Assembly (NCBI GenBank): GCA_023511795.1 | Contig: JAIMAU010000008.1 | Location: 1-64,000, forward strand | Source: Armatimonadota bacterium | Lineage (GTDB): Bacteria > Armatimonadota > UBA5829 > DTJY01 | Length of the DNA: 64,000 nucleotides | Direction: 5' to 3' | Shown here: in pieces, positions 1-64,000 of the stretch | Position numbering within the stretch: the stretch's first letter is position 1 | Layout: each line of letters starts with the position of its first letter | Made by a program: the position numbers and the translations under genes | The notes under the pieces: generated by a model | Database searches by the model: none | Told to the model about the DNA's origin: nothing | Seen by the model: the letters and a program-made list of their open reading frames with translations, nothing else

Positions 1-81
1 GTGTCAAGCAGGAAATGAAACATTTATTTCCAACTTATAAATAATAAGAAGGGTAATATACGAGCGCTGGGGGGACTTGCT

Positions 82-1947
82 ATGAGCAGTTTGTATTTTG
101 GCAATCGTGAGCCGCTCGTGCAAAGTGCTTTCATATTTTTGCCACTTGGAAGTGTGAAGCCTAGAGGTTGGTTGAGAAGACAGCTTCAGATACAAGCAAA
201 TGGTCAAAGTGGGCACTTGCCGGAGTTCTGGGATTCGCTCGGACCCAATAGTGGATGGCTTGGAGGAACCGGCGAGAGTTGGGAGCGAGGGCCATATTAT
301 CTTGATGGTCTAGTTCCGCTTGCTTATCTCCTCGACGATGAAAGACTGATTAGTATTGCACAAAAATGGCTGGACTGGATGATTAGTAGCCAAGATGAGA
401 GCGGCCATTTTGGCCCGAAGTCGCTTGAAGACTGGTGGCCTTTTGGGATCGCTTGCAAAGTGCTGACTCAATATCAAGAAGTGACTGGCGATCCGCGGGT
501 TGTTCCCATGCTTGAAAAGTTTTTCAGATATATGAAATGCGAGCTTCCTCGCCGACATTTGCATTCGTGGGCCATCATGCGGTGGGCGGATACTGTCTTG
601 AGTATTATCTGGCTTTATAACCGCAACGGTGATTCTGAGCTCCTTGAACTTGCCGAGGAAATCATGAAGCAAGGATATGATTGGAGCTATCACTTCCGCG
701 ACTTTGCTCATCCAGTGAAGCAAACTGTTCGTTTTCAGATGCGAACACATGTTGTAAATAACGCCATGGGCGTGAAGACACCCGGAGTTCAGTATTTGCT
801 TACTGGGTGGGAGGAACATAAAGAAGGCGCATATAAGGCACTTGAAATGTTGGAAACATATCACGGAACTGCCGCGGGCATTTTTACAGGTGATGAACAC
901 TACGCAGGGAAAAATCCAACGCAAGGAACTGAACTCTGTGCGGTTGTTGAGTTCATGTTTTCCTTAGAGAATCTAATGCAGATACTAGGCGATCCAGCGT
1001 TCGGGGATTTGCTTGAGAAAGTGGCGTATAATGCTCTACCGGCAACGTTTACGGCTGACATGTGGCAGCACCAATATGACCAGCAGGCTAATCAAGTGCT
1101 ATGCACAATCGCCAAGCGTCCTTGGACAAATAATCGTGAGGATTCGAATATATTTGGCCTGGAGCCAAACTATGGATGTTGCACAGCCAATTTCCACCAG
1201 AGCTGGCCAAAGTTCGTTGCAAACCTTTGGATGGCTACTCAAGACGAGGGGTTGGCTGCTGTGGCTTATGGGCCATGTGAGGTGAAAGCAAAGGTTCGAG
1301 GAGGACAAGAAGTAACTATCAACGTGGATACCAATTATCCGTTTGGCGACACAGTGAGAATGGAAATTCACACTCGAAAATCCGCGCGTTTCCCGTTAAG
1401 TTTTCGCATCCCTGGATGGGCGGATTTGCCAGTAATGAAGGTGAATAGCGGCTTGGTCTCAGCCGAACCAGGTACATTCAAAACCGTTGAGCGCGAGTGG
1501 AGAGATGGCGATGTAGTTGAATTCCTTTTCCCGATGAAGGTTGAATCCGAGAGAAGGTTTCGCAATTCAATCACTCTAAGACGTGGGCCAATCGTCTTTT
1601 CTCTGAAGATAGGCGAGCGGTGGGAGCGTATCCGTGGGGAAGACCCATGCCCTGATTATGCTGTTTACCCAACGACGCCTTGGAATTATGGCTTAGTGGT
1701 TGACCCCGAGCATCCTGACGTTGAAGTTATTGAGAAAGGCATTGGAGATATCATATTCGGCGCTGATTACGCCCCAGTTGAGCTTCGAGTGAAGGGAAAA
1801 CAGATACCAGAATGGGGGATTGAAGATAACCAGGCGGGCTTGATTCCCGAAAGTCCTGTGAGTTCTAGCGAACCCGTGGAAGATCTCACGCTCATCCCAT
1901 ATGGTTGTGCAAAGCTTAGAATTACGGAATTTCCTCTCATCGGCTAG
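82..1947 (+). CDS. GH127-like beta-L-arabinofuranosidase (DUF1680 family)
   Basis: A 621-residue protein of the GH127/DUF1680 family, enzymes that remove beta-L-arabinofuranose from plant glycans. The family's zinc-thiolate active site can be read: E284 and C286 in TELC match the Glu and first Cys ligand, and the Cys pair C366/C367 in YGCCTAN holds the other ligand and the nucleophilic Cys (roles known from the characterised bifidobacterial enzyme). An (alpha/alpha) toroid covers about residues 30-400 and a beta-rich tail follows. No signal peptide is obvious, so it is probably cytoplasmic. ATG is preceded by a GGGGGG-rich ribosome site about 8 bases upstream. It stands alone, with a terminator hairpin about 180 bases after the stop. 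Exact substrate is not shown by sequence. Confidence 0.85.
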   Translation: MSSLYFGNREPLVQSAFIFLPLGSVKPRGWLRRQLQIQANGQSGHLPEFWDSLGPNSGWLGGTGESWERGPYYLDGLVPLAYLLDDERLISIAQKWLDWMISSQDESGHFGPKSLEDWWPFGIACKVLTQYQEVTGDPRVVPMLEKFFRYMKCELPRRHLHSWAIMRWADTVLSIIWLYNRNGDSELLELAEEIMKQGYDWSYHFRDFAHPVKQTVRFQMRTHVVNNAMGVKTPGVQYLLTGWEEHKEGAYKALEMLETYHGTAAGIFTGDEHYAGKNPTQGTELCAVVEFMFSLENLMQILGDPAFGDLLEKVAYNALPATFTADMWQHQYDQQANQVLCTIAKRPWTNNREDSNIFGLEPNYGCCTANFHQSWPKFVANLWMATQDEGLAAVAYGPCEVKAKVRGGQEVTINVDTNYPFGDTVRMEIHTRKSARFPLSFRIPGWADLPVMKVNSGLVSAEPGTFKTVEREWRDGDVVEFLFPMKVESERRFRNSITLRRGPIVFSLKIGERWERIRGEDPCPDYAVYPTTPWNYGLVVDPEHPDVEVIEKGIGDIIFGADYAPVELRVKGKQIPEWGIEDNQAGLIPESPVSSSEPVEDLTLIPYGCAKLRITEFPLIG

Positions 1948-2125
1948 GGATAAGGGTTAAACAAAAAATGCAGGCGCAAAGTGTGTAGGCGCTTTAGTAG
2001 GGCTAATTTGCTAAAAAATTTTCCCCAAGCGCGTTTAGGCTTTGGGCATTGCGGGTAAAAAAACGCTGCAGTGCGCTTCTTGTGCGCAGGGCAATAGGTT
2101 TTGCCCTTGCCTTCCTCATGCATAT

Positions 2126-2165
2126 GGCGGCACGATGGGTTATCCATCAGGCCGCCTCTTTTCTT
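2126..2165 (+). terminator. Intrinsic terminator after the GH127 gene
   Basis: GGCGGC at 2126-2131 pairs with GCCGCC at 2151-2156, and the inner GATGG/CCATC pair extends the stem; TCTTTTCTT follows on the plus strand. The rest of the 1948-2348 gap shows only a short direct repeat GCTAGGTTT near 2280-2310 and no convincing gene. Confidence 0.65.
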
Positions 2166-2348
2166 GAGTTTCGAGTATTCTTAATGAAGAGTCTCAAAAA
2201 TAACTTGTGGCAACTTGTAAACAATTCGCTTTTTGGAATCTGAAGGTGGGCGTTATCAGCCTGGGTTATGTTTATTGATGCTAGGTTTTCTGATGAACGC
2301 TAGGTTTATTTTCGCAAATAAGATTGGAAGACAATTCCTTAGTGGCAA

Positions 2349-3629
2349 TTAGGCGAGCTTCACTGTGGGCATGGCTTCGGATTCTATTCGGACAATTTCC
2401 GCGCCGAGCGAAGACATTTTGTCTTCTATTCGTTCGTAGCCGCGGTCAATGTGCTCGACTCCCGAGATGTCGGTTCTTCCTTCTGCTGCTAGACCTGCGA
2501 TGACAAGGGCAGCACCCGCCCGTAGGTCGGTGGCAGTAACCTCAGCTCCGGTGAGCTTGGGGACGCCTTTGATGATTGCTGTTCTGCCTTCCTGGACTAT
2601 ATCTGCGCCCATCCGTTGGAGCTCAGCAACGTATTTGAACCGCCGCTCGTAGACATTCTCGCTGATAACCGATGTCCCATCGGCAATCACGAGTAGAGCT
2701 GCAAACGGTTGTTGCATGTCGGTTGGAAATCCAGGATGCGGCATTGTCTTGATGTCAACAGCAATTGGTCTGCGATTTGCCTTGACGCGAATAAAGTCGG
2801 TGCCTTCCTCAACCGATATACCTGCCTCTTGAAGCTTTTGGATCACAGCAAGCGAGTGTTCGGGAATGGCTTTTCTGAGGACTACATCGCCAAGCGTTAC
2901 TGCTGCTGCAATTGCATATGTCCCGGCTTCCATCCTATCAGAGATTACCCGATGCTTAACGGCACAAAGCTCTTTGACGCCTTCGATTTGGATTGTTTTT
3001 GTTCCTGCGCCGTAAATCTTTGCGCCCATAGCTATGAGCATATTTGCTAAATTGACAACCTCTGGCTCAAGAGCGGCGTTTTCGATATATGTCGTGCCCT
3101 CGGCTAAGCACGCTGCCGTCATTAGGTGCTGGGTGGCGCCTGCGCTTGGGAAGTCTAAATATATCTTCGCTCCTTTTAGCCTCGACGCTTCGGCTTCAAC
3201 ATAGCCATGTTCCATAGAGATTCGCGCGCCAAGTGCCTGCAGCCCTTTAACGTGAAAATCTACCGGTCTTGCTCCAATGTCACAACCACCGGGCATAGGT
3301 ACCTTCGCATATCCAAGTCTGGCGAGTAAGGGACCCAAAACGCAAAACGAAGCACGCATCTTTTTGACTAATTCGTAGGGCGCTTCGTTGGATTTTATTT
3401 CAGTGGCATCAATCTCTAGTTGATTTCCGGTAAGACGGGTAGGTACACCTAGTTCTTGGAGCATTTGTGACATGGTATATATGTCGCCTATGTGAGGTAC
3501 GTTTTCGAGAATAGTAGTTCCTTTTGCGAGCAGTGCTCCCGCCATTAAAGCTAGAGTGGCATTTTTGCTTCCTGCAATGTCTACTTCACCTTTTAGTCTG
3601 TTGCCGCCAATAACGTATAATTTTTCCAA
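2349..3629 (-). CDS. murA: UDP-N-acetylglucosamine 1-carboxyvinyltransferase MurA
   Basis: First committed step of peptidoglycan synthesis: transfers enolpyruvate from PEP to UDP-GlcNAc in the cytoplasm. The 426-residue length is normal. The catalytic-loop Cys is C116 in PGGCDIGARPVDFH, so the enzyme should be fosfomycin-sensitive by the usual Cys criterion. The SKN substrate-binding motif is at 21-23 and MRAS near 91-94. The EPSP-synthase-like double domain spans the whole protein. The gene is transcribed alone from a strong minus-strand promoter at 3788-3817, leaving a leader of about 150 bases. It neighbours a dipeptide epimerase and a PBP4-type enzyme, both also wall-related. Confidence 0.97.
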   Translation of the reverse strand: MEKLYVIGGNRLKGEVDIAGSKNATLALMAGALLAKGTTILENVPHIGDIYTMSQMLQELGVPTRLTGNQLEIDATEIKSNEAPYELVKKMRASFCVLGPLLARLGYAKVPMPGGCDIGARPVDFHVKGLQALGARISMEHGYVEAEASRLKGAKIYLDFPSAGATQHLMTAACLAEGTTYIENAALEPEVVNLANMLIAMGAKIYGAGTKTIQIEGVKELCAVKHRVISDRMEAGTYAIAAAVTLGDVVLRKAIPEHSLAVIQKLQEAGISVEEGTDFIRVKANRRPIAVDIKTMPHPGFPTDMQQPFAALLVIADGTSVISENVYERRFKYVAELQRMGADIVQEGRTAIIKGVPKLTGAEVTATDLRAGAALVIAGLAAEGRTDISGVEHIDRGYERIEDKMSSLGAEIVRIESEAMPTVKLA

Positions 3630-3787
3630 GAACTAGCCCCTCCCATGTTGAGGACTCTCGCTTTTGTGAAGTTCGGCAGCACTAATACTAAGCGGAGCCG
3701 CCTTGCACTTCAATTATACCCACACACTCAGAATTCTACATCTTGCCCTCGACTTCCTGTCAAAAGCCATGTCACTTAACCAAACAA

Positions 3788-3817
3788 AGTATACAGGAGG
3801 GCATTCCCTTATGTCAA
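3788..3817 (-). promoter_or_regulatory. Sigma-70-type promoter of murA
   Basis: On the minus strand TTGACA (3812-3817) and TATACT (3788-3793) are separated by 18 bases, reading toward murA. The predicted leader is about 150 nt. The rest of the 3630-3988 gap shows no other supported feature. Confidence 0.75.
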
Positions 3818-3988
3818 GCAAGTGGTTGTGGATTAATGGTTTGATTATTTAAATTAAGTCAGCGAATTTTAAGTAGGCAATTAATAGGTGATCATAAATT
3901 AGTATTTAATTGCCTTTTTGCTTTCTTGCACATTCTTCGCTGTTAATGCTTTCTGAAACATTGACCTCCGCTAGGCTCGAAGCTATAA

Positions 3989-5083
3989 TTAACCTGAATT
4001 TTGGGCGCTTGCTGGTAGGCTTCCATGGCCCAAAGCTGTTGAGTGTGCTCTTAGGACGTCGGCTTCGGCTGTAAATCCGCCGATAAACGGCTGGTCCGCT
4101 ACAAGCATGTACGCGTCGAGGTCCAGAGCGTGGAAAGCACCTGTACCACAGGCGAAATGAACTGAGGTAGCGAGGCCAATCCCTGGTTCAAGCATGCTTC
4201 CAAGCATGATTTCTTTTCGAGCGGCTTGACACAAGGCTATTATCGCCAGCGCACCTGAGAGGCCGGACTTCATTACTTTGATGTTTATGCCATCAATTGC
4301 CTCTTGTTCTAGGAGCCTAAGGGCATCGAATGGGGTAACCACAGCTTCATCAGCGAATACCGGTATTGAAGTATGCTGAGTGACATATCTGAGGCCAGCT
4401 ATGTCGCTTTTATCAACCGGTTGCTCCAGCAAGCTAATTGGTATGCCTGCACCTTGGAGTTTAGTAACGAATGACACGGCTGTCGTTGGAACGAATCCCT
4501 GGTTTGCATCTATTCTGATATCGCATTGGGGAGCGCCTTGATGAATGGCAATTACGCGTTCGAAGTCTTCCTCAGGATCTTCGACGCCAACTTTTATTTT
4601 TAAGCAGCGAAATCCTTGGGAAGCGACACGTTCGGCGGCGAACCGCGCCTCGTCCGGGGAACAGATTGGGATAGTCACGTCTGTTTGTACCTCTTCCAGC
4701 GCGCCGCCGAAAAAGTGAAACATCGAGAGGTTAAACACCTTGCAGAAGGCGTCTAAGACGGCAATCTCGAGCCCCGCGCGGGCTGTGTGTTCGTCTGGTA
4801 AAATTTCTGCAAGGATTTTAAAGATGTTTAAATATTGCCGAACATCAACCCCTTCAAGGTCGGGCTTGCTTATTTTGATAGCCGAAAGAACGGTAGAAGT
4901 GTCTTCGCCTGTCACATATTTGAGCGGTGTCGCAGAGCCATAGCCGATTATTCCATTCTCGAGCTGAAGCTCGATTATAACGGTGGGTGATGCCGTCTTT
5001 CTGCCTTTGGCCGTCTCAAAGGCCTCTTTAAGTTGGAGCTCAAGAGGGTATGCGACTACTTCGCTTATCCTTGGCATTTTCAC
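3989..5083 (-). CDS. Enolase-superfamily dipeptide epimerase (L-Ala-D/L-Glu epimerase-like)
   Basis: A 364-residue member of the MLE subgroup of the enolase superfamily. These enzymes epimerise the alpha carbon of dipeptides such as L-Ala-D-Glu released from murein. The catalytic set is visible: KIK at K162/K164, metal ligands D192 (IDAN), E220 (EQP) and D245 (DEA), and the second catalytic lysine in NIKVMKSG at K269. The small N-terminal capping domain covers about residues 1-125. It is divergent from the PBP4-like gene across 81 bases, which suits a murein-peptide recycling role. Other dipeptide specificities, or o-succinylbenzoate synthase-like activity, are possible because specificity cannot be read from these motifs alone. 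Confidence 0.85.
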   Translation of the reverse strand: MKMPRISEVVAYPLELQLKEAFETAKGRKTASPTVIIELQLENGIIGYGSATPLKYVTGEDTSTVLSAIKISKPDLEGVDVRQYLNIFKILAEILPDEHTARAGLEIAVLDAFCKVFNLSMFHFFGGALEEVQTDVTIPICSPDEARFAAERVASQGFRCLKIKVGVEDPEEDFERVIAIHQGAPQCDIRIDANQGFVPTTAVSFVTKLQGAGIPISLLEQPVDKSDIAGLRYVTQHTSIPVFADEAVVTPFDALRLLEQEAIDGINIKVMKSGLSGALAIIALCQAARKEIMLGSMLEPGIGLATSVHFACGTGAFHALDLDAYMLVADQPFIGGFTAEADVLRAHSTALGHGSLPASAQNSG

Positions 5084-5164
5084 ATGCCTCCCTTAGGCAA
5101 AATATCTAATTGCTAAGTTATTATTTAAGTAATCTAAGAAAAATATGAGAGGTAAAGACTAACA

Positions 5165-6625
5165 ATGTTAGCTTACAAATTTCGTTGGCGTTATGTTATC
5201 TTAATTGCTCTGATTCTGCAAGTCTGTTTTGCTTTAAAATGTATTTCGGCTCCTAATCTGGATGCTGAGATTGCAAGCATCGTTGACCAAGCGCTTGCAG
5301 ATTCGGTTCTAAGCCATGGTATTCAAGGAGTGTTGATTGAGTCATTAAAAGACGGCCGCGTGGTTTACGAGAAAAACGCCGACCTTGTGTTTATTCCAGC
5401 ATCAAACTTTAAGATTTTGGTTTCTGCTACGGCATTGGACACACTTGGGCCGGACTACCGTTTTAAGACATTCATTTTTATCAGCGGCCAAAAAACCACT
5501 AGTGGGGTGCTTAAGGGCAACTTAATCATAGAGGGCAGAGGCGACCCAGTTTTGAAATACGAACACCTTGAACAGATTGCGGCGAAGTTAAAAGAAATTG
5601 GCATTAAGATAATCGAGGGAAATATCATTGGCGACGACACGTGGTTCGACAGCATTCGGCTTGGCTGGGGGTGGTCATGGGATGACGAACCTTACTACTA
5701 TGCTGCTCAAATCAGCGCACTAAACCTCAATGAAAATATCATAGATGTGTGGGTCCGGCCAGGTGATAAGGTAGGCGAGCCTGCGGCGGTCGAGGTGCTG
5801 CCGCAAACCTCCTATGTGTCGGTGGTTAACGAATGTCGGACTTCAGCTGCAAAATCCGAGAAAACGGTTTTCATTGACCGTCTCAGAGGAAAAAATGTAG
5901 TTCGTGTTACGGGAATGGTCCCACTTGACTACAAACCTGAGCGTCCTGAGGAAGCAATCACGGTTGAGGAGCCAACGCTATTCACTTGTCATAGGTTGCT
6001 TGAGACTCTGCGTGCTCATGGAATTGAGGTAAAAGGTCAGGTTGTTCGCGGCAAGAAACCCGAGAGCGCACAATTTGTGATGTCGTTAACATCGCCTCCG
6101 CTTTCTGAGATACTCCGGTTTCTTAATAAGCCAAGTGACAACCTAATCGCCGAGGTTTTGCTCAAGGTGCTTGGCGCGGAGAGAAAGGGAAAAGGAAGTA
6201 CTAGCGCAGGTGAGCAAGTTGAACTCGAGTTTCTAAAGAAAATTGGCGCTGACATGACCGCTGTTAATATTACAGATGGGTCAGGACTATCGCGGCATAA
6301 TTTAATTTCGCCCCGAAATCTTGTTATAATCCTTAAGCATATGTATAACCACAAGCATTCAAAGGTCTACCTGGATTCCCTGCCAATAGCTGGGGTAGAT
6401 GGAACACTTCGAAAACGGATGAAAGGAACGCCGGCTGAGGGCAACGTACGTGCAAAGACGGGTTACGTTGGGATGGTATGTACGCTTTCTGGGTTTGTTA
6501 CCACAAGAAGTGGTGAACCTCTTGTTTTCTCAATTATGTTTAACCATCACCTGTGTCGTCACTCTGAGGCGATTGCAGTGATGGATAAAATAATGGCGGG
6601 GATTGCCGGCGTTGGTGAGAAATGA
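5165..6625 (+). CDS. dacB: D-alanyl-D-alanine carboxypeptidase/endopeptidase (PBP4 type, peptidase S13)
   Basis: Periplasmic serine peptidase that trims or cleaves D-Ala cross-links of peptidoglycan. The three penicillin-binding motifs are intact: SNFK (S80, K83), SDN (S324-N326) and KTG (431-433). The long insertion between the first two motifs is typical of the S13 family. Residues 1-29 form a hydrophobic signal sequence. The ribosome site GAGAGGT lies about 10 bases before the ATG. The stop overlaps the start of the next gene by four bases (ATGA), so the two are probably translationally coupled. The 486-residue length is usual for the family. Confidence 0.93.
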   Translation: MLAYKFRWRYVILIALILQVCFALKCISAPNLDAEIASIVDQALADSVLSHGIQGVLIESLKDGRVVYEKNADLVFIPASNFKILVSATALDTLGPDYRFKTFIFISGQKTTSGVLKGNLIIEGRGDPVLKYEHLEQIAAKLKEIGIKIIEGNIIGDDTWFDSIRLGWGWSWDDEPYYYAAQISALNLNENIIDVWVRPGDKVGEPAAVEVLPQTSYVSVVNECRTSAAKSEKTVFIDRLRGKNVVRVTGMVPLDYKPERPEEAITVEEPTLFTCHRLLETLRAHGIEVKGQVVRGKKPESAQFVMSLTSPPLSEILRFLNKPSDNLIAEVLLKVLGAERKGKGSTSAGEQVELEFLKKIGADMTAVNITDGSGLSRHNLISPRNLVIILKHMYNHKHSKVYLDSLPIAGVDGTLRKRMKGTPAEGNVRAKTGYVGMVCTLSGFVTTRSGEPLVFSIMFNHHLCRHSEAIAVMDKIMAGIAGVGEK

Positions 6626-8724
6626 ATAGATGGATTAGATATTTCCTTGCCTTTATTCTTCTCCTGGCTATTTATGGGCATGCTGGCGCTGTATATACAA
6701 TCAAGACATCGCTGACGAAGACAGAGCTTCTCGGGCTTTACGTGGATTTATTGCGCAAGTTTGCCAATTATGCCGAGAAGCAGTGGCATGCTGCATCGTT
6801 TCCAAATGCAGGGTACTGGGGCAATGGCATAAGCGACGGCAATGAAGGCATCAGGGCGGTAGCAAATACAGCTCTTACCTATGCTGTTCTTGCAAAGCAT
6901 GCTGACAAATTGGCTAACGATGAACGTCTGACATACATCTCAAGGGCTGCTTATGGGATACGTTATGCTGTCGAGACTCACCTCACTGGAAAGCAGAAGT
7001 GCGTTGATGGCAGACAATGGGGCAACTCATGGCAATCTGCGATGTGGGCGGGAAATATCGGGTTTGCTGCTTGGATAATATGGGATGACCTCGACGATGA
7101 CCTCCGAACCTCGGTTGAACGTGTGGTCTCTTTTGAAGCAGACCGTTTCTTACACCTAAAGCCGCCCAGCAATCGCTGGGGTGATACCAAAGCAGAAGAA
7201 ATCGGATGGAACCAAATTTGCATTTCTCTTGCTGCCAACATGTTTCCCAGTCACCCTAATGCATTAAAATGGAAAGAGAAGTCTATCGAATATATGATGA
7301 ATGTACTTTCTATACCTCAAGATGCACGAGATGAGCGGATTGTGGATGGCAAGCGAGTGAGGGATTGGGTATGCACAGTGAATGTTCATCCGGATTTCAC
7401 TCTGGAGAACCATGGCTTTTTTCATCCCACCTACACGATGGTAAGTCCCGCTGAGGTTGGCCAAGGTGGGCTTCTCTACGCGTACGCACGCCAACCTATC
7501 CCGGAGGCTGCAGGCCATCATCTCTTGGATAACTGGCGTTTGCTCCAAAATTTCATGCTTCCCTGTGGTTACTGGATTTATCCGCAAGGCATGGATTGGG
7601 CGCTCAATAGCGATGGGCACATTCACTATCTTGCTTGGCTTGCCACTTATGCCAAGGATCCTCTTGCCGCTGGGATGGAAAAAAAGGTGGCACAATATAT
7701 CGCTGGCCATCAAACAATTCACAAGGACGGACGTTTCGCGGGTCCAGCATCAAGATTGGGCTTTGCAAGGGAAGCCATTACAGCAGAGCGCCTATCCTAC
7801 TCATACCTTTACCACAAGATTGTTGGTTCTGGACCTGAGAATGAATGCACCATTGACCAGGTGAATCTCAATGGGGTGCGTAGATACTCTTTAGTAGACC
7901 TCATAGCCCACCGCACGTCGAATAAATTTGCCTCATTCTCTTGGAAAAACAACGTTATGGGTTTGGTGATGCCTATTGGGTTTAATCATAGCGCAAATCC
8001 CTATTTCTGCACGCCGTTTATAAATGGTCTTGTCGGAAACTTTATTCTTAAGAATGTCGAAAACCGCAAGGCTCAGTTGGTTGAGCGCACATGGCGGCGG
8101 CTCAAGGACGGTTTTGAAACAAGCGGCACTCTTCTTCTCGGCAATGGCCTGTTAAAACAAGAAATCAAGCTCATCTCAGTTGGTGATAAAACTGTGGTAT
8201 ACATGGACAAGGTTACCGCTCAATCGCCGCTGGCAGTTCTGAAAGAGTTTGGCGTCCCTGTGGGCATCGAGAATGACGAGTTCACCGGCAACCAGCGAAC
8301 TTTGTACTATGAGGGTGGGGAGAAAACAATTCTTGGTCCAAACACGGCAGAGCTTATCCGCATTCCAGGCAGTTGGGCAAATGTTGATGGGCGGCTTGGC
8401 ATGGTCGCGGTTCTCGGTTCTGGCATAGCGTATAATGACGTGGCATCATACAACCGAGATGGTGCGCGGGAGGATCTCCTTTATGGTTCATATTCAGATA
8501 TTGAGCGCGAATTTAAGCGAGGCGAGGAAGTTGCCCGGCGGATTGTTATATTCTTTACAGAAGTCAAGCCTGATGAGACGGCTAGACTTGCTAAGGCTGC
8601 CAAATTAGAAAAGGATGCGGAAGACAATCAAGTGCTTGTCCTCGAGCTTCCAGAAAAAGTATGCATTAAGGTTGAGAGAATTTGGAGCAAAGGCTCAAGT
8701 ATCTCGTATCATCGGATGAGATAA
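6622..8724 (+). CDS. Secreted alpha/alpha-toroid-like protein, possible polysaccharide lyase
   Basis: A 700-residue exported protein with a signal peptide ending near GHAGA (residues 18-22). The first 400 or so residues are rich in Trp, His and Asn and predicted helical, and look like an (alpha/alpha) toroid of the kind found in polysaccharide lyases and GH88/GH105-type enzymes. The last 250 residues look beta-rich. This resembles the domain order of heparinase/alginate-lyase-like proteins, but I do not recognise a specific family and cannot name catalytic residues. It overlaps the PBP4-like gene by four bases, which suggests action on a wall or extracellular glycan. The function is inference. 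Confidence 0.6.
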   Translation: MNRWIRYFLAFILLLAIYGHAGAVYTIKTSLTKTELLGLYVDLLRKFANYAEKQWHAASFPNAGYWGNGISDGNEGIRAVANTALTYAVLAKHADKLANDERLTYISRAAYGIRYAVETHLTGKQKCVDGRQWGNSWQSAMWAGNIGFAAWIIWDDLDDDLRTSVERVVSFEADRFLHLKPPSNRWGDTKAEEIGWNQICISLAANMFPSHPNALKWKEKSIEYMMNVLSIPQDARDERIVDGKRVRDWVCTVNVHPDFTLENHGFFHPTYTMVSPAEVGQGGLLYAYARQPIPEAAGHHLLDNWRLLQNFMLPCGYWIYPQGMDWALNSDGHIHYLAWLATYAKDPLAAGMEKKVAQYIAGHQTIHKDGRFAGPASRLGFAREAITAERLSYSYLYHKIVGSGPENECTIDQVNLNGVRRYSLVDLIAHRTSNKFASFSWKNNVMGLVMPIGFNHSANPYFCTPFINGLVGNFILKNVENRKAQLVERTWRRLKDGFETSGTLLLGNGLLKQEIKLISVGDKTVVYMDKVTAQSPLAVLKEFGVPVGIENDEFTGNQRTLYYEGGEKTILGPNTAELIRIPGSWANVDGRLGMVAVLGSGIAYNDVASYNRDGAREDLLYGSYSDIEREFKRGEEVARRIVIFFTEVKPDETARLAKAAKLEKDAEDNQVLVLELPEKVCIKVERIWSKGSSISYHRMR

Positions 8725-8857
8725 ATGTTTTAATGGTCTATTGCAAGCCATTCAAAACGACTCGCTGTAAAATAGCCTCCTAATATTTAGCCGCAATATA
8801 TTGCTTTCTGAAACTTCAAGTACAAATCGCATCGCTAGCTAAGTTTTCACATATTGT

Positions 8858-8886
8858 TTGACAGTCCTCATTCTGTATGCTAGTAT
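8858..8886 (+). promoter_or_regulatory. Sigma-70-type promoter of the UPF0182 gene
   Basis: TTGACA at 8858-8863 and TAGTAT at 8881-8886, 17 bases apart. It rules out an upstream in-frame start near 8877 for the following gene, because that codon lies inside the promoter. Confidence 0.75.
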
Positions 8887-8936
8887 TGTGCAGCTTCCTG
8901 GGTAAGTATCCCTTAAACCAGAAACAGGGGGTTTAC

Positions 8937-11675
8937 ATGCGGCGTGGAATTTGGGTATTAATCACCATTCTTGTAATACTTTTTATTATTTTTGGGAGTT
9001 CCATTGCGAGATTTTACACTGACTTGCTGTGGTTTGGCGAGGTCGGGTACAAGAGCGTATTTCTGACGCGACTTCTCACCCAACTCGTTCTAGGCATTAT
9101 TGTTGGGGCATTTTCATTTTTCTTTGTCTATTTCAATCTTTGGTTGGCACGGCGTCTAGCGCCTCCAATCCCCGAGCGTTATGTTACTAGTCAGTTCCGC
9201 CAGCAGTTCGGTAGAATCGCCAAGATAGGTTTCACTGTACTTCTTCTTGGTTTAACCTTAGCTGTGAGCTTAATCATAGGTGGCACAGCTTCACGCTCAT
9301 GGCTTAGCTATCAGATGTTTACTCATCCGATTTCATTTGGCACCTTAGATCCGATATTCAATCGGGATATCGGATTCTATGTGTTCAAACTTGGCTTCCT
9401 GGAGCAAATTTATGGATGGCTTTTGGCGGTGTTTATACTTGCTTTTATTGGCACTACTTTGGTTAGTTACGCTGATAAGGCAATTGAGTTCCTTGCGGGA
9501 ACACCCAGATTTATGCCGCATGTAAAAGCCCATCTTTCATTTCTGTTTTCACTTATATTGTTTGCAAAAGCATGGGGTTACCGACTTGACGCGTATAATC
9601 TTCTTTATTCGCCATACGGAGTAGTCTTCGGTGCGGGTTTTACAGATGTCAATGCGAGATTGCTAGCGTACAATGTTCTTTCTGTAGTAGCTGTGATTGC
9701 AGGTCTAATAGCGCTGGTTAACATATACCGTCGAGGAATTGTTTTACCGCTGGCGGCATTAGGAGTATTGGTGGCTGCTTCGTTTTTGCTAGGAGTTTTG
9801 TATCCGGCGTTTGTTCAACAAGTTTATGTTAAACCCAATGAAATAAAAAATGAGTCGAGGTATATTCGTTATAACATTGAATCTACACGGAAAGCTTTCA
9901 ATTTAGATAAGATTACTGTTCGTAGCTTTCCAGCTTCTGAAATTCTCACACCTCAAGATATAGACCAAAATCGCGCCACCATAAATAGCATTCGCCTTTG
10001 GGACTACCGACCGCTTCGTCAGACTTACAGTCAGCTTCAGGAGCTAGGTCCATATTACAAAATTGAGAATGTGGATGTTGACCGCTATGTGATAGATGGC
10101 TATTTGCGACAAGTGATGCTTGCAGCTCGAGAGCTTGTGCCCCCGCCGCCAACTACAGCGGCTGGATCTTGGGTAAATCAACATTTCCAATATACTCATG
10201 GCTATGGAGCAGTAATGAGCCCTGTGAACACAATTACCGAAGAGGGCCAGCCTGAATTTTTTATCGAGGGTATTCCTCCAACTTCGAAAGTTGGCATAGA
10301 GATTACTCGACCGCAGATATATTTTGGGGAATTGACCATTGATTATGTTATTGGCAACTCAGCAACAAAGGAATTTGATTATCCAGCTGAGCGCGAACAA
10401 GTCTACACCAGATACAATGGCAAGGGCGGTATACCTGTAGGCAGTTATTTACGGCGAATGGCTTTCTGGCTTCAATTTGGCGATGTTAATCTAATCTTAA
10501 GAAACCCAATTACATCTCAAAGCCGGCTGATGTTTCGAAGAGATATTCAAACACGTGTTAACACAATATTTCCGTTTCTAATTTACGACCCAGACCCATA
10601 CCTTGTGATTTCCAATGGTAAGCTCTACTGGATGTTAGACGCTTATACTGCTACTTCGCGGTATCCATACTCGACTCCAACCCGCGTTGGCAATCTCTAT
10701 GGTGCAAACTACGTTAGAAATGCGGTTAAGATTGTAATTGACGCCTACAATGGCACAGTAGACTATTACATTGCTGACGAAAACGACCCCATAATCCGAA
10801 GTTATGCCAGGATTTTTGAGGGCGTTTTCAAGCCAATTAGTCAAATGCCGCACGACCTTTATGCGCACATCAGATATCCCGAGCTTCTGTTCCGTGTGCA
10901 GTCTGAAATGATGCTTGCATACCACACACAAGATGTGCAGGTTCTATATACCAAGAGCGATTTGTGGGCAATACCGAATGAGATTGTCGGAACAACTGGT
11001 GAGCCTTCGCAAATGGAGCCATATTACGTGGTCATGGCGCTTCCAGGTGAAGCGAAAGAGGAATTTCTTATAATGATTCCTTTTACTTTTGTTGGAAAAG
11101 ACAACATGGTAGCATGGATGGCGGCACAAAGTAATCCCACCCGAGTTGTGCTATATCAGTTTCCAAGAAAGGAATTGGTCTACGGCCCAGCTCAAATTGA
11201 AACAAGAATCAACCAGGATGCAGCAATATCTCAGCTTCTTACGCTGTGGAGCAGAGAAGGCTCGCGGGTAAACCGGGGCAACCAGCTGGTTATCCCCATT
11301 GGCCAGTCAATTATATATGTGAAACCTTTGTATCTTGAATCAGAGTCAAGCAAAATTCCTGAATTAAAACGGGTGATTGTTGCCCATGGAAACCGACTTG
11401 TGATGGGCGAAACGTTAGATGAAGCTCTTGCAAAACTACTAGGCCTTAAAACACCTGCTAGATTAGAAGCCAAAGCAGTCCCTGGACAAGTAGGGCCTCC
11501 CTCAGCCCTGGCTGTACCAGCGGATGTTGGCAAGCTGGTGCAAGAGGCCACGAACTATTTTGAAAGGGCAAAGGAATTACAGCGTCAAGGTGATTGGGCG
11601 GGCTACGGCGAGCAAATGAACAGGCTGGAACAAACATTGAAGCGTCTCCGCGAGGTCACTGCGGCAGGTAGGTAA
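8937..11675 (+). CDS. UPF0182 family integral membrane protein
   Basis: A 912-residue member of UPF0182 (COG1615), a widespread but uncharacterised family. It has about seven transmembrane helices in the first 300 residues and then a large domain with the family's recognisable stretches (for example FTHPISFGTLDPIFNRDIGF and YPELLFRVQSEMM). The tail is a charged, probably coiled-coil segment. The start at 8937 is chosen because AGGGGG lies five bases upstream and the promoter at 8858-8886 excludes the earlier in-frame codon. It appears monocistronic or paired with the small membrane gene that follows. Function unknown. Confidence 0.93.
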   Translation: MRRGIWVLITILVILFIIFGSSIARFYTDLLWFGEVGYKSVFLTRLLTQLVLGIIVGAFSFFFVYFNLWLARRLAPPIPERYVTSQFRQQFGRIAKIGFTVLLLGLTLAVSLIIGGTASRSWLSYQMFTHPISFGTLDPIFNRDIGFYVFKLGFLEQIYGWLLAVFILAFIGTTLVSYADKAIEFLAGTPRFMPHVKAHLSFLFSLILFAKAWGYRLDAYNLLYSPYGVVFGAGFTDVNARLLAYNVLSVVAVIAGLIALVNIYRRGIVLPLAALGVLVAASFLLGVLYPAFVQQVYVKPNEIKNESRYIRYNIESTRKAFNLDKITVRSFPASEILTPQDIDQNRATINSIRLWDYRPLRQTYSQLQELGPYYKIENVDVDRYVIDGYLRQVMLAARELVPPPPTTAAGSWVNQHFQYTHGYGAVMSPVNTITEEGQPEFFIEGIPPTSKVGIEITRPQIYFGELTIDYVIGNSATKEFDYPAEREQVYTRYNGKGGIPVGSYLRRMAFWLQFGDVNLILRNPITSQSRLMFRRDIQTRVNTIFPFLIYDPDPYLVISNGKLYWMLDAYTATSRYPYSTPTRVGNLYGANYVRNAVKIVIDAYNGTVDYYIADENDPIIRSYARIFEGVFKPISQMPHDLYAHIRYPELLFRVQSEMMLAYHTQDVQVLYTKSDLWAIPNEIVGTTGEPSQMEPYYVVMALPGEAKEEFLIMIPFTFVGKDNMVAWMAAQSNPTRVVLYQFPRKELVYGPAQIETRINQDAAISQLLTLWSREGSRVNRGNQLVIPIGQSIIYVKPLYLESESSKIPELKRVIVAHGNRLVMGETLDEALAKLLGLKTPARLEAKAVPGQVGPPSALAVPADVGKLVQEATNYFERAKELQRQGDWAGYGEQMNRLEQTLKRLREVTAAGR

Positions 11676-11748
11676 ACAGCTTTGAGTGTGTCTTTGATTT
11701 GAAATAGTCTTCTTGTGTGATATTTTTAAGGACTGCAGTGTCAAAGAT

Positions 11749-11934
11749 ATGAGAAACGACAAGATTACTGAGTTCCTTACGGTTTTGATATTTGCAATGG
11801 CGGTAGGCGGGGCAGCTATGCTCACGATTCTCTACCTAGAAGGAATCCTTCGTGCGGTGGCGCTTATTGTGATAATTGCTGCAACCATTGGCTCCTGGAG
11901 TTATCTTCGCAAACGATTTGGTAGGTATGACTAG
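11749..11934 (+). CDS. Small two-helix membrane protein
   Basis: About 61 residues from the ATG at 11749, or 73 if the upstream TTG at 11713 is used; AAGGA at about 11728 is rather far from the ATG. Two hydrophobic helices (roughly residues 8-28 and 33-51) are followed by a basic end, SYLRKRFGRYD. It follows the UPF0182 gene by about 70 bases on the same strand and could be co-transcribed. I recognise no family. It is convergent with murJ, whose stop lies 18 bases away. Confidence 0.5.
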   Translation: MRNDKITEFLTVLIFAMAVGGAAMLTILYLEGILRAVALIVIIAATIGSWSYLRKRFGRYD

Positions 11935-11951
11935 CAAGTAAATGCAAGGGC

Positions 11952-13520
11952 TTAACGACGCAAGCGCTGTGAGATAAGCCTCCAGACCTCAGCAGCTTCG
12001 TCAACTTTTAACAGTGCTATCATCGCAATATAGGCTACAACTGCTAGCGCTGTTGATGCCAAAACGCCAATCAATGCTCCGCTTGGCGTGTTTGTATTTA
12101 TTGCCGAACTTGTATTTTTGAAGACAACCCATGCGACTGTGCCGGCAACCGCCGAGGAAATGCATACCTTTATGAATGAACGGAGAATGAGTCCTCCGTT
12201 GATGCCATTCAATCTTCTTCTCAAGAGTTCAAGTAAAACTACCATGTTTAGAATAGCTGCCACAGACGTAGCCAGCGCCAATCCCCCATGTCCGAAAGGC
12301 TTCATAAAAAGCCAGTTCATTGGGATAAAGATTATGGTCATAATGGTGCCCACTACGACTGGCACAACTGTATCTTGGAGGGCGTAAAAGCCGCGAGTTA
12401 CAATTGCTTGCCCAGACCAAGCTGCAATACCAATAGCATACATCGCCAATGCGTATCCAACATATGGTGCGTCGGCTGAGGTGAATTGTCCGTGTTGGAA
12501 CAGCATGCGCACAATGGGGGTTGCGAGGACGATCATTAAGATTGACGACGGTACTGTAAGAAGCAATATTCCTCGGAGACCAAAGTTCACGCTTGAACGA
12601 AGCTGAGCAATTTCTTTTCTTGCAGCTTGTTCTGCAAGGGTGGGGAACAACGCCACTGCTGAGGCTTGCGCAAAAACCCCGAGGGGCATTTGCATGAGCC
12701 GGTTGGCGTAACTGAGTGCGGCAACTGCTCCTTCCTCTAAAAATGTGGCGAACCATCGGTTGAAGATAACGTTCACGTATGGCAGTGAGAGGCCGAGAAG
12801 CACTGGTAGCGCAAGCTTCCCAACTTTTTTTACTCCAGGATGTCGCAAGTTTAGACTTGGCTGAAATTGCACACCAAGTTTGCGTACGACAATTATCTGC
12901 AAGACGAAGTTGCCGAGGAAAGCGCCTACTAATGCACCCCACGTAAGACTCGATATGCCTAACTTGGAAGCAAAGAAGACTCCGCCAGATATAATGCATA
13001 TATTGTAAATTATCGGACCGAGAGCAGGCGCAAGAAAATGCTGACGGGAGTAAAGGGTTCCAATTATAAGGCCGCCTATAAAAAAGAACAACTGTGCTGG
13101 CAAGACGATTCTCGTCAATAAGATAGTGATTTCCAAAAGGTTCCGATGCTCTCGCGCGAATCCAGGAGCTACTAGTGGCACCAGTTGGGGGGTAAATATC
13201 TCAAACAAAAGAATCAAACATGCAAGAACAATGAATATCAGCGTTCCAATGATGCTAAATATTTTCCAAGCTTCGTCTTTTTCTCCTTTGGTCCAATATT
13301 CCGTAAAGACTGGAATGAATGCACTGCTCAGCGCTCCGCTTGAGAGCAGGAAATAGAGCAGGTCCGGAAGGTTGAAAGCCACCCCATATGCGCTTACTAA
13401 GCCTCCTGCGCCAAACTGGTTTGCGATAACCATTTCACGCACTAGGCCTAGCAGCCTGCTCACGAATATGGCCGCCATCATGATTCCAGCGGCCTTTGTA
13501 ACCGTCTTAGTCGTTGACAT
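11952..13520 (-). CDS. murJ: Lipid II flippase MurJ (MviN)
   Basis: A polytopic MOP-superfamily protein with about 14 transmembrane helices that flips lipid II across the inner membrane. The N-terminal VSRLLGLVREMVIANQFGAG stretch and the central SLPYVNVIFNRWFAT segment are typical of MurJ. From the ATG at 13520 the protein has 522 residues; a TTG at 13562 would add 14 residues that look unlike the family. A minus-strand promoter at 13609-13638 fits either start. It faces away from the GT2 operon, and the spacer between them holds both promoters. Confidence 0.95.
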   Translation of the reverse strand: MSTTKTVTKAAGIMMAAIFVSRLLGLVREMVIANQFGAGGLVSAYGVAFNLPDLLYFLLSSGALSSAFIPVFTEYWTKGEKDEAWKIFSIIGTLIFIVLACLILLFEIFTPQLVPLVAPGFAREHRNLLEITILLTRIVLPAQLFFFIGGLIIGTLYSRQHFLAPALGPIIYNICIISGGVFFASKLGISSLTWGALVGAFLGNFVLQIIVVRKLGVQFQPSLNLRHPGVKKVGKLALPVLLGLSLPYVNVIFNRWFATFLEEGAVAALSYANRLMQMPLGVFAQASAVALFPTLAEQAARKEIAQLRSSVNFGLRGILLLTVPSSILMIVLATPIVRMLFQHGQFTSADAPYVGYALAMYAIGIAAWSGQAIVTRGFYALQDTVVPVVVGTIMTIIFIPMNWLFMKPFGHGGLALATSVAAILNMVVLLELLRRRLNGINGGLILRSFIKVCISSAVAGTVAWVVFKNTSSAINTNTPSGALIGVLASTALAVVAYIAMIALLKVDEAAEVWRLISQRLRR

Positions 13521-13608
13521 TAGGAATATTGAGGATTTGGGGCGCTTGCAATAGAGCGACAAGTTTTAATCATCATACGCATTGCTTTTTTTCACCCCAG
13601 GCTTTTTC

Positions 13609-13638
13609 AGTATAAGTTTACATCTAGTGTCATGTCAA
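13609..13638 (-). promoter_or_regulatory. Sigma-70-type promoter of murJ
   Basis: Minus strand TTGACA (13633-13638), 18-base spacer, TATACT (13609-13614). The predicted leader to the ATG at 13520 is about 80 nt. Confidence 0.7.
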
Positions 13639-13820
13639 TGAGCGTTCTGGCCAATTGTATTCTACTTTAAAATACGAAGTTAACTTTCAAAATATTTTCA
13701 TCTGGCTTGCATCTCTAAATCTATCAGACTGAATACTTCGAAGCGCATTTCGAAATATCTAAGCGTGATTTTATGACTATAACGTTATTTTAAGTTTGAC
13801 GATCTTCGGCTTGCTAAAAC

Positions 13821-13849
13821 TTGACGCAGATTGCTACTGTGATTATAAT
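13821..13849 (+). promoter_or_regulatory. Sigma-70-type promoter of the GT2 operon
   Basis: TTGACG at 13821-13826 and TATAAT at 13844-13849, 17 bases apart. The -35 hexamer coincides with the most upstream in-frame TTG of the following gene, so that codon cannot be its start. Confidence 0.8.
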
Positions 13850-13895
13850 CTTGCAGACCGCGAGGCTAAATACGACCAATTCCAGGAGCGAATTT

Positions 13896-14651
13896 TTGCA
13901 GGCTGTCAAAAATAGTCCGTATCTTTCAGTAGTCATCCCGGCTTACAATGAGGAGGCAAGAATAACTGATACCCTCCTGCACGTTGTTGAATACCTTGAT
14001 GCTCAGCCCTATACTTTTGAGGTCTTGGTAGTTGATGACGGCAGCACTGACAACACGCTTTCCGCTGTTCAAAAGTTTGCAGAAAGCAGGCCTTCTGTTA
14101 GAATTATTCACTACAAACCAAATCGCGGCAAGGGCTATGCTGTCCGAGTTGGTGTTCTTGCAGCCGAGGGTGAGTATGTTTTATTCGCGGATGCTGATTT
14201 AGCGACCCCAATAGAAGAACTGGGTGCTTTCTGGGAGCATATATCTGCAGGCGTTGACGTGGTAATTGCATCTCGGCCGCTGAAAGAATCTAGGCTGGTT
14301 CAACGCCAGCCATTCTACCGCGAGTGGGCAGGCCGAGCATTCAACCATGTTGTAAGAATATTTGCAGTTCGAGGCATTCATGACACTCAATGTGGATTCA
14401 AGCTTTTTCGCCGCGATGTCGCCAGGGAGGTGTTCTCACGCTGCACACTGGAAGGCTTCTCATTCGATATAGAGGTTCTCCACTTAGCGCAGCGGCTGGG
14501 TTATTTGATTGTAGAGGCTCCCGTTCGCTGGTACCACCGAGAGGGGTCAAAGGTTAGGCTCCTTCATGATGGCATGAAAATGATGGTGGATATAATTAGA
14601 TTGCGATGGAGACATCGTCGGCTGAATCGGTGCTCGTGCAATGAAGACTGA
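13896..14651 (+). CDS. GT2 polyprenyl/dolichyl-phosphate sugar synthase-like glycosyltransferase
   Basis: A 251-residue family 2 glycosyltransferase of the ALG5/DPM1 type, which loads glucose or mannose from a nucleotide sugar onto polyprenyl phosphate at the inner face of the membrane. The fold motifs are clear: VVIPAYNEEARI, VDDGSTDNT, DADLATPIEEL (the DXD-like site) and the family block DTQCGFKLF. No transmembrane tail is present, unlike some DPM proteins. The TTG at 13896 is chosen because AGGAG lies seven bases upstream and the promoter at 13821-13849 excludes earlier starts. Its end overlaps the methyltransferase start by 11 bases. It could supply lipid-linked sugar to the GT-C enzymes at 42.5-53.2 kb (inference). 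Confidence 0.85.
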   Translation: MQAVKNSPYLSVVIPAYNEEARITDTLLHVVEYLDAQPYTFEVLVVDDGSTDNTLSAVQKFAESRPSVRIIHYKPNRGKGYAVRVGVLAAEGEYVLFADADLATPIEELGAFWEHISAGVDVVIASRPLKESRLVQRQPFYREWAGRAFNHVVRIFAVRGIHDTQCGFKLFRRDVAREVFSRCTLEGFSFDIEVLHLAQRLGYLIVEAPVRWYHREGSKVRLLHDGMKMMVDIIRLRWRHRRLNRCSCNED

Positions 14652-15384
14652 TGAGCTTGCTAAGATGCATGCTTTCGATAAAACGCATTGGTGGTTTCTT
14701 GGACGTCGCTATTTGCTACGTTCGATGCTCCCCATGCTTGGCCAGCCTGATGATCTAATCCTCGACGCTGGATGCGGCACGGGGCTTGCGGCAAGCGAGC
14801 TCAGCTCTCTTGGCAAGGTTGTCGCCATGGATGTTTGCGATGAAGTCTTCAAACTTAAAGAATGGAGGACGATTGGAGTTCCGTGTGTTGGTTCTGTCTT
14901 GGAAATCCCTTTCCGAGACTCCAGCTTTGATTTAGTCGTTGCGCTTGATGTATTGGAACACGTTGCTGACGATAACATGGCGATTCGCGAGCTCTACCGC
15001 GTGTGCAAACCCGGTGGGATTGCCCTAATAACAGTTCCCGCATACCAATGGCTTTGGAGTTCGCATGACGAAGCAATCGGCCATAAAAGGAGATACTCTG
15101 CTACATTGTTGGCTCGTTGTGTTACCAATGCCGGATTTGGTGTTCGAAAGCTTTCTTATGCTGTGTCTAGCGTTCTTGTGCTAGCAATTGCATTCAGGTT
15201 TGCACGTCGTATCATCGGTAAGCGGTCTAGGGAAAGCGATTTAGCTCCAACACCACATCTGATAAACAAAGTTTTGGCAATACTAATGGGCGCCGAAGCT
15301 TTTCTTCTCCGATATATAAGTCTGCCATTCGGCCTATCGGTTCTTGTGATTGCAGAGAAGCCACAGCAGATAGAGGTCGAATAG
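14641..15384 (+). CDS. Class I SAM-dependent methyltransferase
   Basis: A 247-residue methyltransferase of the Methyltransf_11 type. The SAM site motif I is LDAGCGTGLAASEL, followed by an acidic residue in VVAMDV and the post-motif ALDVLEHVADD. The C-terminal third has hydrophobic segments (about residues 178-192 and 215-240) that may anchor it to the membrane. It overlaps the GT2 gene upstream and abuts the metallophosphoesterase gene downstream, so all three are likely one operon. The substrate is unknown; a lipid-linked or envelope glycan is plausible from context. Confidence 0.85.
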   Translation: MKTDELAKMHAFDKTHWWFLGRRYLLRSMLPMLGQPDDLILDAGCGTGLAASELSSLGKVVAMDVCDEVFKLKEWRTIGVPCVGSVLEIPFRDSSFDLVVALDVLEHVADDNMAIRELYRVCKPGGIALITVPAYQWLWSSHDEAIGHKRRYSATLLARCVTNAGFGVRKLSYAVSSVLVLAIAFRFARRIIGKRSRESDLAPTPHLINKVLAILMGAEAFLLRYISLPFGLSVLVIAEKPQQIEVE

Positions 15385-16251
15385 ATGAGTTGGTGGGACG
15401 TTTTTCGAGTCGCTGTTGGTTTTCTGGCTCTCGGTATTATTACCTATGCTTGGGCTGTCGAACCAGTTCTTATTAAAATTACCCGACGTGAGATTGAGAT
15501 TCCTGCCCTCCCATCGGCACTCGCTGGCGTTAAGATTTGTCATCTCTCAGATTTGCACGTCGCAGGCTACGGGCGCATAGAACGTGCGCTGAGAAAGGTG
15601 CTCATGCAAATCGAAGCAGATATTTGCGTAATCACTGGTGACATAGTCGCCACTAGGGGTGGAATTCCGGTTCTAGCGAAGGTTTTGGAAGGGTTTTCGC
15701 CAAAGCACGGAATTTTTGGGGTGTTGGGGAATGGCGAGCATGATCCAACGATGCCTGGCGTCGAAACTGCTAAGGATTTGCGTAAGCTTGGCATACAAGT
15801 TCTTGTGAATGAGTCAGCTTCCATCTCAATTAATGGTTCGGAAGTTCAAATTGTCGGCGTAGATGATCCTTTCCTTGGGTTAGATGACGTCAAAGAAGCG
15901 TTCGCAGGTCTTGGGAAAGGCAGTCTGCGGATACTTCTCGCGCATTCGCCAGATGTTTTAAAGAGCTTGGGGGAGCATTCCGTAGACATAATTTTTGCGG
16001 GGCACACCCACGGCGGGCAAATTCGCGTGCCCTTTTTCGGCGTTGTCTGGACTCATTGCCGCTACAATTTACGCATTGCATCCGGGTACTTTGGGCCTGA
16101 GGCGATTTCTCTGAAAGTTGGCCGCAATCTCCAGACAAGAATTTACGTGAGCCGGGGTATATCAGGCAGTGGGATACGTGCAAGATTTCTATGTCGCCCG
16201 GAAGTGGCTATTCTTACGCTCAAGCCAGAGGCCTCCACATTAGCAAGTTAG
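15385..16251 (+). CDS. Membrane-anchored metallophosphoesterase (YkuE/LpxG-like)
   Basis: A 288-residue calcineurin-like phosphoesterase with an N-terminal transmembrane helix (about residues 7-27). Dimetal motifs in order: HLSDLHV, TGDIVA, GNGEHD (the usual GNHD is altered to GEHD, so the first motif His is replaced), LAHSPDV and FAGHTHGGQI. The family includes YkuE and the UDP-diacylglucosamine hydrolase LpxG. The ATG immediately follows the stop of the methyltransferase. A role in lipid-phosphate or nucleotide-sugar turnover is inference. The GNGEHD variant is seen in several YkuE-type proteins. Confidence 0.85.
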   Translation: MSWWDVFRVAVGFLALGIITYAWAVEPVLIKITRREIEIPALPSALAGVKICHLSDLHVAGYGRIERALRKVLMQIEADICVITGDIVATRGGIPVLAKVLEGFSPKHGIFGVLGNGEHDPTMPGVETAKDLRKLGIQVLVNESASISINGSEVQIVGVDDPFLGLDDVKEAFAGLGKGSLRILLAHSPDVLKSLGEHSVDIIFAGHTHGGQIRVPFFGVVWTHCRYNLRIASGYFGPEAISLKVGRNLQTRIYVSRGISGSGIRARFLCRPEVAILTLKPEASTLAS

Positions 16252-16267
16252 TTTTTCAGCCAACAGC

Positions 16268-16293
16268 GTAAACTAGTAAATGTTCTAGTTTAC
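16268..16293. repeat. Perfect 9-bp inverted repeat (possible operator or hairpin)
   Basis: GTAAACTAG at 16268-16276 and CTAGTTTAC at 16285-16293, separated by 8 bases, just after the metallophosphoesterase stop. No T-run follows, so it is not a typical terminator; it could be a protein-binding site upstream of the small gene at 16448. Confidence 0.4.
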
Positions 16294-16447
16294 AAAATGA
16301 GAAAAAACCTTCAAAATGGTTTTGATGGTATTGCAACCCTAGAAACATATTCGCCGTCAAATAAGTGAAGGTCTTAAGTCTAAGCGTTCACAAAGGAGGT
16401 GCATTAGTTAATATAACAGCATACGGTCAGAAAGGCAGGTGCGAGCA

Positions 16448-16636
16448 ATGCTTGAGAAGCGTCGCGTGGACCTGATCTTTCCTCGGAGCGGCCAAATTAT
16501 CCCCATTTACGTTCCCGAAGCGATGGTAGAATGGGTAGCAAGACGCAATATTCAAATTCTTTTTTCATTATATGGTAGAGACGCTCTGAGAGCTTGCAGG
16601 GACCACGTGCGTAATGTAATGTTGTTTCCTTCTTGA
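16448..16636 (+). CDS. Possible small hypothetical protein
   Basis: About 62 residues from the ATG at 16448 (a GTG nine bases earlier is possible). The sequence is mixed hydrophobic and basic, with segments such as VDLIFPRSGQIIPIYVPEAM. I recognise no family. The case for a real gene is its setting: AGGAGG-like and AGG sequences upstream, and a strong terminator hairpin that begins seven bases after the stop. Against it: the best AGGAGG (about 16393) is too far from the ATG. Tentative. Confidence 0.35.
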   Translation: MLEKRRVDLIFPRSGQIIPIYVPEAMVEWVARRNIQILFSLYGRDALRACRDHVRNVMLFPS

Positions 16637-16642
16637 AATCAT

Positions 16643-16709
16643 AGCCGATGGGCCCTCTGTTGGGATAAGATTTGAAGTTCTTTCCTAATGGAGGGCCTTT
16701 CGGCTTTTC
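16643..16709 (+). terminator. Long-stem intrinsic terminator
   Basis: AGCCGA at 16643-16648 pairs with TCGGCT (16700-16705), GGCCCTC pairs with GAGGGCC, and TTGGGA can pair with TCCTAA inside; CTTTTCT follows. It separates the 16448 open frame from the downstream promoter. Confidence 0.65.
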
Positions 16710-16720
16710 TACCACTGCCT

Positions 16721-16749
16721 TTGACAAAGCCTTGTGCCTCCCTTATAAT
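16721..16749 (+). promoter_or_regulatory. Consensus sigma-70 promoter
   Basis: TTGACA at 16721-16726 and TATAAT at 16744-16749 with a 17-base spacer: a perfect consensus promoter, directing the outer-membrane-protein gene. Confidence 0.85.
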
Positions 16750-16814
16750 CGAATCAGACAGCTGTATTTCAAGTTTATGTTGGCCACTGGGAAAACGGAT
16801 AAATGGAGGAATTT

Positions 16815-17378
16815 ATGCAAAAATCACTTGCAGCATGCATGGCAGCAATTTTATTGGTAATCTTGCTTTGTTCGCAAGGTGCTGCTCAATACGAAGAACA
16901 GCCAAGCAAGATTAGTATTAAAGTTGGCATGTTTCGGCCTTCAAGTGAGAACCTGAGGGCGGGCGGCGGCTCATTATGGAAGTCTTTTGGCATTGATTAT
17001 GTTCTTGCTTTCGATGAAATGTCTAAGCCGGTGACATATATAACTCTGGACCGAACGGCTCAAGACGATTATGCACTGACGGCGAGCATAATGCCCATAA
17101 CATATACAAGGCTTTGGCGAACCGGAACATCCTCCTCAAAGCCGTTTTATTTTGGCGCAGGGGTTGGAATTAGTTTTTTGGATATAAAAGAATACCCCGT
17201 TCATCCTCCATTTGTGCCAGCCGACGAGAAAAAAACCTCATTTGTCATTAACGGCATAGTAGGATATGAATTCAGCGAAAGCTTTTTTGCTGAGCTTAGA
17301 TATATGAAAGCCGGCAAGGTAGCCGATATTGACTTCAGCGGCATGACGCTTTACTTTGGTGTTAAGAATCTATTCTGA
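16815..17378 (+). CDS. Small outer-membrane beta-barrel-like protein
   Basis: A 187-residue exported protein. GGAGG lies five bases before the ATG at 16815, so this start is preferred over the ATG at 16803, which has no ribosome site. Residues 1-23 are a signal peptide ending near QGAAQ. The remainder has alternating polar/hydrophobic strands (YALTASIMPITYTRLW, FYFGAGVGISFL, SFVINGIVGYEF, FFAELRYMKAG, GMTLYFGVKNLF) and ends in a C-terminal Phe, typical of 8-strand barrels of the OmpW/OmpA type. It implies an outer membrane. Expressed from a consensus promoter, so likely abundant. Ligand unknown. Confidence 0.75.
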   Translation: MQKSLAACMAAILLVILLCSQGAAQYEEQPSKISIKVGMFRPSSENLRAGGGSLWKSFGIDYVLAFDEMSKPVTYITLDRTAQDDYALTASIMPITYTRLWRTGTSSSKPFYFGAGVGISFLDIKEYPVHPPFVPADEKKTSFVINGIVGYEFSESFFAELRYMKAGKVADIDFSGMTLYFGVKNLF

Positions 17379-17384
17379 TATTGC

Positions 17385-17906
17385 TCAGAGTGTTTCTTTA
17401 TGAACCAGATCTTCCAGGGAGCGTCTAGGTGGCCGCTGAGGTTCCTCGGCAGCATAACCTATAGGAATCATGGCAACTGGTAGTATAGATGGTGGGGCTT
17501 TGACAACTTGCGCAACCGCTTTTGGGTCGAATGCCCCCACCCATACAGTAGCGAGTCCAAGGGCAGTCGCAGCTAGCTGGCAATATGCTGCTGCTATGGT
17601 AGCATCTTGGATGGAGTAAAGTTCTGCCCCACGTTTTCCATACTTGCTTGCTGATTGCATTGGATTTGCGCAGAAAACTAATGTTAGTGGCGCCTGTGCT
17701 AAAAATTCTTGCCCAAATGCCGCTTGAGCCAGTTCTGCTCGTCGTTGTGCTTCTTTTACCAGCACCACTTCATACGCCTGAAGATTGCCTGCAGATGGGG
17801 CGATGTTGATAGTTTCTAAGATTAGATTTAACTTATCATCTTCCACCTCACGAGTTTCGAACTTCCGTACAGACTTTCTTTCTTTTACTGCAACGAAGAA
17901 TTCCAT
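17385..17906 (-). CDS. Nitroreductase family FMN oxidoreductase
   Basis: A 173-residue flavoprotein of the nitroreductase superfamily. The FMN-phosphate contact motif RKSVRKFE is at the N terminus, APSAGNLQAYEVVLV follows, and the C-terminal third has the usual TVWVGAFDP and IPIGYA stretches. Members reduce nitro compounds, quinones or other small molecules with NAD(P)H; the substrate cannot be inferred. The ribosome site CAGGAGG lies about seven bases upstream of the ATG. A minus-strand promoter sits at 17938-17966. It converges with the barrel-protein gene, stops being six bases apart. Confidence 0.9.
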   Translation of the reverse strand: MEFFVAVKERKSVRKFETREVEDDKLNLILETINIAPSAGNLQAYEVVLVKEAQRRAELAQAAFGQEFLAQAPLTLVFCANPMQSASKYGKRGAELYSIQDATIAAAYCQLAATALGLATVWVGAFDPKAVAQVVKAPPSILPVAMIPIGYAAEEPQRPPRRSLEDLVHKETL

Positions 17907-17937
17907 ATTCTTGCCTCCTGCTGTTTGCTTTTTGCAA

Positions 17938-17966
17938 AATCTACTTTGCGAACAATTTTATGTCAA
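17938..17966 (-). promoter_or_regulatory. Sigma-70-type promoter of the nitroreductase gene
   Basis: Minus strand TTGACA (17961-17966), 17 bases, TAGATT (17938-17943). The remainder of the 17907-18297 gap contains only the terminator at 18214-18240. Confidence 0.6.
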
Positions 17967-18213
17967 TATCTTTCCCATCGCCAGTTTTGTTTTACTAGTT
18001 TTGGTCCGATAAGAACGAAAATTAGTAATACTATGCAATCCAAGACTTACCATCAAACTGTTCATTTTTATACCCTTCTAACACATGATATAGAACATGG
18101 GTCTCTAAGGTGTTTAAAAGAGCAACATAGCATCAATCGTGTTTTGAAGCGATACATGCAGCGTATAAGGCCAGTATTTAGATAAGTTGTGGCAGGGAAG
18201 TTTTTGAAAAATA

Positions 18214-18240
18214 AAAAGCCCCGATTGCTTCGGGGCTTTT
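18214..18240 (-). terminator. Intrinsic terminator of the AlkP-family gene
   Basis: AAAAGCCCCGA/TCGGGGCTTTT stem with a short loop. Read on the minus strand it is followed by TATTTTT, matching the gene that ends at 18298. Confidence 0.8.
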
Positions 18241-18297
18241 GCGATTTTATGATATCTAAAAAATTGTTAGATGAGATATCATTTGCAATTTTGGTTA

Positions 18298-19371
18298 TTA
18301 TTTAGTCAGCACTACTCCCTTAAACTTGGGCTCAAGTTTTGAAATATCAACACCCATTTCGTTCAAAATAGTTGGTGCAATATCGCGCTGATGGCCATCC
18401 CTTTTTAGTGATTTTACGTTCGATGCGAGAAAAACATAAGGGGCATTGCTGTGGCTCGTCTTGCCTTCGTCGAACCCATGGTCAGCAGTTACAAAAATCA
18501 TAGTCTTGTCATAAACGCCAAGGTCTTTTAGTTTCTTTACTATCTCACCCAACCACTTGTCGCAAGCGATTATTGCATCATTGTGCTCCTTCGAATTCTC
18601 ACCGTGATTGTGGCCAGTATGATCAGGATCGCTGAAGTGGTAGAAAGCGAAGAATCGGCCTTTTCCATATTTGTCCAGATAGTTAATCATAAGAGGACCA
18701 TTTACTTCGCACGTTCGGCTTTTTTCGCCATCCCAGATATCTATATTTTTGCTGACATGGAAAAATGGCTCGCCATCAGTATTTTGAATTATCGCATTTA
18801 ATCTCTGTACTTGGGCTTTTCTCTTCTGTTGTGCTTGGGCGGCAGCATCAGGATCGGCTATACCAGTCTTGTTATTGGGCTTGTTCCGAGCTTTAATTTT
18901 TTCAAGTTGAGCCTTTGCTTGTGCGATTTGCTCGGGAGTGGATGGAGGGCATGAACCGATATGATGGGTCTTGCCTGTTACCATAATAGTAGCGATGTTG
19001 TCGTCACCAAACTGCTTTTCAAGGCGCTCAAATATGGATAGGCCTGCAGGTATGGCTTTGAACTTGGAGTTGCTCATTACGCCTGTGACATCGGGATCAT
19101 AACCGGTGAGCATCTGTGTATGGCCCGCCTTGGTGTCGGTATTATGGCCACTTATGTCAATTTTGACCATATTACCCTCGGAGATTAGTTTAGCGAGGTT
19201 TGGCAGTTCATTTCGAGAAAAACACTCATTTAAGTGGTCTTTCTGCACGCCATCCCATGAGAACAGAATTGCATTTCTCTGGCTTGGCGGGGTTGCTGGG
19301 TTAAAGCAGAACCCAGGCAAGCACAAAGCGACAAGCAACAGGATAAGAAGCACAAAACGGGATTTCCTCAA
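18298..19371 (-). CDS. Secreted alkaline-phosphatase-superfamily phosphodiesterase
   Basis: A 357-residue exported hydrolase of the NPP/type I phosphodiesterase branch. Signal peptide about residues 1-22. Metal and nucleophile motifs: FSWDGV, the Thr-containing TDTKAGHTQMLTG, HFSDPDHTGHNHG and VTADHGFDEG. These fit a two-zinc active site that cleaves phosphate esters or phosphodiesters outside the cytoplasm. A lower-complexity stretch rich in Gln, Ala and Lys lies at about residues 155-190. The start is a TTG with GGAGGAAACC just upstream. It stands alone, with its own terminator. The substrate is unknown. Confidence 0.82.
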   Translation of the reverse strand: MRKSRFVLLILLLVALCLPGFCFNPATPPSQRNAILFSWDGVQKDHLNECFSRNELPNLAKLISEGNMVKIDISGHNTDTKAGHTQMLTGYDPDVTGVMSNSKFKAIPAGLSIFERLEKQFGDDNIATIMVTGKTHHIGSCPPSTPEQIAQAKAQLEKIKARNKPNNKTGIADPDAAAQAQQKRKAQVQRLNAIIQNTDGEPFFHVSKNIDIWDGEKSRTCEVNGPLMINYLDKYGKGRFFAFYHFSDPDHTGHNHGENSKEHNDAIIACDKWLGEIVKKLKDLGVYDKTMIFVTADHGFDEGKTSHSNAPYVFLASNVKSLKRDGHQRDIAPTILNEMGVDISKLEPKFKGVVLTK

Positions 19372-19583
19372 GGTTTCCTCCTCCTCTTTCTTGATTTTTT
19401 ACCAGCCCTTGTAGACGAATAAGCCAGTAAATTGTTCATACTTTCATTAAACGATATTCGTGAAAATCCTTCCGAATGACAATTGCATTTCAACAGTGTT
19501 GCGTATCCTAAATCCAAACGTCTTCGGGCTGTCTCAATTAAGCATTGAAAATTGGGTAAGAATACGTTGCATAAAGCTTATAA

Positions 19584-20192
19584 ATGGAAAAAAGCGGCAA
19601 AGTGAAGTGCTTAGCTATCGTTGCTCATCCTGATGACGAGGCTATATGGATGGGCGGTACAATATTGAGACATCGTGACTGGGAGTGGCACATTCTTAGC
19701 TTGTGCCGGGCTGGTGATCCCGACCGTGAGCCTCGTTTTTGGCATGCGGCGCGGGAATTTGGTGCAAGAGCCGGGATATCCAATCTCGACGATAGCCCAG
19801 CCCTAGCAGAGCTATCGCAGGATTTGCTTGAAATAAAAGTTCGCATTAAGAGTTTTGCTTCTGAAGTTTACGATTTAATTTTTACACATGGCGAGAACGG
19901 CGAGTATGAGCGTCATATTCGCCATGAGCAGATTCATCGCGCTGTAAGCAACATGGTGGCTAAAGGCGAGCTCAAAGGGATTCTTACATGCTTTGCATAC
20001 ATTAATGGCTGGCCTGATATGTTGGCGCCAATTATTGTGCATCTTACCGAGGCAGAGCATGCCGCAAAACGCCGCATTATTCACGATATTTACGGCTTTG
20101 GCTCGGAAAGCTTTGAGTTCAAAGCTGCTGGGCCAATAGAAGCATTTCGATATTGCCAAGAGGAAGCTAATGAAAATCCTATTGCTCTATGA
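19584..20192 (+). CDS. PIG-L (LmbE) family deacetylase
   Basis: A 202-residue zinc-dependent deacetylase. The metal motif AHPDDE is at residues 14-19, with WMGGTILRH following, and the third ligand region HIRHEQIHRAV near residue 117. Family members remove acetyl groups from GlcNAc-linked lipids or thiol cofactors such as bacillithiol precursors. It overlaps the following GT4 gene by 23 bases. A deacetylase plus GT4 pair resembles the bshB/bshA arrangement, but the GT4 here lacks clear BshA hallmarks, so modification of a glycan or natural product is an equal possibility. Confidence 0.85.
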   Translation: MEKSGKVKCLAIVAHPDDEAIWMGGTILRHRDWEWHILSLCRAGDPDREPRFWHAAREFGARAGISNLDDSPALAELSQDLLEIKVRIKSFASEVYDLIFTHGENGEYERHIRHEQIHRAVSNMVAKGELKGILTCFAYINGWPDMLAPIIVHLTEAEHAAKRRIIHDIYGFGSESFEFKAAGPIEAFRYCQEEANENPIAL

Positions 20193-21321
20193 GTACCCAC
20201 CACCTCCGGCTGGACTTGCTACGCAAGGGGATTTGCTTTACCGCGGTCTTCGTGAACTAGGCGCGGATTGTATGCCAGCGCCGAGGTCCGGCTCTCTGCA
20301 AAAGGAGTGGCTCTACAAATGCTATAGGCCAGATGTAGTTATAGGCGTTGGCTGGTGGGGACAATTGCCTGAGCTTGTGATGCATCCACAAAGATTTGGC
20401 ATACAAGCGGTTCCATGGCTTGTAGCAGATGGGTGGGTTGCCAACTATCAGGATGTGTTGAATGCTTTACCCCTAATTCTTACTACAAGCAAATGGGTAG
20501 CCGAAACCTATACGAGAGACGGTGTTTTACCTGAGCGCATGGTTGTTCAACCAATTGGCTGTGACATAGACTCATTCCGGCCTCTTTCGAAGGATAATCA
20601 ACATGTGAAGGCGGTTCGCGAGGTTCTAGGGGTCAGGGATGATGAGAAGCTGATACTTACAATTGGTGGTGATGGGGCTAGCAAAGGAAGTCAGGAAATG
20701 ATGAGAGCACTTGCCAAGATTGATAATGAATATCCGAATTGGCGATATGTCTGCAAAGTTTGGTCCCAGGAGCGCACAGAAAGACAGACCAAGATTGACC
20801 TAGCTCTTGCTGAAGAGCTAGGTATACGACATAAAGTTCTTTATATTGATGGCGTTCTATCTCGCGAATTCATGCCCTATCTTTACAATGCCTGTGATAT
20901 CTACGCCGGCCCGAGCCGCCAGGAAGGTTTCGGCATGCCACATGTAGAGGCCCAGGCGTGCGGAAAACCTGTGTTGAGTGTGAACGCAATGGGCATAAAA
21001 GAAACAGTAATCCATGGCGAGACCGGCTTCATGGCTAAAGTGGGAGAATGGATTTCAATTACAGAAGGGGAGGTTGGCCCCAAAGAAGGTTTTCCAGAGC
21101 AGCGAGTCATTAAGTTCACGAAGCCCAAACTGATCGCAGTGCGTGCAGATGTGGAAGATTTGGCAAAATATACCTTATGCCTCTTAGCCGATGATAATTT
21201 GCGTGAAGAGATGGGTGCAACTGCTAGGCAGCATGTGGAGAAAAACTTTGATTATCGGGATGTTGCAAAGCGAGTATTAAAGTTGGTCAGCACAAAGCTT
21301 TCCCTACCAATGGCGGCATGA
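20170..21321 (+). CDS. GT4 family glycosyltransferase
   Basis: A 383-residue GT-B fold glycosyltransferase. The C-terminal nucleotide-sugar region carries GPSRQEGFGMPHVEAQACG with the EX7E-type motif, followed by ETVIHGETGF. The N-terminal half has a compact acceptor domain starting MKILLLYEYPPPPAG. The ribosome site AGAGGAAG lies just before the ATG, inside the PIG-L gene, so the two are probably translated together. The donor and acceptor are unknown. No membrane segments, so probably cytoplasmic. Confidence 0.87.
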   Translation: MKILLLYEYPPPPAGLATQGDLLYRGLRELGADCMPAPRSGSLQKEWLYKCYRPDVVIGVGWWGQLPELVMHPQRFGIQAVPWLVADGWVANYQDVLNALPLILTTSKWVAETYTRDGVLPERMVVQPIGCDIDSFRPLSKDNQHVKAVREVLGVRDDEKLILTIGGDGASKGSQEMMRALAKIDNEYPNWRYVCKVWSQERTERQTKIDLALAEELGIRHKVLYIDGVLSREFMPYLYNACDIYAGPSRQEGFGMPHVEAQACGKPVLSVNAMGIKETVIHGETGFMAKVGEWISITEGEVGPKEGFPEQRVIKFTKPKLIAVRADVEDLAKYTLCLLADDNLREEMGATARQHVEKNFDYRDVAKRVLKLVSTKLSLPMAA

Positions 21322-21500
21322 TTTATATTGTTGTTCTTTGACACCAGCTCTCGGTAATTGGAGGAAAACAAAATGCGTTTCCTGCTATCAGGGGATTGTT
21401 GAGCGGAGACGTACTTTGAAATAGTTATTGCGACTTTGCTATATCAATTTTTCATGGAATTTTACCTTGGGGTCATGGTGTTTAAGGCGGGTGTTTCAAA

Positions 21501-22694
21501 ATGGCAAAATCAGATGCTATGAAAATCGAGAATGCTGAAGTTTTAATTGAGGAAGCATTTGACAAGGCGAAAATTGCACTTGACAAGTGTTCCACGCCAA
21601 ATGGGATTTTTGCTTCTCCCACATACTACAATGCCGTTTATGCCCGCGATGCTCTAATCGCTTCTCTTGGAGGACTGGTCTCAGGCGAGGAGCGGTTTCT
21701 TCGTCAATGGTTGAAGACTATGGATACCCTAATGGATAGGCAGTCAACAAGCGGCCAGATACCTAATTGTGTAGATACGTTTATTCCGACGCGTCCAAGG
21801 CTTGTGGCTTTTGGGGCAGCCGATGCTTCACTCTGGTTTATCCTAACACTTGCTTATGCGGAGCGACTTTTTGAAACCGAATTCTCGGAATTTCACCAGG
21901 CGGCTGAGCGCGCGCTGGTTTGGCTGGAGTATCAGGATGCTCATGAGGAAGGCTTAATTGAACAGCAAGAGGCAACCGACTGGATGGATATCACTGCCAA
22001 TCGTGGGCACGTTCTCTATACGAACGTTCTTTGGTTTGCGGTCTTGGAGTTGAGGCGCGATATTAAGAAAGCGCATCTTGTTCGTGAAGCAATAAATGGG
22101 TTTCTTTGGAGTGATGAGAAAGGTTATTTTCTTCCTTGGTCGTGGAAGCAAGAACGCGGAGAGTGGTTTGATACTACAGCAAACGCATTTGCCATAGCAT
22201 TTGGCCTTGCAGATCCCGAGCAGACTGAAAGCATCCTCAATTACTTGTTCAAGCACCGACTGGATGAGCCTTATCCGGTTAGGGCAATTCATCCTCCAAT
22301 TAAGCCAGGCGATAAAGATTGGCGCGATTATTATATAACCGAGCACGAGTTAAATAGGCCGAATCAGTATCATAATGGGGGTATATGGCCTTGGGTGGGT
22401 GGACTTTATGTTGCCGCTCTTGTTCGGGCAGGACATATGGAGCGAGCTAAAGAAACGCTTATTCGGTTGGCGATGGCAAACAAACTAGGCCGCGAACAAG
22501 AATGGGAGTTCAACGAATGGCTTCATGGTGTTACTGGCGAACCAAGAGGAGCGGCATACCAAGCATGGTCGGCTGGAATGTATTTGTATGCTTATTCATG
22601 TGTTAAAGAAGGTCACGAACCTGTCTTTTCAGTGCTCGAATCCAAGGAATGCCAGCTTTGGCATAATACAAACCTCGGCAACCAAAACTCATAA
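21501..22694 (+). CDS. Amylo-alpha-1,6-glucosidase/GH100-like toroid glycosidase
   Basis: A 397-residue protein with the (alpha/alpha)6 toroid of the glycogen-debranching-enzyme C-terminal region. Recognisable blocks: YNAVYARDALIASLGG, SGQIPNCVD, FGAADASLWF, EATDWMD and NQYHNGGIWPWVGG. Acidic residues in the YARDA and TDWMD blocks are the usual candidates for acid/base. It lacks the N-terminal domain of full debranching enzymes and is distinct from the 649-residue homologue at 40171. The upstream 21322-21500 gap holds only a nine-codon open frame and no clear promoter. Substrate probably a glucan or glucoside. Confidence 0.75.
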   Translation: MAKSDAMKIENAEVLIEEAFDKAKIALDKCSTPNGIFASPTYYNAVYARDALIASLGGLVSGEERFLRQWLKTMDTLMDRQSTSGQIPNCVDTFIPTRPRLVAFGAADASLWFILTLAYAERLFETEFSEFHQAAERALVWLEYQDAHEEGLIEQQEATDWMDITANRGHVLYTNVLWFAVLELRRDIKKAHLVREAINGFLWSDEKGYFLPWSWKQERGEWFDTTANAFAIAFGLADPEQTESILNYLFKHRLDEPYPVRAIHPPIKPGDKDWRDYYITEHELNRPNQYHNGGIWPWVGGLYVAALVRAGHMERAKETLIRLAMANKLGREQEWEFNEWLHGVTGEPRGAAYQAWSAGMYLYAYSCVKEGHEPVFSVLESKECQLWHNTNLGNQNS

Positions 22695-22782
22695 CCTCAA
22701 TTGCATCTTAATTGCAAACCCTGCAGGAATCTATTTAATCCTCATCGTATGCTTTTTGGGGAACTTTTTCTAGGAGAAAATT

Positions 22783-23865
22783 ATGGGACTTCTTGAGTTG
22801 GAAAATTGGGAGAAATCTAGGGAGCGGTTTGAGGCGTGGTGGCATGGAGAGGTAATTGACCGCCCGTTGCTTCAGGTAATTGCTCCAAAAAAAGATGCGC
22901 CGAATGAACCTGTGCCCACATATTCTAGCCAGGAGGAAAAATGGCTTGACCCTGACTACCGAATTCGCCTTTTTGAATGGGAGTTGAGTCGAACCTATTT
23001 TGCCGGGGATGCTTTTCCTTATTTAGATACGCATATCGGTCCGGGGACGCTATCTCTCTACCTCGGCGCAAAACCCGTGTTTACCGACCGCACGGTGTGG
23101 TATCACAAGTGCATTGATGATGTCACTACTACTATAGTACCGACTTTCAATGAGAATAATCCATACTGGCAGGCTAGCCTCAGAATAGCTCAGGAAGGTG
23201 TGAAGCGGCTTGAGGGGCGTGCGCTGGTATCTTTTCCGGATTTGATTGAAAATTTAGATACGATTGCTTCGTTAATTGGTACTCGCGAGCTACTCACAGC
23301 TTTGGTTGATTGTCCGGAGAAGATTCATGAGTTCCAACGCGCAATTCTTCCACTGTATATTGAGTATCACAAAAAACTTTATGAAATTATTAGAGACGAG
23401 ATTGGCGGTTCGTGTTTCTCTGCATTTCGGATTTATGGCAAAGGGCGAATTGCTAAACTTCAGTGTGATTTCAGTGCAATGATTTCTACTAAAATGTTTG
23501 AAGAGTTTGTTGCCCCATATTTATGCGAACAGTGCCGTCAGCTCGACCACACGGTTTATCATTGGGATGGTCCATGTGCACTTCAACATGAAGGCCCCTT
23601 GCTGGCAATAAAGGAGCTAGAAGCAATCCAATGGACGCCAGGGGCAGGACAGCCCGGATGTGGAGACCCTGTATGGTATACCCTCTATCACCGCATCCGT
23701 AAAGCTGGGAAGTCGCTCATGCTTCTAGGCGTCACACCATCAGAGGCACAGGCTCTTGTCGAAGAGTTCGGCCCTGAAGGCCTCGATTTGGTGGTGTTTG
23801 TTCCGAGCCAAGAGGAAGCAGACGAACTTGTTCGTCAGTCATTCAAATGGCGTAGGATTGCATAG
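22783..23865 (+). CDS. URO-D-fold protein, trimethylamine corrinoid protein 2-like
   Basis: A 360-residue protein with the uroporphyrinogen-decarboxylase-like TIM barrel found in cobalamin-dependent methyltransferases (MtaA/CmuA relatives). Zinc-ligand-like motifs include VYHWDGPCALQH and the C-terminal GCGDPVWY region. Family databases commonly label such proteins trimethylamine corrinoid protein 2, although they lack a B12-binding domain. It is not the heme enzyme: N-terminal substrate arginines of HemE are absent. AGGAG lies just upstream of the ATG. No corrinoid protein gene is nearby. Role unknown; methyl transfer or sugar-acid metabolism are guesses. Confidence 0.72.
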   Translation: MGLLELENWEKSRERFEAWWHGEVIDRPLLQVIAPKKDAPNEPVPTYSSQEEKWLDPDYRIRLFEWELSRTYFAGDAFPYLDTHIGPGTLSLYLGAKPVFTDRTVWYHKCIDDVTTTIVPTFNENNPYWQASLRIAQEGVKRLEGRALVSFPDLIENLDTIASLIGTRELLTALVDCPEKIHEFQRAILPLYIEYHKKLYEIIRDEIGGSCFSAFRIYGKGRIAKLQCDFSAMISTKMFEEFVAPYLCEQCRQLDHTVYHWDGPCALQHEGPLLAIKELEAIQWTPGAGQPGCGDPVWYTLYHRIRKAGKSLMLLGVTPSEAQALVEEFGPEGLDLVVFVPSQEEADELVRQSFKWRRIA

Positions 23866-24011
23866 TTTGCTTCATAGGAGCACCAGGGCGCCAGTAAAGT
23901 AGCTCCTCATTTTCGAAGTTTTCGTTAACTTAAAAGCGCATTTTGTAAGCCTTTTTGCACAGTACCCAGATGCTTGACGGACAAGTCTATGGAATAGAGT
24001 GAGTCAGAGGC

Positions 24012-24040
24012 TTGACAAAACTTTCAAGAAGTGATATACT
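24012..24040 (+). promoter_or_regulatory. Sigma-70-type promoter of the LuxR-type gene
   Basis: TTGACA (24012-24017), 17-base spacer, TATACT (24035-24040). The transcript would carry a leader of about 120 nt. Confidence 0.8.
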
Positions 24041-24046
24041 TACGAC

Positions 24047-24168
24047 AAAACGGCGATATTTCTGTGATTTAGAACCAGCTGGACGCAAAAATTAACTGAA
24101 AGTTGTGGAGTATGCGTAGGGCGCTCATTTAAGGCGGGGAGCTGCTACCCAACGGAAAGGAAACATCA
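24047..24168 (+). promoter_or_regulatory. Possible structured 5' leader
   Basis: Short nested complementary arms: CAGCT (24076-24080) with AGCTG (24140-24144), ACGCA (24083-24087) with TGCGT (24113-24117), and an inner AACT-GAA-AGTT hairpin. The arms are short and it matches no riboswitch class I know. It ends in an AAAGGAAA ribosome site. The 23866-24011 part of the gap shows nothing else. Confidence 0.3.
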
Positions 24169-24447
24169 ATGGACAATGAAAACAGGTCGCCGGATGGTCA
24201 AGAAGAAGCGGTAATCGGGCTTACAAAACGCGAAATTGAGGTTCTGCAACTAGTTCTTGAGGGCAAGTCAAGTAAAGAAGTAGCCGCCATTCTCTGCTGT
24301 AGCAAGCGAACTGTTGACTTCCACCTTGCACGAATATACGATAAATTGAATGTTTCAAATAGGGTTCAGGCGATGCGCCGCTGTGCTGGGCTTGGCTTGA
24401 TACCCATGGGCGGCAATGGTGGAAACGGACGTGAAGAAGTAGGCTGA
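24169..24447 (+). CDS. Stand-alone LuxR-type HTH regulator
   Basis: A 92-residue protein that is almost only a GerE/LuxR DNA-binding domain: LTKREIEVLQLVLEG, the turn SKEVAAILCCSKRTVDFHLARIYDKL and the closing NRVQAMRRC. There is no receiver or autoinducer domain, as in GerE-type single-domain regulators. A run of Gly and Asn closes the protein. It has its own promoter and a strong terminator, so it is a monocistronic regulator. Targets unknown. Confidence 0.88.
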   Translation: MDNENRSPDGQEEAVIGLTKREIEVLQLVLEGKSSKEVAAILCCSKRTVDFHLARIYDKLNVSNRVQAMRRCAGLGLIPMGGNGGNGREEVG

Positions 24448-24523
24448 AAAGCTTTTATATCTATTAAAACGCGCCTGCAGGTAAGATGTGGTAGGTTTTT
24501 GGGGTGAAATGTTGCTAATTTTC

Positions 24524-24562
24524 ACCGGACTGAAGACAGAGAAAATTTCAGTCCGGTTTTTT
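24524..24562 (+). terminator. Intrinsic terminator of the LuxR-type gene
   Basis: An 11-bp perfect stem, ACCGGACTGAA (24524-24534) with TTCAGTCCGGT (24547-24557), followed by a run of six T. Confidence 0.9.
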
Positions 24563-24654
24563 ATAGCTTGACTTGCCAATACATTTGAATTATTAAGAGT
24601 AGGAATTCAAACCTCTTTGAGTAATTTTATCCTGATGAGTGCTCTGGTAAACGT

Positions 24655-24683
24655 TTGCATAGTCGTTTATAACGGTGTATAAC
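24655..24683 (+). promoter_or_regulatory. Sigma-70-type promoter of the CPBP gene
   Basis: TTGCAT (24655-24660), 17 bases, TATAAC (24678-24683), giving a short leader of about 13 nt to the ATG at 24703. Confidence 0.55.
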
Positions 24684-24702
24684 TTAATGAGCGAGAAAGA
24701 TA

Positions 24703-25347
24703 ATGGCTCGGGACAGGTTCACATCCGCAGTAACAGCAATAGTTGGCGCTTCGGTTATTAGCATTTTATATTGGTATAACAAGCAATCACCGGTAGATGA
24801 AAAATACCTAATAACAAATATTGGTGCATTGTTTTGGGTACCAATTTTGATTGTGATGCTCTTTTTGCGCCAAGAGCCATCTTTGTTTGGGTTTACGCCC
24901 GGAGATATTGGCCGTGGTATTCGCTATTCAATTATTCTTTTTGTAGTGGTATTGCCTTTCCTCATAATTGCGTCAAGGATGCATCAATTTCAATCATACT
25001 ATCCGCTCCAGCCACGTATTGTTTATGATGCAGTGTATTTTGGTTACTTTGAGCTTGCATATGGGATGTACCTATTTTGCTGGGAATTTTTCTTCCGGGG
25101 ATTTCTGCTTTTCGGTCTTTCTAGGACTATTGGTTTCTGGGCAGTGTTTGTGCAAGCCGCTACTTTTGGTATTATGCATATGGGGAAGCCTGCGCCTGAG
25201 GTGGCAGCTTCTTTTGTTGCTGGGGTGGCGCTTGGAGTAGTTGCCCTCAGGTCAAGATCGTTTTTACCGTGTTTCCTAGCCCACTGGGCTAGCGCAGTTC
25301 TTTTTGATGTGCTAATCATCATAGGTAAAAAAGGAAGCTTTTTCTAG
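24703..25347 (+). CDS. CPBP-family intramembrane protease (CAAX/Abi)
   Basis: A 214-residue protein with about six transmembrane helices. The family motifs are present: WEFFFRGFLLFG (motif 1, with W-E rather than the common E-E), FGIMHMGK (motif 2, His) and FLAHWASAVLFD (motif 3, His). Members are glutamic intramembrane proteases processing prenylated or export-related substrates; some confer bacteriocin immunity. The single Glu in motif 1 is a known variant. It lies 28 bases before the STAS gene on the same strand, so the two may be co-transcribed. Substrate unknown. Confidence 0.85.
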   Translation: MARDRFTSAVTAIVGASVISILYWYNKQSPVDEKYLITNIGALFWVPILIVMLFLRQEPSLFGFTPGDIGRGIRYSIILFVVVLPFLIIASRMHQFQSYYPLQPRIVYDAVYFGYFELAYGMYLFCWEFFFRGFLLFGLSRTIGFWAVFVQAATFGIMHMGKPAPEVAASFVAGVALGVVALRSRSFLPCFLAHWASAVLFDVLIIIGKKGSFF

Positions 25348-25375
25348 CCAATAATTAAAGAGATAAGGAGGGGGG

Positions 25376-25744
25376 ATGGGTTTGGCTCAAGTGAAAAATG
25401 CAAATTTAAAAACCAGCGTCGAAAATGTATCAGGAGTTCCGGTATTAAAAGTAGCTGGTGAAATAGACCTTTACACCTCGCCCGATTTTAAATCTGCTAT
25501 CATTTCAACAATAGATTCGGGAGCAAAAGACATTATTATTGATCTTACAGATGTTAGCTATATGGACAGCGGTGGCTTTGGCGTACTTCTTGGAGCTGTT
25601 CGCAAAGTCAAGCCACTTGGTGGAAGCATAAATCTTGTGGGGTGCGGTGAAAATATCCGTCGAATATTGAGCATTACCCGGCTTGATACAATATTCAAGC
25701 TGTTTGCAAGCGTGGACGAAGCTGTAAAAGCGATAAAGGGTTAG
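25376..25744 (+). CDS. STAS-domain anti-sigma factor antagonist (SpoIIAA/RsbV-like)
   Basis: A 122-residue STAS protein. The phosphorylation loop YMDSGGFG keeps the Asp-Ser pair, with S65 equivalent to S58 of SpoIIAA, so regulation by a partner Ser kinase is plausible. Such proteins bind anti-sigma or phosphatase-linked kinases in partner-switching systems. No anti-sigma kinase, phosphatase or sigma factor is in the window, so the partner lies elsewhere. The ribosome site AAGGAGGGGG is just before the ATG. Its last four bases overlap the end of lexA, which is convergent. Confidence 0.9.
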   Translation: MGLAQVKNANLKTSVENVSGVPVLKVAGEIDLYTSPDFKSAIISTIDSGAKDIIIDLTDVSYMDSGGFGVLLGAVRKVKPLGGSINLVGCGENIRRILSITRLDTIFKLFASVDEAVKAIKG

Positions 25745-26358
25745 TAGCTCCTTAGCAAGGCGATGGCTTTGCCAATTATCCTGTAGTCTTTGCCGCGAAG
25801 GGGTATTGGCTCATAAGCTGGGTTTGCGGGAAGGAGGGTAATTTCTCCGTTTTCGGAGCGCAAACGCTTTACTGTTGCCTCTTCGCCGATAAGCACAGCA
25901 ACGAGGTCGCCATTTTCGGCAGTCTGTTGGGGACGAATAACTACTAGGTCACCTGGCATTATATGCTCCTCAATCATGCTATCTCCTTTGACCCTCAGGA
26001 GGAATGCATTTTCAGTATTCCTTAGCATTGCCCGCGGAACTGGTAGCTCCCCTTCGATGTTCTCAACAGCAAGCAATGGTTCTCCTGCTGCTATCGCTCC
26101 TATCAAAGGCAGGCGAATATATGCATCTTCTTCCTTTACTTTGGGTTGTCGTAAGATTGTGATGCTTCGAGATGTATGTTCCCGTCTGATATAACCCTTT
26201 CGTTCTAAAGCCTCTAAATGAATCGTTACACCTCTTAGGCTCTTAATACCGACTCCCGCACAAATCTCGCGTATGGATGGCGGATATCCATGTTTCTGAA
26301 CATATCTAGTCAAAAAATTTAGGACAATTTTTTGCCGTTCGGTCAATTGCTTAGCCAT
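25741..26358 (-). CDS. lexA: LexA repressor
   Basis: A 205-residue SOS repressor. The N-terminal winged helix (residues 1-65) precedes the S24 self-cleavage domain. The cleavage site A91-G92 sits in AIAAGEP, with catalytic S127 in GDSMIE and K164 in ATVKRL. It represses DNA-repair genes until RecA filaments trigger autocleavage. The promoter at 26398-26426 contains a small palindrome that may be its operator. The ribosome site AAAGGAGC lies upstream of the ATG. No other SOS gene (recA, dinB, imuB) appears in the window. Confidence 0.96.
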   Translation of the reverse strand: MAKQLTERQKIVLNFLTRYVQKHGYPPSIREICAGVGIKSLRGVTIHLEALERKGYIRREHTSRSITILRQPKVKEEDAYIRLPLIGAIAAGEPLLAVENIEGELPVPRAMLRNTENAFLLRVKGDSMIEEHIMPGDLVVIRPQQTAENGDLVAVLIGEEATVKRLRSENGEITLLPANPAYEPIPLRGKDYRIIGKAIALLRSY

Positions 26359-26397
26359 CGTGCTGCTCCTTTATATCTTTGCTTCTCGATTTTTGTA

Positions 26398-26426
26398 AGT
26401 ATATAGCAGACCAATGTCTACGTCAA
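26398..26426 (-). promoter_or_regulatory. lexA promoter with internal palindrome
   Basis: Minus strand TTGACG (26421-26426), 17 bases, TATACT (26398-26403). The spacer contains AGAC-N4-GTCT at 26408-26419, placed where a repressor would block polymerase. A candidate LexA operator, unlike the Gram-positive CGAAC-N4-GTTCG box. Confidence 0.6.
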
Positions 26427-26438
26427 CGATAACTTGCC

Positions 26439-26467
26439 TTGACCCTATTTCGCCTGTAGTGTATTCT
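26439..26467 (+). promoter_or_regulatory. Divergent sigma-70-type promoter of the URO-D gene
   Basis: TTGACC (26439-26444), 17 bases, TATTCT (26462-26467), back to back with the lexA promoter. Confidence 0.6.
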
Positions 26468-26515
26468 AGACTGGAAATTCCATTGGGCTTTTGAAATACT
26501 GGAAAACTCATTTTG

Positions 26516-26558
26516 GTGGAAGGCGAAGGTGAGAAAAGAGTTCGGTTTCACCTTCCAC
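26516..26558 (+). promoter_or_regulatory. Leader hairpin with two alternative pairings
   Basis: TCACCTTCCAC at 26548-26558 can pair either with GTGGAAGG (26516-26523) or with GAAGGTGA (26525-26532). It lies in the leader of the URO-D-like gene, 35 bases before its start. Confidence 0.35.
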
Positions 26559-26592
26559 AAGCAAGCGTTCTGGTAAGGGGCAGGAGATAATT

Positions 26593-27765
26593 ATGGATAA
26601 AATGGAGAGAATCCGCGAGCTGCGGGCAGAGGACAAAAAGCTAAAGGAGTATGGTTTACTCGACCCCCCATCGAGGGATGGAGGTTATACCCATCGCGAT
26701 CGTTTTAGACGCACAATGCACTTCCAGGGGGTTGACCGCGTGCCAAATCATGAGTTTGGATATTGGAATGAAACTCTTAAGCGCTGGCATGACGAAGGAC
26801 TCCCAAAGGAGGTTGATTCGAACGAGGCTGCGGACGTCTTCTTTGGCTTCGATCCAACTCTTTCTGTGCCGATGGATTACAGCTGGCGTCCACCCTTTGA
26901 GCATTTGGTTTTGGAGGAGACCGATAGATATCGAATAGTTCGCGGCGGTGATGGCATTAAGTGCATGGTCTATAAGGATGGTTCGTCAAGTATACCTCAT
27001 TACATTGAGTTCCCTATAAAAGATAGGGAATCCTGGGAGGATATAAAGCGTCGTTTAAACCCAAACGACCCAGCACGTTATGCTTTCGATTGGGAAGGCA
27101 TTGGGAAATCTTTTAAGGAGAGCAATGTCCCAGTTGGAATCGGAATAGGCTCGCTTTTTGGTTGGATTCGCAACTGGATGGGTTTCGAAGGCGTATCCCT
27201 GGCATGCTACGACGACCCTGAGCTTATTCAGGACATAATGGAGCACATAACCGTTTTGGTCACGACGCTTCTAGAGCATGCGCTACAATATGTGGAGCCA
27301 GATTTTGCACTTGGTTGGGAAGACATGGCATTCAATCATGGGCCGATTATCTCACCGCGGATGTTTAGGGAATGGATGACGCCTAGGTACAAGCGAATCA
27401 CCGATTTGCTAAGGAAGCATGGAGTGGACGTTGTAATTGTAGATTGCGATGGGAACATTAACTCTTTGGTGGAGCACTGGCTGGAAGGTGGCGTAAATTG
27501 TATGTTTCCTTTAGAAATTAATTCCGGTTCCGATCCCGTTGCGCTCCGCGAGAAATTTGGTAAAAGGGTGCTTCTTGCCGGGGGTGTGGACAAAATTCAG
27601 CTTGCAAAAGGAAAGAAAGAGATCGAGCGGGAGTTGGAGCGGATTCGGAAGACCGTCGAGTCAGGTGGATATATTCCACACGTGGACCACAGATGCCCAC
27701 CTGATGTATCATATGATAACTATCTTCACTATTTGAAAGTGAAGAAATACCTATTTGGGTTGTAA
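26593..27765 (+). CDS. URO-D-fold (uroporphyrinogen decarboxylase-like) protein, methyltransferase type
   Basis: A 390-residue URO-D family protein. The N-terminal helix region RERFRRTMHFQGVDRVPNHEFGYW-like block is typical of non-HemE members, which are more like methyltransferases acting with corrinoid proteins. Later blocks: DFALGWEDMAFNHGPIISPRMF, VDVVIVDCDGNINSLV, LLAGGVDK and HVDHRCPPDVSYDNY, where the His and Cys near the C terminus could bind zinc. It is expressed divergently from lexA. The final codons overlap the frame of the next gene's region by a few bases. The substrate is unknown. Confidence 0.78.
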   Translation: MDKMERIRELRAEDKKLKEYGLLDPPSRDGGYTHRDRFRRTMHFQGVDRVPNHEFGYWNETLKRWHDEGLPKEVDSNEAADVFFGFDPTLSVPMDYSWRPPFEHLVLEETDRYRIVRGGDGIKCMVYKDGSSSIPHYIEFPIKDRESWEDIKRRLNPNDPARYAFDWEGIGKSFKESNVPVGIGIGSLFGWIRNWMGFEGVSLACYDDPELIQDIMEHITVLVTTLLEHALQYVEPDFALGWEDMAFNHGPIISPRMFREWMTPRYKRITDLLRKHGVDVVIVDCDGNINSLVEHWLEGGVNCMFPLEINSGSDPVALREKFGKRVLLAGGVDKIQLAKGKKEIERELERIRKTVESGGYIPHVDHRCPPDVSYDNYLHYLKVKKYLFGL

Positions 27766-27793
27766 AATATTCTCAGCCCAGCGGATTATTTTG

Positions 27794-28414
27794 ATGCGTG
27801 CAGTAAAATTTGCTCTGCTAATACTCACCTTTGTTGCTGTCGGCGTTGGCGGCTTCACGTTCGGCAACTGGCTACTTGATAGATGGGGTGGGGGCAGCAA
27901 AGCTGAGGAGATACGGTGGGTTGATGAATATCAAGGACTAGGCGAGCGTTCTGGTACAAGCACAGCTCTCAAGATTCAAGCTGAACCTAGTTCACTTACT
28001 GTTCGTGCTGGCCAGCCAATCCGCATAACCATTCGGCTAACAAACTACAGTCAGCGGCGGCTGACGCTAAATGCCTGGCTTGAGCCATATCCCGCCTACT
28101 TTCGGAGTAACCAATTCCCATTAAAAGTTTTTATTCTAAAATCAGGAAAGCCCATTCGATTCAAGGGTAATGCTACTATTCTTCCACCTCATACGAAATA
28201 CGATTTCTTTTATCTGGAGCCAGGTGCAACCCGGAGTGTTAATATTAATTTGGCAAGTGGCTTCAGGGGTGGAAAATGGGATTTCTCTGAGCCGGGCGAG
28301 TATGAAGTTTATCTGTGGTATGAAACATATCTGACCGGGCGTTCGATTGGATTGGATGCTTGGACGGGCCGTACGAACGCTGTGTGTGTTAAAATAAGGA
28401 TAATTGCTTCCTAA
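27794..28414 (+). CDS. Membrane-anchored or secreted Ig-like protein
   Basis: About 206 residues from the ATG at 27794; a TTG at 27755 inside the previous gene would add 13 residues. One hydrophobic segment (residues 4-24) acts as signal or anchor. The rest is beta-rich with a pattern of an intracellular-protease-inhibitor or Ig-like domain: LTVRAGQPIRITIRLTNYSQ, LPPHTKYDFFYLEPGATRSVNI and FSEPGEYEVYLWYET. I cannot name a family. It follows the URO-D gene directly and is probably co-transcribed. Confidence 0.6.
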   Translation: MRAVKFALLILTFVAVGVGGFTFGNWLLDRWGGGSKAEEIRWVDEYQGLGERSGTSTALKIQAEPSSLTVRAGQPIRITIRLTNYSQRRLTLNAWLEPYPAYFRSNQFPLKVFILKSGKPIRFKGNATILPPHTKYDFFYLEPGATRSVNINLASGFRGGKWDFSEPGEYEVYLWYETYLTGRSIGLDAWTGRTNAVCVKIRIIAS

Positions 28415-28461
28415 GCCGCGATTTGATGGTTGTAGTTTTTAATTTCCTTCTACTCATACGC

Positions 28462-28495
28462 CGAGGGCTGCCGATGGTAAAAATGGCAGCCCTCG
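28462..28495. terminator. Perfect 11-bp hairpin between convergent genes
   Basis: CGAGGGCTGCC (28462-28472) and GGCAGCCCTCG (28485-28495) with a 12-base loop. No T-run on either strand, so a weak bidirectional terminator or RNA 3'-end hairpin. Confidence 0.45.
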
Positions 28496-28545
28496 TGTGT
28501 ACTGCTTGCTCTGTATTAAAAGTGTTCGCTAGTTCAAATCAATAA

Positions 28546-28752
28546 TTATTTGCCGGTTTCCTCTTGGTTTTCTTCGTCAGAATCGGACGAAGTACACTGC
28601 CAGTTGTCGCAGTCTAGGCGTGAGCAGTAAAACATCTTTTTTGTAGATCCGTCGGTGAAAAGCACGTCTGCTATGTGCGCATGCTTGCACCGTAAGCACA
28701 TTATCGGATCGATGACATTTACTATTCTTAGTTCGGTATCAGGTCTAGTCAC
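28546..28752 (-). CDS. Small Cys-rich protein
   Basis: A 68-residue protein with the spacing CLRC, then YCSRLDC and QC, which could form one zinc site or an iron-sulfur site. The tail is very acidic (SDSDEENQEETGK). GTG start preceded by GAGAGTG. It begins 15 bases after the stop of the STAS-like gene upstream on the same strand, so the two form a likely operon. No family recognised. Confidence 0.55.
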   Translation of the reverse strand: MTRPDTELRIVNVIDPIMCLRCKHAHIADVLFTDGSTKKMFYCSRLDCDNWQCTSSDSDEENQEETGK

Positions 28753-28767
28753 TTTTCACTCTCACAT

Positions 28768-29181
28768 TCATTTGACTTCTGCAAGGCGGGCACTGCTTGG
28801 TTTGACGCCAGTTGCTGTTGGTCCTGGAATTTTTCTTATTCTCGTCAGAGCCTGACCCTCGGAAGTGCAGAATCTAAAAAGGTTTGCAATTGACTTCACT
28901 CTAAGCAGGCCGTCAATCTGATTATTTTCTGCAATTAAATTTAAGTTTCCATAGTGCGCTTGGAACACTCGAGCCATTTTTGCAAGTGGGCTCAAACTGT
29001 TCGCATTCTGCCATACTGCACGTTTGAGATTTATCATAACATGAAAATGTCCAGCGCGAATAAGTTTGTTTAAGATGTCTTCAAGCTTACTGAGGGTTTG
29101 CTTGTTGATGTCACCTACGAGATCCACGACGGGGACGCCGGCGTAGTTCCGCAGTGCGATGCTGAACTCAGAATTTGCCAT
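28768..29181 (-). CDS. STAS-like protein lacking the phosphorylatable Ser loop
   Basis: A 137-residue protein with a STAS-type pattern: VPVVDLVGDINKQTLSKLEDIL, then HVMINLKRAVWQNANSLSPLAK and NLNLIAENNQIDGLLRVKSIANLF. The usual DSSG loop is replaced by QNANSLSP, so normal Ser phosphorylation at this loop is unlikely, though a Ser is present two positions on. The C-terminal 30 residues are basic and look disordered. GAGGTG lies before the ATG. It is co-directional with the small Cys-rich gene downstream. Confidence 0.65.
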   Translation of the reverse strand: MANSEFSIALRNYAGVPVVDLVGDINKQTLSKLEDILNKLIRAGHFHVMINLKRAVWQNANSLSPLAKMARVFQAHYGNLNLIAENNQIDGLLRVKSIANLFRFCTSEGQALTRIRKIPGPTATGVKPSSARLAEVK

Positions 29182-29313
29182 CCAAACACCTCACCGGAGG
29201 AATCTCCCCTGCCTTCCTTGGCGGGGTTAAGAAATACCTGCATAACTATTATCGGCGAAGAAAGGGCAGATATTTAGGCGAAGTTGCAATTGAGGTTTGT
29301 TGTGAATATAAGA

Positions 29314-30843
29314 CTAGATTTTTCTTTTGCCACCAACAAAAACCTTATCTATTTTGCAGTTCGGAATTTCGTTTTTCGGTATTGAGAATATGTCTTGATT
29401 TAGAACAACAAAATCAGCAAGCTTGCCTACTTCTATGGAGCCGAGGTTTGCTTCTTGAAACATGGCGTATGCTCCGCCGAGGGAATATAATGCAATTGTT
29501 TCTTCGACTGTTAGGCGTTCAAATTGCGAATGTTCGTCACGGCTAACTGCTCGATAGATTAGCTCAAAAACGTCGAGATTTTCAACAGGGCAGTCTGAGC
29601 CGAGCGATAGAGGAATCCCAACCTCAAGCATTGTTCGAAATGGATATGCCCATCGATAGCGCTCAGGACCAACGCGATTAATTGTCCAAAAGTCGGTTAT
29701 TATAAATTGAGGCTGCACGGAAGCCAAAATATGGAGGTCTGCCATTCTGAAAACAAGGTCCTCATTCAACAGTGAAGCATGTTCAATTCGGTGTCGCCGA
29801 GTGCGGTTGTCTTCGCCGGTTTCAATGAGAACGGTTTCAATTGCGTTAACGGCTTGTTCAACAGCTCGGTCTCCAATTGCATGGATTGCCACTTGCCAGC
29901 CGGAATTGTGCACTTTGCGAACCATATCTGTAAGTTCTTCATCCGAATGCAGCAGGATGCCATTGTTTCCGGGGTCGTCGGCGAAATCTTCTTTGAGAGC
30001 TGCTGTTCTTGCGCCCATCGAGCCATCCGCAAAAATCTTGATTGCGCCCATTCGAAGCATTTCATCTCCATTGCCAGTCTTGAGACCTTCAGCAAGCAGC
30101 GAATCAAGCATTTCATAACTAGGTTGTACATAGAAACGTATAGGCAGTTGGCTCTGCCGGTTAATGTGGCGAAGGGCGTCAAGCTCGGTTTGGGAGCTAA
30201 CTAAACAATGGACACTGGTTAATCCTGTGGCAAGAGCTTTCGCAGCAGCGAACTCGGCGGCCTCCACCATTTCCTTGAAAGTCGGCTGGGGCATTGCTTC
30301 CCAAACTGGGTTCATATCTTCTTCAGTGAGGAGCCCTGTATCCCTTGCCGAATCAGGAATTTTTTCCGGGCCTACAAGCTCTATCGCTTTGCTATTTACA
30401 ACACACGCATGACCGCAAAGCCGTGAGATGAGCACCGGTTTGTTGAAATGGTCGAGCTCATGGCGAGTGGGAAACCTGCGTTCGGCGAGTATTTCTTGGT
30501 CGAATCCCCAGCCAAGTATCCACTCTCCACAGCGTTTCTCATCATGTGCCTGGAGCCGCTGGATTATCTCCTTAATCGATTTACATCCATTTAGGTCGGC
30601 ACGTAAGAGTTTGTTTCTGCCGTAGTATAACAAGTGGACATGAGAATCTATTAGTCCCGGAATTACTGTTCGGCTTTCCAAATCTATCTGCTCAGTGTTT
30701 GAGCCTATGTAATCTTCAACTTCATCATCTGAGCCAACGTAGACAAAGCGTCCATTTCGAATAGCAACAGCTGAAGCCGGTACCGTTTGGGAAAGGATGA
30801 ATACCTTGCCGTGTGTCAAAATTATGTCTGCTGTTTGACTCAT
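29314..30843 (-). CDS. Amidohydrolase (COG1574, YtcJ/AepA-like)
   Basis: A 509-residue metal-dependent hydrolase of the amidohydrolase_3 type. The first metal motif is DSHVHLLYYGR near residue 65, later ligands lie in HAIGDRAVEQ and HRIEHASLL, and LGSDCPVENLDVFELIYRAVSR holds the final Asp region. The short N- and C-terminal beta-sandwich parts (GRFVYVGSDDEV and SIEVGKLADFVVLNQD) are standard. It overlaps the upstream nucleotidase gene by four bases. Such enzymes hydrolyse N-formyl or amide bonds; the substrate is unknown. Confidence 0.88.
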   Translation of the reverse strand: MSQTADIILTHGKVFILSQTVPASAVAIRNGRFVYVGSDDEVEDYIGSNTEQIDLESRTVIPGLIDSHVHLLYYGRNKLLRADLNGCKSIKEIIQRLQAHDEKRCGEWILGWGFDQEILAERRFPTRHELDHFNKPVLISRLCGHACVVNSKAIELVGPEKIPDSARDTGLLTEEDMNPVWEAMPQPTFKEMVEAAEFAAAKALATGLTSVHCLVSSQTELDALRHINRQSQLPIRFYVQPSYEMLDSLLAEGLKTGNGDEMLRMGAIKIFADGSMGARTAALKEDFADDPGNNGILLHSDEELTDMVRKVHNSGWQVAIHAIGDRAVEQAVNAIETVLIETGEDNRTRRHRIEHASLLNEDLVFRMADLHILASVQPQFIITDFWTINRVGPERYRWAYPFRTMLEVGIPLSLGSDCPVENLDVFELIYRAVSRDEHSQFERLTVEETIALYSLGGAYAMFQEANLGSIEVGKLADFVVLNQDIFSIPKNEIPNCKIDKVFVGGKRKI

Positions 30844-32357
30844 TCTACTTGCCTTCTTCCATCATTTACAGGGGAGATTACCTTGCGCTTCTGTATATAG
30901 TTTATGAGAGCATCTACTGAAAGGGTGTCTAAGTATTTTGCTGACGTTACATCTGAGAAGTAGAGCCCAACAAGCCAGTCTATTGTTGCAATCGAATAAG
31001 TTGCGTTTTCATCGAGGGGCTTTCCATTAACAGTTGCTTCGACTATCTTGCGGTTGACAATTTTATATCGCATGCCAGAAACTCCCGGACTGATGGGGAA
31101 TCTTTCGATTATTTGTTTGAGATGTGCTCCGGTTAGTTCCATAAGCACAAGTTTGTTGTGGAACGGTAGAACGGTTGCTACATCCCAAACTTTGATAGGG
31201 CCTTTTGCAAAGTTCCCTCGAACTCCGCCTACGCCATATATGGAAATCTGTGCTCCCGTTTCCTCACGTATGGCATCACACACTAAGTTTAAAACTGGGC
31301 CGCCCCCTCCTTTATCAACCATATCTGCTGTAGCCTCGCCAATTATTTTGTCGTATCGTTTAGAGATTGGAATATAATACCTTCGAATAACTTCGGCAGT
31401 TCTGTGATCTTCTGGTATATCGGAAGTAACGGGTATCAACTTGCCGTCCACGCTCATTAGGGTAAATGGACCGCTGTTTCTTCTAAGTCGAAGATCAAGT
31501 CTTCCTAGCTCGCCAGCCCATTGGTATGCTTGGACGATGACGGTGCCGCCCAGCGAGAATGCCTCTGCAGGTTTGTTGTGCTTGATGATTTTTGGGGTTG
31601 CTAATCGCGTATGTGAGTGTCCTCCAACAATTACGTCAATTTCTGGGACCATTCTCGCTAACTTTTCATCTTCGGCTTCTCCTAGGTGGCTCAGTACAAC
31701 TACTATATCGGCTTTATTTTTCAGCTTTGGAACAAGATGCTTTGCTGTTTCATAAGGATCCTTTACTGCAAATCCTTCTTTTACTGCTTTGTAATCAACA
31801 ATTTGTGGCGTTGTCAATCCAAGAAAGGCGATTCGCACTCCATTAAAATCATAAATCACATATTCGGGAAGTGCAGGTTCTAACGAGTCTTTCTTTAGAA
31901 GATTAGCGCATACTATGGGGAACTCAGCCAGTGCTAGATTGCGGTTGAATTGTTCGAGAGATTGGCCGAATTCGTGATTTCCGGTAACCATTACATCATA
32001 TCCTGCGGCAGAGAGTGCGGCAAAGTCTGCTTCACCTTTATATTCGATTCCGAATGGCGTACCGTCGCAGATGTCGCCTGCGTCCACTAAAATTGCATTG
32101 CCACGCACCGAAGCTTCGATTTGGTTGGCTAGGGTGGCTACCCTTGCTAAACCACCGATATTTTTGGTAGCCATCATCTCTGCCACTGGGGCGCTTGACT
32201 TAAGTGCATCTGGGTAGCTGAAGGGAATAAGGTGGTCATGGATATCATTTGTGTGGAGAATAGTTACCAGGCGATACTCAGGCTGACACCATGCATTAGA
32301 GAAGAGCAAGAAAAAAGCTAGCCAAACAAGTAACAAATGAAGAGTAGCTCTTCTCAC
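30840..32357 (-). CDS. Secreted bifunctional metallophosphatase/5'-nucleotidase
   Basis: A 505-residue periplasmic enzyme of the UshA/CD73 family with a signal peptide (about residues 1-24). The N-terminal metallophosphoesterase domain has HTNDIHDHL, DAGDICDG, GNHEFGQ, VLSHLGEAED and GGHSHTRLA. The C-terminal substrate domain follows from about residue 330, with NLVCDAIREETGAQISIYGVGG. It hydrolyses nucleotides to nucleosides and phosphate outside the cytoplasm. It overlaps hisI upstream and the amidohydrolase downstream by four bases each. Confidence 0.93.
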   Translation of the reverse strand: MRRATLHLLLVWLAFFLLFSNAWCQPEYRLVTILHTNDIHDHLIPFSYPDALKSSAPVAEMMATKNIGGLARVATLANQIEASVRGNAILVDAGDICDGTPFGIEYKGEADFAALSAAGYDVMVTGNHEFGQSLEQFNRNLALAEFPIVCANLLKKDSLEPALPEYVIYDFNGVRIAFLGLTTPQIVDYKAVKEGFAVKDPYETAKHLVPKLKNKADIVVVLSHLGEAEDEKLARMVPEIDVIVGGHSHTRLATPKIIKHNKPAEAFSLGGTVIVQAYQWAGELGRLDLRLRRNSGPFTLMSVDGKLIPVTSDIPEDHRTAEVIRRYYIPISKRYDKIIGEATADMVDKGGGGPVLNLVCDAIREETGAQISIYGVGGVRGNFAKGPIKVWDVATVLPFHNKLVLMELTGAHLKQIIERFPISPGVSGMRYKIVNRKIVEATVNGKPLDENATYSIATIDWLVGLYFSDVTSAKYLDTLSVDALINYIQKRKVISPVNDGRRQVE

Positions 32358-32737
32358 TTTTTGTAAACCTCCTCAGGATTGAAAATCCGCTCGGCAATCA
32401 CGCTCAGAGTGTTTTCGTTTGCTATTTTTCTAAAGAAGCAACTTCGATATCCCTCATGACATGTCGCACCAATTTGATCCACTTTTATCAATAGGCAGTC
32501 CATATCACAGTCAACGTAGATTCCTTTTACAAATTGGAAGTGGCCTGATGTCTCACCTTTTACCCAATGCTTCTGGCGTGAGCGGCTCCAAAAGCAAACC
32601 TTTCCATCGCGGATGGTCCGTTGCACAGCTTCTCGGTCCATGAAGCCCATCATGAGAACGTCCCCGTTCTCCGCATCTTGGATAATTGCTGGAATTAGGC
32701 TATTTTCGTCAAACTTCAGCTGGTCAAGAATTTCCAT
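32354..32737 (-). CDS. hisI: Phosphoribosyl-AMP cyclohydrolase HisI
   Basis: A 127-residue enzyme of histidine synthesis that opens the adenine ring of phosphoribosyl-AMP. Zinc and magnesium motifs are intact: VCFWSRSRQKHWVKGETSG, VDCDMDCLLIKV and CHEGYRSCFF. There is no fused HisE domain. The start at 32737 is set by GGAGG four bases upstream; the frame extends further but without a better site. It is the first gene of a coupled operon with the 5'-nucleotidase and amidohydrolase, not with other his genes. Confidence 0.95.
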   Translation of the reverse strand: MEILDQLKFDENSLIPAIIQDAENGDVLMMGFMDREAVQRTIRDGKVCFWSRSRQKHWVKGETSGHFQFVKGIYVDCDMDCLLIKVDQIGATCHEGYRSCFFRKIANENTLSVIAERIFNPEEVYKK

Positions 32738-32818
32738 TGTACCTCCATTATTAATGTATAAACTTCTTATTAACTTTATAAGCCGCCAAGGGGCAGAAAT
32801 ATGCACCCAGTTGAGCTG

Positions 32819-32827
32819 ATTATATCA
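32819..32827 (-). promoter_or_regulatory. Extended -10 promoter of the hisI operon
   Basis: On the minus strand TGATATAAT is an extended -10 element; no good -35 is seen. It gives a leader of about 75 nt. Confidence 0.45.
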
Positions 32828-32895
32828 TAGGTACCAACAATATGCGAGGCGGCAGAGGTTAAACTCCTATCTTTACGTCAAAAATGGTCGTTGGA

Positions 32896-33645
32896 TTACT
32901 TGTTGCGTACTCCCATCTCTGCCAACACTTGCAAAAGAAGGTCTAACTGGTTGCTGGCAATAACATCTACGCCCATGGTAACCATTCGACGGATGTTTTC
33001 TTCATCGTCTACTGTCCAGGCTTCCATTAACATATTTGCGGCATGAGTAGCTTTAACAAGATCTGGGGTAATGGCAGTGTAATTTACGCCAAAAACCCAG
33101 CCGTTAACAGCTGCTGCTTCGTTGGCAAGTCGTACCGCTTCATCTCCTGAAATCTCCGTTTGGCTGCTGATTAGCGGGGAAAATCGAATCAAACAGTCGA
33201 GTTCTTTTAGGCGAAGTCCAATCTTGTGGTGGAATGAACATATCGCGGTGCGTTCAGACATGCCCCTTTGCTGTACTAAGGCAACGACGTCATCTTCCAA
33301 ACTTTGCTCCTTTATCTCAATGATTGGTTGCGTTTCTCCCCATGGTAGGTTAAGAAACTCCTCCAGAGTCGGTAGCCGTTCTCCTGCATATTGGGCTCCA
33401 AACCAGCTTCCAGCGTCAAGCTGCCTAAGCTCCTCAAGGGTCATGTCGGCTACTCTACCGGTGCCGTTCGTTGTTCGGTCGACTGTGGCGTCGTGGATGA
33501 TAATGATCTTGCCATCTTTAGTGCGGCGAACGTCACACTCAATTAGGTCAGGCTTAAGTTCAAGAGCCCTTTTGAAAGCAGCGAGTGTGTTCTCGGGTGC
33601 AATGGCTGAAAAACCTCTGTGTGCAATCGTCAAAACTTTTTGCAT
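32896..33645 (-). CDS. Glycerophosphodiester phosphodiesterase (GDPD)
   Basis: A 249-residue cytoplasmic GDPD of the UgpQ type, releasing glycerol-3-phosphate and an alcohol from deacylated phospholipids. Motifs: AHRGFSAIAPENTLAAF, the metal ligands E and D in IECDVRRTKDGKIIIIHD with TVDRTTNGTG following, and IEIKEQ. There is no signal peptide. AAGGAGG lies upstream of the ATG. The gene stands alone, 158 bases from the hisI start. Confidence 0.93.
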   Translation of the reverse strand: MQKVLTIAHRGFSAIAPENTLAAFKRALELKPDLIECDVRRTKDGKIIIIHDATVDRTTNGTGRVADMTLEELRQLDAGSWFGAQYAGERLPTLEEFLNLPWGETQPIIEIKEQSLEDDVVALVQQRGMSERTAICSFHHKIGLRLKELDCLIRFSPLISSQTEISGDEAVRLANEAAAVNGWVFGVNYTAITPDLVKATHAANMLMEAWTVDDEENIRRMVTMGVDVIASNQLDLLLQVLAEMGVRNK

Positions 33646-34175
33646 TTTATCGCCTCCTTGGTTTGATTATACCTTTAGTAGATTAAGATAGTCCATCAAC
33701 TTGAATATAGTTTTTACCCCAATTTTTGAAAAAGTTTTTCTTAAAAAGCTTAAAAGGAGGATTTTAGACGGGCAGGAAATAAAGATATCAAAGCACACTC
33801 GCCGAGCCATATCCTACTTGCATCAAAGGCAAGTAGGATATATCTCATTATAACTAGCGTTGGCTCAATGATTGATTATCTAGGCTTTTCTTAAAAGATA
33901 GGCCATGATATAGGAATCGCAAGGTTCTTTTGACACTATACCCAGTTGGCTTTAGGGATTTAGCTTGTATACGACTTGCAAGAGCCAAGGAGACTCAAAT
34001 GCATCGGAGTAAAAAGCAAGATAAGTGCGATGAACGAGTAAAAATCTAGCTATTTTAAGGTATAAGAGTCCACTTTGAGAGACTCTAAACCGGGCAGGAG
34101 GTGGTTAGTGGAGAGAACTGAATTATGTTTATTACCATCTTTTTTAACGAAGAAATTCAAGAAGGAGGCACTTAA
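33646..34175. other. 530-bp gap with a perfect hairpin and a 16-codon open frame
   Basis: The gap contains the palindrome at 33809-33841, an isolated TTGACA (33930-33935) with a poor -10, a 16-codon open frame at 33999-34049 with AAGGAG upstream, and an AGAGTC/GACTCT inverted repeat at 34065-34086. AAGGAGG near 34162-34168 belongs to the next gene. I see no protein gene of normal size. Confidence 0.4.
33809..33841. repeat. Perfect 13-bp inverted repeat
   Basis: ATATCCTACTTGC (33809-33821) and GCAAGTAGGATAT (33829-33841) with a seven-base loop. Neither side has a T-run. It could be an operator, an RNA hairpin or a remnant of a palindromic repeat. Confidence 0.6.
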
Positions 34176-34889
34176 GTGGTAAGAACGTTTAGGGTAGTTG
34201 TATTTGCCCTGGTGTTGCTCATGGTAGCAAGCACCGCATTTGCATACAGACTAATCTGTATTCCAACGGCCGAGACGTTGCCAGATGGAATGTACAGACT
34301 CGAGATTGCCGCTCCACTCAACGAAAGCGCGCCGGCTACTGCTCCGACCCATGACAAGTGGTTGCCGTGCTATAAGTTTGATGGGACGGTATTCAAGGGG
34401 TTTGAAATATCCGTCAACAGTGGTGGTACCCCTTCAGGCAATCTGAATCCACTTTCATGGAGAGCAAACAATACCCAGGTGAGTCTCTCATGGACCGTTG
34501 CCAGGGAAACAGAGGATATGCCTGGCTACGGAATGGGCGTGCTCAATTGGTATGATTCCGAGGACCATGTAAATCATGAAGAGTCTGCTTTTGCTGGCGT
34601 ATACAAGACTGTACCAATTGGTCTAAAATACCCTGCCACGCTCCACCTGTTGGCGGGAACAAAGGTTCTCAATGGTGTATTTGGCGGATTTTTGCTTCCT
34701 TTGTCAAAAACCTTTGTCGTCGCTGCCGAATATTCTCCACGCGCTCTAATGACTCCTGGAAACACAGATGAGAACTTTGTCTGGGCACTTGGCTACAATC
34801 ACAACGCACACTGGCGTTTCAAGTATGCAAACATTGGTGGTGACCATGCCTTAGGCATAGTGTACACTGGAAAATGGTTGCAGAAATAA
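34176..34889 (+). CDS. Exported beta-barrel-like protein
   Basis: A 237-residue exported protein starting at GTG with AAGGAGG seven bases upstream. Signal peptide about residues 1-23, ending in STAFA. The mature part has repeated amphipathic strands and many aromatic residues (for example FVVAAEYSPRALM, FVWALGYNHNAHWRFKYANIGG, ALGIVYTGKWLQK), suggesting an outer-membrane barrel of 8 to 12 strands. I recognise no specific family. It is expressed alone with its own terminator. Confidence 0.7.
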   Translation: MVRTFRVVVFALVLLMVASTAFAYRLICIPTAETLPDGMYRLEIAAPLNESAPATAPTHDKWLPCYKFDGTVFKGFEISVNSGGTPSGNLNPLSWRANNTQVSLSWTVARETEDMPGYGMGVLNWYDSEDHVNHEESAFAGVYKTVPIGLKYPATLHLLAGTKVLNGVFGGFLLPLSKTFVVAAEYSPRALMTPGNTDENFVWALGYNHNAHWRFKYANIGGDHALGIVYTGKWLQK

Positions 34890-34901
34890 AATAGATAGCT
34901 C

Positions 34902-34951
34902 AATGGCCCAGCCGGCAGAAACTTCTTTTTAGTCGGCCGGGCCATTTTTTT
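34902..34951 (+). terminator. Intrinsic terminator
   Basis: AATGGCCC (34902-34909) pairs with GGGCCATT (34939-34946), the inner GCCG with CGGC, and seven T follow. Confidence 0.85.
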
Positions 34952-35093
34952 GTTTATAACTAGAAGCTTTGCATGTCAAAATGCTGGTTTTTTTGGGGCT
35001 CTTCTCCTCCAATAACCTTCCTCTTATTTAATCCACCTATACCCTGAGGAAAACTATTTCGTTTTGGCTAAAAACCTATTAGGTGAGGCTTAG

Positions 35094-35930
35094 ATGGCAA
35101 TTTTTGCAATATCAGATCTTCATCTTTCACTTTCAAAGCCAAAGCCAATGGATATCTTTGGACCAGCTTGGGCAGACCATGCTAATACAATTCGCACAAA
35201 CTGGATAGCTTCAGTAAAAGATAAGGACATCGTGCTCATCCCAGGTGATATCTCATGGGCTATGAAGCTTCACGAAGCCATGCCGGACTTGAACTTTTTA
35301 GCCGACCTTCCAGGGACTAAAGTTCTTATCCGCGGGAATCATGATTACTGGTGGCAGAGGCGTGCGACCAACCGCATTCAAAAAGAAGTTAATAGAAATC
35401 TATTTTTCCTCCAGGGTACGTCAGTCGTTTTTGACAATGTCGGCATAACCGGGACACGCGGCTGGCGTGTGGATTGGGAGAGTAGAACTTATGAAAGGGA
35501 AAATAAGGAAAAAGATTTTGTTGAGAATAGTCAAGCAGCAAGGGCTGATCGTAAATTCGAAACTTCATCATCTGCCAACCACCAACAAACAGTCATTCGC
35601 CATCCTTCGGCAGGTGGTCGAGTGCCAATAACGGAACAGCAAAGCGAACGTATTCTCCGTCGAGAACTAAATTATCTTGAACACGGTTTGCTTTCCATTC
35701 CCGATACAGTAAGCCTCAAGATTGCAATGCTTCACTTTCCACCGTTTGATGAGCGCCTCCGCCCTAATGAGTTTGCAGAAATGCTATCGCACTACCATGT
35801 TGATATACTCGTGTATGGCCACGTTCATATTGGCTTAGGGGGATGGATAGATGGCGAAGTAGCTGGAGTGCGTTATTACATAGTCTCAGCCGATATATTA
35901 AATTTCGTTCCGAAGCTAATTGTACCGTAA
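35094..35930 (+). CDS. Metallophosphoesterase with an internal insertion
   Basis: A 278-residue calcineurin-like phosphoesterase. Motifs in order: ISDLHLS, PGDISWAM, RGNHDYWW, MLHFPPF and VYGHVHIG. It resembles the bacterial YmdB-unrelated group annotated as predicted phosphohydrolases. Between the third and fourth motifs (about residues 120-185) lies a polar, low-complexity insertion rich in Glu, Arg, Ser and Gln. No signal peptide, so cytoplasmic. The stretch 34952-35093 upstream shows no obvious promoter. Substrate unknown. Confidence 0.85.
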   Translation: MAIFAISDLHLSLSKPKPMDIFGPAWADHANTIRTNWIASVKDKDIVLIPGDISWAMKLHEAMPDLNFLADLPGTKVLIRGNHDYWWQRRATNRIQKEVNRNLFFLQGTSVVFDNVGITGTRGWRVDWESRTYERENKEKDFVENSQAARADRKFETSSSANHQQTVIRHPSAGGRVPITEQQSERILRRELNYLEHGLLSIPDTVSLKIAMLHFPPFDERLRPNEFAEMLSHYHVDILVYGHVHIGLGGWIDGEVAGVRYYIVSADILNFVPKLIVP

Positions 35931-35948
35931 ATGCAAGTAGGGGTTTGA

Positions 35949-35977
35949 TTGACCAAGGGTAGCGGTTATGGTATTAT
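35949..35977 (+). promoter_or_regulatory. Sigma-70-type promoter of the 684-residue gene
   Basis: TTGACC (35949-35954), 17 bases, TATTAT (35972-35977). Confidence 0.55.
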
Positions 35978-36016
35978 TTGAGGCGTTGCCCACCTTGTAA
36001 AACTTCAGCGTGACAT

Positions 36017-38071
36017 GTGATAATGCAGCACCACCGAGATTGTTGCGATAACATATTCAAGCGTTTGTGTTCGGAATTTCCAGGCATTACGCTAGTAGCG
36101 TTAGGGCAGACTGTTTACTGGGATGAGCCAATGAAGGCGGTTCTTCGAAGCCTTCTGGACCAGTATTGCCCCAATGTGAAGATGCTTGTGGGAATTCATG
36201 ATGCGGATTATTTTTCTAAAGTTCCACCGACTACTTCACTTTCAGATGGTTGGATGGTCCTTCCGCATAACGACGGAAGTACGCGGGACTTGTGGGTTGC
36301 TACAGGCGAGATTTCTAGACTTTTTGGCAGCGAGACAATTCCCACGCGCGAACTACTCACCCAGCATGGCGTTCAAATAGAAATAGCTGTTCGTAATAAT
36401 CCTGGAGGGCGTCAGGCATTTATAGATAAAATAACTGAAGCTTGGGGATGGCGTGGGCTTGCATATGTGGGAAGCTCCGATGAGATTGCATGTTGTATTC
36501 CTTTGCAACAGGTACTTGACCCATTAATTAATTTGCTGCAATGGGGAGTCAATGGTAGTTTAGAACATCTTTCGGCTGAATATGCTTCAAGGGCTAGTGC
36601 TGTGGCGGAGAAGTTAATTGCAGATGTGCGGGATTATGCTAAATCCCATCCCGATGCTTCAATCACGGACATGTATCGTGACTTTCTGCCATCGTTTTAT
36701 GAAAGGCTTTTACGAAAACCGCCCAAAAATCTTGAAACCACAACTTCTACGGAGCTTTTTAGGTTTAACGTCGAGACTTCGGAACTTCCCAGATTTAATC
36801 TGGTGCGAATGTTCTTGGATCCTCGAACCCGAAGCGCATGTCAAGAAGCTTATGACTCGGCAATCGAGGGTTCGGATATCTACACGCTGGATAAGTTTCC
36901 TGAAGGTGCTATACCCTTCGACCTTGTGATTCCACGTGTGGGCCGTGGCACGGTATGTCTGCGGGATGGCGAAGTCGTCATTGATACTCCCAAACCAATA
37001 CACTTGGCTTATAAAGGTTCCCAGCTTACTCTTGAAAAGTTTTCTAAGCTTGTGGAGGAAAACCTTGGACCAAACAATGCACTAATTGGCAAGGCAGTGA
37101 CTCTTGTCTTAATGATTGCAAGTGAGTTCATCTTTGTTTTGAATGAGGAAGCCTCAGCCTATGTTTGGCGGTGTGAGAAGATGGCCAGCCTTATGAAAGA
37201 GCGTGGTGTCAGTTTGCCATTCCATCCTATTTTGCGGTTGGACTATGGTGCATGGGATGCTGTTGGAGCTTCCAAAGTTACATTTAGATTGCCAGAACAT
37301 CTTGCGGTAGCCTTTGGGTGTGAGGAAATTAACTCGGAGGACTTCGCAAAATCGTGGCGTGATGTAGTACTTGCTCAGAAAGATCTAATTCGGCAAATTA
37401 AGATAATTAATACTACTGAGGGCTTGCTTAATTTTCTTGCTGAGCATATAGGAGAGCCTTGGGATAAGAAGCTTCTAGAATACCGCAAAGCATACTCTGC
37501 CCTAAGGGAACTCTCGCAAAACACGGAACCGATAAAAAAAGAATCCATCCGACTCCGAGATCTCAGCCACCAGTTAAAACAGGAGGCTCAGAGGCTTGAA
37601 GTTAAGAAGGGTGAGCATTTTCGCAGTGCAATCAAGCCTCTGCAGGATAGACTCATTGAGCTTGATTTGCAGGGAATTACCGATGGTGAGGAAGTTGAAC
37701 AAATTAAATCTTCTCTTCGCTTGGAGCAACAAAAGCGTGCCCAGTTGGATATGGAGATTGATCGTTTACACAAAGAAGGTGTCAAGGCACATGATAAGCA
37801 TCTCGACCTAAAGCGGATGGTGAGGTCTTTGGAAAAAAGCAAAGAAGTAAGCGAAAATAGAGAGAAGCTGAAATCCATCGAATTAGAGGCTGAGTTAGCA
37901 AAGCTTAAATTGGTGCGCAACGCAATACTCACTTCTCGAGGCTTAAGCTATACGAACCATCGGCCATCAGCTTGGTGGCTCATGCTAGTTGACCCTGAAA
38001 TGAAATGGTTTGACCGAATAGTCGAGTTGACAACCCTTCGCTTTGAGGAAATAGTAAATAGCAAGTCCTGA
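36017..38071 (+). CDS. Large unrecognised protein with C-terminal coiled coil
   Basis: A 684-residue soluble protein I do not recognise. Residues 1-250 look like a mixed alpha/beta domain that begins like a sugar-phosphate or nucleotide-binding fold (FPGITLVALGQTVYWDEPMK, VKMLVGIHDADYF). Residues 250-490 form a second domain containing IPFDLVIPRVGRGTVCL. Residues about 510-640 are highly charged and heptad-like, predicting a long coiled coil. The end contains SYTNHRPSAWWLMLVDPEMKWFD. No signal peptide or membrane helix. Start is GTG at 36017 or ATG at 36023; the ribosome site is weak. Confidence 0.7.
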   Translation: MIMQHHRDCCDNIFKRLCSEFPGITLVALGQTVYWDEPMKAVLRSLLDQYCPNVKMLVGIHDADYFSKVPPTTSLSDGWMVLPHNDGSTRDLWVATGEISRLFGSETIPTRELLTQHGVQIEIAVRNNPGGRQAFIDKITEAWGWRGLAYVGSSDEIACCIPLQQVLDPLINLLQWGVNGSLEHLSAEYASRASAVAEKLIADVRDYAKSHPDASITDMYRDFLPSFYERLLRKPPKNLETTTSTELFRFNVETSELPRFNLVRMFLDPRTRSACQEAYDSAIEGSDIYTLDKFPEGAIPFDLVIPRVGRGTVCLRDGEVVIDTPKPIHLAYKGSQLTLEKFSKLVEENLGPNNALIGKAVTLVLMIASEFIFVLNEEASAYVWRCEKMASLMKERGVSLPFHPILRLDYGAWDAVGASKVTFRLPEHLAVAFGCEEINSEDFAKSWRDVVLAQKDLIRQIKIINTTEGLLNFLAEHIGEPWDKKLLEYRKAYSALRELSQNTEPIKKESIRLRDLSHQLKQEAQRLEVKKGEHFRSAIKPLQDRLIELDLQGITDGEEVEQIKSSLRLEQQKRAQLDMEIDRLHKEGVKAHDKHLDLKRMVRSLEKSKEVSENREKLKSIELEAELAKLKLVRNAILTSRGLSYTNHRPSAWWLMLVDPEMKWFDRIVELTTLRFEEIVNSKS

Positions 38072-38232
38072 TATACTAATTTATTCCTCTATATTAGACG
38101 TGGTATTTTAGAAGACGTGTGATTAAGGTTGGAATCTATGTATTAAGAAGGTTTTGCTAAACGAAAAGTATGCTGTTTTTGGAATAAAAGTAACCGTTTC
38201 AGCAAGAGTTGGTTCGCGGAGGGCAAACCCAA

Positions 38233-39075
38233 TTGATTGAAATTCCGTTTGCAAAAGTCGAAGCTATCGGCAACCATTTTGTGCTCATAAATGCGCTTAA
38301 CAAATTGGAACTCGACTGGTCGATGCTTGCAGTCCAAATGTGCCAAGCGCATTTTGGAGTCGGTGCGGATGGCTTGCTCGTGCTTGTGCCCTCTGCAAAG
38401 GCGAATTTTGGCTTCCGAATGTTCAACCCTGATGGCACAGAGGATATGTGTGGCAATGGCCTCAGGTGTTCAGCCGTTTATGTATACTCGAACGGCATAT
38501 GTGGTAAGAACAAGCTGACATTTGAGACCATGAGCGGAATTAGCACAGCGGAGATAATCAAATGCGAGGACAACTCAGGCGACGTTAAGGTGAATATGGG
38601 AAAGCCTTCACTTCGAGCTGCTGATATTCCTATGAATGCCGATATCGATGAAGTGATAGATTTTCCGCTTGAGGTAGGCGGAAAGGTGTATTTAGTGACC
38701 TGTGTTTCTATTGGAACGCCGCATGCGGTAATTCAAGCACCGCTAGATTTTTTCTGGAAAGAATTGCCGGCTGTCAGCCGTGTAATCGAATCGCACCCAA
38801 TTTTTCCAAAAAAGGTGAATGTTACATGGTGGTCTGTGAGTAAAGCAGGCGAGCTGAGAATAAGGACATGGGAGCGTGGTGTCGGTGCGACTCTAGGCTG
38901 TGGCACAGGTGCATGCTCGGCGCTTGTCGCTGCTAATGTTCATGGGGCTGTCGGCAAAAGTGCAAATGTTATATCACCTGGTGGTACTTTATATGTTGAA
39001 TGGCTAGATCAAAGGGATATATATATTACTGGCCCTGCTAGGGTAGTTTTTGAGGGAGTTTGGGTAACCAACTGA
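38233..39075 (+). CDS. dapF: Diaminopimelate epimerase DapF
   Basis: A 280-residue PLP-independent racemase that makes meso-diaminopimelate from the LL form for lysine and peptidoglycan. The two catalytic cysteines are in MCGNGLRC (C73) and GCGTGACS (C223), and the substrate contacts in GNHFVLI and RTWERGVG are present; the usual GNDF is GNHF here. The TTG at 38233 is chosen because GGAGGG lies nine bases upstream; an earlier TTG at 38209 precedes that site. It confirms DAP-type murein. Confidence 0.94.
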   Translation: MIEIPFAKVEAIGNHFVLINALNKLELDWSMLAVQMCQAHFGVGADGLLVLVPSAKANFGFRMFNPDGTEDMCGNGLRCSAVYVYSNGICGKNKLTFETMSGISTAEIIKCEDNSGDVKVNMGKPSLRAADIPMNADIDEVIDFPLEVGGKVYLVTCVSIGTPHAVIQAPLDFFWKELPAVSRVIESHPIFPKKVNVTWWSVSKAGELRIRTWERGVGATLGCGTGACSALVAANVHGAVGKSANVISPGGTLYVEWLDQRDIYITGPARVVFEGVWVTN

Positions 39076-39170
39076 TTGTAATTTCGGCGTGTGAGTTTTA
39101 GCGAAACTTAGCCTTAAGAATTACCAACAAATAAGCCAATGAAAGCAAATGTTTAATATGGGAGGTTGAA

Positions 39171-40097
39171 ATGAGGGAGAGCAAGCGCGAGAGGGTAATG
39201 GCTGCAGTAGAGGGACGTGAGAGCGACCGCGTGCCCGTAAGCTTTTGGTATCATTTTCACCTAGAACATCCCTCTGGTGCTCCTCTCGCAGAAGCCGAAC
39301 TGGCATTCGCACGAAAATACGACCCTGACTTCCTTAAAGTAATGCATGACTTGAAGCTTGATTTGCCTGCCGGCATGACCTTGATAGAGAATCCAAAGGA
39401 TTGGGCAAAGATCAAACCTTTACCTCCTAGAGAGGGAAATTTTGCACAGCAGCTTGAGGCTTTGAGATTAATCCGTCGCGAACTTGTTGTAGATATGCCA
39501 ATTATTGATACGATATTTAACCCCTATGCTGCCGCAAACAAGCTGTGCGGCAAGCGGTTCTTGGAGCATTACTGCGCGAACCCGTCGGTAGTGCGCCATG
39601 CATTGGAAGCAATTGCAGTTTCACTTGCTGACTACTCGCTTGCATGGATAGAGGAGGGCGGCGATGGGATATTTTACGCTTTAGATGGTGCGCAGACTAC
39701 GACGATGTCAGAAGATGAGTACCGTGAGATTTTTTTGCCATTTGACCGCTATATCCTTGAAACAGTGATGGAGAAAGGCACTTTCAACGTTCTCCATATT
39801 CACGGCACTGACATCATGTTCGATTTACTTCATACCCTTCCAAATCATGTGCTTAACTGGAGCAGTCAAACGACATATCCTAGTCTTAGGCAGGCAAGGG
39901 GAATCCACCAAGGCTGTATTGCCGGTGGAATAAACGAATTGGAAATATTAGGCAAGACGGCGGACGAAGTAATGGATGAATGCCGAAGTGCGGTTGCAGA
40001 AGCAGGTGCCGTTGGTTTTATCCTCACACCAGGATGCGCTATTCCTACAGAGACGCCGGAGGAAAACCTTTTTGCAATTCGGCAAGTTGTAGAGTAA
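39171..40097 (+). CDS. URO-D-fold (uroporphyrinogen decarboxylase-like) protein
   Basis: A 308-residue member of the URO-D superfamily, shorter than the other two in this window. Blocks: RERVMAAVEGRESDRVPVSFW at the start, WIEEGGDGIFYALDGAQ, NVLHIHGTD and IAGGINELEILGKTADEV, with GFILTPGCAIPTETPEENL at the end; the His and Cys in these blocks fit the zinc site of corrinoid methyltransferases. HemE-specific substrate residues are not evident. GGGAGG lies seven bases before the ATG. Substrate unknown. Confidence 0.82.
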   Translation: MRESKRERVMAAVEGRESDRVPVSFWYHFHLEHPSGAPLAEAELAFARKYDPDFLKVMHDLKLDLPAGMTLIENPKDWAKIKPLPPREGNFAQQLEALRLIRRELVVDMPIIDTIFNPYAAANKLCGKRFLEHYCANPSVVRHALEAIAVSLADYSLAWIEEGGDGIFYALDGAQTTTMSEDEYREIFLPFDRYILETVMEKGTFNVLHIHGTDIMFDLLHTLPNHVLNWSSQTTYPSLRQARGIHQGCIAGGINELEILGKTADEVMDECRSAVAEAGAVGFILTPGCAIPTETPEENLFAIRQVVE

Positions 40098-40170
40098 TGC
40101 CTACCTCTATCCAGGCTGAGCACTCGCCGATAATTGGAATATACTGAAATAGTCTCACATGGAGTGAAGG

Positions 40171-42120
40171 TTGATTCGTATACCAAAATCCGTTCTCCGT
40201 GATGTTGATTCTGCTTTCTCACGTGAATGGCTTGTCACAAATGGCATTGGTGGCTATGCTTCATCAACAGTAGCTTGGGCAAATACTCGACGATATCACG
40301 GTCTCCTCTTAGCCTCGTTCCCACCACCACTTGGCAGGCAAATGCTCTTCTCAAAAGTTGACGAAGAAATTGAAATCGATGGCCAATTTTATATGCTTGG
40401 CTGTAATGAATATCGCGATGGAACAATCTATCCTCAGGGGCACAAGCTCCTTGAAGGTTTTAGCCTTGAATTAGGCATCCCTACCGCCGAATATTGTGCC
40501 GGAGGATTAGTTCTTCGCAAGCGGATATGGATGGAGCATGGGCAGAATACCGTCTACATACTTTATGAGCTGCTTGAGTCTTCAAAGCCGATTATACTCA
40601 GAATTAAACCTTTCTGTGCGTTTAGAGGATACCACGAATGCCAAAGAGGCAAAGTTAGCTATTACTCAAAATGGGAAAATGGGGTTCTTACTGTTTGGTC
40701 GGCACGAGCACCTTACAAGCTCAAGTTGATTTGTGAAGGCGCTGAATTCAAACATCAGGAGGATTGGTACTGGGATTACCTTTACAGGCTTGAGCGTGCA
40801 CGCGGCTTTGACTGTTTGGAAGATCTTTATATGCCGGGCTTGTTTACGATAGGGCTTTCCCCAGGTGAACGAGTTATCTTAACGGCAACGAGTGAGGAGG
40901 ACCTTCCAATTGTTCAAGGTGCATTTGAGCGTGAAATGCAACGAAGGCGGTGTTTGGTTCGCGGCGAGAGGAGTAGTTTCCGACGGTATTTAATTCTAGC
41001 TGCTGACCAATTTATAGCAAAGCTTCCATCCGCGAATAGGAATTATCAAAGACATGCAATTATCGCTGGCTACCACTGGTTTACCGATTGGGGCCGCGAC
41101 ACCATGATCAGTCTACCTGGGCTTCTTCTCTCAACAGGGCGATTGGATGTTGCTAGGCAAATTTTGCTCGACTGCGCAGACTACCTTAACCAAGGTTTGC
41201 TTCCAAATAGATTTTCCGATGAGGGTGATGCTGAATATAACGCCGCTGATGCAACTCTATGGTTTTTTCAAGCAATCTACCGCTATATGGTTGCCTCAGG
41301 CGAAATGGAGATTATTCACCATTTGTTTCCATCCTTAAAACAGATAATAGAAAATCACGTTAAAGGGACTAAGTTTGGTATTAGAATGGACCCTAACGAT
41401 TGCCTTCTTTTTGCAGGTGAAAGACAAAGTCAAGTTACATGGATGGATGCGCGCGTGAATGGCAAACCCGTCACGCCGCGTGTCGGAAAGCCTGTGGAGA
41501 TCAATGCCCTTTGGTACAATGCGCTTTGTCTGATGGCATGCTGGGCTGGATATGTTGGAGAGTCTGCTCAAGAGTATGAATCACTTGCTTCTAAGTGCGC
41601 CTCAAGCTTTCAGAGTAAATTCTGGTGTGAAGGAAATTATCTATACGATGTAATTGATTGCTCGGGCAGAGCGGATGATTCACTTAGGCCAAATCAAATC
41701 ATGGCTGTATCGTTGCCTTTTTCATCGCTAAATCCATATCAGCAGAAGTTGGTAGTGGATGTCGTAGAGCGAGAACTGCTCACGCCATATGGCCTTCGTA
41801 CCTTGTCTCCTAGGAACCCAAAATATTGTGGCGCTTACTCGGGCGGCCCTTTTGAACGGGATAGTGCATACCATCAAGGAACTGTCTGGCCTTGGCTTCT
41901 AGGTCAGTTTGCTGACGCTCATTATCGTGTATATCAGAATCGCAACCGAGTAAGGGAACTTCTTCAACCATTTGAAGAACATCTCGGTGAGGCGGGTATT
42001 GGAACCATTAGCGAACTTTTTGATGGCGATCCTCCACATAACCCTGGCGGATGTATAGCGCAGGCTTGGAGCGTTGGAGAAATCCTCAGGATTCTCACAA
42101 ATCTTCGAAAGATAGAATAA
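40171..42120 (+). CDS. Amylo-alpha-1,6-glucosidase / glycogen debranching-type enzyme
   Basis: A 649-residue enzyme with both parts of the bacterial debranching protein: an N-terminal beta-sandwich (residues 1-240, starting REWLVTNGIGGYASSTV) and a toroid catalytic domain. Active-site blocks are present: HWFTDWGRDTMISLPGLLLSTGR, YNAADATLWFF, VTWMDARVNG, and YHQGTVWPWLLG. It should cleave alpha-1,6 branches of glycogen or similar glucans in the cytoplasm. Starts with TTG preceded by GGAGTGAAGG. No other glycogen gene is adjacent. Confidence 0.88.
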   Translation: MIRIPKSVLRDVDSAFSREWLVTNGIGGYASSTVAWANTRRYHGLLLASFPPPLGRQMLFSKVDEEIEIDGQFYMLGCNEYRDGTIYPQGHKLLEGFSLELGIPTAEYCAGGLVLRKRIWMEHGQNTVYILYELLESSKPIILRIKPFCAFRGYHECQRGKVSYYSKWENGVLTVWSARAPYKLKLICEGAEFKHQEDWYWDYLYRLERARGFDCLEDLYMPGLFTIGLSPGERVILTATSEEDLPIVQGAFEREMQRRRCLVRGERSSFRRYLILAADQFIAKLPSANRNYQRHAIIAGYHWFTDWGRDTMISLPGLLLSTGRLDVARQILLDCADYLNQGLLPNRFSDEGDAEYNAADATLWFFQAIYRYMVASGEMEIIHHLFPSLKQIIENHVKGTKFGIRMDPNDCLLFAGERQSQVTWMDARVNGKPVTPRVGKPVEINALWYNALCLMACWAGYVGESAQEYESLASKCASSFQSKFWCEGNYLYDVIDCSGRADDSLRPNQIMAVSLPFSSLNPYQQKLVVDVVERELLTPYGLRTLSPRNPKYCGAYSGGPFERDSAYHQGTVWPWLLGQFADAHYRVYQNRNRVRELLQPFEEHLGEAGIGTISELFDGDPPHNPGGCIAQAWSVGEILRILTNLRKIE

Positions 42121-42206
42121 ACTTTCGAAGTTTTGTGGCTTTGTGTTTCATTCGCTCATGCGTAGGGTATAGGCGGATTAGTAGCACTCCTGGAGGAAAT
42201 TTGAAG

Positions 42207-42335
42207 ATGGCGAAGAAGCGTCAGCAGACCGGCAAAAAGGGTGGCTCTGTTATTGACGAAGAGCTGAAGGACCCTGCACCAAAAAACAAACCGACCAAGC
42301 ATAAGAAGACTAGCAAGGGCAAGCATAAGAAGTAA
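42207..42335 (+). CDS. Small Lys-rich basic protein
   Basis: A 42-residue protein, MAKKRQQTGKKGG at the start and GKHKK at the end, with a short acidic middle (IDEELKD). About a third of residues are Lys. GGAGG lies about ten bases before the ATG. The extreme charge suggests binding to nucleic acid or ribosomes. No family recognised. It sits between the debranching enzyme and the five-gene membrane array. The 42336-42567 gap after it shows nothing else. Confidence 0.65.
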   Translation: MAKKRQQTGKKGGSVIDEELKDPAPKNKPTKHKKTSKGKHKK

Positions 42336-42567
42336 GTTTCCTCGAAGATTGCTAAACTTTTCCTTGCAATGCTGGTACTTTTGCGTTTCGGAAGCATGCT
42401 TGCTATGCAATTTGGCTATCCCCTAAATAAACGTTGACTAGCAGATATTCCTACACTATACTTTAAAATACCAACCCACCCGTTCGGCGACTCCTCTTCT
42501 CTTGAAATAACTTTGCCGAAGCGGTGTTCCTTTTCGCATCTATGTCTTCAGGAGGATAGCCCTGCAT

Positions 42568-44682
42568 ATGGAGAAAACTCTTGGCATGCGGCGGGAATAT
42601 CTGGTCGCTTTGGTTCTAGTGCTTATAACCCTTGTGCTTTTTAGCCGGGTATTGGGTTATCAGTTTGTGTATGACGATAAGCAGTATATTCAGGACAATC
42701 ATCAGGTACGAGATGGTCTTTCTTTTAAGGGTATCGGATGGGCTTTTACCTCGATGTATGCTTTCAACTGGCATCCTTTGACTTGGCTTTCGCACATGCT
42801 TGACTGCGCACTATTTGGTCAGAAAGCTGGTTTGCACCATTTAATCAATCTGTTTTTTCATGCAGCCAATGTTTTTCTACTTTTCTTTGTGCTAATGCAG
42901 CTGACGGCATCAATGTGGCGTAGTGCGTTTGTTGCAGCATTGTTCGCCGTACACCCGCTTCATGTGGAATCAGTAGCTTGGGTAGCGGAACGAAAGGACA
43001 TGCTCAGCACATTTTTTATGCTGCTTACCATTTGGGCATACAATCAATATGTTAATGCGCCGGATAGAAAAAAATATGCCTCTATAGTAGGTTTCTTTTT
43101 GTTAGGGTTGCTTTCAAAGCCGATGTTGGTGACTTTACCATTCGTTTTGCTTCTTCTAGACTATTGGCCTCTTGGAAGAATTGACTTCACTTATTATTCG
43201 TTGCTGAAAGACCCTTTGGGTAGAAGCAAAAGCAAAAGGTTGTTGTGGGAGAAGATTCCCTTGTTTGGTCTGTCCTTATTTTCTTGCATTATCACCTATA
43301 TTGCTCAACAACATGGTGGTGCTGTTGGTTCTTTGGAACAATTTCCGTTTTCTGCTCGAATTGGCAATGCAATGTTAGCATACGTTGGTTACATTGCTAA
43401 GATGATTATTCCATATAAGTTGAGTATATTCTATCCGCATCCTGGGCTAAATCTCCAAATTTGGAAGGTAGTAGCGGCGACTTTGTTCCTTGTCATAATT
43501 ACTGCTTTTGTTATCAAAGCTGCCCCAAACCGTCGCTATCTTGTGGTGGGTTGGTTTTGGTATCTTGGCACGCTAGTTCCTGTTCTCGGTTTAGTCCAGG
43601 TCGGCATGCAGGCGATGGCTGATAGATATACGTATATTACGCTGATAGGTCTCTTCATAATAATCGCTTGGGGAGTGCCGGATTTGGTTGAGTGCCTGGG
43701 AAAGAGATATGGGATGAAAGGACGAGGACGTGGAGATAATGAATGCCAAGCAGGAGTCATTGCTTCTGGCGAGGTATCAACCATTACCCATTCTCAAGTT
43801 TTGCCATTTTGTGCTTGCGTCATTATTTTATCCCTTATGGTGTGTACATGGCGGCAATTATCCTACTGGAAAGATAATTTCACACTATTTGGGCGTGCAG
43901 TTGAGACTACTGGCGGCAATTACTTAATGGAGAATAACTTGGGCTTCTTCCTTATGGAGGCAGGAAGGCATGATGAAGCGATAAAGCACTTCCGAGCTGC
44001 TTTGAGGGATAATCCACGATATGCTGAGGCCCACGTAAATATTGGCAACATTCTATCCGAACAGGGCAAAACAGAGGAGGCTCTGCGCGAATATCAAGCG
44101 GCACTTAAGGTAAGACCTGGGTTTGCACCAGCGCTGAATAATATTGCGGGAATACTCGAGCAAAAAGGTCAAATAATTGAGGCGATGCACAAATATGAGG
44201 AAGCAGTAAAAGCTGATCCGAGTTCAGCGACATCCCATCTAAATTTTGGGCGTTTGTTAATTCTTGTTGGAAGACCGGATGATGCAATTCGAGAGCTAAC
44301 CGAAGCCGTCCGCCTTGATCCCAAGCTTGAGCTCGCCCATTACAACCTAGCGCGTTTGCTGGTTGAGAGGGGACAATTGCAAGATGCACTTCCACATCTT
44401 GAAGAAGTTGTGCGTCTTAACCCTACTAATGCGGAGGCACATCTCGACTTGGGTGCTGTATTGGTGGATATGCAGAGGATTGATGAGGGGATTGCCCATT
44501 ATATTGAGGTAATTAAGCTCAAGCCGAATTTTCCACCAGTTCATAATAATCTAGCAGTTGCATACTTCTTTAAAGGTCAATATGCAGCCGCCTGGGAAGA
44601 AGTTAAGTTATGTCGGAAGTATGGCATGACGCCACATCCGGAGTTTATTAAGGCACTCTCTTCAAAAATGCCCGAGCCTTAA
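42568..44682 (+). CDS. TMTC-like GT-C membrane protein with TPRs, paralogue 1 of 5
   Basis: A 704-residue protein. About ten transmembrane helices fill residues 10-430. In the first periplasmic loop an Asp pair, D36-D37 in FVYDDKQY, is followed by FNWHPLTWLSHMLDC (67-80), and HPLHVESVAWVAERKD lies at 129-144. These are the hallmarks of the eukaryotic TMTC O-mannosyltransferases (GT105-like, GT-C), where the Asp pair is at the lipid-sugar site. Residues 450-690 hold about seven TPRs, then the array-wide tail (KALSSKMPEP). AGGAGG lies about 12 bases upstream. It begins the five-gene run. Transfer of sugar to exported proteins is inference. Confidence 0.8.
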   Translation: MEKTLGMRREYLVALVLVLITLVLFSRVLGYQFVYDDKQYIQDNHQVRDGLSFKGIGWAFTSMYAFNWHPLTWLSHMLDCALFGQKAGLHHLINLFFHAANVFLLFFVLMQLTASMWRSAFVAALFAVHPLHVESVAWVAERKDMLSTFFMLLTIWAYNQYVNAPDRKKYASIVGFFLLGLLSKPMLVTLPFVLLLLDYWPLGRIDFTYYSLLKDPLGRSKSKRLLWEKIPLFGLSLFSCIITYIAQQHGGAVGSLEQFPFSARIGNAMLAYVGYIAKMIIPYKLSIFYPHPGLNLQIWKVVAATLFLVIITAFVIKAAPNRRYLVVGWFWYLGTLVPVLGLVQVGMQAMADRYTYITLIGLFIIIAWGVPDLVECLGKRYGMKGRGRGDNECQAGVIASGEVSTITHSQVLPFCACVIILSLMVCTWRQLSYWKDNFTLFGRAVETTGGNYLMENNLGFFLMEAGRHDEAIKHFRAALRDNPRYAEAHVNIGNILSEQGKTEEALREYQAALKVRPGFAPALNNIAGILEQKGQIIEAMHKYEEAVKADPSSATSHLNFGRLLILVGRPDDAIRELTEAVRLDPKLELAHYNLARLLVERGQLQDALPHLEEVVRLNPTNAEAHLDLGAVLVDMQRIDEGIAHYIEVIKLKPNFPPVHNNLAVAYFFKGQYAAAWEEVKLCRKYGMTPHPEFIKALSSKMPEP

Positions 44683-44698
44683 TTGATGAATTGCTGCC

Positions 44699-46777
44699 AT
44701 GGAAAAACCTTTTGACAAACGCTTACCCTATTTAATTGGAACTGCGCTAGTTCTAATTACCTTTGCAGTTTTTTGGCAAGTACTTACAAGCGACTTTCTC
44801 AATTATGATGACGATTACTTTGTGACCGACAACCACCACGTCCAATTGGGGTTAAAGTGGCAAAGCATTAAGTGGGCTCTTACAACTTTATATCAATGCT
44901 TTTGGCATCCACTGGTGTGGCTTTCTTACCTGATAGATAGACAAATCTTTGGGCCTGGGCCGTTCGGTTTCCATTTAGTGAACTTGTTGTTGCATCTCGC
45001 CAACGTTTTTCTGCTTTTTATAGTAATGGATAGATTTATGCGCTCGATTTGGAAGAGTGCCTTCGTGGCGGCGTTATTTGGAATACATCCGCTACATGTC
45101 GAGTCTGTTGCCTGGATTTCGGAAAGAAAAGATGTGCTCAGCACCCTTTTCTGGATTCTTACCATGTGGGCTTACCTTTTCTATGTCGAGAAACCAGGCG
45201 TGAAGCGATACCTATTGGTGCTGGTGCTTTTCTTTTTCGGATTGACAGCAAAATCAATGCTAATGACGCTTCCAATTGTCTTGCTTCTTTTCGATTATTG
45301 GCCGCTACATCGCACAAACCTTGCCTGGCATTCTTTGCAAAGCTTTTTCGAAAGGAAAAATAAGAATCTCGTACTTGAGAAACTACCTCTTTTGGTGCTC
45401 TCGATAGCATTTGGAGTCATAAGCATTATTGCTCAAAGAAAAGGTGGGGCCATGAGCACCTTGATCGATGTGCCACTTTGGAGCCGCATTGGAAATGCTT
45501 TCTTGTCTTATGCGAAGTATATTCTGAAGATGTTTTGGCCCAGGGGATTAGCAGCCTTTTATCCGCACCCAGGTCATGAGCTTCCAATTTGGCAAGCTAT
45601 TGCATCGGTGCTGGTGCTAGCGGGTATCACGGTGATGGCTTTTCGCATTGCCGCAAAGCGCCCGTATTTTGTAGTTGGATGGCTTTGGTATGTAATTACT
45701 TTAATACCAGTAATAGGGATTATTCAAGTTGGTTCATTTGGAATGGCGGACCGTTTTACCTATGTGCCGCTGATTGGCTTGTTCATAATAGTTGCATGGG
45801 GATTGCCAGACCTAATTGCGCTTGGGCGAGTAAATGAAAAGGAGGCGGAAAACCTAGGCGCTGAATCTTATTTATCATCTTTCCCCTCTGTTCTTCCGCT
45901 GGTTTCGTGCATTTCTATCACTGCTTTAAGTATATGCACTTGGTTCCAAGTGGGATATTGGAAAAACTCTAAGACTCTCTTTACGCATACTCTTGCTGTA
46001 ACGAGAAATAACTTCGCCGGTCATCTCAATCTGGGTATCGCACTCGAAGTTAGCGGCAACGTCAACGATGCCATCAGGCATTATTACAGAGCACTGGAGA
46101 TAAACCCACTGAGCGATAAGGTGTACAACAATCTCGGAGTCGCACTGGAGAAGCAAGGGCGTTTCCAGGAAGCGATAGAGTGCTTGCAAAAAGCGGTAGA
46201 ACTCAAGCCAAACAGCCCAGATGCCCATGGGAACTTGGCGATGATGCTTGCAGATGCCAAAAGGTTTGATGAGGCTGTCTATCATTGCGAAGAACTGCTT
46301 CGCCTAGCTCCGTATGATCCGGTTGCACATTGGCTAAGAGGTAGATTGCACGCGGCAATGGGCAATCCTGCCGCCGCAGAAGCGGAGTTTCGCCAATCTC
46401 TGAGACTTCAGCCTAATTTTGCTGACGGACATTTCCACTTGGGATTGGTTCTTAAGTCAATGGGACGCGATGCCGAAGCGGAGGCGGAATATCGTGAGAC
46501 AATTCGCTTAAACCCCAATCATTCGGCAGCTCACAATAATTTGGGGAATATGCTTTTCAGCCGCCATGACTACGAAGGAGCAATAGACGAATACCGCCAG
46601 GCAGTCGAGGCTAATCCACAGAACCAACAGGCGCAGAATAATCTTGCTGCGGCTTTCTTATACTCAGGCAATTACCTTGAAGCTTGGCGTCAAGTACAGC
46701 AATGCAAGGAACGCGGAATCCCTGTTCATCCTGCAATTATCCGTGATCTCTCTGCAAAAATGGGCGAACCGAAATAG
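44699..46777 (+). CDS. TMTC-like GT-C membrane protein with TPRs, paralogue 2 of 5
   Basis: A 692-residue paralogue of the preceding gene, 16 bases after its stop. The loop motif is LNYDDDYFVTDN (Asp at 37-39), followed by CFWHPLVWLSYLIDR and HPLHVESVAWISERKD. Notable difference: the WHPL block is WHPLVW rather than WHPLTW. TPRs run from about residue 436 to 670 and the tail ends RDLSAKMGEPK. The middle loop before the TPRs contains a distinct ELGAESYLSS-like region. Same predicted topology and function as the others. Confidence 0.78.
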   Translation: MEKPFDKRLPYLIGTALVLITFAVFWQVLTSDFLNYDDDYFVTDNHHVQLGLKWQSIKWALTTLYQCFWHPLVWLSYLIDRQIFGPGPFGFHLVNLLLHLANVFLLFIVMDRFMRSIWKSAFVAALFGIHPLHVESVAWISERKDVLSTLFWILTMWAYLFYVEKPGVKRYLLVLVLFFFGLTAKSMLMTLPIVLLLFDYWPLHRTNLAWHSLQSFFERKNKNLVLEKLPLLVLSIAFGVISIIAQRKGGAMSTLIDVPLWSRIGNAFLSYAKYILKMFWPRGLAAFYPHPGHELPIWQAIASVLVLAGITVMAFRIAAKRPYFVVGWLWYVITLIPVIGIIQVGSFGMADRFTYVPLIGLFIIVAWGLPDLIALGRVNEKEAENLGAESYLSSFPSVLPLVSCISITALSICTWFQVGYWKNSKTLFTHTLAVTRNNFAGHLNLGIALEVSGNVNDAIRHYYRALEINPLSDKVYNNLGVALEKQGRFQEAIECLQKAVELKPNSPDAHGNLAMMLADAKRFDEAVYHCEELLRLAPYDPVAHWLRGRLHAAMGNPAAAEAEFRQSLRLQPNFADGHFHLGLVLKSMGRDAEAEAEYRETIRLNPNHSAAHNNLGNMLFSRHDYEGAIDEYRQAVEANPQNQQAQNNLAAAFLYSGNYLEAWRQVQQCKERGIPVHPAIIRDLSAKMGEPK

Positions 46778-46914
46778 AGATGCTTTTAATCAGCCGTCCT
46801 CTCCAAATTCCAATCCTTGTTGCACTTAGGCTCAAAGGGCAGTATACTTGGCTTTGGAATAATTTCTGCATTCAGTAACGGCGCTACTTAAGTTCACAGC
46901 GATTTTCTTTGCGA

Positions 46915-49011
46915 ATGAAAGAAAATTTCTTGGTTAGCCAATCTAAGCTTTGGATTTGCTTGTTTCTTGCCACCGCCATAATTATTGTGTTCGGTCGTGC
47001 GGTTGGTCATAATTTTACCAACTATGATGACAACCGTTATGTTACCGAGAATGGCATGGTTTTGGCAGGATTGACTTGGCGAGGGGTCGCCTGGGCATTT
47101 GCGAGTACTCATGCGGCTAACTGGCATCCTCTAACTTGGATTTCTCATATGTTTGACGTCCAATTGTTTGGACTGAAAGCGGGTGGGCACCATTTCACTA
47201 GCATCGTTCTCCATACTATTGCTACCATTCTCTTGTTTCTTGCCTTTACGCGAATGACGGGTTTTATTTGGAGAAGCGCTTTTGTGGCGTTGCTTTTTGG
47301 TATCCATCCTCTTCATGTAGAATCAGTAGTGTGGGTTGCTGAACGCAAGGATGTTCTTGCCGCTGTTTTTGGTATTTTGGCGTTGCTAGCATATATTCGA
47401 TATGTCCAACGCCCTAAAATTGTCACCTACCTCTGGGTTGTAGTATTTTTTGCTATGGGACTTCTTGCCAAGCCTATGCTTGTTACTTTGCCCTTTGTAT
47501 TTCTTCTTCTCGATTTTTGGCCTCTCGGTCGCACTCGCCTTTGTCATTGTTCGTTAGTTGCTTCAACCACGAGTAAAATTAAAACCCTAGTTTCAGAGAA
47601 GTTGCCGTTATTTGTTTTCTCCGCTCTAGTATGTACGGTAACATACATCGTACAGCAAAAAGGCGGGGCTGTGACCTCAACGGAGCAATTTCCACTTGGC
47701 ATAAGGATTGAGAATACATTAGTTGCATATGTCGCCTATATCGGTAAAATGATTTGGCCGCAGAAGCTGGCTGTCTTCTATCCGCATCCAGTCGCCATGT
47801 TGCCAATATGGCAGGTCATAGGGGCTGGTATATTTCTAGCAGCTGTGACTTCAATTGTAATCGTTGCATCACGGAGCAAGCCATATTTGGCAACTGGGTG
47901 GTTTTGGTATCTTGGTACGCTTGTTCCCGTAATAGGCATTGTGCAGGTTGGGGCACAAGCGATGGCTGACCGATACACATATATTCCGCTAATAGGGCTT
48001 TTTGTGATAATTGCATGGGGAATTCCTGACCTTATTAAATGCACAGTGGTTAATAGAGAAGCTGACGAAAAGAAGAAAAGGGGTTTGACATTAATTTCAT
48101 TTCGGCTTTCCTCGATTTTGCCATTTGCGGCAGGCTTAGTTGTTTTTTCGTTTACAACATGCGCTTATATTCAGGTTGGTTATTGGAGGGACAGCGTTTC
48201 TCTATTCACCCATGCCCTGGCCAGCACGTCAAACAATGCTTTAGCGCATAATAATCTTGGCTTGGCACTGGCTGATAAAGGCGATATTAGTACGGCAATT
48301 CGACATTATAGACGAGCACTCGAGATTAAGCCAGATTTTCCTTTGGCGCACAATAATATTGGCCTTGCGCTTGTAGACATGAAGCGCTTTGATGAAGCAG
48401 TATCACATTTTAAGGAAGCACTAAAAAGTGAACCTCGTTCGGCAGTATTTAGGAACAATTATGGGACGGCTTTGGTAGGGCAAGGCAACCCAAGAGAAGC
48501 AATTGAGCAGTTCAAAGAGGCTTTGAGAATTAATCCAGACTATGCAGCTGCTCATACGAATATGGGTCTAGCTTTTGCAAAACTGGGCGAATTTGATAGG
48601 GCAATTTTGGAATATGAGAAGTCTTTAAAACTCAATCCGAGAGATGTACGGACTATCATAAATCTCGGTGTTGCCTTTGCAATGCTAGGCAAATTTGATA
48701 AGGCGATTGAAGTGTATCAAAGGGCGCTGGCTTTGAACCCTGAGTCTGCAGATATTCACAATAACCTTGGGCTTGCTTATGCTTCCCAGGGGAAAATTGA
48801 TGAAGCATTAGAACATTATGAAGAGGCAATACGCATACAGCCCAGTCTTGGCCAGGCGCACTATAATATTGCAGTTGTTCTTGCAATGAAGGGGCGATAT
48901 GCGGAAGCATGGCGAGAAGTTCATCTAAGCACACGGTATGGTTATGCTGTAAATCCTGCATTTGTGCAGGCGCTATCACAGCGAATGGCTAATCCTTGGC
49001 CAGCCGAATGA
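46915..49011 (+). CDS. TMTC-like GT-C membrane protein with TPRs, paralogue 3 of 5
   Basis: A 698-residue paralogue starting at ATG 46915 (TTG at 46909 also in frame; no clear ribosome site for either). Loop motif FTNYDDNRYVTEN with D38-D39, then ANWHPLTWISHMFD and HPLHVESVVWVAERKD. About seven TPRs from residue 440 on, with clear NNLGLALADKG-type repeats. The tail is QALSQRMANPWPAE. The 131-base gap before it is the largest in the array and may contain its own promoter, though I see no consensus one. Confidence 0.78.
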   Translation: MKENFLVSQSKLWICLFLATAIIIVFGRAVGHNFTNYDDNRYVTENGMVLAGLTWRGVAWAFASTHAANWHPLTWISHMFDVQLFGLKAGGHHFTSIVLHTIATILLFLAFTRMTGFIWRSAFVALLFGIHPLHVESVVWVAERKDVLAAVFGILALLAYIRYVQRPKIVTYLWVVVFFAMGLLAKPMLVTLPFVFLLLDFWPLGRTRLCHCSLVASTTSKIKTLVSEKLPLFVFSALVCTVTYIVQQKGGAVTSTEQFPLGIRIENTLVAYVAYIGKMIWPQKLAVFYPHPVAMLPIWQVIGAGIFLAAVTSIVIVASRSKPYLATGWFWYLGTLVPVIGIVQVGAQAMADRYTYIPLIGLFVIIAWGIPDLIKCTVVNREADEKKKRGLTLISFRLSSILPFAAGLVVFSFTTCAYIQVGYWRDSVSLFTHALASTSNNALAHNNLGLALADKGDISTAIRHYRRALEIKPDFPLAHNNIGLALVDMKRFDEAVSHFKEALKSEPRSAVFRNNYGTALVGQGNPREAIEQFKEALRINPDYAAAHTNMGLAFAKLGEFDRAILEYEKSLKLNPRDVRTIINLGVAFAMLGKFDKAIEVYQRALALNPESADIHNNLGLAYASQGKIDEALEHYEEAIRIQPSLGQAHYNIAVVLAMKGRYAEAWREVHLSTRYGYAVNPAFVQALSQRMANPWPAE

Positions 49012-49051
49012 GGAATAAATATGTTTTACACAGGCAAGGGGATTGTCCGCT

Positions 49052-51064
49052 ATGCGTAAGGCTAAGAAGACAAAGCCAAGGTACTTTCCAACATGGCTAT
49101 TGGTAACTTTGGTTACGATTGCTGTCTTTTCTCCAGTTGTCACCTACAAGTTTGTTACCTGGGATGACAACGTTAACATATACGATAATCCAAATTTTAA
49201 ACCAGTAACATTTCAAAATATACTTGGCTTCTGGCAGAAGCCATTCGAGCATTTGTATATCCCCCTGACGTACACCATATGGGCACTTCAGGCAGTCGTT
49301 GCCTATGTTCCCGGAAGGAGGGGGGCGGAAGCATTCAATCCCCATGTATTCCATGCGTGTAATCTCTTTCTGCATGTTCTTAGCGTTCTAGTTGTTTTTA
49401 TTTTGCTGAAAATGCTTTTGGCTACGGCAAGTTCTAACATCAGCCGCTCTCCTTTTTCAAGAAAGGGTGTAAAAATTCAAAAAGAAATGCAGCCCCGGAG
49501 AGCCGAAGGTTTAAATTTTCTGCATGCAGAGTTAGCGGCGGTACTTGGAGCGCTTTTCTTTGCCCTTCACCCAATGCAAGTCGAATCCGTTGCGTGGGTC
49601 ACCGGAATGAAAGATGTGCTTTGTGGACTTCTTTCATTGGCAGCGGTGTGGCAATATCTCCTTTACGTAAAGATTGCAGGCGAGCCTGGAATTGGAAGAA
49701 AGGCATTTGTTCATTATGCACTAGCGGTGTTGTTTTATATCCTTGCTCTTCTCACCAAGCCAAGCGCTGTAATTGTGCCGTTCGTGGCGTTGGTGTTCGC
49801 TTGGGGGGAGATGGGACGCTCGTTGAGGCAGACCACTTGTGATTTGCTGCCCTTAGTTGTGATTGCTGTTCCTTGGGCAATAATGACCAGCATCATACAA
49901 GGGAGCGACCATACTGCATATATCACTCCAATTTGGAAGCGGCCATTTATTGTGGGAGATACGCTCACGTTTTATCTTTACAAGCTTATTGTTCCCATTT
50001 CTTTAGGCGTAGATTATGGGCGAAGGCCCGAGGTTGTATTGGAACATTGGTGGGCTTATGTTGCATGGGTTGTTCCTGTTGGCTTGGGTGTTCTAATATG
50101 GCGTTTGAAAGAACGAAAATTGTGGTCGGCGGCGGCAGTGTTTGCCATCGGTATTCTCCCTGTGTCTGGGGTCATTCCTTTCGCCTTCCAAACCTATTCA
50201 ACAGTTGCCGACCGATATGTGTATTTCTCGATGCTTGGCCCTGCACTTGCGCTTGCATGGTTTGCAAGCATTCGGCCAATGAAAAATGTAAAGGCTGGTT
50301 TGGTTACCCTGCTTGTGGTTCTCGGCACGCTTACAATTTTTCAAAGTCGGTACTGGGCTAATACCTCACTGCTTTTTCAGCATGCGGTTGAGGTTAACCC
50401 ACGAAGTTCGGCAGCCTACTATAATCTCGGTCTTGAATATGCCGAACAAGATGAGCTTGAAAAAGCTATTCAGCTATTTAGAAAAGCTTTAGAAATCAAG
50501 CCCGATTACGACAAAGCACACAACAATCTTGGTGTTTCATTGGCTGGCCAGGGCAAGCTAGATGAAGCTGCCGCCCATCTTACAGAAGCTATCAAAATCA
50601 CGCCCAACTATGCAAAGGCACACTACAATCTTGGTGTTGTGCTGGAGGCACAAGGTAAGGAAGTTGAGGCCGTAGAACATTTTAAGAAGGCTGTTAGGAT
50701 ACTTCCTGATTATCTGGAGGCATATAAAGCTTTAGGAAAGACCCTTGTGCGTCTAGGGGAGATGGAAGAAGCCGTGATGTATTTCTCGAAGGCGGTTCGC
50801 ATAAATCCGAATGATCCAGACGTCCAGATGGGTTTGGGAATGTCTCTTGGAAATATCGGTAGGTTGAACGAGGCTATTGAACATTTGCGCAAGGCTTCGG
50901 AGCTTAAACCCGGCGACGCTGAGATTCATAACAACCTGGCGGTTGCGCTTTATATTAAGGGCGACTACCAGGGCGCATGGGACCAAATAACTTTGAGCAG
51001 GAACTGCGGTGGAAATCCGAATCCTCAATTCATTGCTGAGGTAGCTCGTAAACTAAAAAGATAA
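49052..51064 (+). CDS. Divergent TMTC-like membrane protein with TPRs, paralogue 4 of 5
   Basis: A 670-residue paralogue that differs most. The loop motif is FVTWDDNVNIYDN, keeping the Asp pair, but the usual WHPLTW block is replaced by FEHLYIPLTYTIWALQ. A longer second loop includes a basic, Ser-rich stretch (SRSPFSRKGVKIQKEMQPRR, about residues 131-150). The later block is HPMQVESVAWVTGMKDVL. Six or seven TPRs follow from about residue 450. The tail is shortened to IAEVARKLKR. AAGGGGA lies nine bases before the ATG. It may have a different donor or acceptor. Confidence 0.75.
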   Translation: MRKAKKTKPRYFPTWLLVTLVTIAVFSPVVTYKFVTWDDNVNIYDNPNFKPVTFQNILGFWQKPFEHLYIPLTYTIWALQAVVAYVPGRRGAEAFNPHVFHACNLFLHVLSVLVVFILLKMLLATASSNISRSPFSRKGVKIQKEMQPRRAEGLNFLHAELAAVLGALFFALHPMQVESVAWVTGMKDVLCGLLSLAAVWQYLLYVKIAGEPGIGRKAFVHYALAVLFYILALLTKPSAVIVPFVALVFAWGEMGRSLRQTTCDLLPLVVIAVPWAIMTSIIQGSDHTAYITPIWKRPFIVGDTLTFYLYKLIVPISLGVDYGRRPEVVLEHWWAYVAWVVPVGLGVLIWRLKERKLWSAAAVFAIGILPVSGVIPFAFQTYSTVADRYVYFSMLGPALALAWFASIRPMKNVKAGLVTLLVVLGTLTIFQSRYWANTSLLFQHAVEVNPRSSAAYYNLGLEYAEQDELEKAIQLFRKALEIKPDYDKAHNNLGVSLAGQGKLDEAAAHLTEAIKITPNYAKAHYNLGVVLEAQGKEVEAVEHFKKAVRILPDYLEAYKALGKTLVRLGEMEEAVMYFSKAVRINPNDPDVQMGLGMSLGNIGRLNEAIEHLRKASELKPGDAEIHNNLAVALYIKGDYQGAWDQITLSRNCGGNPNPQFIAEVARKLKR

Positions 51065-51081
51065 GCGCTTTCTCATCCATC

Positions 51082-53160
51082 ATGGTTCGCGGTGCTGTAG
51101 GTAATCGAGAAAAGCAAAGACTGGTTTATATTGTTGGCGTTATCCTGTTGACGGTAACCATCACTGTCTTTTTGCCTGTCCTTCGCTGTGGGTTCCTAAA
51201 CTACGATGATGAGATATATATAACGGATAACCCCAATGTACAGGCTGGTCTTACATTTAAGGGAATAAAGTGGGCATTCACTTCAATACGAGCAGGCAAT
51301 TGGCACCCTCTGACCTGGATATCGCATATGCTCGACTGCCAAGTTTATGGGTTGAATCCAGCGGGACATCACTTTACGAACCTCGTAATCCACAGCGCTA
51401 ATGTATTGCTTTTATTCTTGCTTTTATTTAAAATAACAGGCTTTGTATGGAGGAGTGCTTTTGTAGCCGCCTTGTTCGCGATGCATCCTCTCCATGTTGA
51501 ATCTGTGGCTTGGATTGCAGAGCGAAAGGATGTACTCAGCACACTTTTTGGGATACTTACGATGTGGGCATATGTTCAATATGTCAAGTCACCGCGAATT
51601 ACAACTTATATTTTTGTAGTAATCTTTTTTGTCTTAGGTCTTATGTCCAAGCCAATGCTCGTGACTCTTCCCTTCTTGTTATTGCTTTTTGATTATTGGC
51701 CTCTTGGCAGGTTTACTTTTGATGGTAGTTCATTTCGAGTGGCTACCTCTGGTAAGTTCAAAAAATTATTGGTGGAAAAATTACCCTTATTCGGGCTATC
51801 CCTATTGTCGTGTGCGATAACCTATTTTGCCCAAAGTGCAGGAGGAGCCGTCGCTTCATTCGAACGCATGACGCTGGGGGTTCGGGCTGCAAATGCTTTG
51901 GTAGCATATACATGCTACATGCTCAAGATGCTTTATCCGGTAAAGCTGGCAGTGCTATACCCTCATCCTGGGAGCACCTTGCCGATATGGAATTGGCTTG
52001 GCTCGGCATTGCTCTTGGTTGCCTTTACCCTGTTGGTAGTCAGAGGTTCAAGAAACAAACCATATTTAGCAGTAGGCTGGCTTTGGTATATAGGCACGAT
52101 GGTTCCGGTAATTGGCCTCGTTCAAATTGGCATCCAAGCCATGGCAGATAGGTATACGTATGTTCCACTAATCGGGCTCTTCATAATAATTGCGTGGGGT
52201 ACTCCCGATTTGATTCAATGTTTGCTAAAGGCTCGTTCCTCAAAAGAAAAAGCTTCCATTTACTCTCACTCACTATTAATAGTTCCTGCGGTTGTTATTC
52301 TTGTTGTTCTTACTTGGGGTGCTCGAGTTCAAATTGGATATTGGAAGGACAGCATTACTTTATTTCGACGAGCGCTTGCAGTAACGAAAGGCAATTACCT
52401 AGCACACCAAAACCTAGGTGTGGCATTGTTCCACCAAGGCAAGCTCGATGCCGCTGCCAATGAGTTCCGTGCCGCGCTGAAGTTAAAGCCATCTTATGCG
52501 CCCGCACACAATGGCCTTGGTGCAGTCCTTATGTGCCAAGGTAGGTATAACAAGGCAGTTGAGCACTTCAGTACTGCTATTAGATTGGACCCTCGCCTCG
52601 AGGATGCGAGGAATAACATGGCTTTCATCATGGAGAAGTGGGGCAGAAATGACGAGGCAATTGCTAACTATGAGGCAGTTTTACGGATAAATCCTGACGA
52701 TGCTGATGCTCATAACAATCTCGGCTTGGTATTAGCGAAATTGGGGCATTTTGACAAAGCAGCAGCCCATTTCTCCAACGCACTAAAACTTAAACCCAAC
52801 GATGCAGAAATTCATTGCAATCTTGGCTCAGCCTTCGTTAAGCTTGGGCGGTTTGATGAAGCAGTTAGGCATCTCAGTGTTGCTGTAAAGATTAACCCGC
52901 AATTAATTGAGGCGCACTATAACTTGGGGAATGCCATGGTATCGCTGGGGGAACTTGATAAGGCTATCGAAGAATACAGAAATGTATTGCGAATAAGGCC
53001 AAACCATATCCCGGCAAGAAATAACATAGCGGCAGTGTTGTATCTTCAGGGAAAATATTCCGAGGCATGGAAAGAAGTTCAGAAATGTCAAAGTTATGGT
53101 GGCACTCCAAATTTTGAATTAATCCGTTTGCTGTCAAGTAAGACACCTCGCCCTCGTTAG
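51082..53160 (+). CDS. TMTC-like GT-C membrane protein with TPRs, paralogue 5 of 5
   Basis: A 692-residue paralogue 17 bases after the previous stop. Loop motif LNYDDEIYITDN (D42-D43), then GNWHPLTWISHMLDC and HPLHVESVAWIAERKD. Closest in block sequence to paralogues 1 and 3. About seven TPRs from residue 435, with tail RLLSSKTPRPR. It is the last of the array; 105 bases later the sigma-54-type promoter of the secreted peptide gene begins its transcript. Confidence 0.78.
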   Translation: MVRGAVGNREKQRLVYIVGVILLTVTITVFLPVLRCGFLNYDDEIYITDNPNVQAGLTFKGIKWAFTSIRAGNWHPLTWISHMLDCQVYGLNPAGHHFTNLVIHSANVLLLFLLLFKITGFVWRSAFVAALFAMHPLHVESVAWIAERKDVLSTLFGILTMWAYVQYVKSPRITTYIFVVIFFVLGLMSKPMLVTLPFLLLLFDYWPLGRFTFDGSSFRVATSGKFKKLLVEKLPLFGLSLLSCAITYFAQSAGGAVASFERMTLGVRAANALVAYTCYMLKMLYPVKLAVLYPHPGSTLPIWNWLGSALLLVAFTLLVVRGSRNKPYLAVGWLWYIGTMVPVIGLVQIGIQAMADRYTYVPLIGLFIIIAWGTPDLIQCLLKARSSKEKASIYSHSLLIVPAVVILVVLTWGARVQIGYWKDSITLFRRALAVTKGNYLAHQNLGVALFHQGKLDAAANEFRAALKLKPSYAPAHNGLGAVLMCQGRYNKAVEHFSTAIRLDPRLEDARNNMAFIMEKWGRNDEAIANYEAVLRINPDDADAHNNLGLVLAKLGHFDKAAAHFSNALKLKPNDAEIHCNLGSAFVKLGRFDEAVRHLSVAVKINPQLIEAHYNLGNAMVSLGELDKAIEEYRNVLRIRPNHIPARNNIAAVLYLQGKYSEAWKEVQKCQSYGGTPNFELIRLLSSKTPRPR

Positions 53161-53200
53161 ATTCGTTTGACGTTTTAGTAGGTCTGGGAAATGCTGCAAA

Positions 53201-53217
53201 TTGGCATGGAATTTGCA
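53201..53217 (+). promoter_or_regulatory. Sigma-54-type promoter
   Basis: TTGGCATGGAATTTGCA matches the -24/-12 consensus YTGGCACGRNNNTTGCW at all but one defined position, with GG and GC ten bases apart. The expected start is near 53228, 38 bases before the GTG of the small peptide gene. Confidence 0.65.
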
Positions 53218-53265
53218 AAAGACTTAATTTGGAAGAGGAAGCCTCAAGCAAGGAGGTAGAGTATA

Positions 53266-53358
53266 GTGAAAGTTCTGGCTACTTTTCTGGCATTAATTAT
53301 AATTATGTGCTTTGTGGAGACTGCCCAAGCTTTTAGCAACTGGGTAGCTGGTTTCTAA
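53266..53358 (+). CDS. Tiny secreted peptide precursor (30 residues)
   Basis: A GTG start with AAGGAGG nine bases upstream opens a 30-residue precursor. It has a textbook signal peptide: Lys at residue 2, a hydrophobic core of Leu, Ile, Ala and Phe, and an A-Q-A cleavage site at about residue 22. Cleavage there would release the octapeptide FSNWVAGF. A terminator starts ten bases after the stop, and a sigma-54-type promoter lies upstream, so the locus looks like a complete small transcription unit. No family is recognised. A signal or pheromone-like peptide, or simply a short envelope peptide, are possibilities. Too short for statistical coding tests. Confidence 0.6.
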   Translation: MKVLATFLALIIIMCFVETAQAFSNWVAGF

Positions 53359-53367
53359 AGGTTGACC

Positions 53368-53399
53368 TTGCCTCGAATTGGGTCAGCGAGGCAATTTTT
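53368..53399 (+). terminator. Intrinsic terminator of the secreted peptide gene
   Basis: TTGCCTCG (53368-53375) pairs with CGAGGCAA (53387-53394), followed by five T. Confidence 0.8.
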
Positions 53400-53476
53400 A
53401 CATCGGAAGCGAGTAGAGTCACGTAGTGAAGCATTCTTATTGCATATCACTTTCTGAGTGCTAGTGACGTCGTATT

Positions 53477-53509
53477 AAGCCCCGATTATTACCGGGGCTT
53501 CTTCTTTTT
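53477..53509 (+). terminator. Second intrinsic terminator
   Basis: AAGCCCCG (53477-53484) pairs with CGGGGCTT (53493-53500), then CTTCTTTTT. The 77 bases between the two terminators hold no supported gene. Confidence 0.75.
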
Positions 53510-53628
53510 ATAAAGGTGAATTTCAATCATTAAGAGCGGTTGTCGCCTGCTGTTTTGCACAATATCAACCAAGGGTAACAGACTCCATAAGCATTATGAA
53601 GTAAGTGCAGAACAGGAGGGAGTAGATA

Positions 53629-55152
53629 ATGCCATTGCGTACAAACGGCGTCATTTGGCTGCGAATGCCCTCTTTCCTTTTAATCTTTTCCATAATCCTC
53701 GCCGTCTTGATTTCACTTTTGTTGCCAAAATATTTTGGATTGGCGGCAAGTTCAACTTCTGACATTACTCAGCAGAATTCAATCCTCCCGATTCTTGAAA
53801 AGTCATTTAGAGAAATTGCCCAACGCGTGGAATCAGGCGTGGTTAGCATAACTGCGGTGCGCCCTCCAGATTTGGGTGGGAACCTTCGCGAGAATTCAGA
53901 ATCGCTTGACAAGTACTCCCAGCGTTTCTTGCATCCTGAGTATTCTTCTAACACTAGGGATAAGTTCTCAGGCAATTTTCCTGTTCAATCTGAAACTGCA
54001 AACGGTTCTGGCACCATAATTCGACGAGATGGACGCAACTTCTATATCCTTACAAATTATCACGTTGTTGCAAATTCGTATGCCGTTTCTGTAAGGCTTG
54101 CTGATGATACTGATTTGAAAGTCATAGTTGTTGGTGTAGACCCAGCAACAGATTTGGCGGTTGTGCGGGTATCTTCGCCCAGATTGAGCGATGAGAATGT
54201 TTTACCGCTAGGTGATTCAGATAAGGTAAAGGTTGGCTCCTGGGTTCTGGCTGTCGGCAGTCCGTTCGGTTTCGAGCATACGCTTACTTTTGGCATAATA
54301 AGCGCTCTTCAGCGCCAACTTGAAGACAAGGATACTCAGTATCTCAATCTAATACAGACCGATGCGGCCATCAACAAAGGCAATAGTGGCGGCCCACTTC
54401 TTGATATGGAGGGCAGAGTAATTGGTATAAATACCGCAATTGCATCCCCGACGGGCGGTTTTATTGGTTTGGGGTTTGCAATTCCAATCAACGATGCGAA
54501 GGAAATACTGGATGAGCTTATCACCAATGGCCGAGTTGTGCGGGGCTGGCTTGGTATTGGTATACAGCAACTCACCCCAGTGCTTGCGGAATATTACAAT
54601 GTTAAAAGTGGAGTCCTTGTGGCTTATGTGGATGAGAAAGGTCCTGCTTCTTTTGCTGGCCTTAAGAGTGAGGATATTATTATCTCCTATGGTGGAGTTC
54701 CAATCAATAATGTAGCAGACCTCAAGCGTTTGGTAGCTCATACTGAGCCTGGGAACCGGGTAACCCTTGCAATAGTGAGGGATGGGAAGGAAATAAATAT
54801 ATCAGTCCGAGTGAGGGAGTCGCCGAACACGCCAAAGGCACGGCCAACCGCACCAGAAACCCCTGAGAAGTTGACTCCTGGGTTTCAAACTAGGGCGATG
54901 ACTCCTGCGATGGCAAAACGAATTGGTTTGGACGTTGTGATGGGAGTGATTGTTACGCAGGTAGAGCCGGGGTCTGCGGCGCAGGCAGCAGGCCTTGAGG
55001 TTGGCGACGTAATACTAGCGCTTAATGGCAAGTCTGTTGGAGGATTCCGCCAGTTTGCCGAGATGTGGGCGAATATTCAAGTTGGGGATATAGTCGTTAT
55101 GCGCGTTTTGCGTGATGGGTTGCCCCGGATAATCGGCTTCCGTTGGGAGTAA
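53629..55152 (+). CDS. HtrA/DegP-like serine protease with two PDZ domains
   Basis: A 507-residue envelope protease. An N-terminal anchor (about residues 14-33) is followed by a trypsin-like domain with catalytic H145 (TNYHVVAN), D175 (DPATDLAVV) and S253 (KGNSGGPLLD), then PDZ1 (about 290-380) and PDZ2 (about 400-505), the second separated by a Pro-rich linker. It degrades misfolded periplasmic proteins or triggers stress signalling. The ribosome site AGGAGGGAG lies about 10 bases before the ATG. It converges with the secreted subtilisin gene, stops 11 bases apart. Confidence 0.95.
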   Translation: MPLRTNGVIWLRMPSFLLIFSIILAVLISLLLPKYFGLAASSTSDITQQNSILPILEKSFREIAQRVESGVVSITAVRPPDLGGNLRENSESLDKYSQRFLHPEYSSNTRDKFSGNFPVQSETANGSGTIIRRDGRNFYILTNYHVVANSYAVSVRLADDTDLKVIVVGVDPATDLAVVRVSSPRLSDENVLPLGDSDKVKVGSWVLAVGSPFGFEHTLTFGIISALQRQLEDKDTQYLNLIQTDAAINKGNSGGPLLDMEGRVIGINTAIASPTGGFIGLGFAIPINDAKEILDELITNGRVVRGWLGIGIQQLTPVLAEYYNVKSGVLVAYVDEKGPASFAGLKSEDIIISYGGVPINNVADLKRLVAHTEPGNRVTLAIVRDGKEINISVRVRESPNTPKARPTAPETPEKLTPGFQTRAMTPAMAKRIGLDVVMGVIVTQVEPGSAAQAAGLEVGDVILALNGKSVGGFRQFAEMWANIQVGDIVVMRVLRDGLPRIIGFRWE

Positions 55153-55163
55153 CAATCAGAAGC

Positions 55164-57050
55164 TTAATTCAGCTTATTTATATCAGCTGGTTGTCTGGCA
55201 CGAATTACGGGGATTCTTATTTCTGTATATGCAGGAATTTCAATGGTGCTGATGCCGGTCACGCTTACAAAATCGTTTTTCTTAACGGAAGGCGTCCCAG
55301 CTGTGTAAACCTTAAGTCCTGTAAGGCCTGAACCATCATTTAGATTGGATCCATCGTCTACATATATGAAATTTCGACCAACACTTGTAACTTTGCCCCA
55401 TGTTTTTACCAACAACCCTGTGTTCGGCAGCCCAATTCCGCCTGTTATGCCTCGATATCCCAACTCCTGCCCTCCAACATCTTTATTTGAAATACCTAGT
55501 GGAGCTACTGTTATTCCATTGCCTACTATTGTGACGCGTGGATTGATAATCGCTAATTCGCCGTTTGGGAAATCCTCAGGCTTTGCTGTGTAAAGCTCGC
55601 CAGCAACTTCCACAAGGTCGCCTATTGACGTTGGTGTGGTTACCGATTGGCCATAATAGACCATAATTCCTGCTGACCGATCAGGTTCCTCGATATAGAA
55701 TCTATCCCCAAACTGTACCGTTCCTGCCGGTACAGGCTTTGCAGATAGTTTGACAAACTCGCCAATTTCGGCGTTCCAAAGCTCTCCGATGGTTAAATAA
55801 GTTTCAAACGCCTCACTGAGTGCCCGATATGCGTTAATTCGTCCCCAGCCTGTATACCTATCCCAACCTGCTGTGCTGATATCGTCGCAGGTTTGCTCAA
55901 TTTGGTCGCGCACTTGTTGGTTTGTCCAGTCGGGGTGCGCTGACCATATGAGCGCAGCTAGGCCAGAAACAAATGGTGTTGAGGCTGAAGTTCCACTCAG
56001 TATCTCGAAGCCATCGAATAACCATGACCAATACCACCAGGGTACACTGCTAATTATGAAGCTCCCCGGCGCCATGACATCGAGCGAATCTCCATAGTTG
56101 CTTCCGCCTTCGCCCCAGTCGGCAGCTGTGCAACGCATATCATATTCATTGGTTGCACCCACTGAGATTGTTGCTGGATAGTATGAGGGATAATGCGGGT
56201 CAGTTCGGTCATCAAGGCCGTCGTTGCCGCTTGCAGCGGTAAGTACACATCCAGCGGCCCATGCTTCATTCACTGCAGCTTCCAAAGCTGGCACATGCAA
56301 ATATGTGCCAATGCTCGTATTGATAACTTTGGCGCCGTGCTCAACAGCCCAGATTATGCCTTCGGCTGCGTCTGCTTCTTCTCCATAACCGTCGGCGTTC
56401 AACACCTTAATTGGCATAAGAAGGGCATTCCAATTAACTCCAGCTATTCCCGTGTAGTCGTCTCCCCACGCGGCGGCAATTCCTGATACAAAAGTACCGT
56501 GCATGTGGTCGTCTTCTGTATTTGATGAACCATCAATCGCATTGTAGCCAGCGACAATCTTACCTGCTAAGTCAGGGTGGCTGGAGTCTATGCCTGTGTC
56601 TATTATTGCAATGATTATGCTATCTGAGCCAGTGTTTATATCCCATGCCTCAGGCGCATGTATATCGTATCGTCCATAGCTGTTATAAAGACCCCATTGC
56701 AGGAAGAAAAGCTCGTCGTTTGGAAACAAATCGGCGTATATTATATGGTTGGGGCTAGCGAAATTTATATGAGGGTTGCGTGAAAACTCGGCTTGCGCTT
56801 CTTCGATTGTTTTCCCTTTTGGCAGACGGAGGCGGTATACATTAATCCGCGGGATAACTTCTTTGATGGAAGCACCGTGTTCTTTAATTATCTTATCTGC
56901 TGGCGCACCTTTTCGAAATTGCACAAGTATTTCGCCAGGGACGTATTTCCCGTGTCTTGGAAGCGAATGCTTCCATGGTAGTGCAAAGCAAAACGAAGGC
57001 AGAATCAAGAAATAAATGGCTAATATTGAAGCGCATCTAATGCTTTTCAT
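55164..57050 (-). CDS. Secreted subtilisin-like serine protease (S8) with C-terminal OB-like domain
   Basis: A 628-residue exported protease from the ATG at 57050 (a TTG 21 bases earlier is possible). After the signal peptide comes a fervidolysin-type prodomain (VPGEILVQFRKGAP to about residue 105). The catalytic triad is D151 (IIDTGIDSSHPDL), H184 (DHMHGTFVSG) and S355 (GTSASTPFVSG). From about residue 425 the C terminus is beta-rich with alternating blocks such as GDLVEVAGELYT and GKVTSVGRNFIYVDDGS, resembling an OB-fold cell-surface module. Probably extracellular. Confidence 0.93.
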   Translation of the reverse strand: MKSIRCASILAIYFLILPSFCFALPWKHSLPRHGKYVPGEILVQFRKGAPADKIIKEHGASIKEVIPRINVYRLRLPKGKTIEEAQAEFSRNPHINFASPNHIIYADLFPNDELFFLQWGLYNSYGRYDIHAPEAWDINTGSDSIIIAIIDTGIDSSHPDLAGKIVAGYNAIDGSSNTEDDHMHGTFVSGIAAAWGDDYTGIAGVNWNALLMPIKVLNADGYGEEADAAEGIIWAVEHGAKVINTSIGTYLHVPALEAAVNEAWAAGCVLTAASGNDGLDDRTDPHYPSYYPATISVGATNEYDMRCTAADWGEGGSNYGDSLDVMAPGSFIISSVPWWYWSWLFDGFEILSGTSASTPFVSGLAALIWSAHPDWTNQQVRDQIEQTCDDISTAGWDRYTGWGRINAYRALSEAFETYLTIGELWNAEIGEFVKLSAKPVPAGTVQFGDRFYIEEPDRSAGIMVYYGQSVTTPTSIGDLVEVAGELYTAKPEDFPNGELAIINPRVTIVGNGITVAPLGISNKDVGGQELGYRGITGGIGLPNTGLLVKTWGKVTSVGRNFIYVDDGSNLNDGSGLTGLKVYTAGTPSVKKNDFVSVTGISTIEIPAYTEIRIPVIRARQPADINKLN

Positions 57051-57227
57051 TTGTATCGCACTACTTTCCAAGCGATTTTTTCTAATTCGCTTGCATGTCG
57101 GTGTACGAGGGGTTGTTGGTGGTTACTAGTTTTCATTTTTGAAGACTTTACTTTGCATTTCTACTCTATCACCGACAGCTCAAATTGTCAACTAACGGCT
57201 CACAAACCAGCAATTTTACTAGCTTGC

Positions 57228-57256
57228 TTGACACTTTTGCCCATGGTTGTTAGAAT
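57228..57256 (+). promoter_or_regulatory. Sigma-70-type promoter of the terminated leader
   Basis: TTGACA (57228-57233), 17 bases, TAGAAT (57251-57256); start expected near 57263. Confidence 0.7.
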
Positions 57257-57262
57257 AATAGC

Positions 57263-57411
57263 GATCTCCTATCTCAATTATATAAAACGTATTTGGTATA
57301 AAAGCGATAGCAGGCAATGTAATTTACCTGCTATCGCCCTGGAGAGAGGTGATCGTATAGCGTAGGTATTAAACATGCAAGCAATTCGGACGCTATACTA
57401 TTTTTTGCTAC
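57263..57411 (+). ncRNA. Candidate small RNA or attenuator leader
   Basis: Downstream of the promoter at 57228-57256 lie an 11-bp perfect hairpin (GCGATAGCAGG at 57304-57314 with CCTGCTATCGC at 57327-57337) and a terminator (GTATAGCGT at 57355-57363 with ACGCTATAC at 57390-57398, then a run of six T at 57401-57406). This makes a discrete transcript of about 150 nt, ending 96 bases before the next gene. It may be an independent sRNA or a transcription attenuator for that gene. Confidence 0.55.
57355..57406 (+). terminator. Intrinsic terminator inside the leader
   Basis: Nine-bp perfect stem with a 26-base loop and a six-T tail; see the leader entry. Confidence 0.75.
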
Positions 57412-57506
57412 CCCATTGCAATCGTATTCCAAACCTATGGGCATAGCTAGCCTGGAGGGAATACATTTATTGAAGCATTGCATACTATACCAGGATGGTG
57501 ACGGTT

Positions 57507-57761
57507 ATGGACCTGGCAGCTATAGAATCAAGACTGATGTCAGGCGAGGAATTGAAGGTCAAGTATAAATATCCTCGGCAATTGAGTCCTGGGGAAAAGG
57601 GTTCGGCTTATGGGGTACGCAGCGACAAATTGGTTGATGTTTCCACAGAACTACGGCGATTTTATGTAATTTTTCGCGGCCAGACGCCAATCTGGATTGA
57701 AGAGAATGAAGTAATAGAAATCACCCCTGATGATGGTGTGTATCAGGAGTTCGAGGAGTAG
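57507..57761 (+). CDS. Small hypothetical protein
   Basis: About 84 residues from the ATG at 57507; an ATG at 57495 is also possible. The ribosome site is weak in either case. The sequence is charged, with blocks DLAAIESRLMSGEELKVKYK, RRFYVIFRGQTPIWIEENEV and an acidic end (YQEFEE), and suggests a small alpha/beta fold. No family recognised. It lies downstream of the terminated leader, so its expression may depend on read-through. Confidence 0.6.
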   Translation: MDLAAIESRLMSGEELKVKYKYPRQLSPGEKGSAYGVRSDKLVDVSTELRRFYVIFRGQTPIWIEENEVIEITPDDGVYQEFEE

Positions 57762-57795
57762 GGTTTAACTGGCAACAAAGTAATTTTTTGTAATT

Positions 57796-58596
57796 TTACG
57801 GCAATTCAGCATACTCTTGTGCGGCAATTACAAAGGCTTTGAATAGACGTTTACATGGCTTGTAGATGTATTCATCTGATGTTTTCTCTGGATGCCATTG
57901 GACCGCTATTATCCAAGGATGGTTCAATCCCTCAAGTCCTTCGATAAGTCCATCTGGTGCAAACGCAACGGGCATGAGCCTTGGGGATTTTTCCTTTGCG
58001 GATACTCCTTGATGATGGCGGCTATTTACTTTCTTGATATCTTGTCCGAGAATTTCATATAAGCGACTATCCTCGCGAATTTGTATGTCGTGTGAGCTAC
58101 TCGAACCCGATTTATGCTCTGGCTCATCTTCTTTGGTATATGATTTATGCCTTAGGCCAGTGCGAACATCTTTCACTAAACTGCCACCGAGTGCGACATT
58201 CAAAACCTGAAAGCCGCGGCATATCCCAAGAATAGGCATGCCCTTTAAGTAGGCTGCACGAATAAGCGGAAGTTCGAGCGCATCGCGCTCGGGGTCGCAG
58301 TCCATTTTATATTTCGTAATCAATTCCTCCGTTGAGAGTTTTTCATCCCCCAGCTCAGTTCGCGAAGTATAATTATCAGGGTGAACGTCCCGACCGCCAC
58401 TTAGGAGGAGACCGTCAATTTGGACTAGAGCCTCATGGAGCTCTTGGGGGTCGAGATATGGAGAGGGACAGAGAAATATTGGCGCTCCGCCCGCATCTCG
58501 AATAGCATCAGCGTAGGGTTGGTAATCCTTAAGCTGGTCGTCTGGCGGTGAGTTTTTGGCTGTCCCCGTCGTAATTCCGATTACAGGTTCTTTCAT
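57796..58596 (-). CDS. Gamma-glutamyl-gamma-aminobutyrate hydrolase-like (peptidase C26)
   Basis: A 266-residue class-I glutamine-amidotransferase-like hydrolase. The triad is C126 (GICRGFQ), H235 and E237 (QWHPEKT). PuuD and related enzymes cleave gamma-glutamyl amides; the DGLLLSGGRDVHPDNY block typical of the group is present. Probably cytoplasmic. The ribosome site AAGGAAG lies before the ATG and the promoter at 58620-58649. Substrate is inferred only at family level. Confidence 0.9.
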   Translation of the reverse strand: MKEPVIGITTGTAKNSPPDDQLKDYQPYADAIRDAGGAPIFLCPSPYLDPQELHEALVQIDGLLLSGGRDVHPDNYTSRTELGDEKLSTEELITKYKMDCDPERDALELPLIRAAYLKGMPILGICRGFQVLNVALGGSLVKDVRTGLRHKSYTKEDEPEHKSGSSSSHDIQIREDSRLYEILGQDIKKVNSRHHQGVSAKEKSPRLMPVAFAPDGLIEGLEGLNHPWIIAVQWHPEKTSDEYIYKPCKRLFKAFVIAAQEYAELP

Positions 58597-58619
58597 GTCT
58601 TCCTTATTCTCCGGGTGAT

Positions 58620-58649
58620 AGAATAGCAGGCAAGGTTTACGAATGTCAA
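58620..58649 (-). promoter_or_regulatory. Sigma-70-type promoter of the C26 hydrolase gene
   Basis: Minus strand TTGACA (58644-58649), 18 bases, TATTCT (58620-58625). Confidence 0.65.
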
Positions 58650-58778
58650 CGTCTTGAACCGTCTGCTTAATTTAATTAACGGTATACAAATGCTACTTCA
58701 CAGGCGTTCAAAAAAGAACCAGGTGATTTTGGAAAAAGCAGGATATAATGGGATTGGTTGGCGAAGAAAAATTTTGTT

Positions 58779-59342
58779 ATGGAATTGATAATGCTAGAGA
58801 CCGAACGCCTAGTCCTGAGGCTAATTAGAGAAAATGATGCGCCTGCTTTGCATCGGATTATGAACGATCCGGAGGTTACCCATAACCTGCTATTCCCCTA
58901 TCCTTTGCCAAAAGAGCAGGTGGCGATTTGGATAAAAAGCAGTATCGAGGGCTTTAGCCGGCGTGAGAAATACCCAATGGTTATCGTGTTAAGGGAATCT
59001 AATGAGGTGATTGGCGTTTGCGCCTTCTACCGAGTCAACTGGGAACATATGAATACTGAGCTTGTCTATTGGCTTGGCAAGCAACACTGGGGCAAAGGTT
59101 ATATGACGGAGGCGGTTCGCAAAATGCTTGTGTTCGGTTTTGAAGAGCTGGGATTTGAGCGAATTTATGCAGGATGTTTTACAAGGAATTTTGCCTCTCG
59201 TCGCGTTCTGGAGAAGGTGGGATTCTCATATGAAGGACTTGCTAGACATGAATTCAAAAAGGGCGACGAGTTTCTTGATGTTTTTCACTTTGGCTTAACG
59301 CGTAGCGATTTTTTAAAAGAAAAATATAAAACTTGTGTTTAG
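58779..59342 (+). CDS. GNAT N-acetyltransferase (RimJ/RimL-like)
   Basis: A 187-residue acetyltransferase. The pattern MLETERLVLRLIRENDAPALHRIM at the start is standard for the RimJ/RimL branch, and the acetyl-CoA site is read as WGKGYMTEAVRKMLVFGFEELG. The block ASRRVLEKVGFSYEGLARHEF follows. Start at ATG 58779 or 58791; an earlier TTG (58758) lacks support. Target could be a ribosomal protein or another amine. It converges with a second GNAT gene across a strong hairpin. Confidence 0.85.
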   Translation: MELIMLETERLVLRLIRENDAPALHRIMNDPEVTHNLLFPYPLPKEQVAIWIKSSIEGFSRREKYPMVIVLRESNEVIGVCAFYRVNWEHMNTELVYWLGKQHWGKGYMTEAVRKMLVFGFEELGFERIYAGCFTRNFASRRVLEKVGFSYEGLARHEFKKGDEFLDVFHFGLTRSDFLKEKYKTCV

Positions 59343-59373
59343 CTTACCAATTTAACCGGTTATAAACAAATTG

Positions 59374-59443
59374 GCTGGACCATCCACGGTGATTTATGTT
59401 CTGCTTGAAAGCGGAATGTGTATTTTGCCGCGGATGGTCCAGC
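59374..59443. terminator. Bidirectional terminator-like hairpin
   Basis: GCTGGACCATCC (59374-59385) and GGATGGTCCAGC (59432-59443) form a 12-bp stem enclosing a second small hairpin; TGTTTTATC follows on the plus strand. It separates the convergent GNAT genes. Confidence 0.7.
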
Positions 59444-59450
59444 TGTTTTA

Positions 59451-59978
59451 TCATTTGGGTTCGCCGATTTGAGCTAAGATAGTCTTCCAACGAGTTGGGT
59501 GCGTGTCGTCTGTGCATAGCGGTTGGAATCCAAGGCGAAGATAGGTCTTTATCGCCGGGATTCGGAAATCATCAGTCAAAAGTTCGACTTCCTTAAAGCC
59601 ATGATCCCGAAAGAAATGGAGAACAGCTAGCGACAGTAGGTATCCCAAACCTTTTGACCGGTGCTCAGGCAGCACGCAGACCATGTGAAGCGAACCTTTT
59701 TCCCACTCTGTTTCAGAAGGTCGCCATGCACATGCTGAGCCAACTGGCTTGCCCTTGTATGTAACGAAGAACAAGCCTTCTGGCATAAATTGCGGGCACC
59801 CTGTGAGCTTTTCGCGACAGCTTTGTTCACTCCATTCACCAATTCCTGTGTTCATTATTTCTGCCCATGCGGCTTCATCTCCAGGCTTGAATGTTCGTAA
59901 TTCGTAACCCTTGGGGATTTCGATTGGCGGCAGATTGCTCAAATCCCGAATTATCATTTTTAACTGGCTATGGCTCAT
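59451..59978 (-). CDS. GNAT N-acetyltransferase
   Basis: A 175-residue acetyltransferase unlike the neighbouring one. The acetyl-CoA site is LPEHRSKGLGYLLSLAVLHFFRDHG, and the C terminus has ELLTDDFRIPAIKTYLRLGFQPL. The N-terminal half carries FKPGDEAAWAEIMNTGIGEW. Members act on small molecules or proteins; substrate unknown. ATG at 59978, with no strong ribosome site visible. Confidence 0.82.
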   Translation of the reverse strand: MSHSQLKMIIRDLSNLPPIEIPKGYELRTFKPGDEAAWAEIMNTGIGEWSEQSCREKLTGCPQFMPEGLFFVTYKGKPVGSACAWRPSETEWEKGSLHMVCVLPEHRSKGLGYLLSLAVLHFFRDHGFKEVELLTDDFRIPAIKTYLRLGFQPLCTDDTHPTRWKTILAQIGEPK

Positions 59979-60218
59979 TGGCAGTTTCCTAATATTTTAG
60001 TCTACCTTTATCATTTAGAGCATAATTAAAGAATTCCTTTTATACAGGGGGAATGAAATAGCGCCAAAAACTAAGAATTTCTAATAACTTAAAGAACGAT
60101 TGACATACATGCTTACAATGCTACCAGTCTAGCTATTATCGTTTGGGTTTTGGACTTTGTGTACGTTTGACAATATATGGTGAATTCCCATAGAATATCG
60201 CGAGGAGGCGAGTTAGTA

Positions 60219-61505
60219 ATGCGATATTCCGCGCCGCGGGGGACGCAGGACATTCTCCCGCGCGAAAGTTTTCGCTGGCAATACATCGAGGCTAAGTTCC
60301 GAGAAATCTGCAGCCTATATGGATATAATGAGCTCCGCACTCCTACGTTCGAGGAAACGGAGCTCTTTACACGTAGCATAGGCGAGCATACAGATATTGT
60401 CAGCAAGGAGATGTATACCTTCCTTGACCGTGCTGGTCGAAGCATGACGCTAAGGCCGGAAGGCACGGCGCCAGTTGTGCGAGCGTATGTCCAGCATAAA
60501 CTTTTCGGCGAGATGCCGGTCTCGAAATTTTACTACATCGCCAGCATTTTTCGCTATGAGCGACCCCAAGCCGGAAGGTTTCGTGAGCACCACCAGGTTG
60601 GCGTGGAAGCTCTGGGCTCGCTTGACCCGGCAATTGATGCGGAGGTCATTGCATTGCTCATGCATTATTTGAGTTCGCTCGGCCTCCAAGATTTAGAGCT
60701 GAGAATCAACTCGATTGGTTGTCCGGGGTGCCGGCCTGAGTACAGGGAGATTTTACAAAAGGCAGTTCAGCCTTTCCTTGTGGAATTGTGCGAAAGCTGT
60801 CAGATCAGATTCCATGCAAATCCCCTGCGGATGCTTGATTGCAAGGTGCCTCGGTGCCGAGAGCTGACCGTAAGCGTTCCAAATATCGTTGAACATTTGT
60901 GCAAGGAATGCGATGAACACCTCAAAACCGTTCTGCACTATTTGGATATCCTTGGCATCAGTTATGTTTTGGATTCTAGGTTAGTTCGAGGATTTGACTA
61001 TTACACTAAAACTGCGTTCGAAGTAGTGAGCACCTACCTTGGAGCGCAAAATGCTGTTGGAGGTGGCGGGCGATATGACGGTCTTGTTGTCGAAGTGGGC
61101 GGCCCCCCAACTCCTGCTGTTGGCTTCGGCTCAGGAATTGAGCGAACACTTATGGTCATGGAAGCGCAAGGGATCGAAATACCAGTAGCTGACCACCCGG
61201 CAGTATTTGTAGCCACAGTTGGCGATGCCCCCCGTGAGGCAGGCATAAAGCTTCTTGCAGACCTTCGGAAGGCTGGTATTTCGGCAGAGACTGATTACTC
61301 TGGCAAAAGTCTAAAGGCTCAAATGAAGGCCGCTGACCGTGCACACGTTTATTTGGTAATCATCATTGGCGAGGATGAATTGAATCGCGGTAAAGTGAAA
61401 ATTCGGAATATGGAAACGAAGGAAGAAACCGATGTATCACTAGGCGATGCAGTAGAGCAAACACGAAAGATAATTGAAAGTAAGCGAGAATCTGTTGGCA
61501 AATAG
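60219..61505 (+). CDS. hisS: Histidyl-tRNA synthetase
   Basis: A 428-residue class II synthetase. Motif 2 is FRYERPQAGRFREHHQVGVE, motif 3 GFGSGIERTLM, and the histidine-specific block LVRGFDYYTKTAFEV is intact. The C-terminal anticodon-binding domain follows from about residue 325. The start at 60219 is set by GGAGG about ten bases upstream. An extra in-frame ATG lies further up without support. aspS follows 38 bases later, a common pairing. Confidence 0.96.
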   Translation: MRYSAPRGTQDILPRESFRWQYIEAKFREICSLYGYNELRTPTFEETELFTRSIGEHTDIVSKEMYTFLDRAGRSMTLRPEGTAPVVRAYVQHKLFGEMPVSKFYYIASIFRYERPQAGRFREHHQVGVEALGSLDPAIDAEVIALLMHYLSSLGLQDLELRINSIGCPGCRPEYREILQKAVQPFLVELCESCQIRFHANPLRMLDCKVPRCRELTVSVPNIVEHLCKECDEHLKTVLHYLDILGISYVLDSRLVRGFDYYTKTAFEVVSTYLGAQNAVGGGGRYDGLVVEVGGPPTPAVGFGSGIERTLMVMEAQGIEIPVADHPAVFVATVGDAPREAGIKLLADLRKAGISAETDYSGKSLKAQMKAADRAHVYLVIIIGEDELNRGKVKIRNMETKEETDVSLGDAVEQTRKIIESKRESVGK

Positions 61506-61543
61506 GAAAGATATAATCTTTTTGTTTTTATTCAGGAGGAAAA

Positions 61544-63337
61544 ATGGAGTGGCAGCGTACGCATAAATGTGGCGAGTTAACAGCCGCAAATATTGGCGAG
61601 GAAGTTCGCCTAAATGGCTGGGTCCAAAGAAGGCGCGACCATGGTGGCATCATTTTCATTGACTTGCGAGACCGATGGGGCATTGTGCAGGTGGTTTTCG
61701 ACCCCCAGACTGCCCCTCAGGCCCATGCTGAAGCGGAAACGGTGCGGAGTGAATATGTGTTAAGCGTTCACGGCACAGTGCGACGCCGCCCTGAAGGAAC
61801 AGAGAACCCAAAGCTTCCAACAGGGGAAATCGAAGTAGCCGCAGACAGTGTATTTATACTCAATCCAGCCAAGACGCCACCATTCCAGATTCTAGACGAT
61901 GTCGAGGTTGATGAACTTGTCCGTCTGAAATACCGGTATCTCGACCTCAGGCGGCCCATAATGCAAAAAAAGCTAATACTTCGCCATAAAGTCGTTAAGC
62001 TAATTCGCGATTTCCTAAGCGAGCGCGATTTCATCGAAGTTGAGACGCCAATTCTAATTAAAAGCACACCAGAAGGGGCGCGCGACTATCTTGTGCCAAG
62101 CCGACTCTACCCAGGTCATTTCTATGCGCTACCCCAGTCACCCCAACAGCTCAAGCAGCTTCTGATGGTGGCTGGCATAGAGCGCTATTTCCAAATCGCA
62201 AAATGCTTCCGTGATGAAGATCCACGAGCAGACCGACAGCCGGAGTTCACCCAGCTTGACTTAGAGATGTCTTTTGTTAAGCAAGAAGATATCCTCGAGG
62301 TCATCGAGGCGCTCATGATTGAAATCGTTGAGAAGCTTAGCGATAAAAAAATCATTAAGCCATTTCCAAGGCTTTCATATGCGGAAACAATGGAGAAATA
62401 CGGCTGCGACAAGCCGGACCTCCGCTTTGGGCTTGAGCTTGTCGACCTTTCCGACTTGTTGAAAGAAAGCCAGTATCAGGTTTTTCGGGGTGCTCTTGAC
62501 AAGGGTGGGCAGGTAAAGGCAGTTTTAGGCCCAGGGCTCGCACATTATAGTCGCAGGGAAATTGATGACCTAACCAATCTCGCAAAGGGATTTGGTGCTA
62601 AGGGCCTCCTTACAATCCAGGTAACTCCAGATGGCATTAAATCGCCCAGCGCAAAATATCTAAGCGAGAATGAAATGGCTAGCATCGTGGGCCGTGCAGG
62701 TGCAAAGACTGGCGATCTCATAATGATTGTTGCCGACCAGCAGCCGGCGGTTGTGGCTAAGGCGCTTGCTGGCCTAAGGCTTGAAATGGGAAAGCGTCTG
62801 GGCCTTCAGGATCCAAACTTGCTCTATTTCGTGTGGGTGCTCGATTTTCCACTTTTGGAATGGAATGATGAGGAAAAGCGTTGGGATTCCTCGCATCATC
62901 CGTTTACCTCTCCAAATGAGGAGGACATTCCGCTGTTGGACACCGACCCAGGGAAGGTACGCTCATATGCTTATGACCTTGTGTGCAATGGTGCAGAGTT
63001 AGCCAGCGGAAGCGTGAGAATTCATAGGCGAGATGTTCAAGAGAAAATATTTGATTTGTTAAATATATCACACGAAGAGCAAATTGCGCGATTTGGGCAT
63101 ATGCTTGAGGCATTTGAGTATGGTGCGCCTCCTCATGCGGGAATAGCCCCTGGGATTGACCGCCTAGTTATGCTATTGCTCGATGAGGAAAATATCCGCG
63201 AAGTGATTGCTTTCCCGAAAACGGCGACGGCATACGACCCAATGACAGGCGCGCCATCTCCCGTAACCGAAGAGCAGCTTAAGGAACTCCATATTAAGCT
63301 ACGAGAAGGTGCCGTTAGCAAAATTAGAATGACATAA
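61544..63337 (+). CDS. aspS: Aspartyl-tRNA synthetase, bacterial type, probably non-discriminating
   Basis: A 597-residue bacterial-type AspRS with an N-terminal anticodon-binding OB domain, catalytic core and GAD insertion. Motif 2 is [21 protein letters not shown] and motif 3 [13 protein letters not shown]. At the anticodon domain it carries H33 (RRRDHGG) and G85 (RPEGTEN), which match His31 and Gly83 of non-discriminating AspRS enzymes; discriminating E. coli AspRS has Leu at the first position. Such enzymes also charge tRNA-Asn, which then needs GatCAB. AGGAGG sits just before the ATG. Confidence 0.95.
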
Positions 63338-63417
63338 GATATCTTTTTGTTCTGCAAGAGTCCTGTTTCTTTTTGCGCATTTGAGGGGTATGAACCCATG
63401 TTGAGTTGAATCACCAA

Positions 63418-64000
63418 ATGAGCGCAGAGAGTAAACAGCGAGTTGTAAAGTTTGCAGGATTGGATATTGAGCGCGGGGACCTGACTCGGGCTAAGCATCG
63501 CCTACGTTCTTTACTTCATGATTCTCCTTGCGACCCCGATGCACTTCGACTTTTGGGAAGCATCTACTTCCGACAGCGGGATTATAGGAATGCCGTTGCT
63601 TACTGGTCCAAGTGTGGCTATTGGAGCAACGATGCGTTATTAGCAGCCAACAAGGTCTTTAGGATCATTGTGCGCGCATTGGAGCAAGAGAAAATTGAGG
63701 TAGCCCGCCATCATTTGGTTGCTTTTGCAGGAAGTTCGCCGCCTGGTGAGGTTGGTGAAAGGCTGACACTTCTTCGCGACGCTTACTTCAAACTTGGACG
63801 CAAGCGCTCTAAACTCCTAGGGATGGCTTATGTGCCAATTTCAGGCATATTATTTTTGGGGATGCTTTCTTTAGTGGGCCTTGTGCTTGGTGCAGGATGG
63901 TCTTGGTTTCGCTTTATGATTGGCCTCTCGCTAGTAGCCACCATCATAACGCTAGTAATCTGCTGGGCAAAATATTGTCGAGCCTCAGCCGAATACCGCC
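63418..64000 (+). CDS. DUF6584-like TPR membrane protein (truncated by the window end)
   Basis: The first 194 codons of a gene that runs off the right edge. The N-terminal part, LDIERGDLTRAKHRLRSLLHD followed by ALRLLGSIYFRQRDYRNAVAYW, looks like the TPR-type repeat of DUF6584 proteins. Two transmembrane helices follow at about residues 137-159 and 166-184. No obvious ribosome site precedes the ATG. It lies 80 bases after aspS on the same strand. Function unknown. Confidence 0.65.
   Translation, partial: MSAESKQRVVKFAGLDIERGDLTRAKHRLRSLLHDSPCDPDALRLLGSIYFRQRDYRNAVAYWSKCGYWSNDALLAANKVFRIIVRALEQEKIEVARHHLVAFAGSSPPGEVGERLTLLRDAYFKLGRKRSKLLGMAYVPISGILFLGMLSLVGLVLGAGWSWFRFMIGLSLVATIITLVICWAKYCRASAEYR

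Follow-up and report, generated by a model that had tools for sequence, protein, structure and literature searches.

Five adjacent genes of an Armatimonadota bacterium encode membrane proteins that resemble in layout the animal TMTC O-mannosyltransferases, and the locus raises the question of what such proteins do in a bacterium and why several are kept side by side. In the window (the whole stretch of 64,000 nucleotides that was analyzed, contig JAIMAU010000008.1), the open reading frame list contains five intact genes at 42568-53160, all in the same direction, encoding proteins of 673 to 704 amino acids (aa) and separated by 16, 131, 31, and 17 bp. Each has a polytopic membrane domain at the N terminus and TPRs at the C terminus, and the original prediction of five adjacent, codirectional GT-C/TPR genes is therefore confirmed; the membrane domain that precedes the TPRs has 11 predicted helices in each. 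The features are as follows.

42434-42462, forward strand: promoter-like match 5' of g1, the best of the region (10/12)
42568-44682, forward strand: g1, TMTC-like GT-C plus TPR protein, 704 aa (AF2 model, 11 transmembrane [TM] helices and then a TPR superhelix)
42568-43875, forward strand: g1 GT-C membrane domain, residues 1 to 436 (structure model and fold comparison)
42673-42678, forward strand: g1 Asp36-Asp37, predicted catalytic DD in periplasmic loop 1 (TMTC motif M1)
42952-42999, forward strand: g1 HPLHVESVAWVAERKD block in loop 2, which includes the RxD of TMTC motif M3
43876-44619, forward strand: g1 TPR superhelix, approximately residues 437 to 684, predicted to be periplasmic
44699-46777, forward strand: g2, layout as g1, 692 aa, PMT_2 above the Pfam cutoff
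46909-49011, forward strand: g3, layout as g1, 700 aa, listed start TTG
49043-51064, forward strand: g4, divergent subfamily, 673 aa, with YIPLTY and HPMQVESVAWVTGMKD
51082-53160, forward strand: g5, layout as g1, 692 aa
53477-53500, forward strand: terminator-like hairpin 3' of g5, the strongest on this strand

The position of the strongest forward-strand hairpin after g5 suggests that g1 to g5 form one transcription unit; the number of promoter-like sites in the region is not above chance.

All five genes have the Asp pair, as had been claimed, and the WHPLTW (or WHPLVW) and HPLHVESVAW-xERKD blocks, attributed originally to every copy, are found in g1, g2, g3, and g5 but not in g4, which reads YIPLTY and HPMQVESVAWVTGMKD (without the Arg) and is placed on a separate deep branch. 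Judged from the sequences, the sharing of these blocks is far beyond chance, because they are conserved in 24 paralogs of the source genome and across several phyla. Asp36 is invariant in the 24 paralogs, and the second acidic residue is present in nearly all of them, as are DRxxY, RKD, and K-PM-VT.

Because TPR matches dominated the fold search with the full-length model, the TM domain of g1 was modeled separately (AF2; pLDDT, 85.8; pTM, 0.88). Every one of the 50 chains listed as a structural match to this model is a GT-C protein or the GT-C-like PIG-U (Z, 10.4 to 19.7); they include yeast STT3 (Z, 19.7 over 331 residues at 5.0 Å), one chain from the structure of the Pmt1-Pmt2 pair (6p25; Z, 19.5), Pmt4 (Z, 19.0), ArnT (Z, 16.8), and mycobacterial arabinosyl- and mannosyltransferases. 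The top Foldseek matches of the domain are ArnT and PglB. A PDB sequence search with the TM-domain profile gave zero matches, and only TPR-type proteins were among the matches listed for the full-length protein. Pfam PMT_2 (PF13231) was detected in 20 of the 24 paralogs (E up to 1; best, 2.3e-10); by hmmscan, g2 exceeds the cutoff, g3 and g5 fall just under it, and g1 and g4 are unmatched. The PMT_2 matches and the uniformly GT-C or PIG-U structural matches listed make the assignment of the array membrane domain to GT-C well supported, as the original prediction proposed. The AF2 models and loop charges predict 11 TM helices, cytoplasmic loops rich in Lys and Arg, and location of the TPRs and the DD loop on the same side of the membrane.

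The likeness to TMTC1-4 (GT105, animal cadherin O-mannosyltransferases) extends to the 11 TM helices, the loop 1 DD, the loop 2 RxD, the (E/D)RxxY before TM10, and the C-terminal TPRs on the active-site side (PMC7801869, PMC11292533). Motifs M1 (DD), M3 (RxD), and M7 [(E/D)RxxY] occur in nearly all 24 copies, the M3 Arg being absent from g4. In contrast, M4 [KE(T/Q)xxT] retains Lys and Thr with Pro or Ser in place of Glu, A-type copies carry YPHP where M5 has DW, and TMTC_DUF1736 (PF08409) had no match in the genome. Since that search matched no control genome either, the absence of the domain from all 24 copies by hmmscan carries the point. The TMTC-like layout thus stands, while membership of GT105 is not supported, as the DUF1736 profile, the M4 Glu, and the M5 DW are missing. 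PMT/POMT enzymes (GT39) are close structural matches related through PMT_2, but the array proteins carry C-terminal TPRs, and no MIR domain was found in Pfam scans of the TM domain, the C-terminal part scanning as TPR among the 25 families listed for the full-length proteins. ArnT, the lipid A aminoarabinose transferase, is also a bacterial GT-C and uses an undecaprenyl-phosphate sugar, but it acts on lipid A and its soluble domain is unlike a TPR. The highest Z values across the entire TM domain come from STT3/AglB/PglB enzymes; their donors are mostly lipid-linked oligosaccharides and their C-terminal domains are of other kinds, whereas the GT2 neighbor of the present family resembles a polyprenyl-monophosphate-sugar synthase.

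The array is one of nine places in a 3-Mb genome that together hold 24 close copies, in addition to about nine divergent ones; g1, g2, g3, and g5 belong to the close set, and g4 is a divergent relative. The 5-fold expansion originally inferred for a single locus therefore understated the scale. All but one of the 24 close copies, and also g4, have a one-to-one partner in the sister species, although paralogs are only 46 to 61% identical to each other, and purifying selection was found in all 24 ortholog pairs compared (dN/dS, 0.03 to 0.34). Recent tandem duplication in the window was rejected, since each array gene pairs with a sister-species ortholog (that of g4 at the same place) and the order of the five genes is identical there; the array is older than the split between the two species. 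The genus copies form a single clade (support, 98/95), and the 24 copies over nine places are a genus-level radiation, with 41 and 40 PMT_2 places in the genus compared to 2 to 18 in 29 relatives. An expansion confined to this lineage was also rejected: high copy numbers occur in Verrucomicrobiota and Acidobacteriota genomes, with 36 profile matches in a Verrucomicrobiales genome and 23 in a Terriglobales genome, some of them split hits.

A candidate source of donor is a single-copy GT2 gene of the source genome (contig C20, positions 17702 to 18490) whose product resembles dolichol-phosphate-mannose (DPM) synthase and which ends ∼8 bp before a TMTC-like family gene. Its best PDB sequence match is the DPM synthase of Pyrococcus furiosus (5mlz; E, 1.4e-9), but the protein has only 263 aa and zero predicted TM helices; from its sequence, it is probably a polyprenyl-phosphate-hexose synthase of the DPM synthase type. 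Of 12 genomes with a close form of this GT2, 9 have it within ∼1 kb of a TMTC-like family gene, and a Syntrophobacterales genome has it at 0.4 kb from one. Within the class, it is present in 12 of 17 genomes with the TMTC-like family and in 0 of 11 without it (Fisher P = 0.0003, the genomes not being independent). This link between GT2 and TMTC-like genes is new here. Adjacency inside the class partly reflects shared ancestry. GT2 genes as a whole are not expanded (16 and 17 in the genus versus 9 to 26 in relatives).

We consider it probable that the array encodes polyprenyl-phosphate-hexose-dependent periplasmic glycosyltransferases that share one donor and whose TPRs choose the acceptors. 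On the cytoplasmic side, the soluble DPM-synthase-like GT2 would attach a hexose, which is probably mannose, to polyprenyl phosphate, and the lipid-linked sugar would be flipped across the membrane. Each of g1 to g5, as an integral inner-membrane GT-C enzyme, would then bind it from the periplasmic side. By analogy with the roles assigned to TMTC residues (PMC7801869), Asp36 and Asp37 of loop 1 would be catalytic, and Lys184, Arg142/Asp144, and Arg353 would surround the lipid-phosphate sugar. One sugar would be passed to an acceptor held by the TPR superhelix, and the copies would have a common donor and differing acceptors, most likely Ser/Thr of different exported proteins. The one-for-one retention of all but one copy suggests many separate sugar attachment targets served by one sugar supply. 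Between paralogs, TPR identity is 38%, compared to 52% for the TM domain, while TPRs are 91 to 99% identical between orthologs. Glycosylation of exported proteins with several acceptors, as originally proposed, is still the most likely function on these inferred grounds, but no acceptor gene is encoded near the array, no exported-protein or prepilin genes recur beside TMTC-like clusters, and no cadherin domain, the acceptor of TMTC1-4, was found in the genome (the search had a control match in one archaeon).

Enzymes such as mycobacterial PimE, Aft, and Emb are GT-Cs of glycan assembly, and the array could belong to an assembly line for an envelope glycan, in which each GT-C adds one sugar from a polyprenyl-phosphate donor to a lipid-linked or cell wall polysaccharide and the TPRs are scaffolds that hold the enzymes together. 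The gene neighborhoods also fit this, since TMTC-like clusters contain another GT-C family with TPRs as well as ArnT-like GT-Cs that lack them, and at sites including contig C20 the TMTC-like genes alternate with the GT2 gene, ArnT-like GT-C genes, and a gene for a DUF2142/PMT_2 protein; the mycobacterial enzymes among the structural matches point the same way. However, two dozen enzymes acting on a varied glycan should need several donors, and donor-making GT2 is not expanded; further, the protein-binding repeat is the part that diverges most between paralogs, and the g1 to g5 array has no other adjoining glycan genes. An assembly line is therefore possible but rather unlikely.

GT-C enzymes are known as pilin glycosylators, and about 14 prepilin-like proteins are encoded in the genome, but a role like that of TfpW, with each copy modifying one type IV or type II pseudopilin, is very improbable: prepilins are fewer than enzymes, none adjoins an A-type cluster, and the sole prepilin near any copy is ∼5 kb from a divergent one on contig C23. 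Pilins as the main acceptors were rejected for this lack of adjacency. Least probable is that the proteins are noncatalytic TPR scaffolds, with a GT-C domain that does no more than bind lipid and anchor the protein in the membrane. GT-C folds without catalysis exist, PIG-U among them (PMC7801869), and one copy (C11:27267), for which no ortholog was found in the sister species (G001), has Asp-Gly where the others have Asp-Asp or nearly so; nevertheless, catalytic and donor-binding motifs are kept under purifying selection in nearly all 24 copies, and the gene for a donor synthase is conserved nearby.

Returning to parallel transferases with one donor, a broader proposal can be put forward tentatively, and with less than even confidence: a one-donor, many-acceptor type of protein O-glycosylation, in which more than 20 TMTC-like transferases act in parallel, TPRs set the target or site, a linked DPM-synthase-like enzyme provides a single lipid-linked hexose as donor, and expansion occurred independently in Armatimonadota, Verrucomicrobiota, and Acidobacteriota. 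No report of such a bacterial TMTC-like expansion was found in the open-access library searched, although one may still exist. In animals, a single class of targets is served by four TMTC enzymes; this 3-Mb bacterial genome keeps about two dozen TMTC-like enzymes, nearly all one for one, and for so long that the paralogs are half different. If proteins are glycosylated, the organism would have a complement of protein glycosyltransferases, specific for sites or targets, that is unusually large for a bacterium. How TPRs select acceptors is an open point for the human TMTCs (PMC11292533), for which the bacterial proteins would, in the same case, offer a simple system that also bears on the origin of TMTCs.

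Five co-directional genes occupy positions 42568-53160 of the window.

42568-44682, + strand, gene 1, intact ORF
44699-46777, + strand, gene 2, intact ORF
46909-49011, + strand, gene 3, intact ORF
49043-51064, + strand, gene 4, intact ORF, divergent relative
51082-53160, + strand, gene 5, intact ORF

The ORFs encode 673 to 704 amino acids each, with intergenic gaps of 16 to 131 bp, and all five products have a membrane domain at the N terminus and TPRs at the C terminus. The original prediction of five genes of the same architecture holds for the layout, but gene 4 is divergent; genes 1, 2, 3, and 5 carry the Asp pair together with the WHPLTW and HPLHVESVAWxxERKD blocks. Gene 1 is preceded by the region's top promoter-like match, and gene 5 is followed by the strongest terminator-like hairpin of the + strand, so that the five genes likely form a single transcription unit, judging from consensus matches only. 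Genes for a DegQ/HtrA-like serine protease with PDZ-like repeats (53629-55152, +) and then a secreted subtilisin-like protease (55164-57071, −), both judged by eye, follow immediately 3′ of the array.

The proposed 5-fold expansion in one locus exists as an array, but close (A-type) copies are spread more widely: the genome (G000; 3.09 Mb, 35 contigs, completeness of 97.6%) has 24 at nine places on contigs C2, C3, C6, C7, C8, C11, C20, C24, and C33. There are about nine further divergent copies, including gene 4. TPR fragments at two contig ends (C3:1-963 and C21:33600-34265) suggest that 24 is a minimum. One divergent copy (C5:3874-5420, L035) is broken into two frames by in-frame stops, which could reflect either pseudogene formation or a fault in the assembly; its likely counterpart in the sister species G001 (C16:66757-68568) has an open reading frame.

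Structural comparison upheld the predicted GT-C membrane domain. AlphaFold2 models of gene 1, built with 19 sequences, had a pLDDT of 87.8 (full length) and 85.8 (residues 1-436; pTM 0.88). The latter matched yeast STT3 (Z 19.7), a chain of the Pmt1-Pmt2 complex (Z 19.5), Pmt4 (Z 19.0), and ArnT (Z 16.8), and all 50 structural matches listed were GT-C enzymes or PIG-U. The PMT_2 profile was matched by 20 of 24 paralogs.

The likeness to eukaryotic TMTC enzymes is partial. The layout is shared: the DD loop and TPRs are both predicted, from helix count and loop charges, to be periplasmic, and a same-side arrangement is published for TMTC (PMC6801728). Of the seven TMTC motifs (PMC7801869), M1 (DD), M3 (RxD), and M7 ((E/D)RxxY) are retained, whereas M4 keeps Lys and Thr but not Glu, and YPHP replaces the DW of M5. 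None of the 24 close copies matched the TMTC_DUF1736 profile. With defining motifs and the family profile missing, sequence comparison does not support membership in GT105.

A 96-row tree, its bootstrap still short of full convergence, placed all 47 close copies from the genus's two members in a single clade (ultrafast bootstrap 98, SH-aLRT 95; recovered in 96% of bootstrap trees). Inside this clade, 23 of 24 have a one-to-one partner in G001, and the pairs sit on long stems with short tips. G001 keeps the same five-gene order, on C19 up to a contig end within gene 5, the rest of which opens C1. Across 24 ortholog pairs (23 close copies and gene 4), transmembrane-domain identity was 90 to 96% and dN/dS was 0.11 to 0.34 (transmembrane part) and 0.03 to 0.30 (TPR part). 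Paralogs share 46 to 61% identity in the transmembrane domain and a median of 38% in the TPR parts, which have 3 to 9 repeats. Partners, dN/dS, and paralog divergence together indicate from sequence that the copies are old, separate, and constrained. For the C11:27267 copy, in which Asp-Asp is replaced by Asp-Gly, no ortholog was found in G001.

Of 291 genomes of the phylum (Armatimonadota), 31 have close copies reaching E 1e-30, with 0 to 13 matches in each same-class relative outside the genus; elsewhere in the class, genomes carry tandem arrays of their own with three or four members. Relatives are found in Syntrophobacterales, Verrucomicrobiota, Omnitrophota, Planctomycetota, and Acidobacteriota. 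Nor is the expansion unique: a Verrucomicrobiales genome (L048, G292) and a Terriglobales genome (L057, G301) have 36 and 23 profile matches, some split or divergent, and these two genomes suggest that other phyla expanded the family independently. The open-access literature searched yielded no account of bacterial expansions of this kind.

On C20, a 263-amino-acid GT2 gene lies immediately 5′ of a family copy; its top PDB match is the dolichol-phosphate mannose synthase of Pyrococcus furiosus (E 1.4e-9). Its close form (≥67% identity) is single in each of 12 genomes of the phylum, all with close copies (12/12); the two are about 1 kb apart or less in nine (G000, G001, G027, G024, G019, G012, G006, G008, and G026), and in three the GT2 is on another contig. 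It was found in 0 of 11 same-class genomes without strong close copies (Fisher P = 0.0003; genomes not independent). The same GT2 is also found in a Syntrophobacterales genome (L052), at a distance of 0.4 kb from a family gene. The two genus members have 41 and 40 PMT_2 places, versus 2 to 18 across 29 relatives, whereas their GT2 genes number 16 and 17 versus 9 to 26; expansion is seen among the transferases but not on the donor side.

The best reading is that the copies are putative polyprenyl-phosphate-hexose-dependent transferases that would have a donor in common and differ in acceptor, with sugar, acceptor, and catalysis all putative. Protein acceptors are favored, because TPRs bind proteins and are here the most diverged part among paralogs, yet conserved among orthologs. 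TPR-guided acceptor choice has also been proposed for TMTC1-4 (PMC11292533). The main rival to protein acceptors is stepwise construction of an envelope glycan by the GT-C copies, which would fit the alternation, on C20 and elsewhere, of TMTC-like genes with ArnT-like GT-Cs and a second GT-C family. The latter has C-terminal TPRs and strong PMT_2 matches and is interspersed among the TMTC-like clusters of G000:

C6:124915-127008, second GT-C family, TPR scan
C7:111617-113875, second GT-C family, TPR scan
C7:118337-120424, second GT-C family, PMT_2 match and length
C11:29007-35237, second GT-C family, three genes, PMT_2 match and length
C21:31568-33544, second GT-C family, TPR scan

Elsewhere in G000, a 1,060-amino-acid protein (C20, L041:2494-5676) combines a helix-hairpin-helix motif, an FtsW/RodA domain, and a penicillin-binding transpeptidase domain in a single chain, and three adjacent prepilin-like genes (C23:22116-24730) share the N terminus GFTLIELLVVIAIIxILAAILFPVF.

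Follow-up and report, generated by a model that had tools for sequence, protein, structure and literature searches.

A candidate structured leader RNA ahead of a small-protein gene in one family of Armatimonadota, with a putative terminator confined to one genus

Upstream of a gene for an 84-residue protein in an Armatimonadota bacterium lies a promoter followed by an RNA that is predicted to fold compactly and to end in a terminator-like stem. We favour, with a probability of about 0.5, the reading of this RNA as a cis-acting leader that belongs to the small gene and is restricted to its lineage, in which attenuation or termination would be specific to the genus studied here. A sequence-only reading of the same DNA (64,000 nt, referred to here as the window) had left the choice between an independent small RNA and a leader of the attenuator or riboswitch kind. 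The layout that it described is real, and the linkage of the element to the same gene in 3 of 3 genomes favours a cis-acting leader and disfavours an independent small RNA.

Results

The promoter, TTGACA-17-TAGAAT with an extended TG, lies on the plus strand, as does the whole element, with TTGACA starting at 57228 and TAGAAT ending at 57256. It is an 11/12 match and, by criteria of our own, one of only 8 sites of at least 11/12 that the 64-kb window holds on its two strands, so that the "good promoter" of the earlier reading was borne out. From the promoter spacing a 5' end can be predicted at 57263 and from the T tract a 3' end at 57406, which would give a transcript of ~144 nt. A second promoter (TTGACA-17-TAGAGT, 10/12) is found on the minus strand at 57191-57163 and points away, toward a divergent subtilase (peptidase S8) gene identified with Pfam (55164-57071, minus strand).

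A 146-nt RNA from this region folded at -45.2 kcal/mol with a z score of -4.55, and 0 of 200 shuffles were equally stable. When the fold was extended into the 84-aa gene, the z score weakened to -1.61 and 14 of 200 shuffles were as good; hence, the structured part is the leader itself, as far as the T tract. The fold is organised by a stem, P1, whose 5' strand (57263-57275) sits at the predicted transcript start and pairs with GAGAGAGGUGAUC (57342-57354) in eleven pairs with two mismatches (pair probabilities of 0.82-1.0). As P1 closes the predicted 5' end, the RNA would form one compact fold. Enclosed by P1 are an AU-rich hairpin, P2 (57278-57301; pair probabilities of 0.3-0.9), which is absent from the predicted fold of a second genome of the genus (G001) and is probably dispensable to the element, and P3 (57304-57337), the 11-bp hairpin noted earlier, which was confirmed with 57304-57314 pairing with 57327-57337 at probabilities of 0.99-1.0. 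A conserved 22-nt block, TGGAGAGAGGTRAYCGYATAGC (57340-57361), takes in the 3' strand of P1 and continues into the 5' arm of the next stem, stem 2. In the extended fold P1 and the 11-bp hairpin persist, whereas the 5' arm of stem 2 switches to a partner close to the start of the gene; by eye, we did not find this pairing in a genome of another genus of the family (G003). P1, the conserved block and the homologous RNA in another genus all go beyond the earlier reading.

Stem 2 begins at the base directly after the 3' strand of P1 and, together with a T tract, resembles an intrinsic terminator (57355-57406). It is a perfect 9-bp stem (57355-57363 with 57390-57398) with a 26-nt loop; a single T (57399) and a single A (57400) come next and lead into T6 (57401-57406). 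Again by our own criteria, the two strands of the window together hold 5 distinct terminator-like sites with a perfect stem, this one included. Because of its 26-nt loop, it is missing from a simple terminator scan, which accepts loops of 3-8 nt only. The T tract ends ahead of the start codon at 57507, as had been claimed. The description of a "full terminator" holds for the 9-bp stem with T6; "full" is somewhat generous, as the 3' arm is worth only ~8.5 kcal/mol when deleted (-45.2 vs -36.7). A stem followed by a U tract is found in the window's genus, G001 having T7. In G003 no U tract follows stem 2 and the scan lists no terminator on the strand of the gene; termination is therefore conserved only within the window's genus.

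P1, P3 and the terminator stem are mutually compatible and all form together in the fold prediction, so that structure alone predicts termination and provides no antiterminator. A search of the folds for an antiterminator partner found none, and static pair-probability folds with the 3' arm of the terminator omitted gave no strong competing fold. The earlier suggestion that the first hairpin is an aptamer or antiterminator partner is thus unsupported: the stems co-form, neither an antiterminator nor an Rfam riboswitch was found and the T tract is absent in G003. This compatibility of the stems, with no competing alternative structure found, is what would be expected of a structured but unregulated leader, whose stems protect the mRNA or set a constant level of expression, the 26-nt-loop terminator allowing a fixed partial read-through. 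A genome (G004) with the orthologous gene and no element found also fits such a leader. However, the 22-nt block is conserved beyond the need of the stems alone, and we consider this explanation doubtful.

The element is narrowly distributed. Of the 28 genomes of the class, 3 have it ahead of the orthologous gene, all of them within the window's family (3 of 5): the window's own genome (G000), G001 and G003. The 22-nt block, allowing up to 2 mismatches, recovered 3 of the 28 genomes, each time upstream of the ortholog, and the reversed control gave 0. In G002 neither an ortholog match nor the block was found. A DNA search of 31 genomes gave strong E-values in G000 and G001 only; the rest were weak, namely 3 short matches spread over two other genomes and 2 self matches of the hairpin on the reverse strand. 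With a covariance model (R1), 291 genomes of the phylum yielded three strong matches, in G000, G001 and G003, at 73.8-93.2 bits; the next match scored 28.7 bits. At E-values up to 1, matches occurred in 136 of the 291 genomes, the best outside the family having an E-value of 1.3e-4 per genome, or ~0.04 over the 291. Seven weaker loci (L040-L046) were checked for the strings GAGAGAGG and GGAGAGAG only: the full block was in none, L040 and L042 hold GGAGAGAG in a different context and the other five hold neither string. A search of viral contigs gave no match, and a scan of genome contigs with A4 found one relative only, in an Armatimonadetes MAG.

An independent small RNA of ~144 nt, with its own transcription and termination and the small gene merely downstream, would account for the promoter, the paired 5' end and the terminator ahead of the gene. 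We regard it as unlikely: the element is directly upstream of the same gene in 3 of 3 genomes that have it, the T tract is absent in G003, and the promoter scans listed no site between the terminator and the start codon in the window and no further one in the rest of the G003 stretch. At the homologous position G003 has identical promoter hexamers, an identical 17-nt spacer and the TG; since the scan gave no second promoter-like site in that stretch, this promoter most likely drives the small gene. The neighbourhood points the same way. A convergent peptidase C26 (PuuD-like) gene (57796-58596, minus strand; Pfam, in the window) is matched by similar ORFs, judged by eye, in G003 and G004 (loci L030 and L031), and its retention hints at a functional or regulatory link with the 84-aa gene. 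The subtilase gene is not a neighbour in G003, where the place upstream is taken by a 169-aa ORF that runs in the same direction and itself lies behind an ABC transporter. With the downstream gene shared and the upstream neighbour different, the RNA is tied to the small gene.

Sequence comparison lends some support to the stems. The leader of G001 is 95 percent identical to that of the window, and over 57257-57420 we counted by eye 8 substitutions and 2 indels, all outside P1, P3 and stem 2. In G003, 10 of the 11 pairs of P3 are kept, 2 of those with a compensatory change, and 1 pair is broken; all 9 pairs of stem 2 are kept, 2 of them changed on both sides, given an allowed 2-nt bulge. Under a simple substitution null, the chance of these outcomes is 0.032 for the hairpin and 0.010 for stem 2, the latter taking the 2-nt bulge as chosen, while a shuffle control of the hairpin covariation gave 62 of 500, which is weak with three rows only. 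The comparison is carried by two independent sequences only, that of the window's genus and that of G003. The sequence-only reading had staked its claim on at least one stem covarying in relatives, and such covariation is observed, on one divergent homolog only.

The 3' strand of P1 is invariant across the compared sequences, and G003 folds a stem related to P1, with AGAGGU. The G003 leader is itself stable (z score of -3.77, with 0 of 200 shuffles as stable). Its minimum-energy fold re-pairs the arms of the hairpin, the conserved hairpin costing 8.8 kcal/mol more in a constrained fold, and in a longer stretch another partner is preferred for stem 2 (-92.1 vs -88.7). In G003 (L005, minus strand, ~1800-1920) the 3' arm of stem 2 can alternatively pair just downstream, in a structure slightly more stable than stem 2.

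A separate observation concerns short motifs in the class. A looser motif, GGARGGATA, behind a -10 box gave 11 matches vs 3 in the reversed control among the 28 genomes and is not clearly enriched. The motif GRAGGATA-N12-YRTNTAA gave 13 matches in the same genomes (L067-L079; e.g., L069, L070, L075, L077 and L078) and 2 in the reversed control. It precedes the ortholog in 5 genomes, and in 7 of the 8 other matches an ORF of at least 60 aa follows on the same strand, 35-113 nt downstream. By eye, the small gene's leaders in other genera mostly retain the 12-nt spacing; the motif was not seen at the window's own 84-aa gene. Resembling promoters of the ECF types, it appears to be a promoter that this class uses with an alternative sigma factor.

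The gene itself (57507-57761, plus strand) belongs to an unnamed family, with matches in 20 of 41 genomes searched, its own included. We place its start at ATG 57507, not at the in-frame ATG 57495, because the MDL position is where the orthologs start. The protein falls into no accepted Pfam, NCBIfam or PHROG family. An AlphaFold2 model from two sequences has one helix and five strands, a topology that fits the Hfq/Sm barrel, with a mean pLDDT of 77.9 for the best model and 39-50 for the other four. Structural matches of the model were to small barrels (Tudor, SH3-like and Hfq rows tied; Z up to 6.2); Foldseek gave no match at an E-value of 0.001, and a search of solved structures by sequence gave one weak match (E-value of 0.013). 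We therefore assign the protein, with moderate confidence and on the basis of the model, to the small beta-barrels (SH3/Tudor/Sm-like). It is not Hfq by profile, as hhalign gave a probability of 0.2 percent against Hfq of this phylum. The genome has a canonical Hfq gene at another locus (G000:C1:408248-408439), and the matches to PF17209 in G000 are on contig C1 and, weakly, on C6, neither being at the 84-aa gene (C8).

Discussion

How the favoured cis-acting leader might work can be proposed from its layout. The sigma-70-type promoter would yield an RNA in which P1 locks the predicted 5' end and encloses the 11-bp hairpin, with the terminator-like stem and T tract directly after P1 and ahead of the small gene. 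In the window's genus most transcripts would then end near 57406, and the small protein would be made from read-through only. A ribosome or an RNA-binding protein, which might be the barrel protein itself, would most likely act at the conserved GAGAGAGGU strand of P1; this strand is the most attractive candidate binding site because it is Shine-Dalgarno-like, being complementary to the tail of 16S rRNA, and lies directly against the terminator stem. In G003, which has the stem and no T tract, any action would be on translation or RNA stability. A bolder version is that the leader constitutes a new RNA class of one family, in which the Shine-Dalgarno-like strand of P1 acts as a sensor and the ribosome or the gene's own barrel protein opens the abutting terminator, giving autoregulated read-through. 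We hold this version to be quite improbable.

A ribosome might also act by translating the leader. A short ORF, ERG(D/N)RIA, shares sequence with P1 and with the 5' arm of stem 2, and its translation would open the terminator, as in leader-peptide attenuation. In its favour, the 22-nt block differs at 4 positions, 3 of which are third codon positions in this frame, and its stop codon in the window, TAG at 57363-57365, lies at the end of the 5' arm of the terminator. However, two of the three third-position changes are equally explained by stem pairing. The frame starts with CTG in the window and with ATG in G003 (CTG in 2 of the 3 sequences), there is no upstream Shine-Dalgarno, the hairpin comes immediately before the start and the frame in G003 is ~34 codons long. 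Such a peptide is therefore a very improbable basis for control. Among other frames through the conserved block, examined by eye, none is kept.

Comparison with Rfam, which the sequence-only reading had proposed as a check, placed the RNA in no family: Rfam 15 gave 0 matches at the gathering score in the window and 0 at the G001, G003 and G004 loci. At E-values up to 10 there were 4 weak matches, all below the gathering score and 3 on the other strand; these were microRNA-type, sagA and coronavirus D-RNA matches, far below their gathering scores, and were dismissed as chance. The element is not 6S RNA (RF00013), whose only match in the genome (90.5 bits) lies at G000:C2:143182-143376. A limited literature search found no paper with "Armatimonadetes" and "riboswitch" or with "Armatimonadota" and "noncoding RNA". 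The element is of interest because the phylum has received little study, the apparent leader belongs to no catalogued family and the protein to which it is tied, with a predicted small-barrel fold, is found class-wide; if the leader is regulated, it gives a handle on the role of the 84-aa protein.

Attenuators based on intrinsic terminators and orphan riboswitch candidates occur in 5' leaders, and the element resembles them in having a promoter, a domain closed by P1 and a terminator hairpin ahead of a gene. It differs in that it has no Rfam family, no antiterminator was found in its folds, the T tract is unconserved in the other genus and only one gene is involved. Autonomous small RNAs, such as 6S, share the length of ~144 nt, the paired 5' end and the Rho-independent-type end, whereas this element is always beside the same gene and the genome's 6S RNA is elsewhere. 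Autoregulated leaders ahead of genes for small RNA-binding proteins (e.g., hfq) similarly combine a structured RNA with the gene for a small barrel protein, here a predicted one; in contrast, the 84-aa protein has no Hfq profile match and the canonical Hfq is encoded elsewhere in the genome. Hence, the structured, terminated leader is of a known kind, while this RNA family appears to be new and small.
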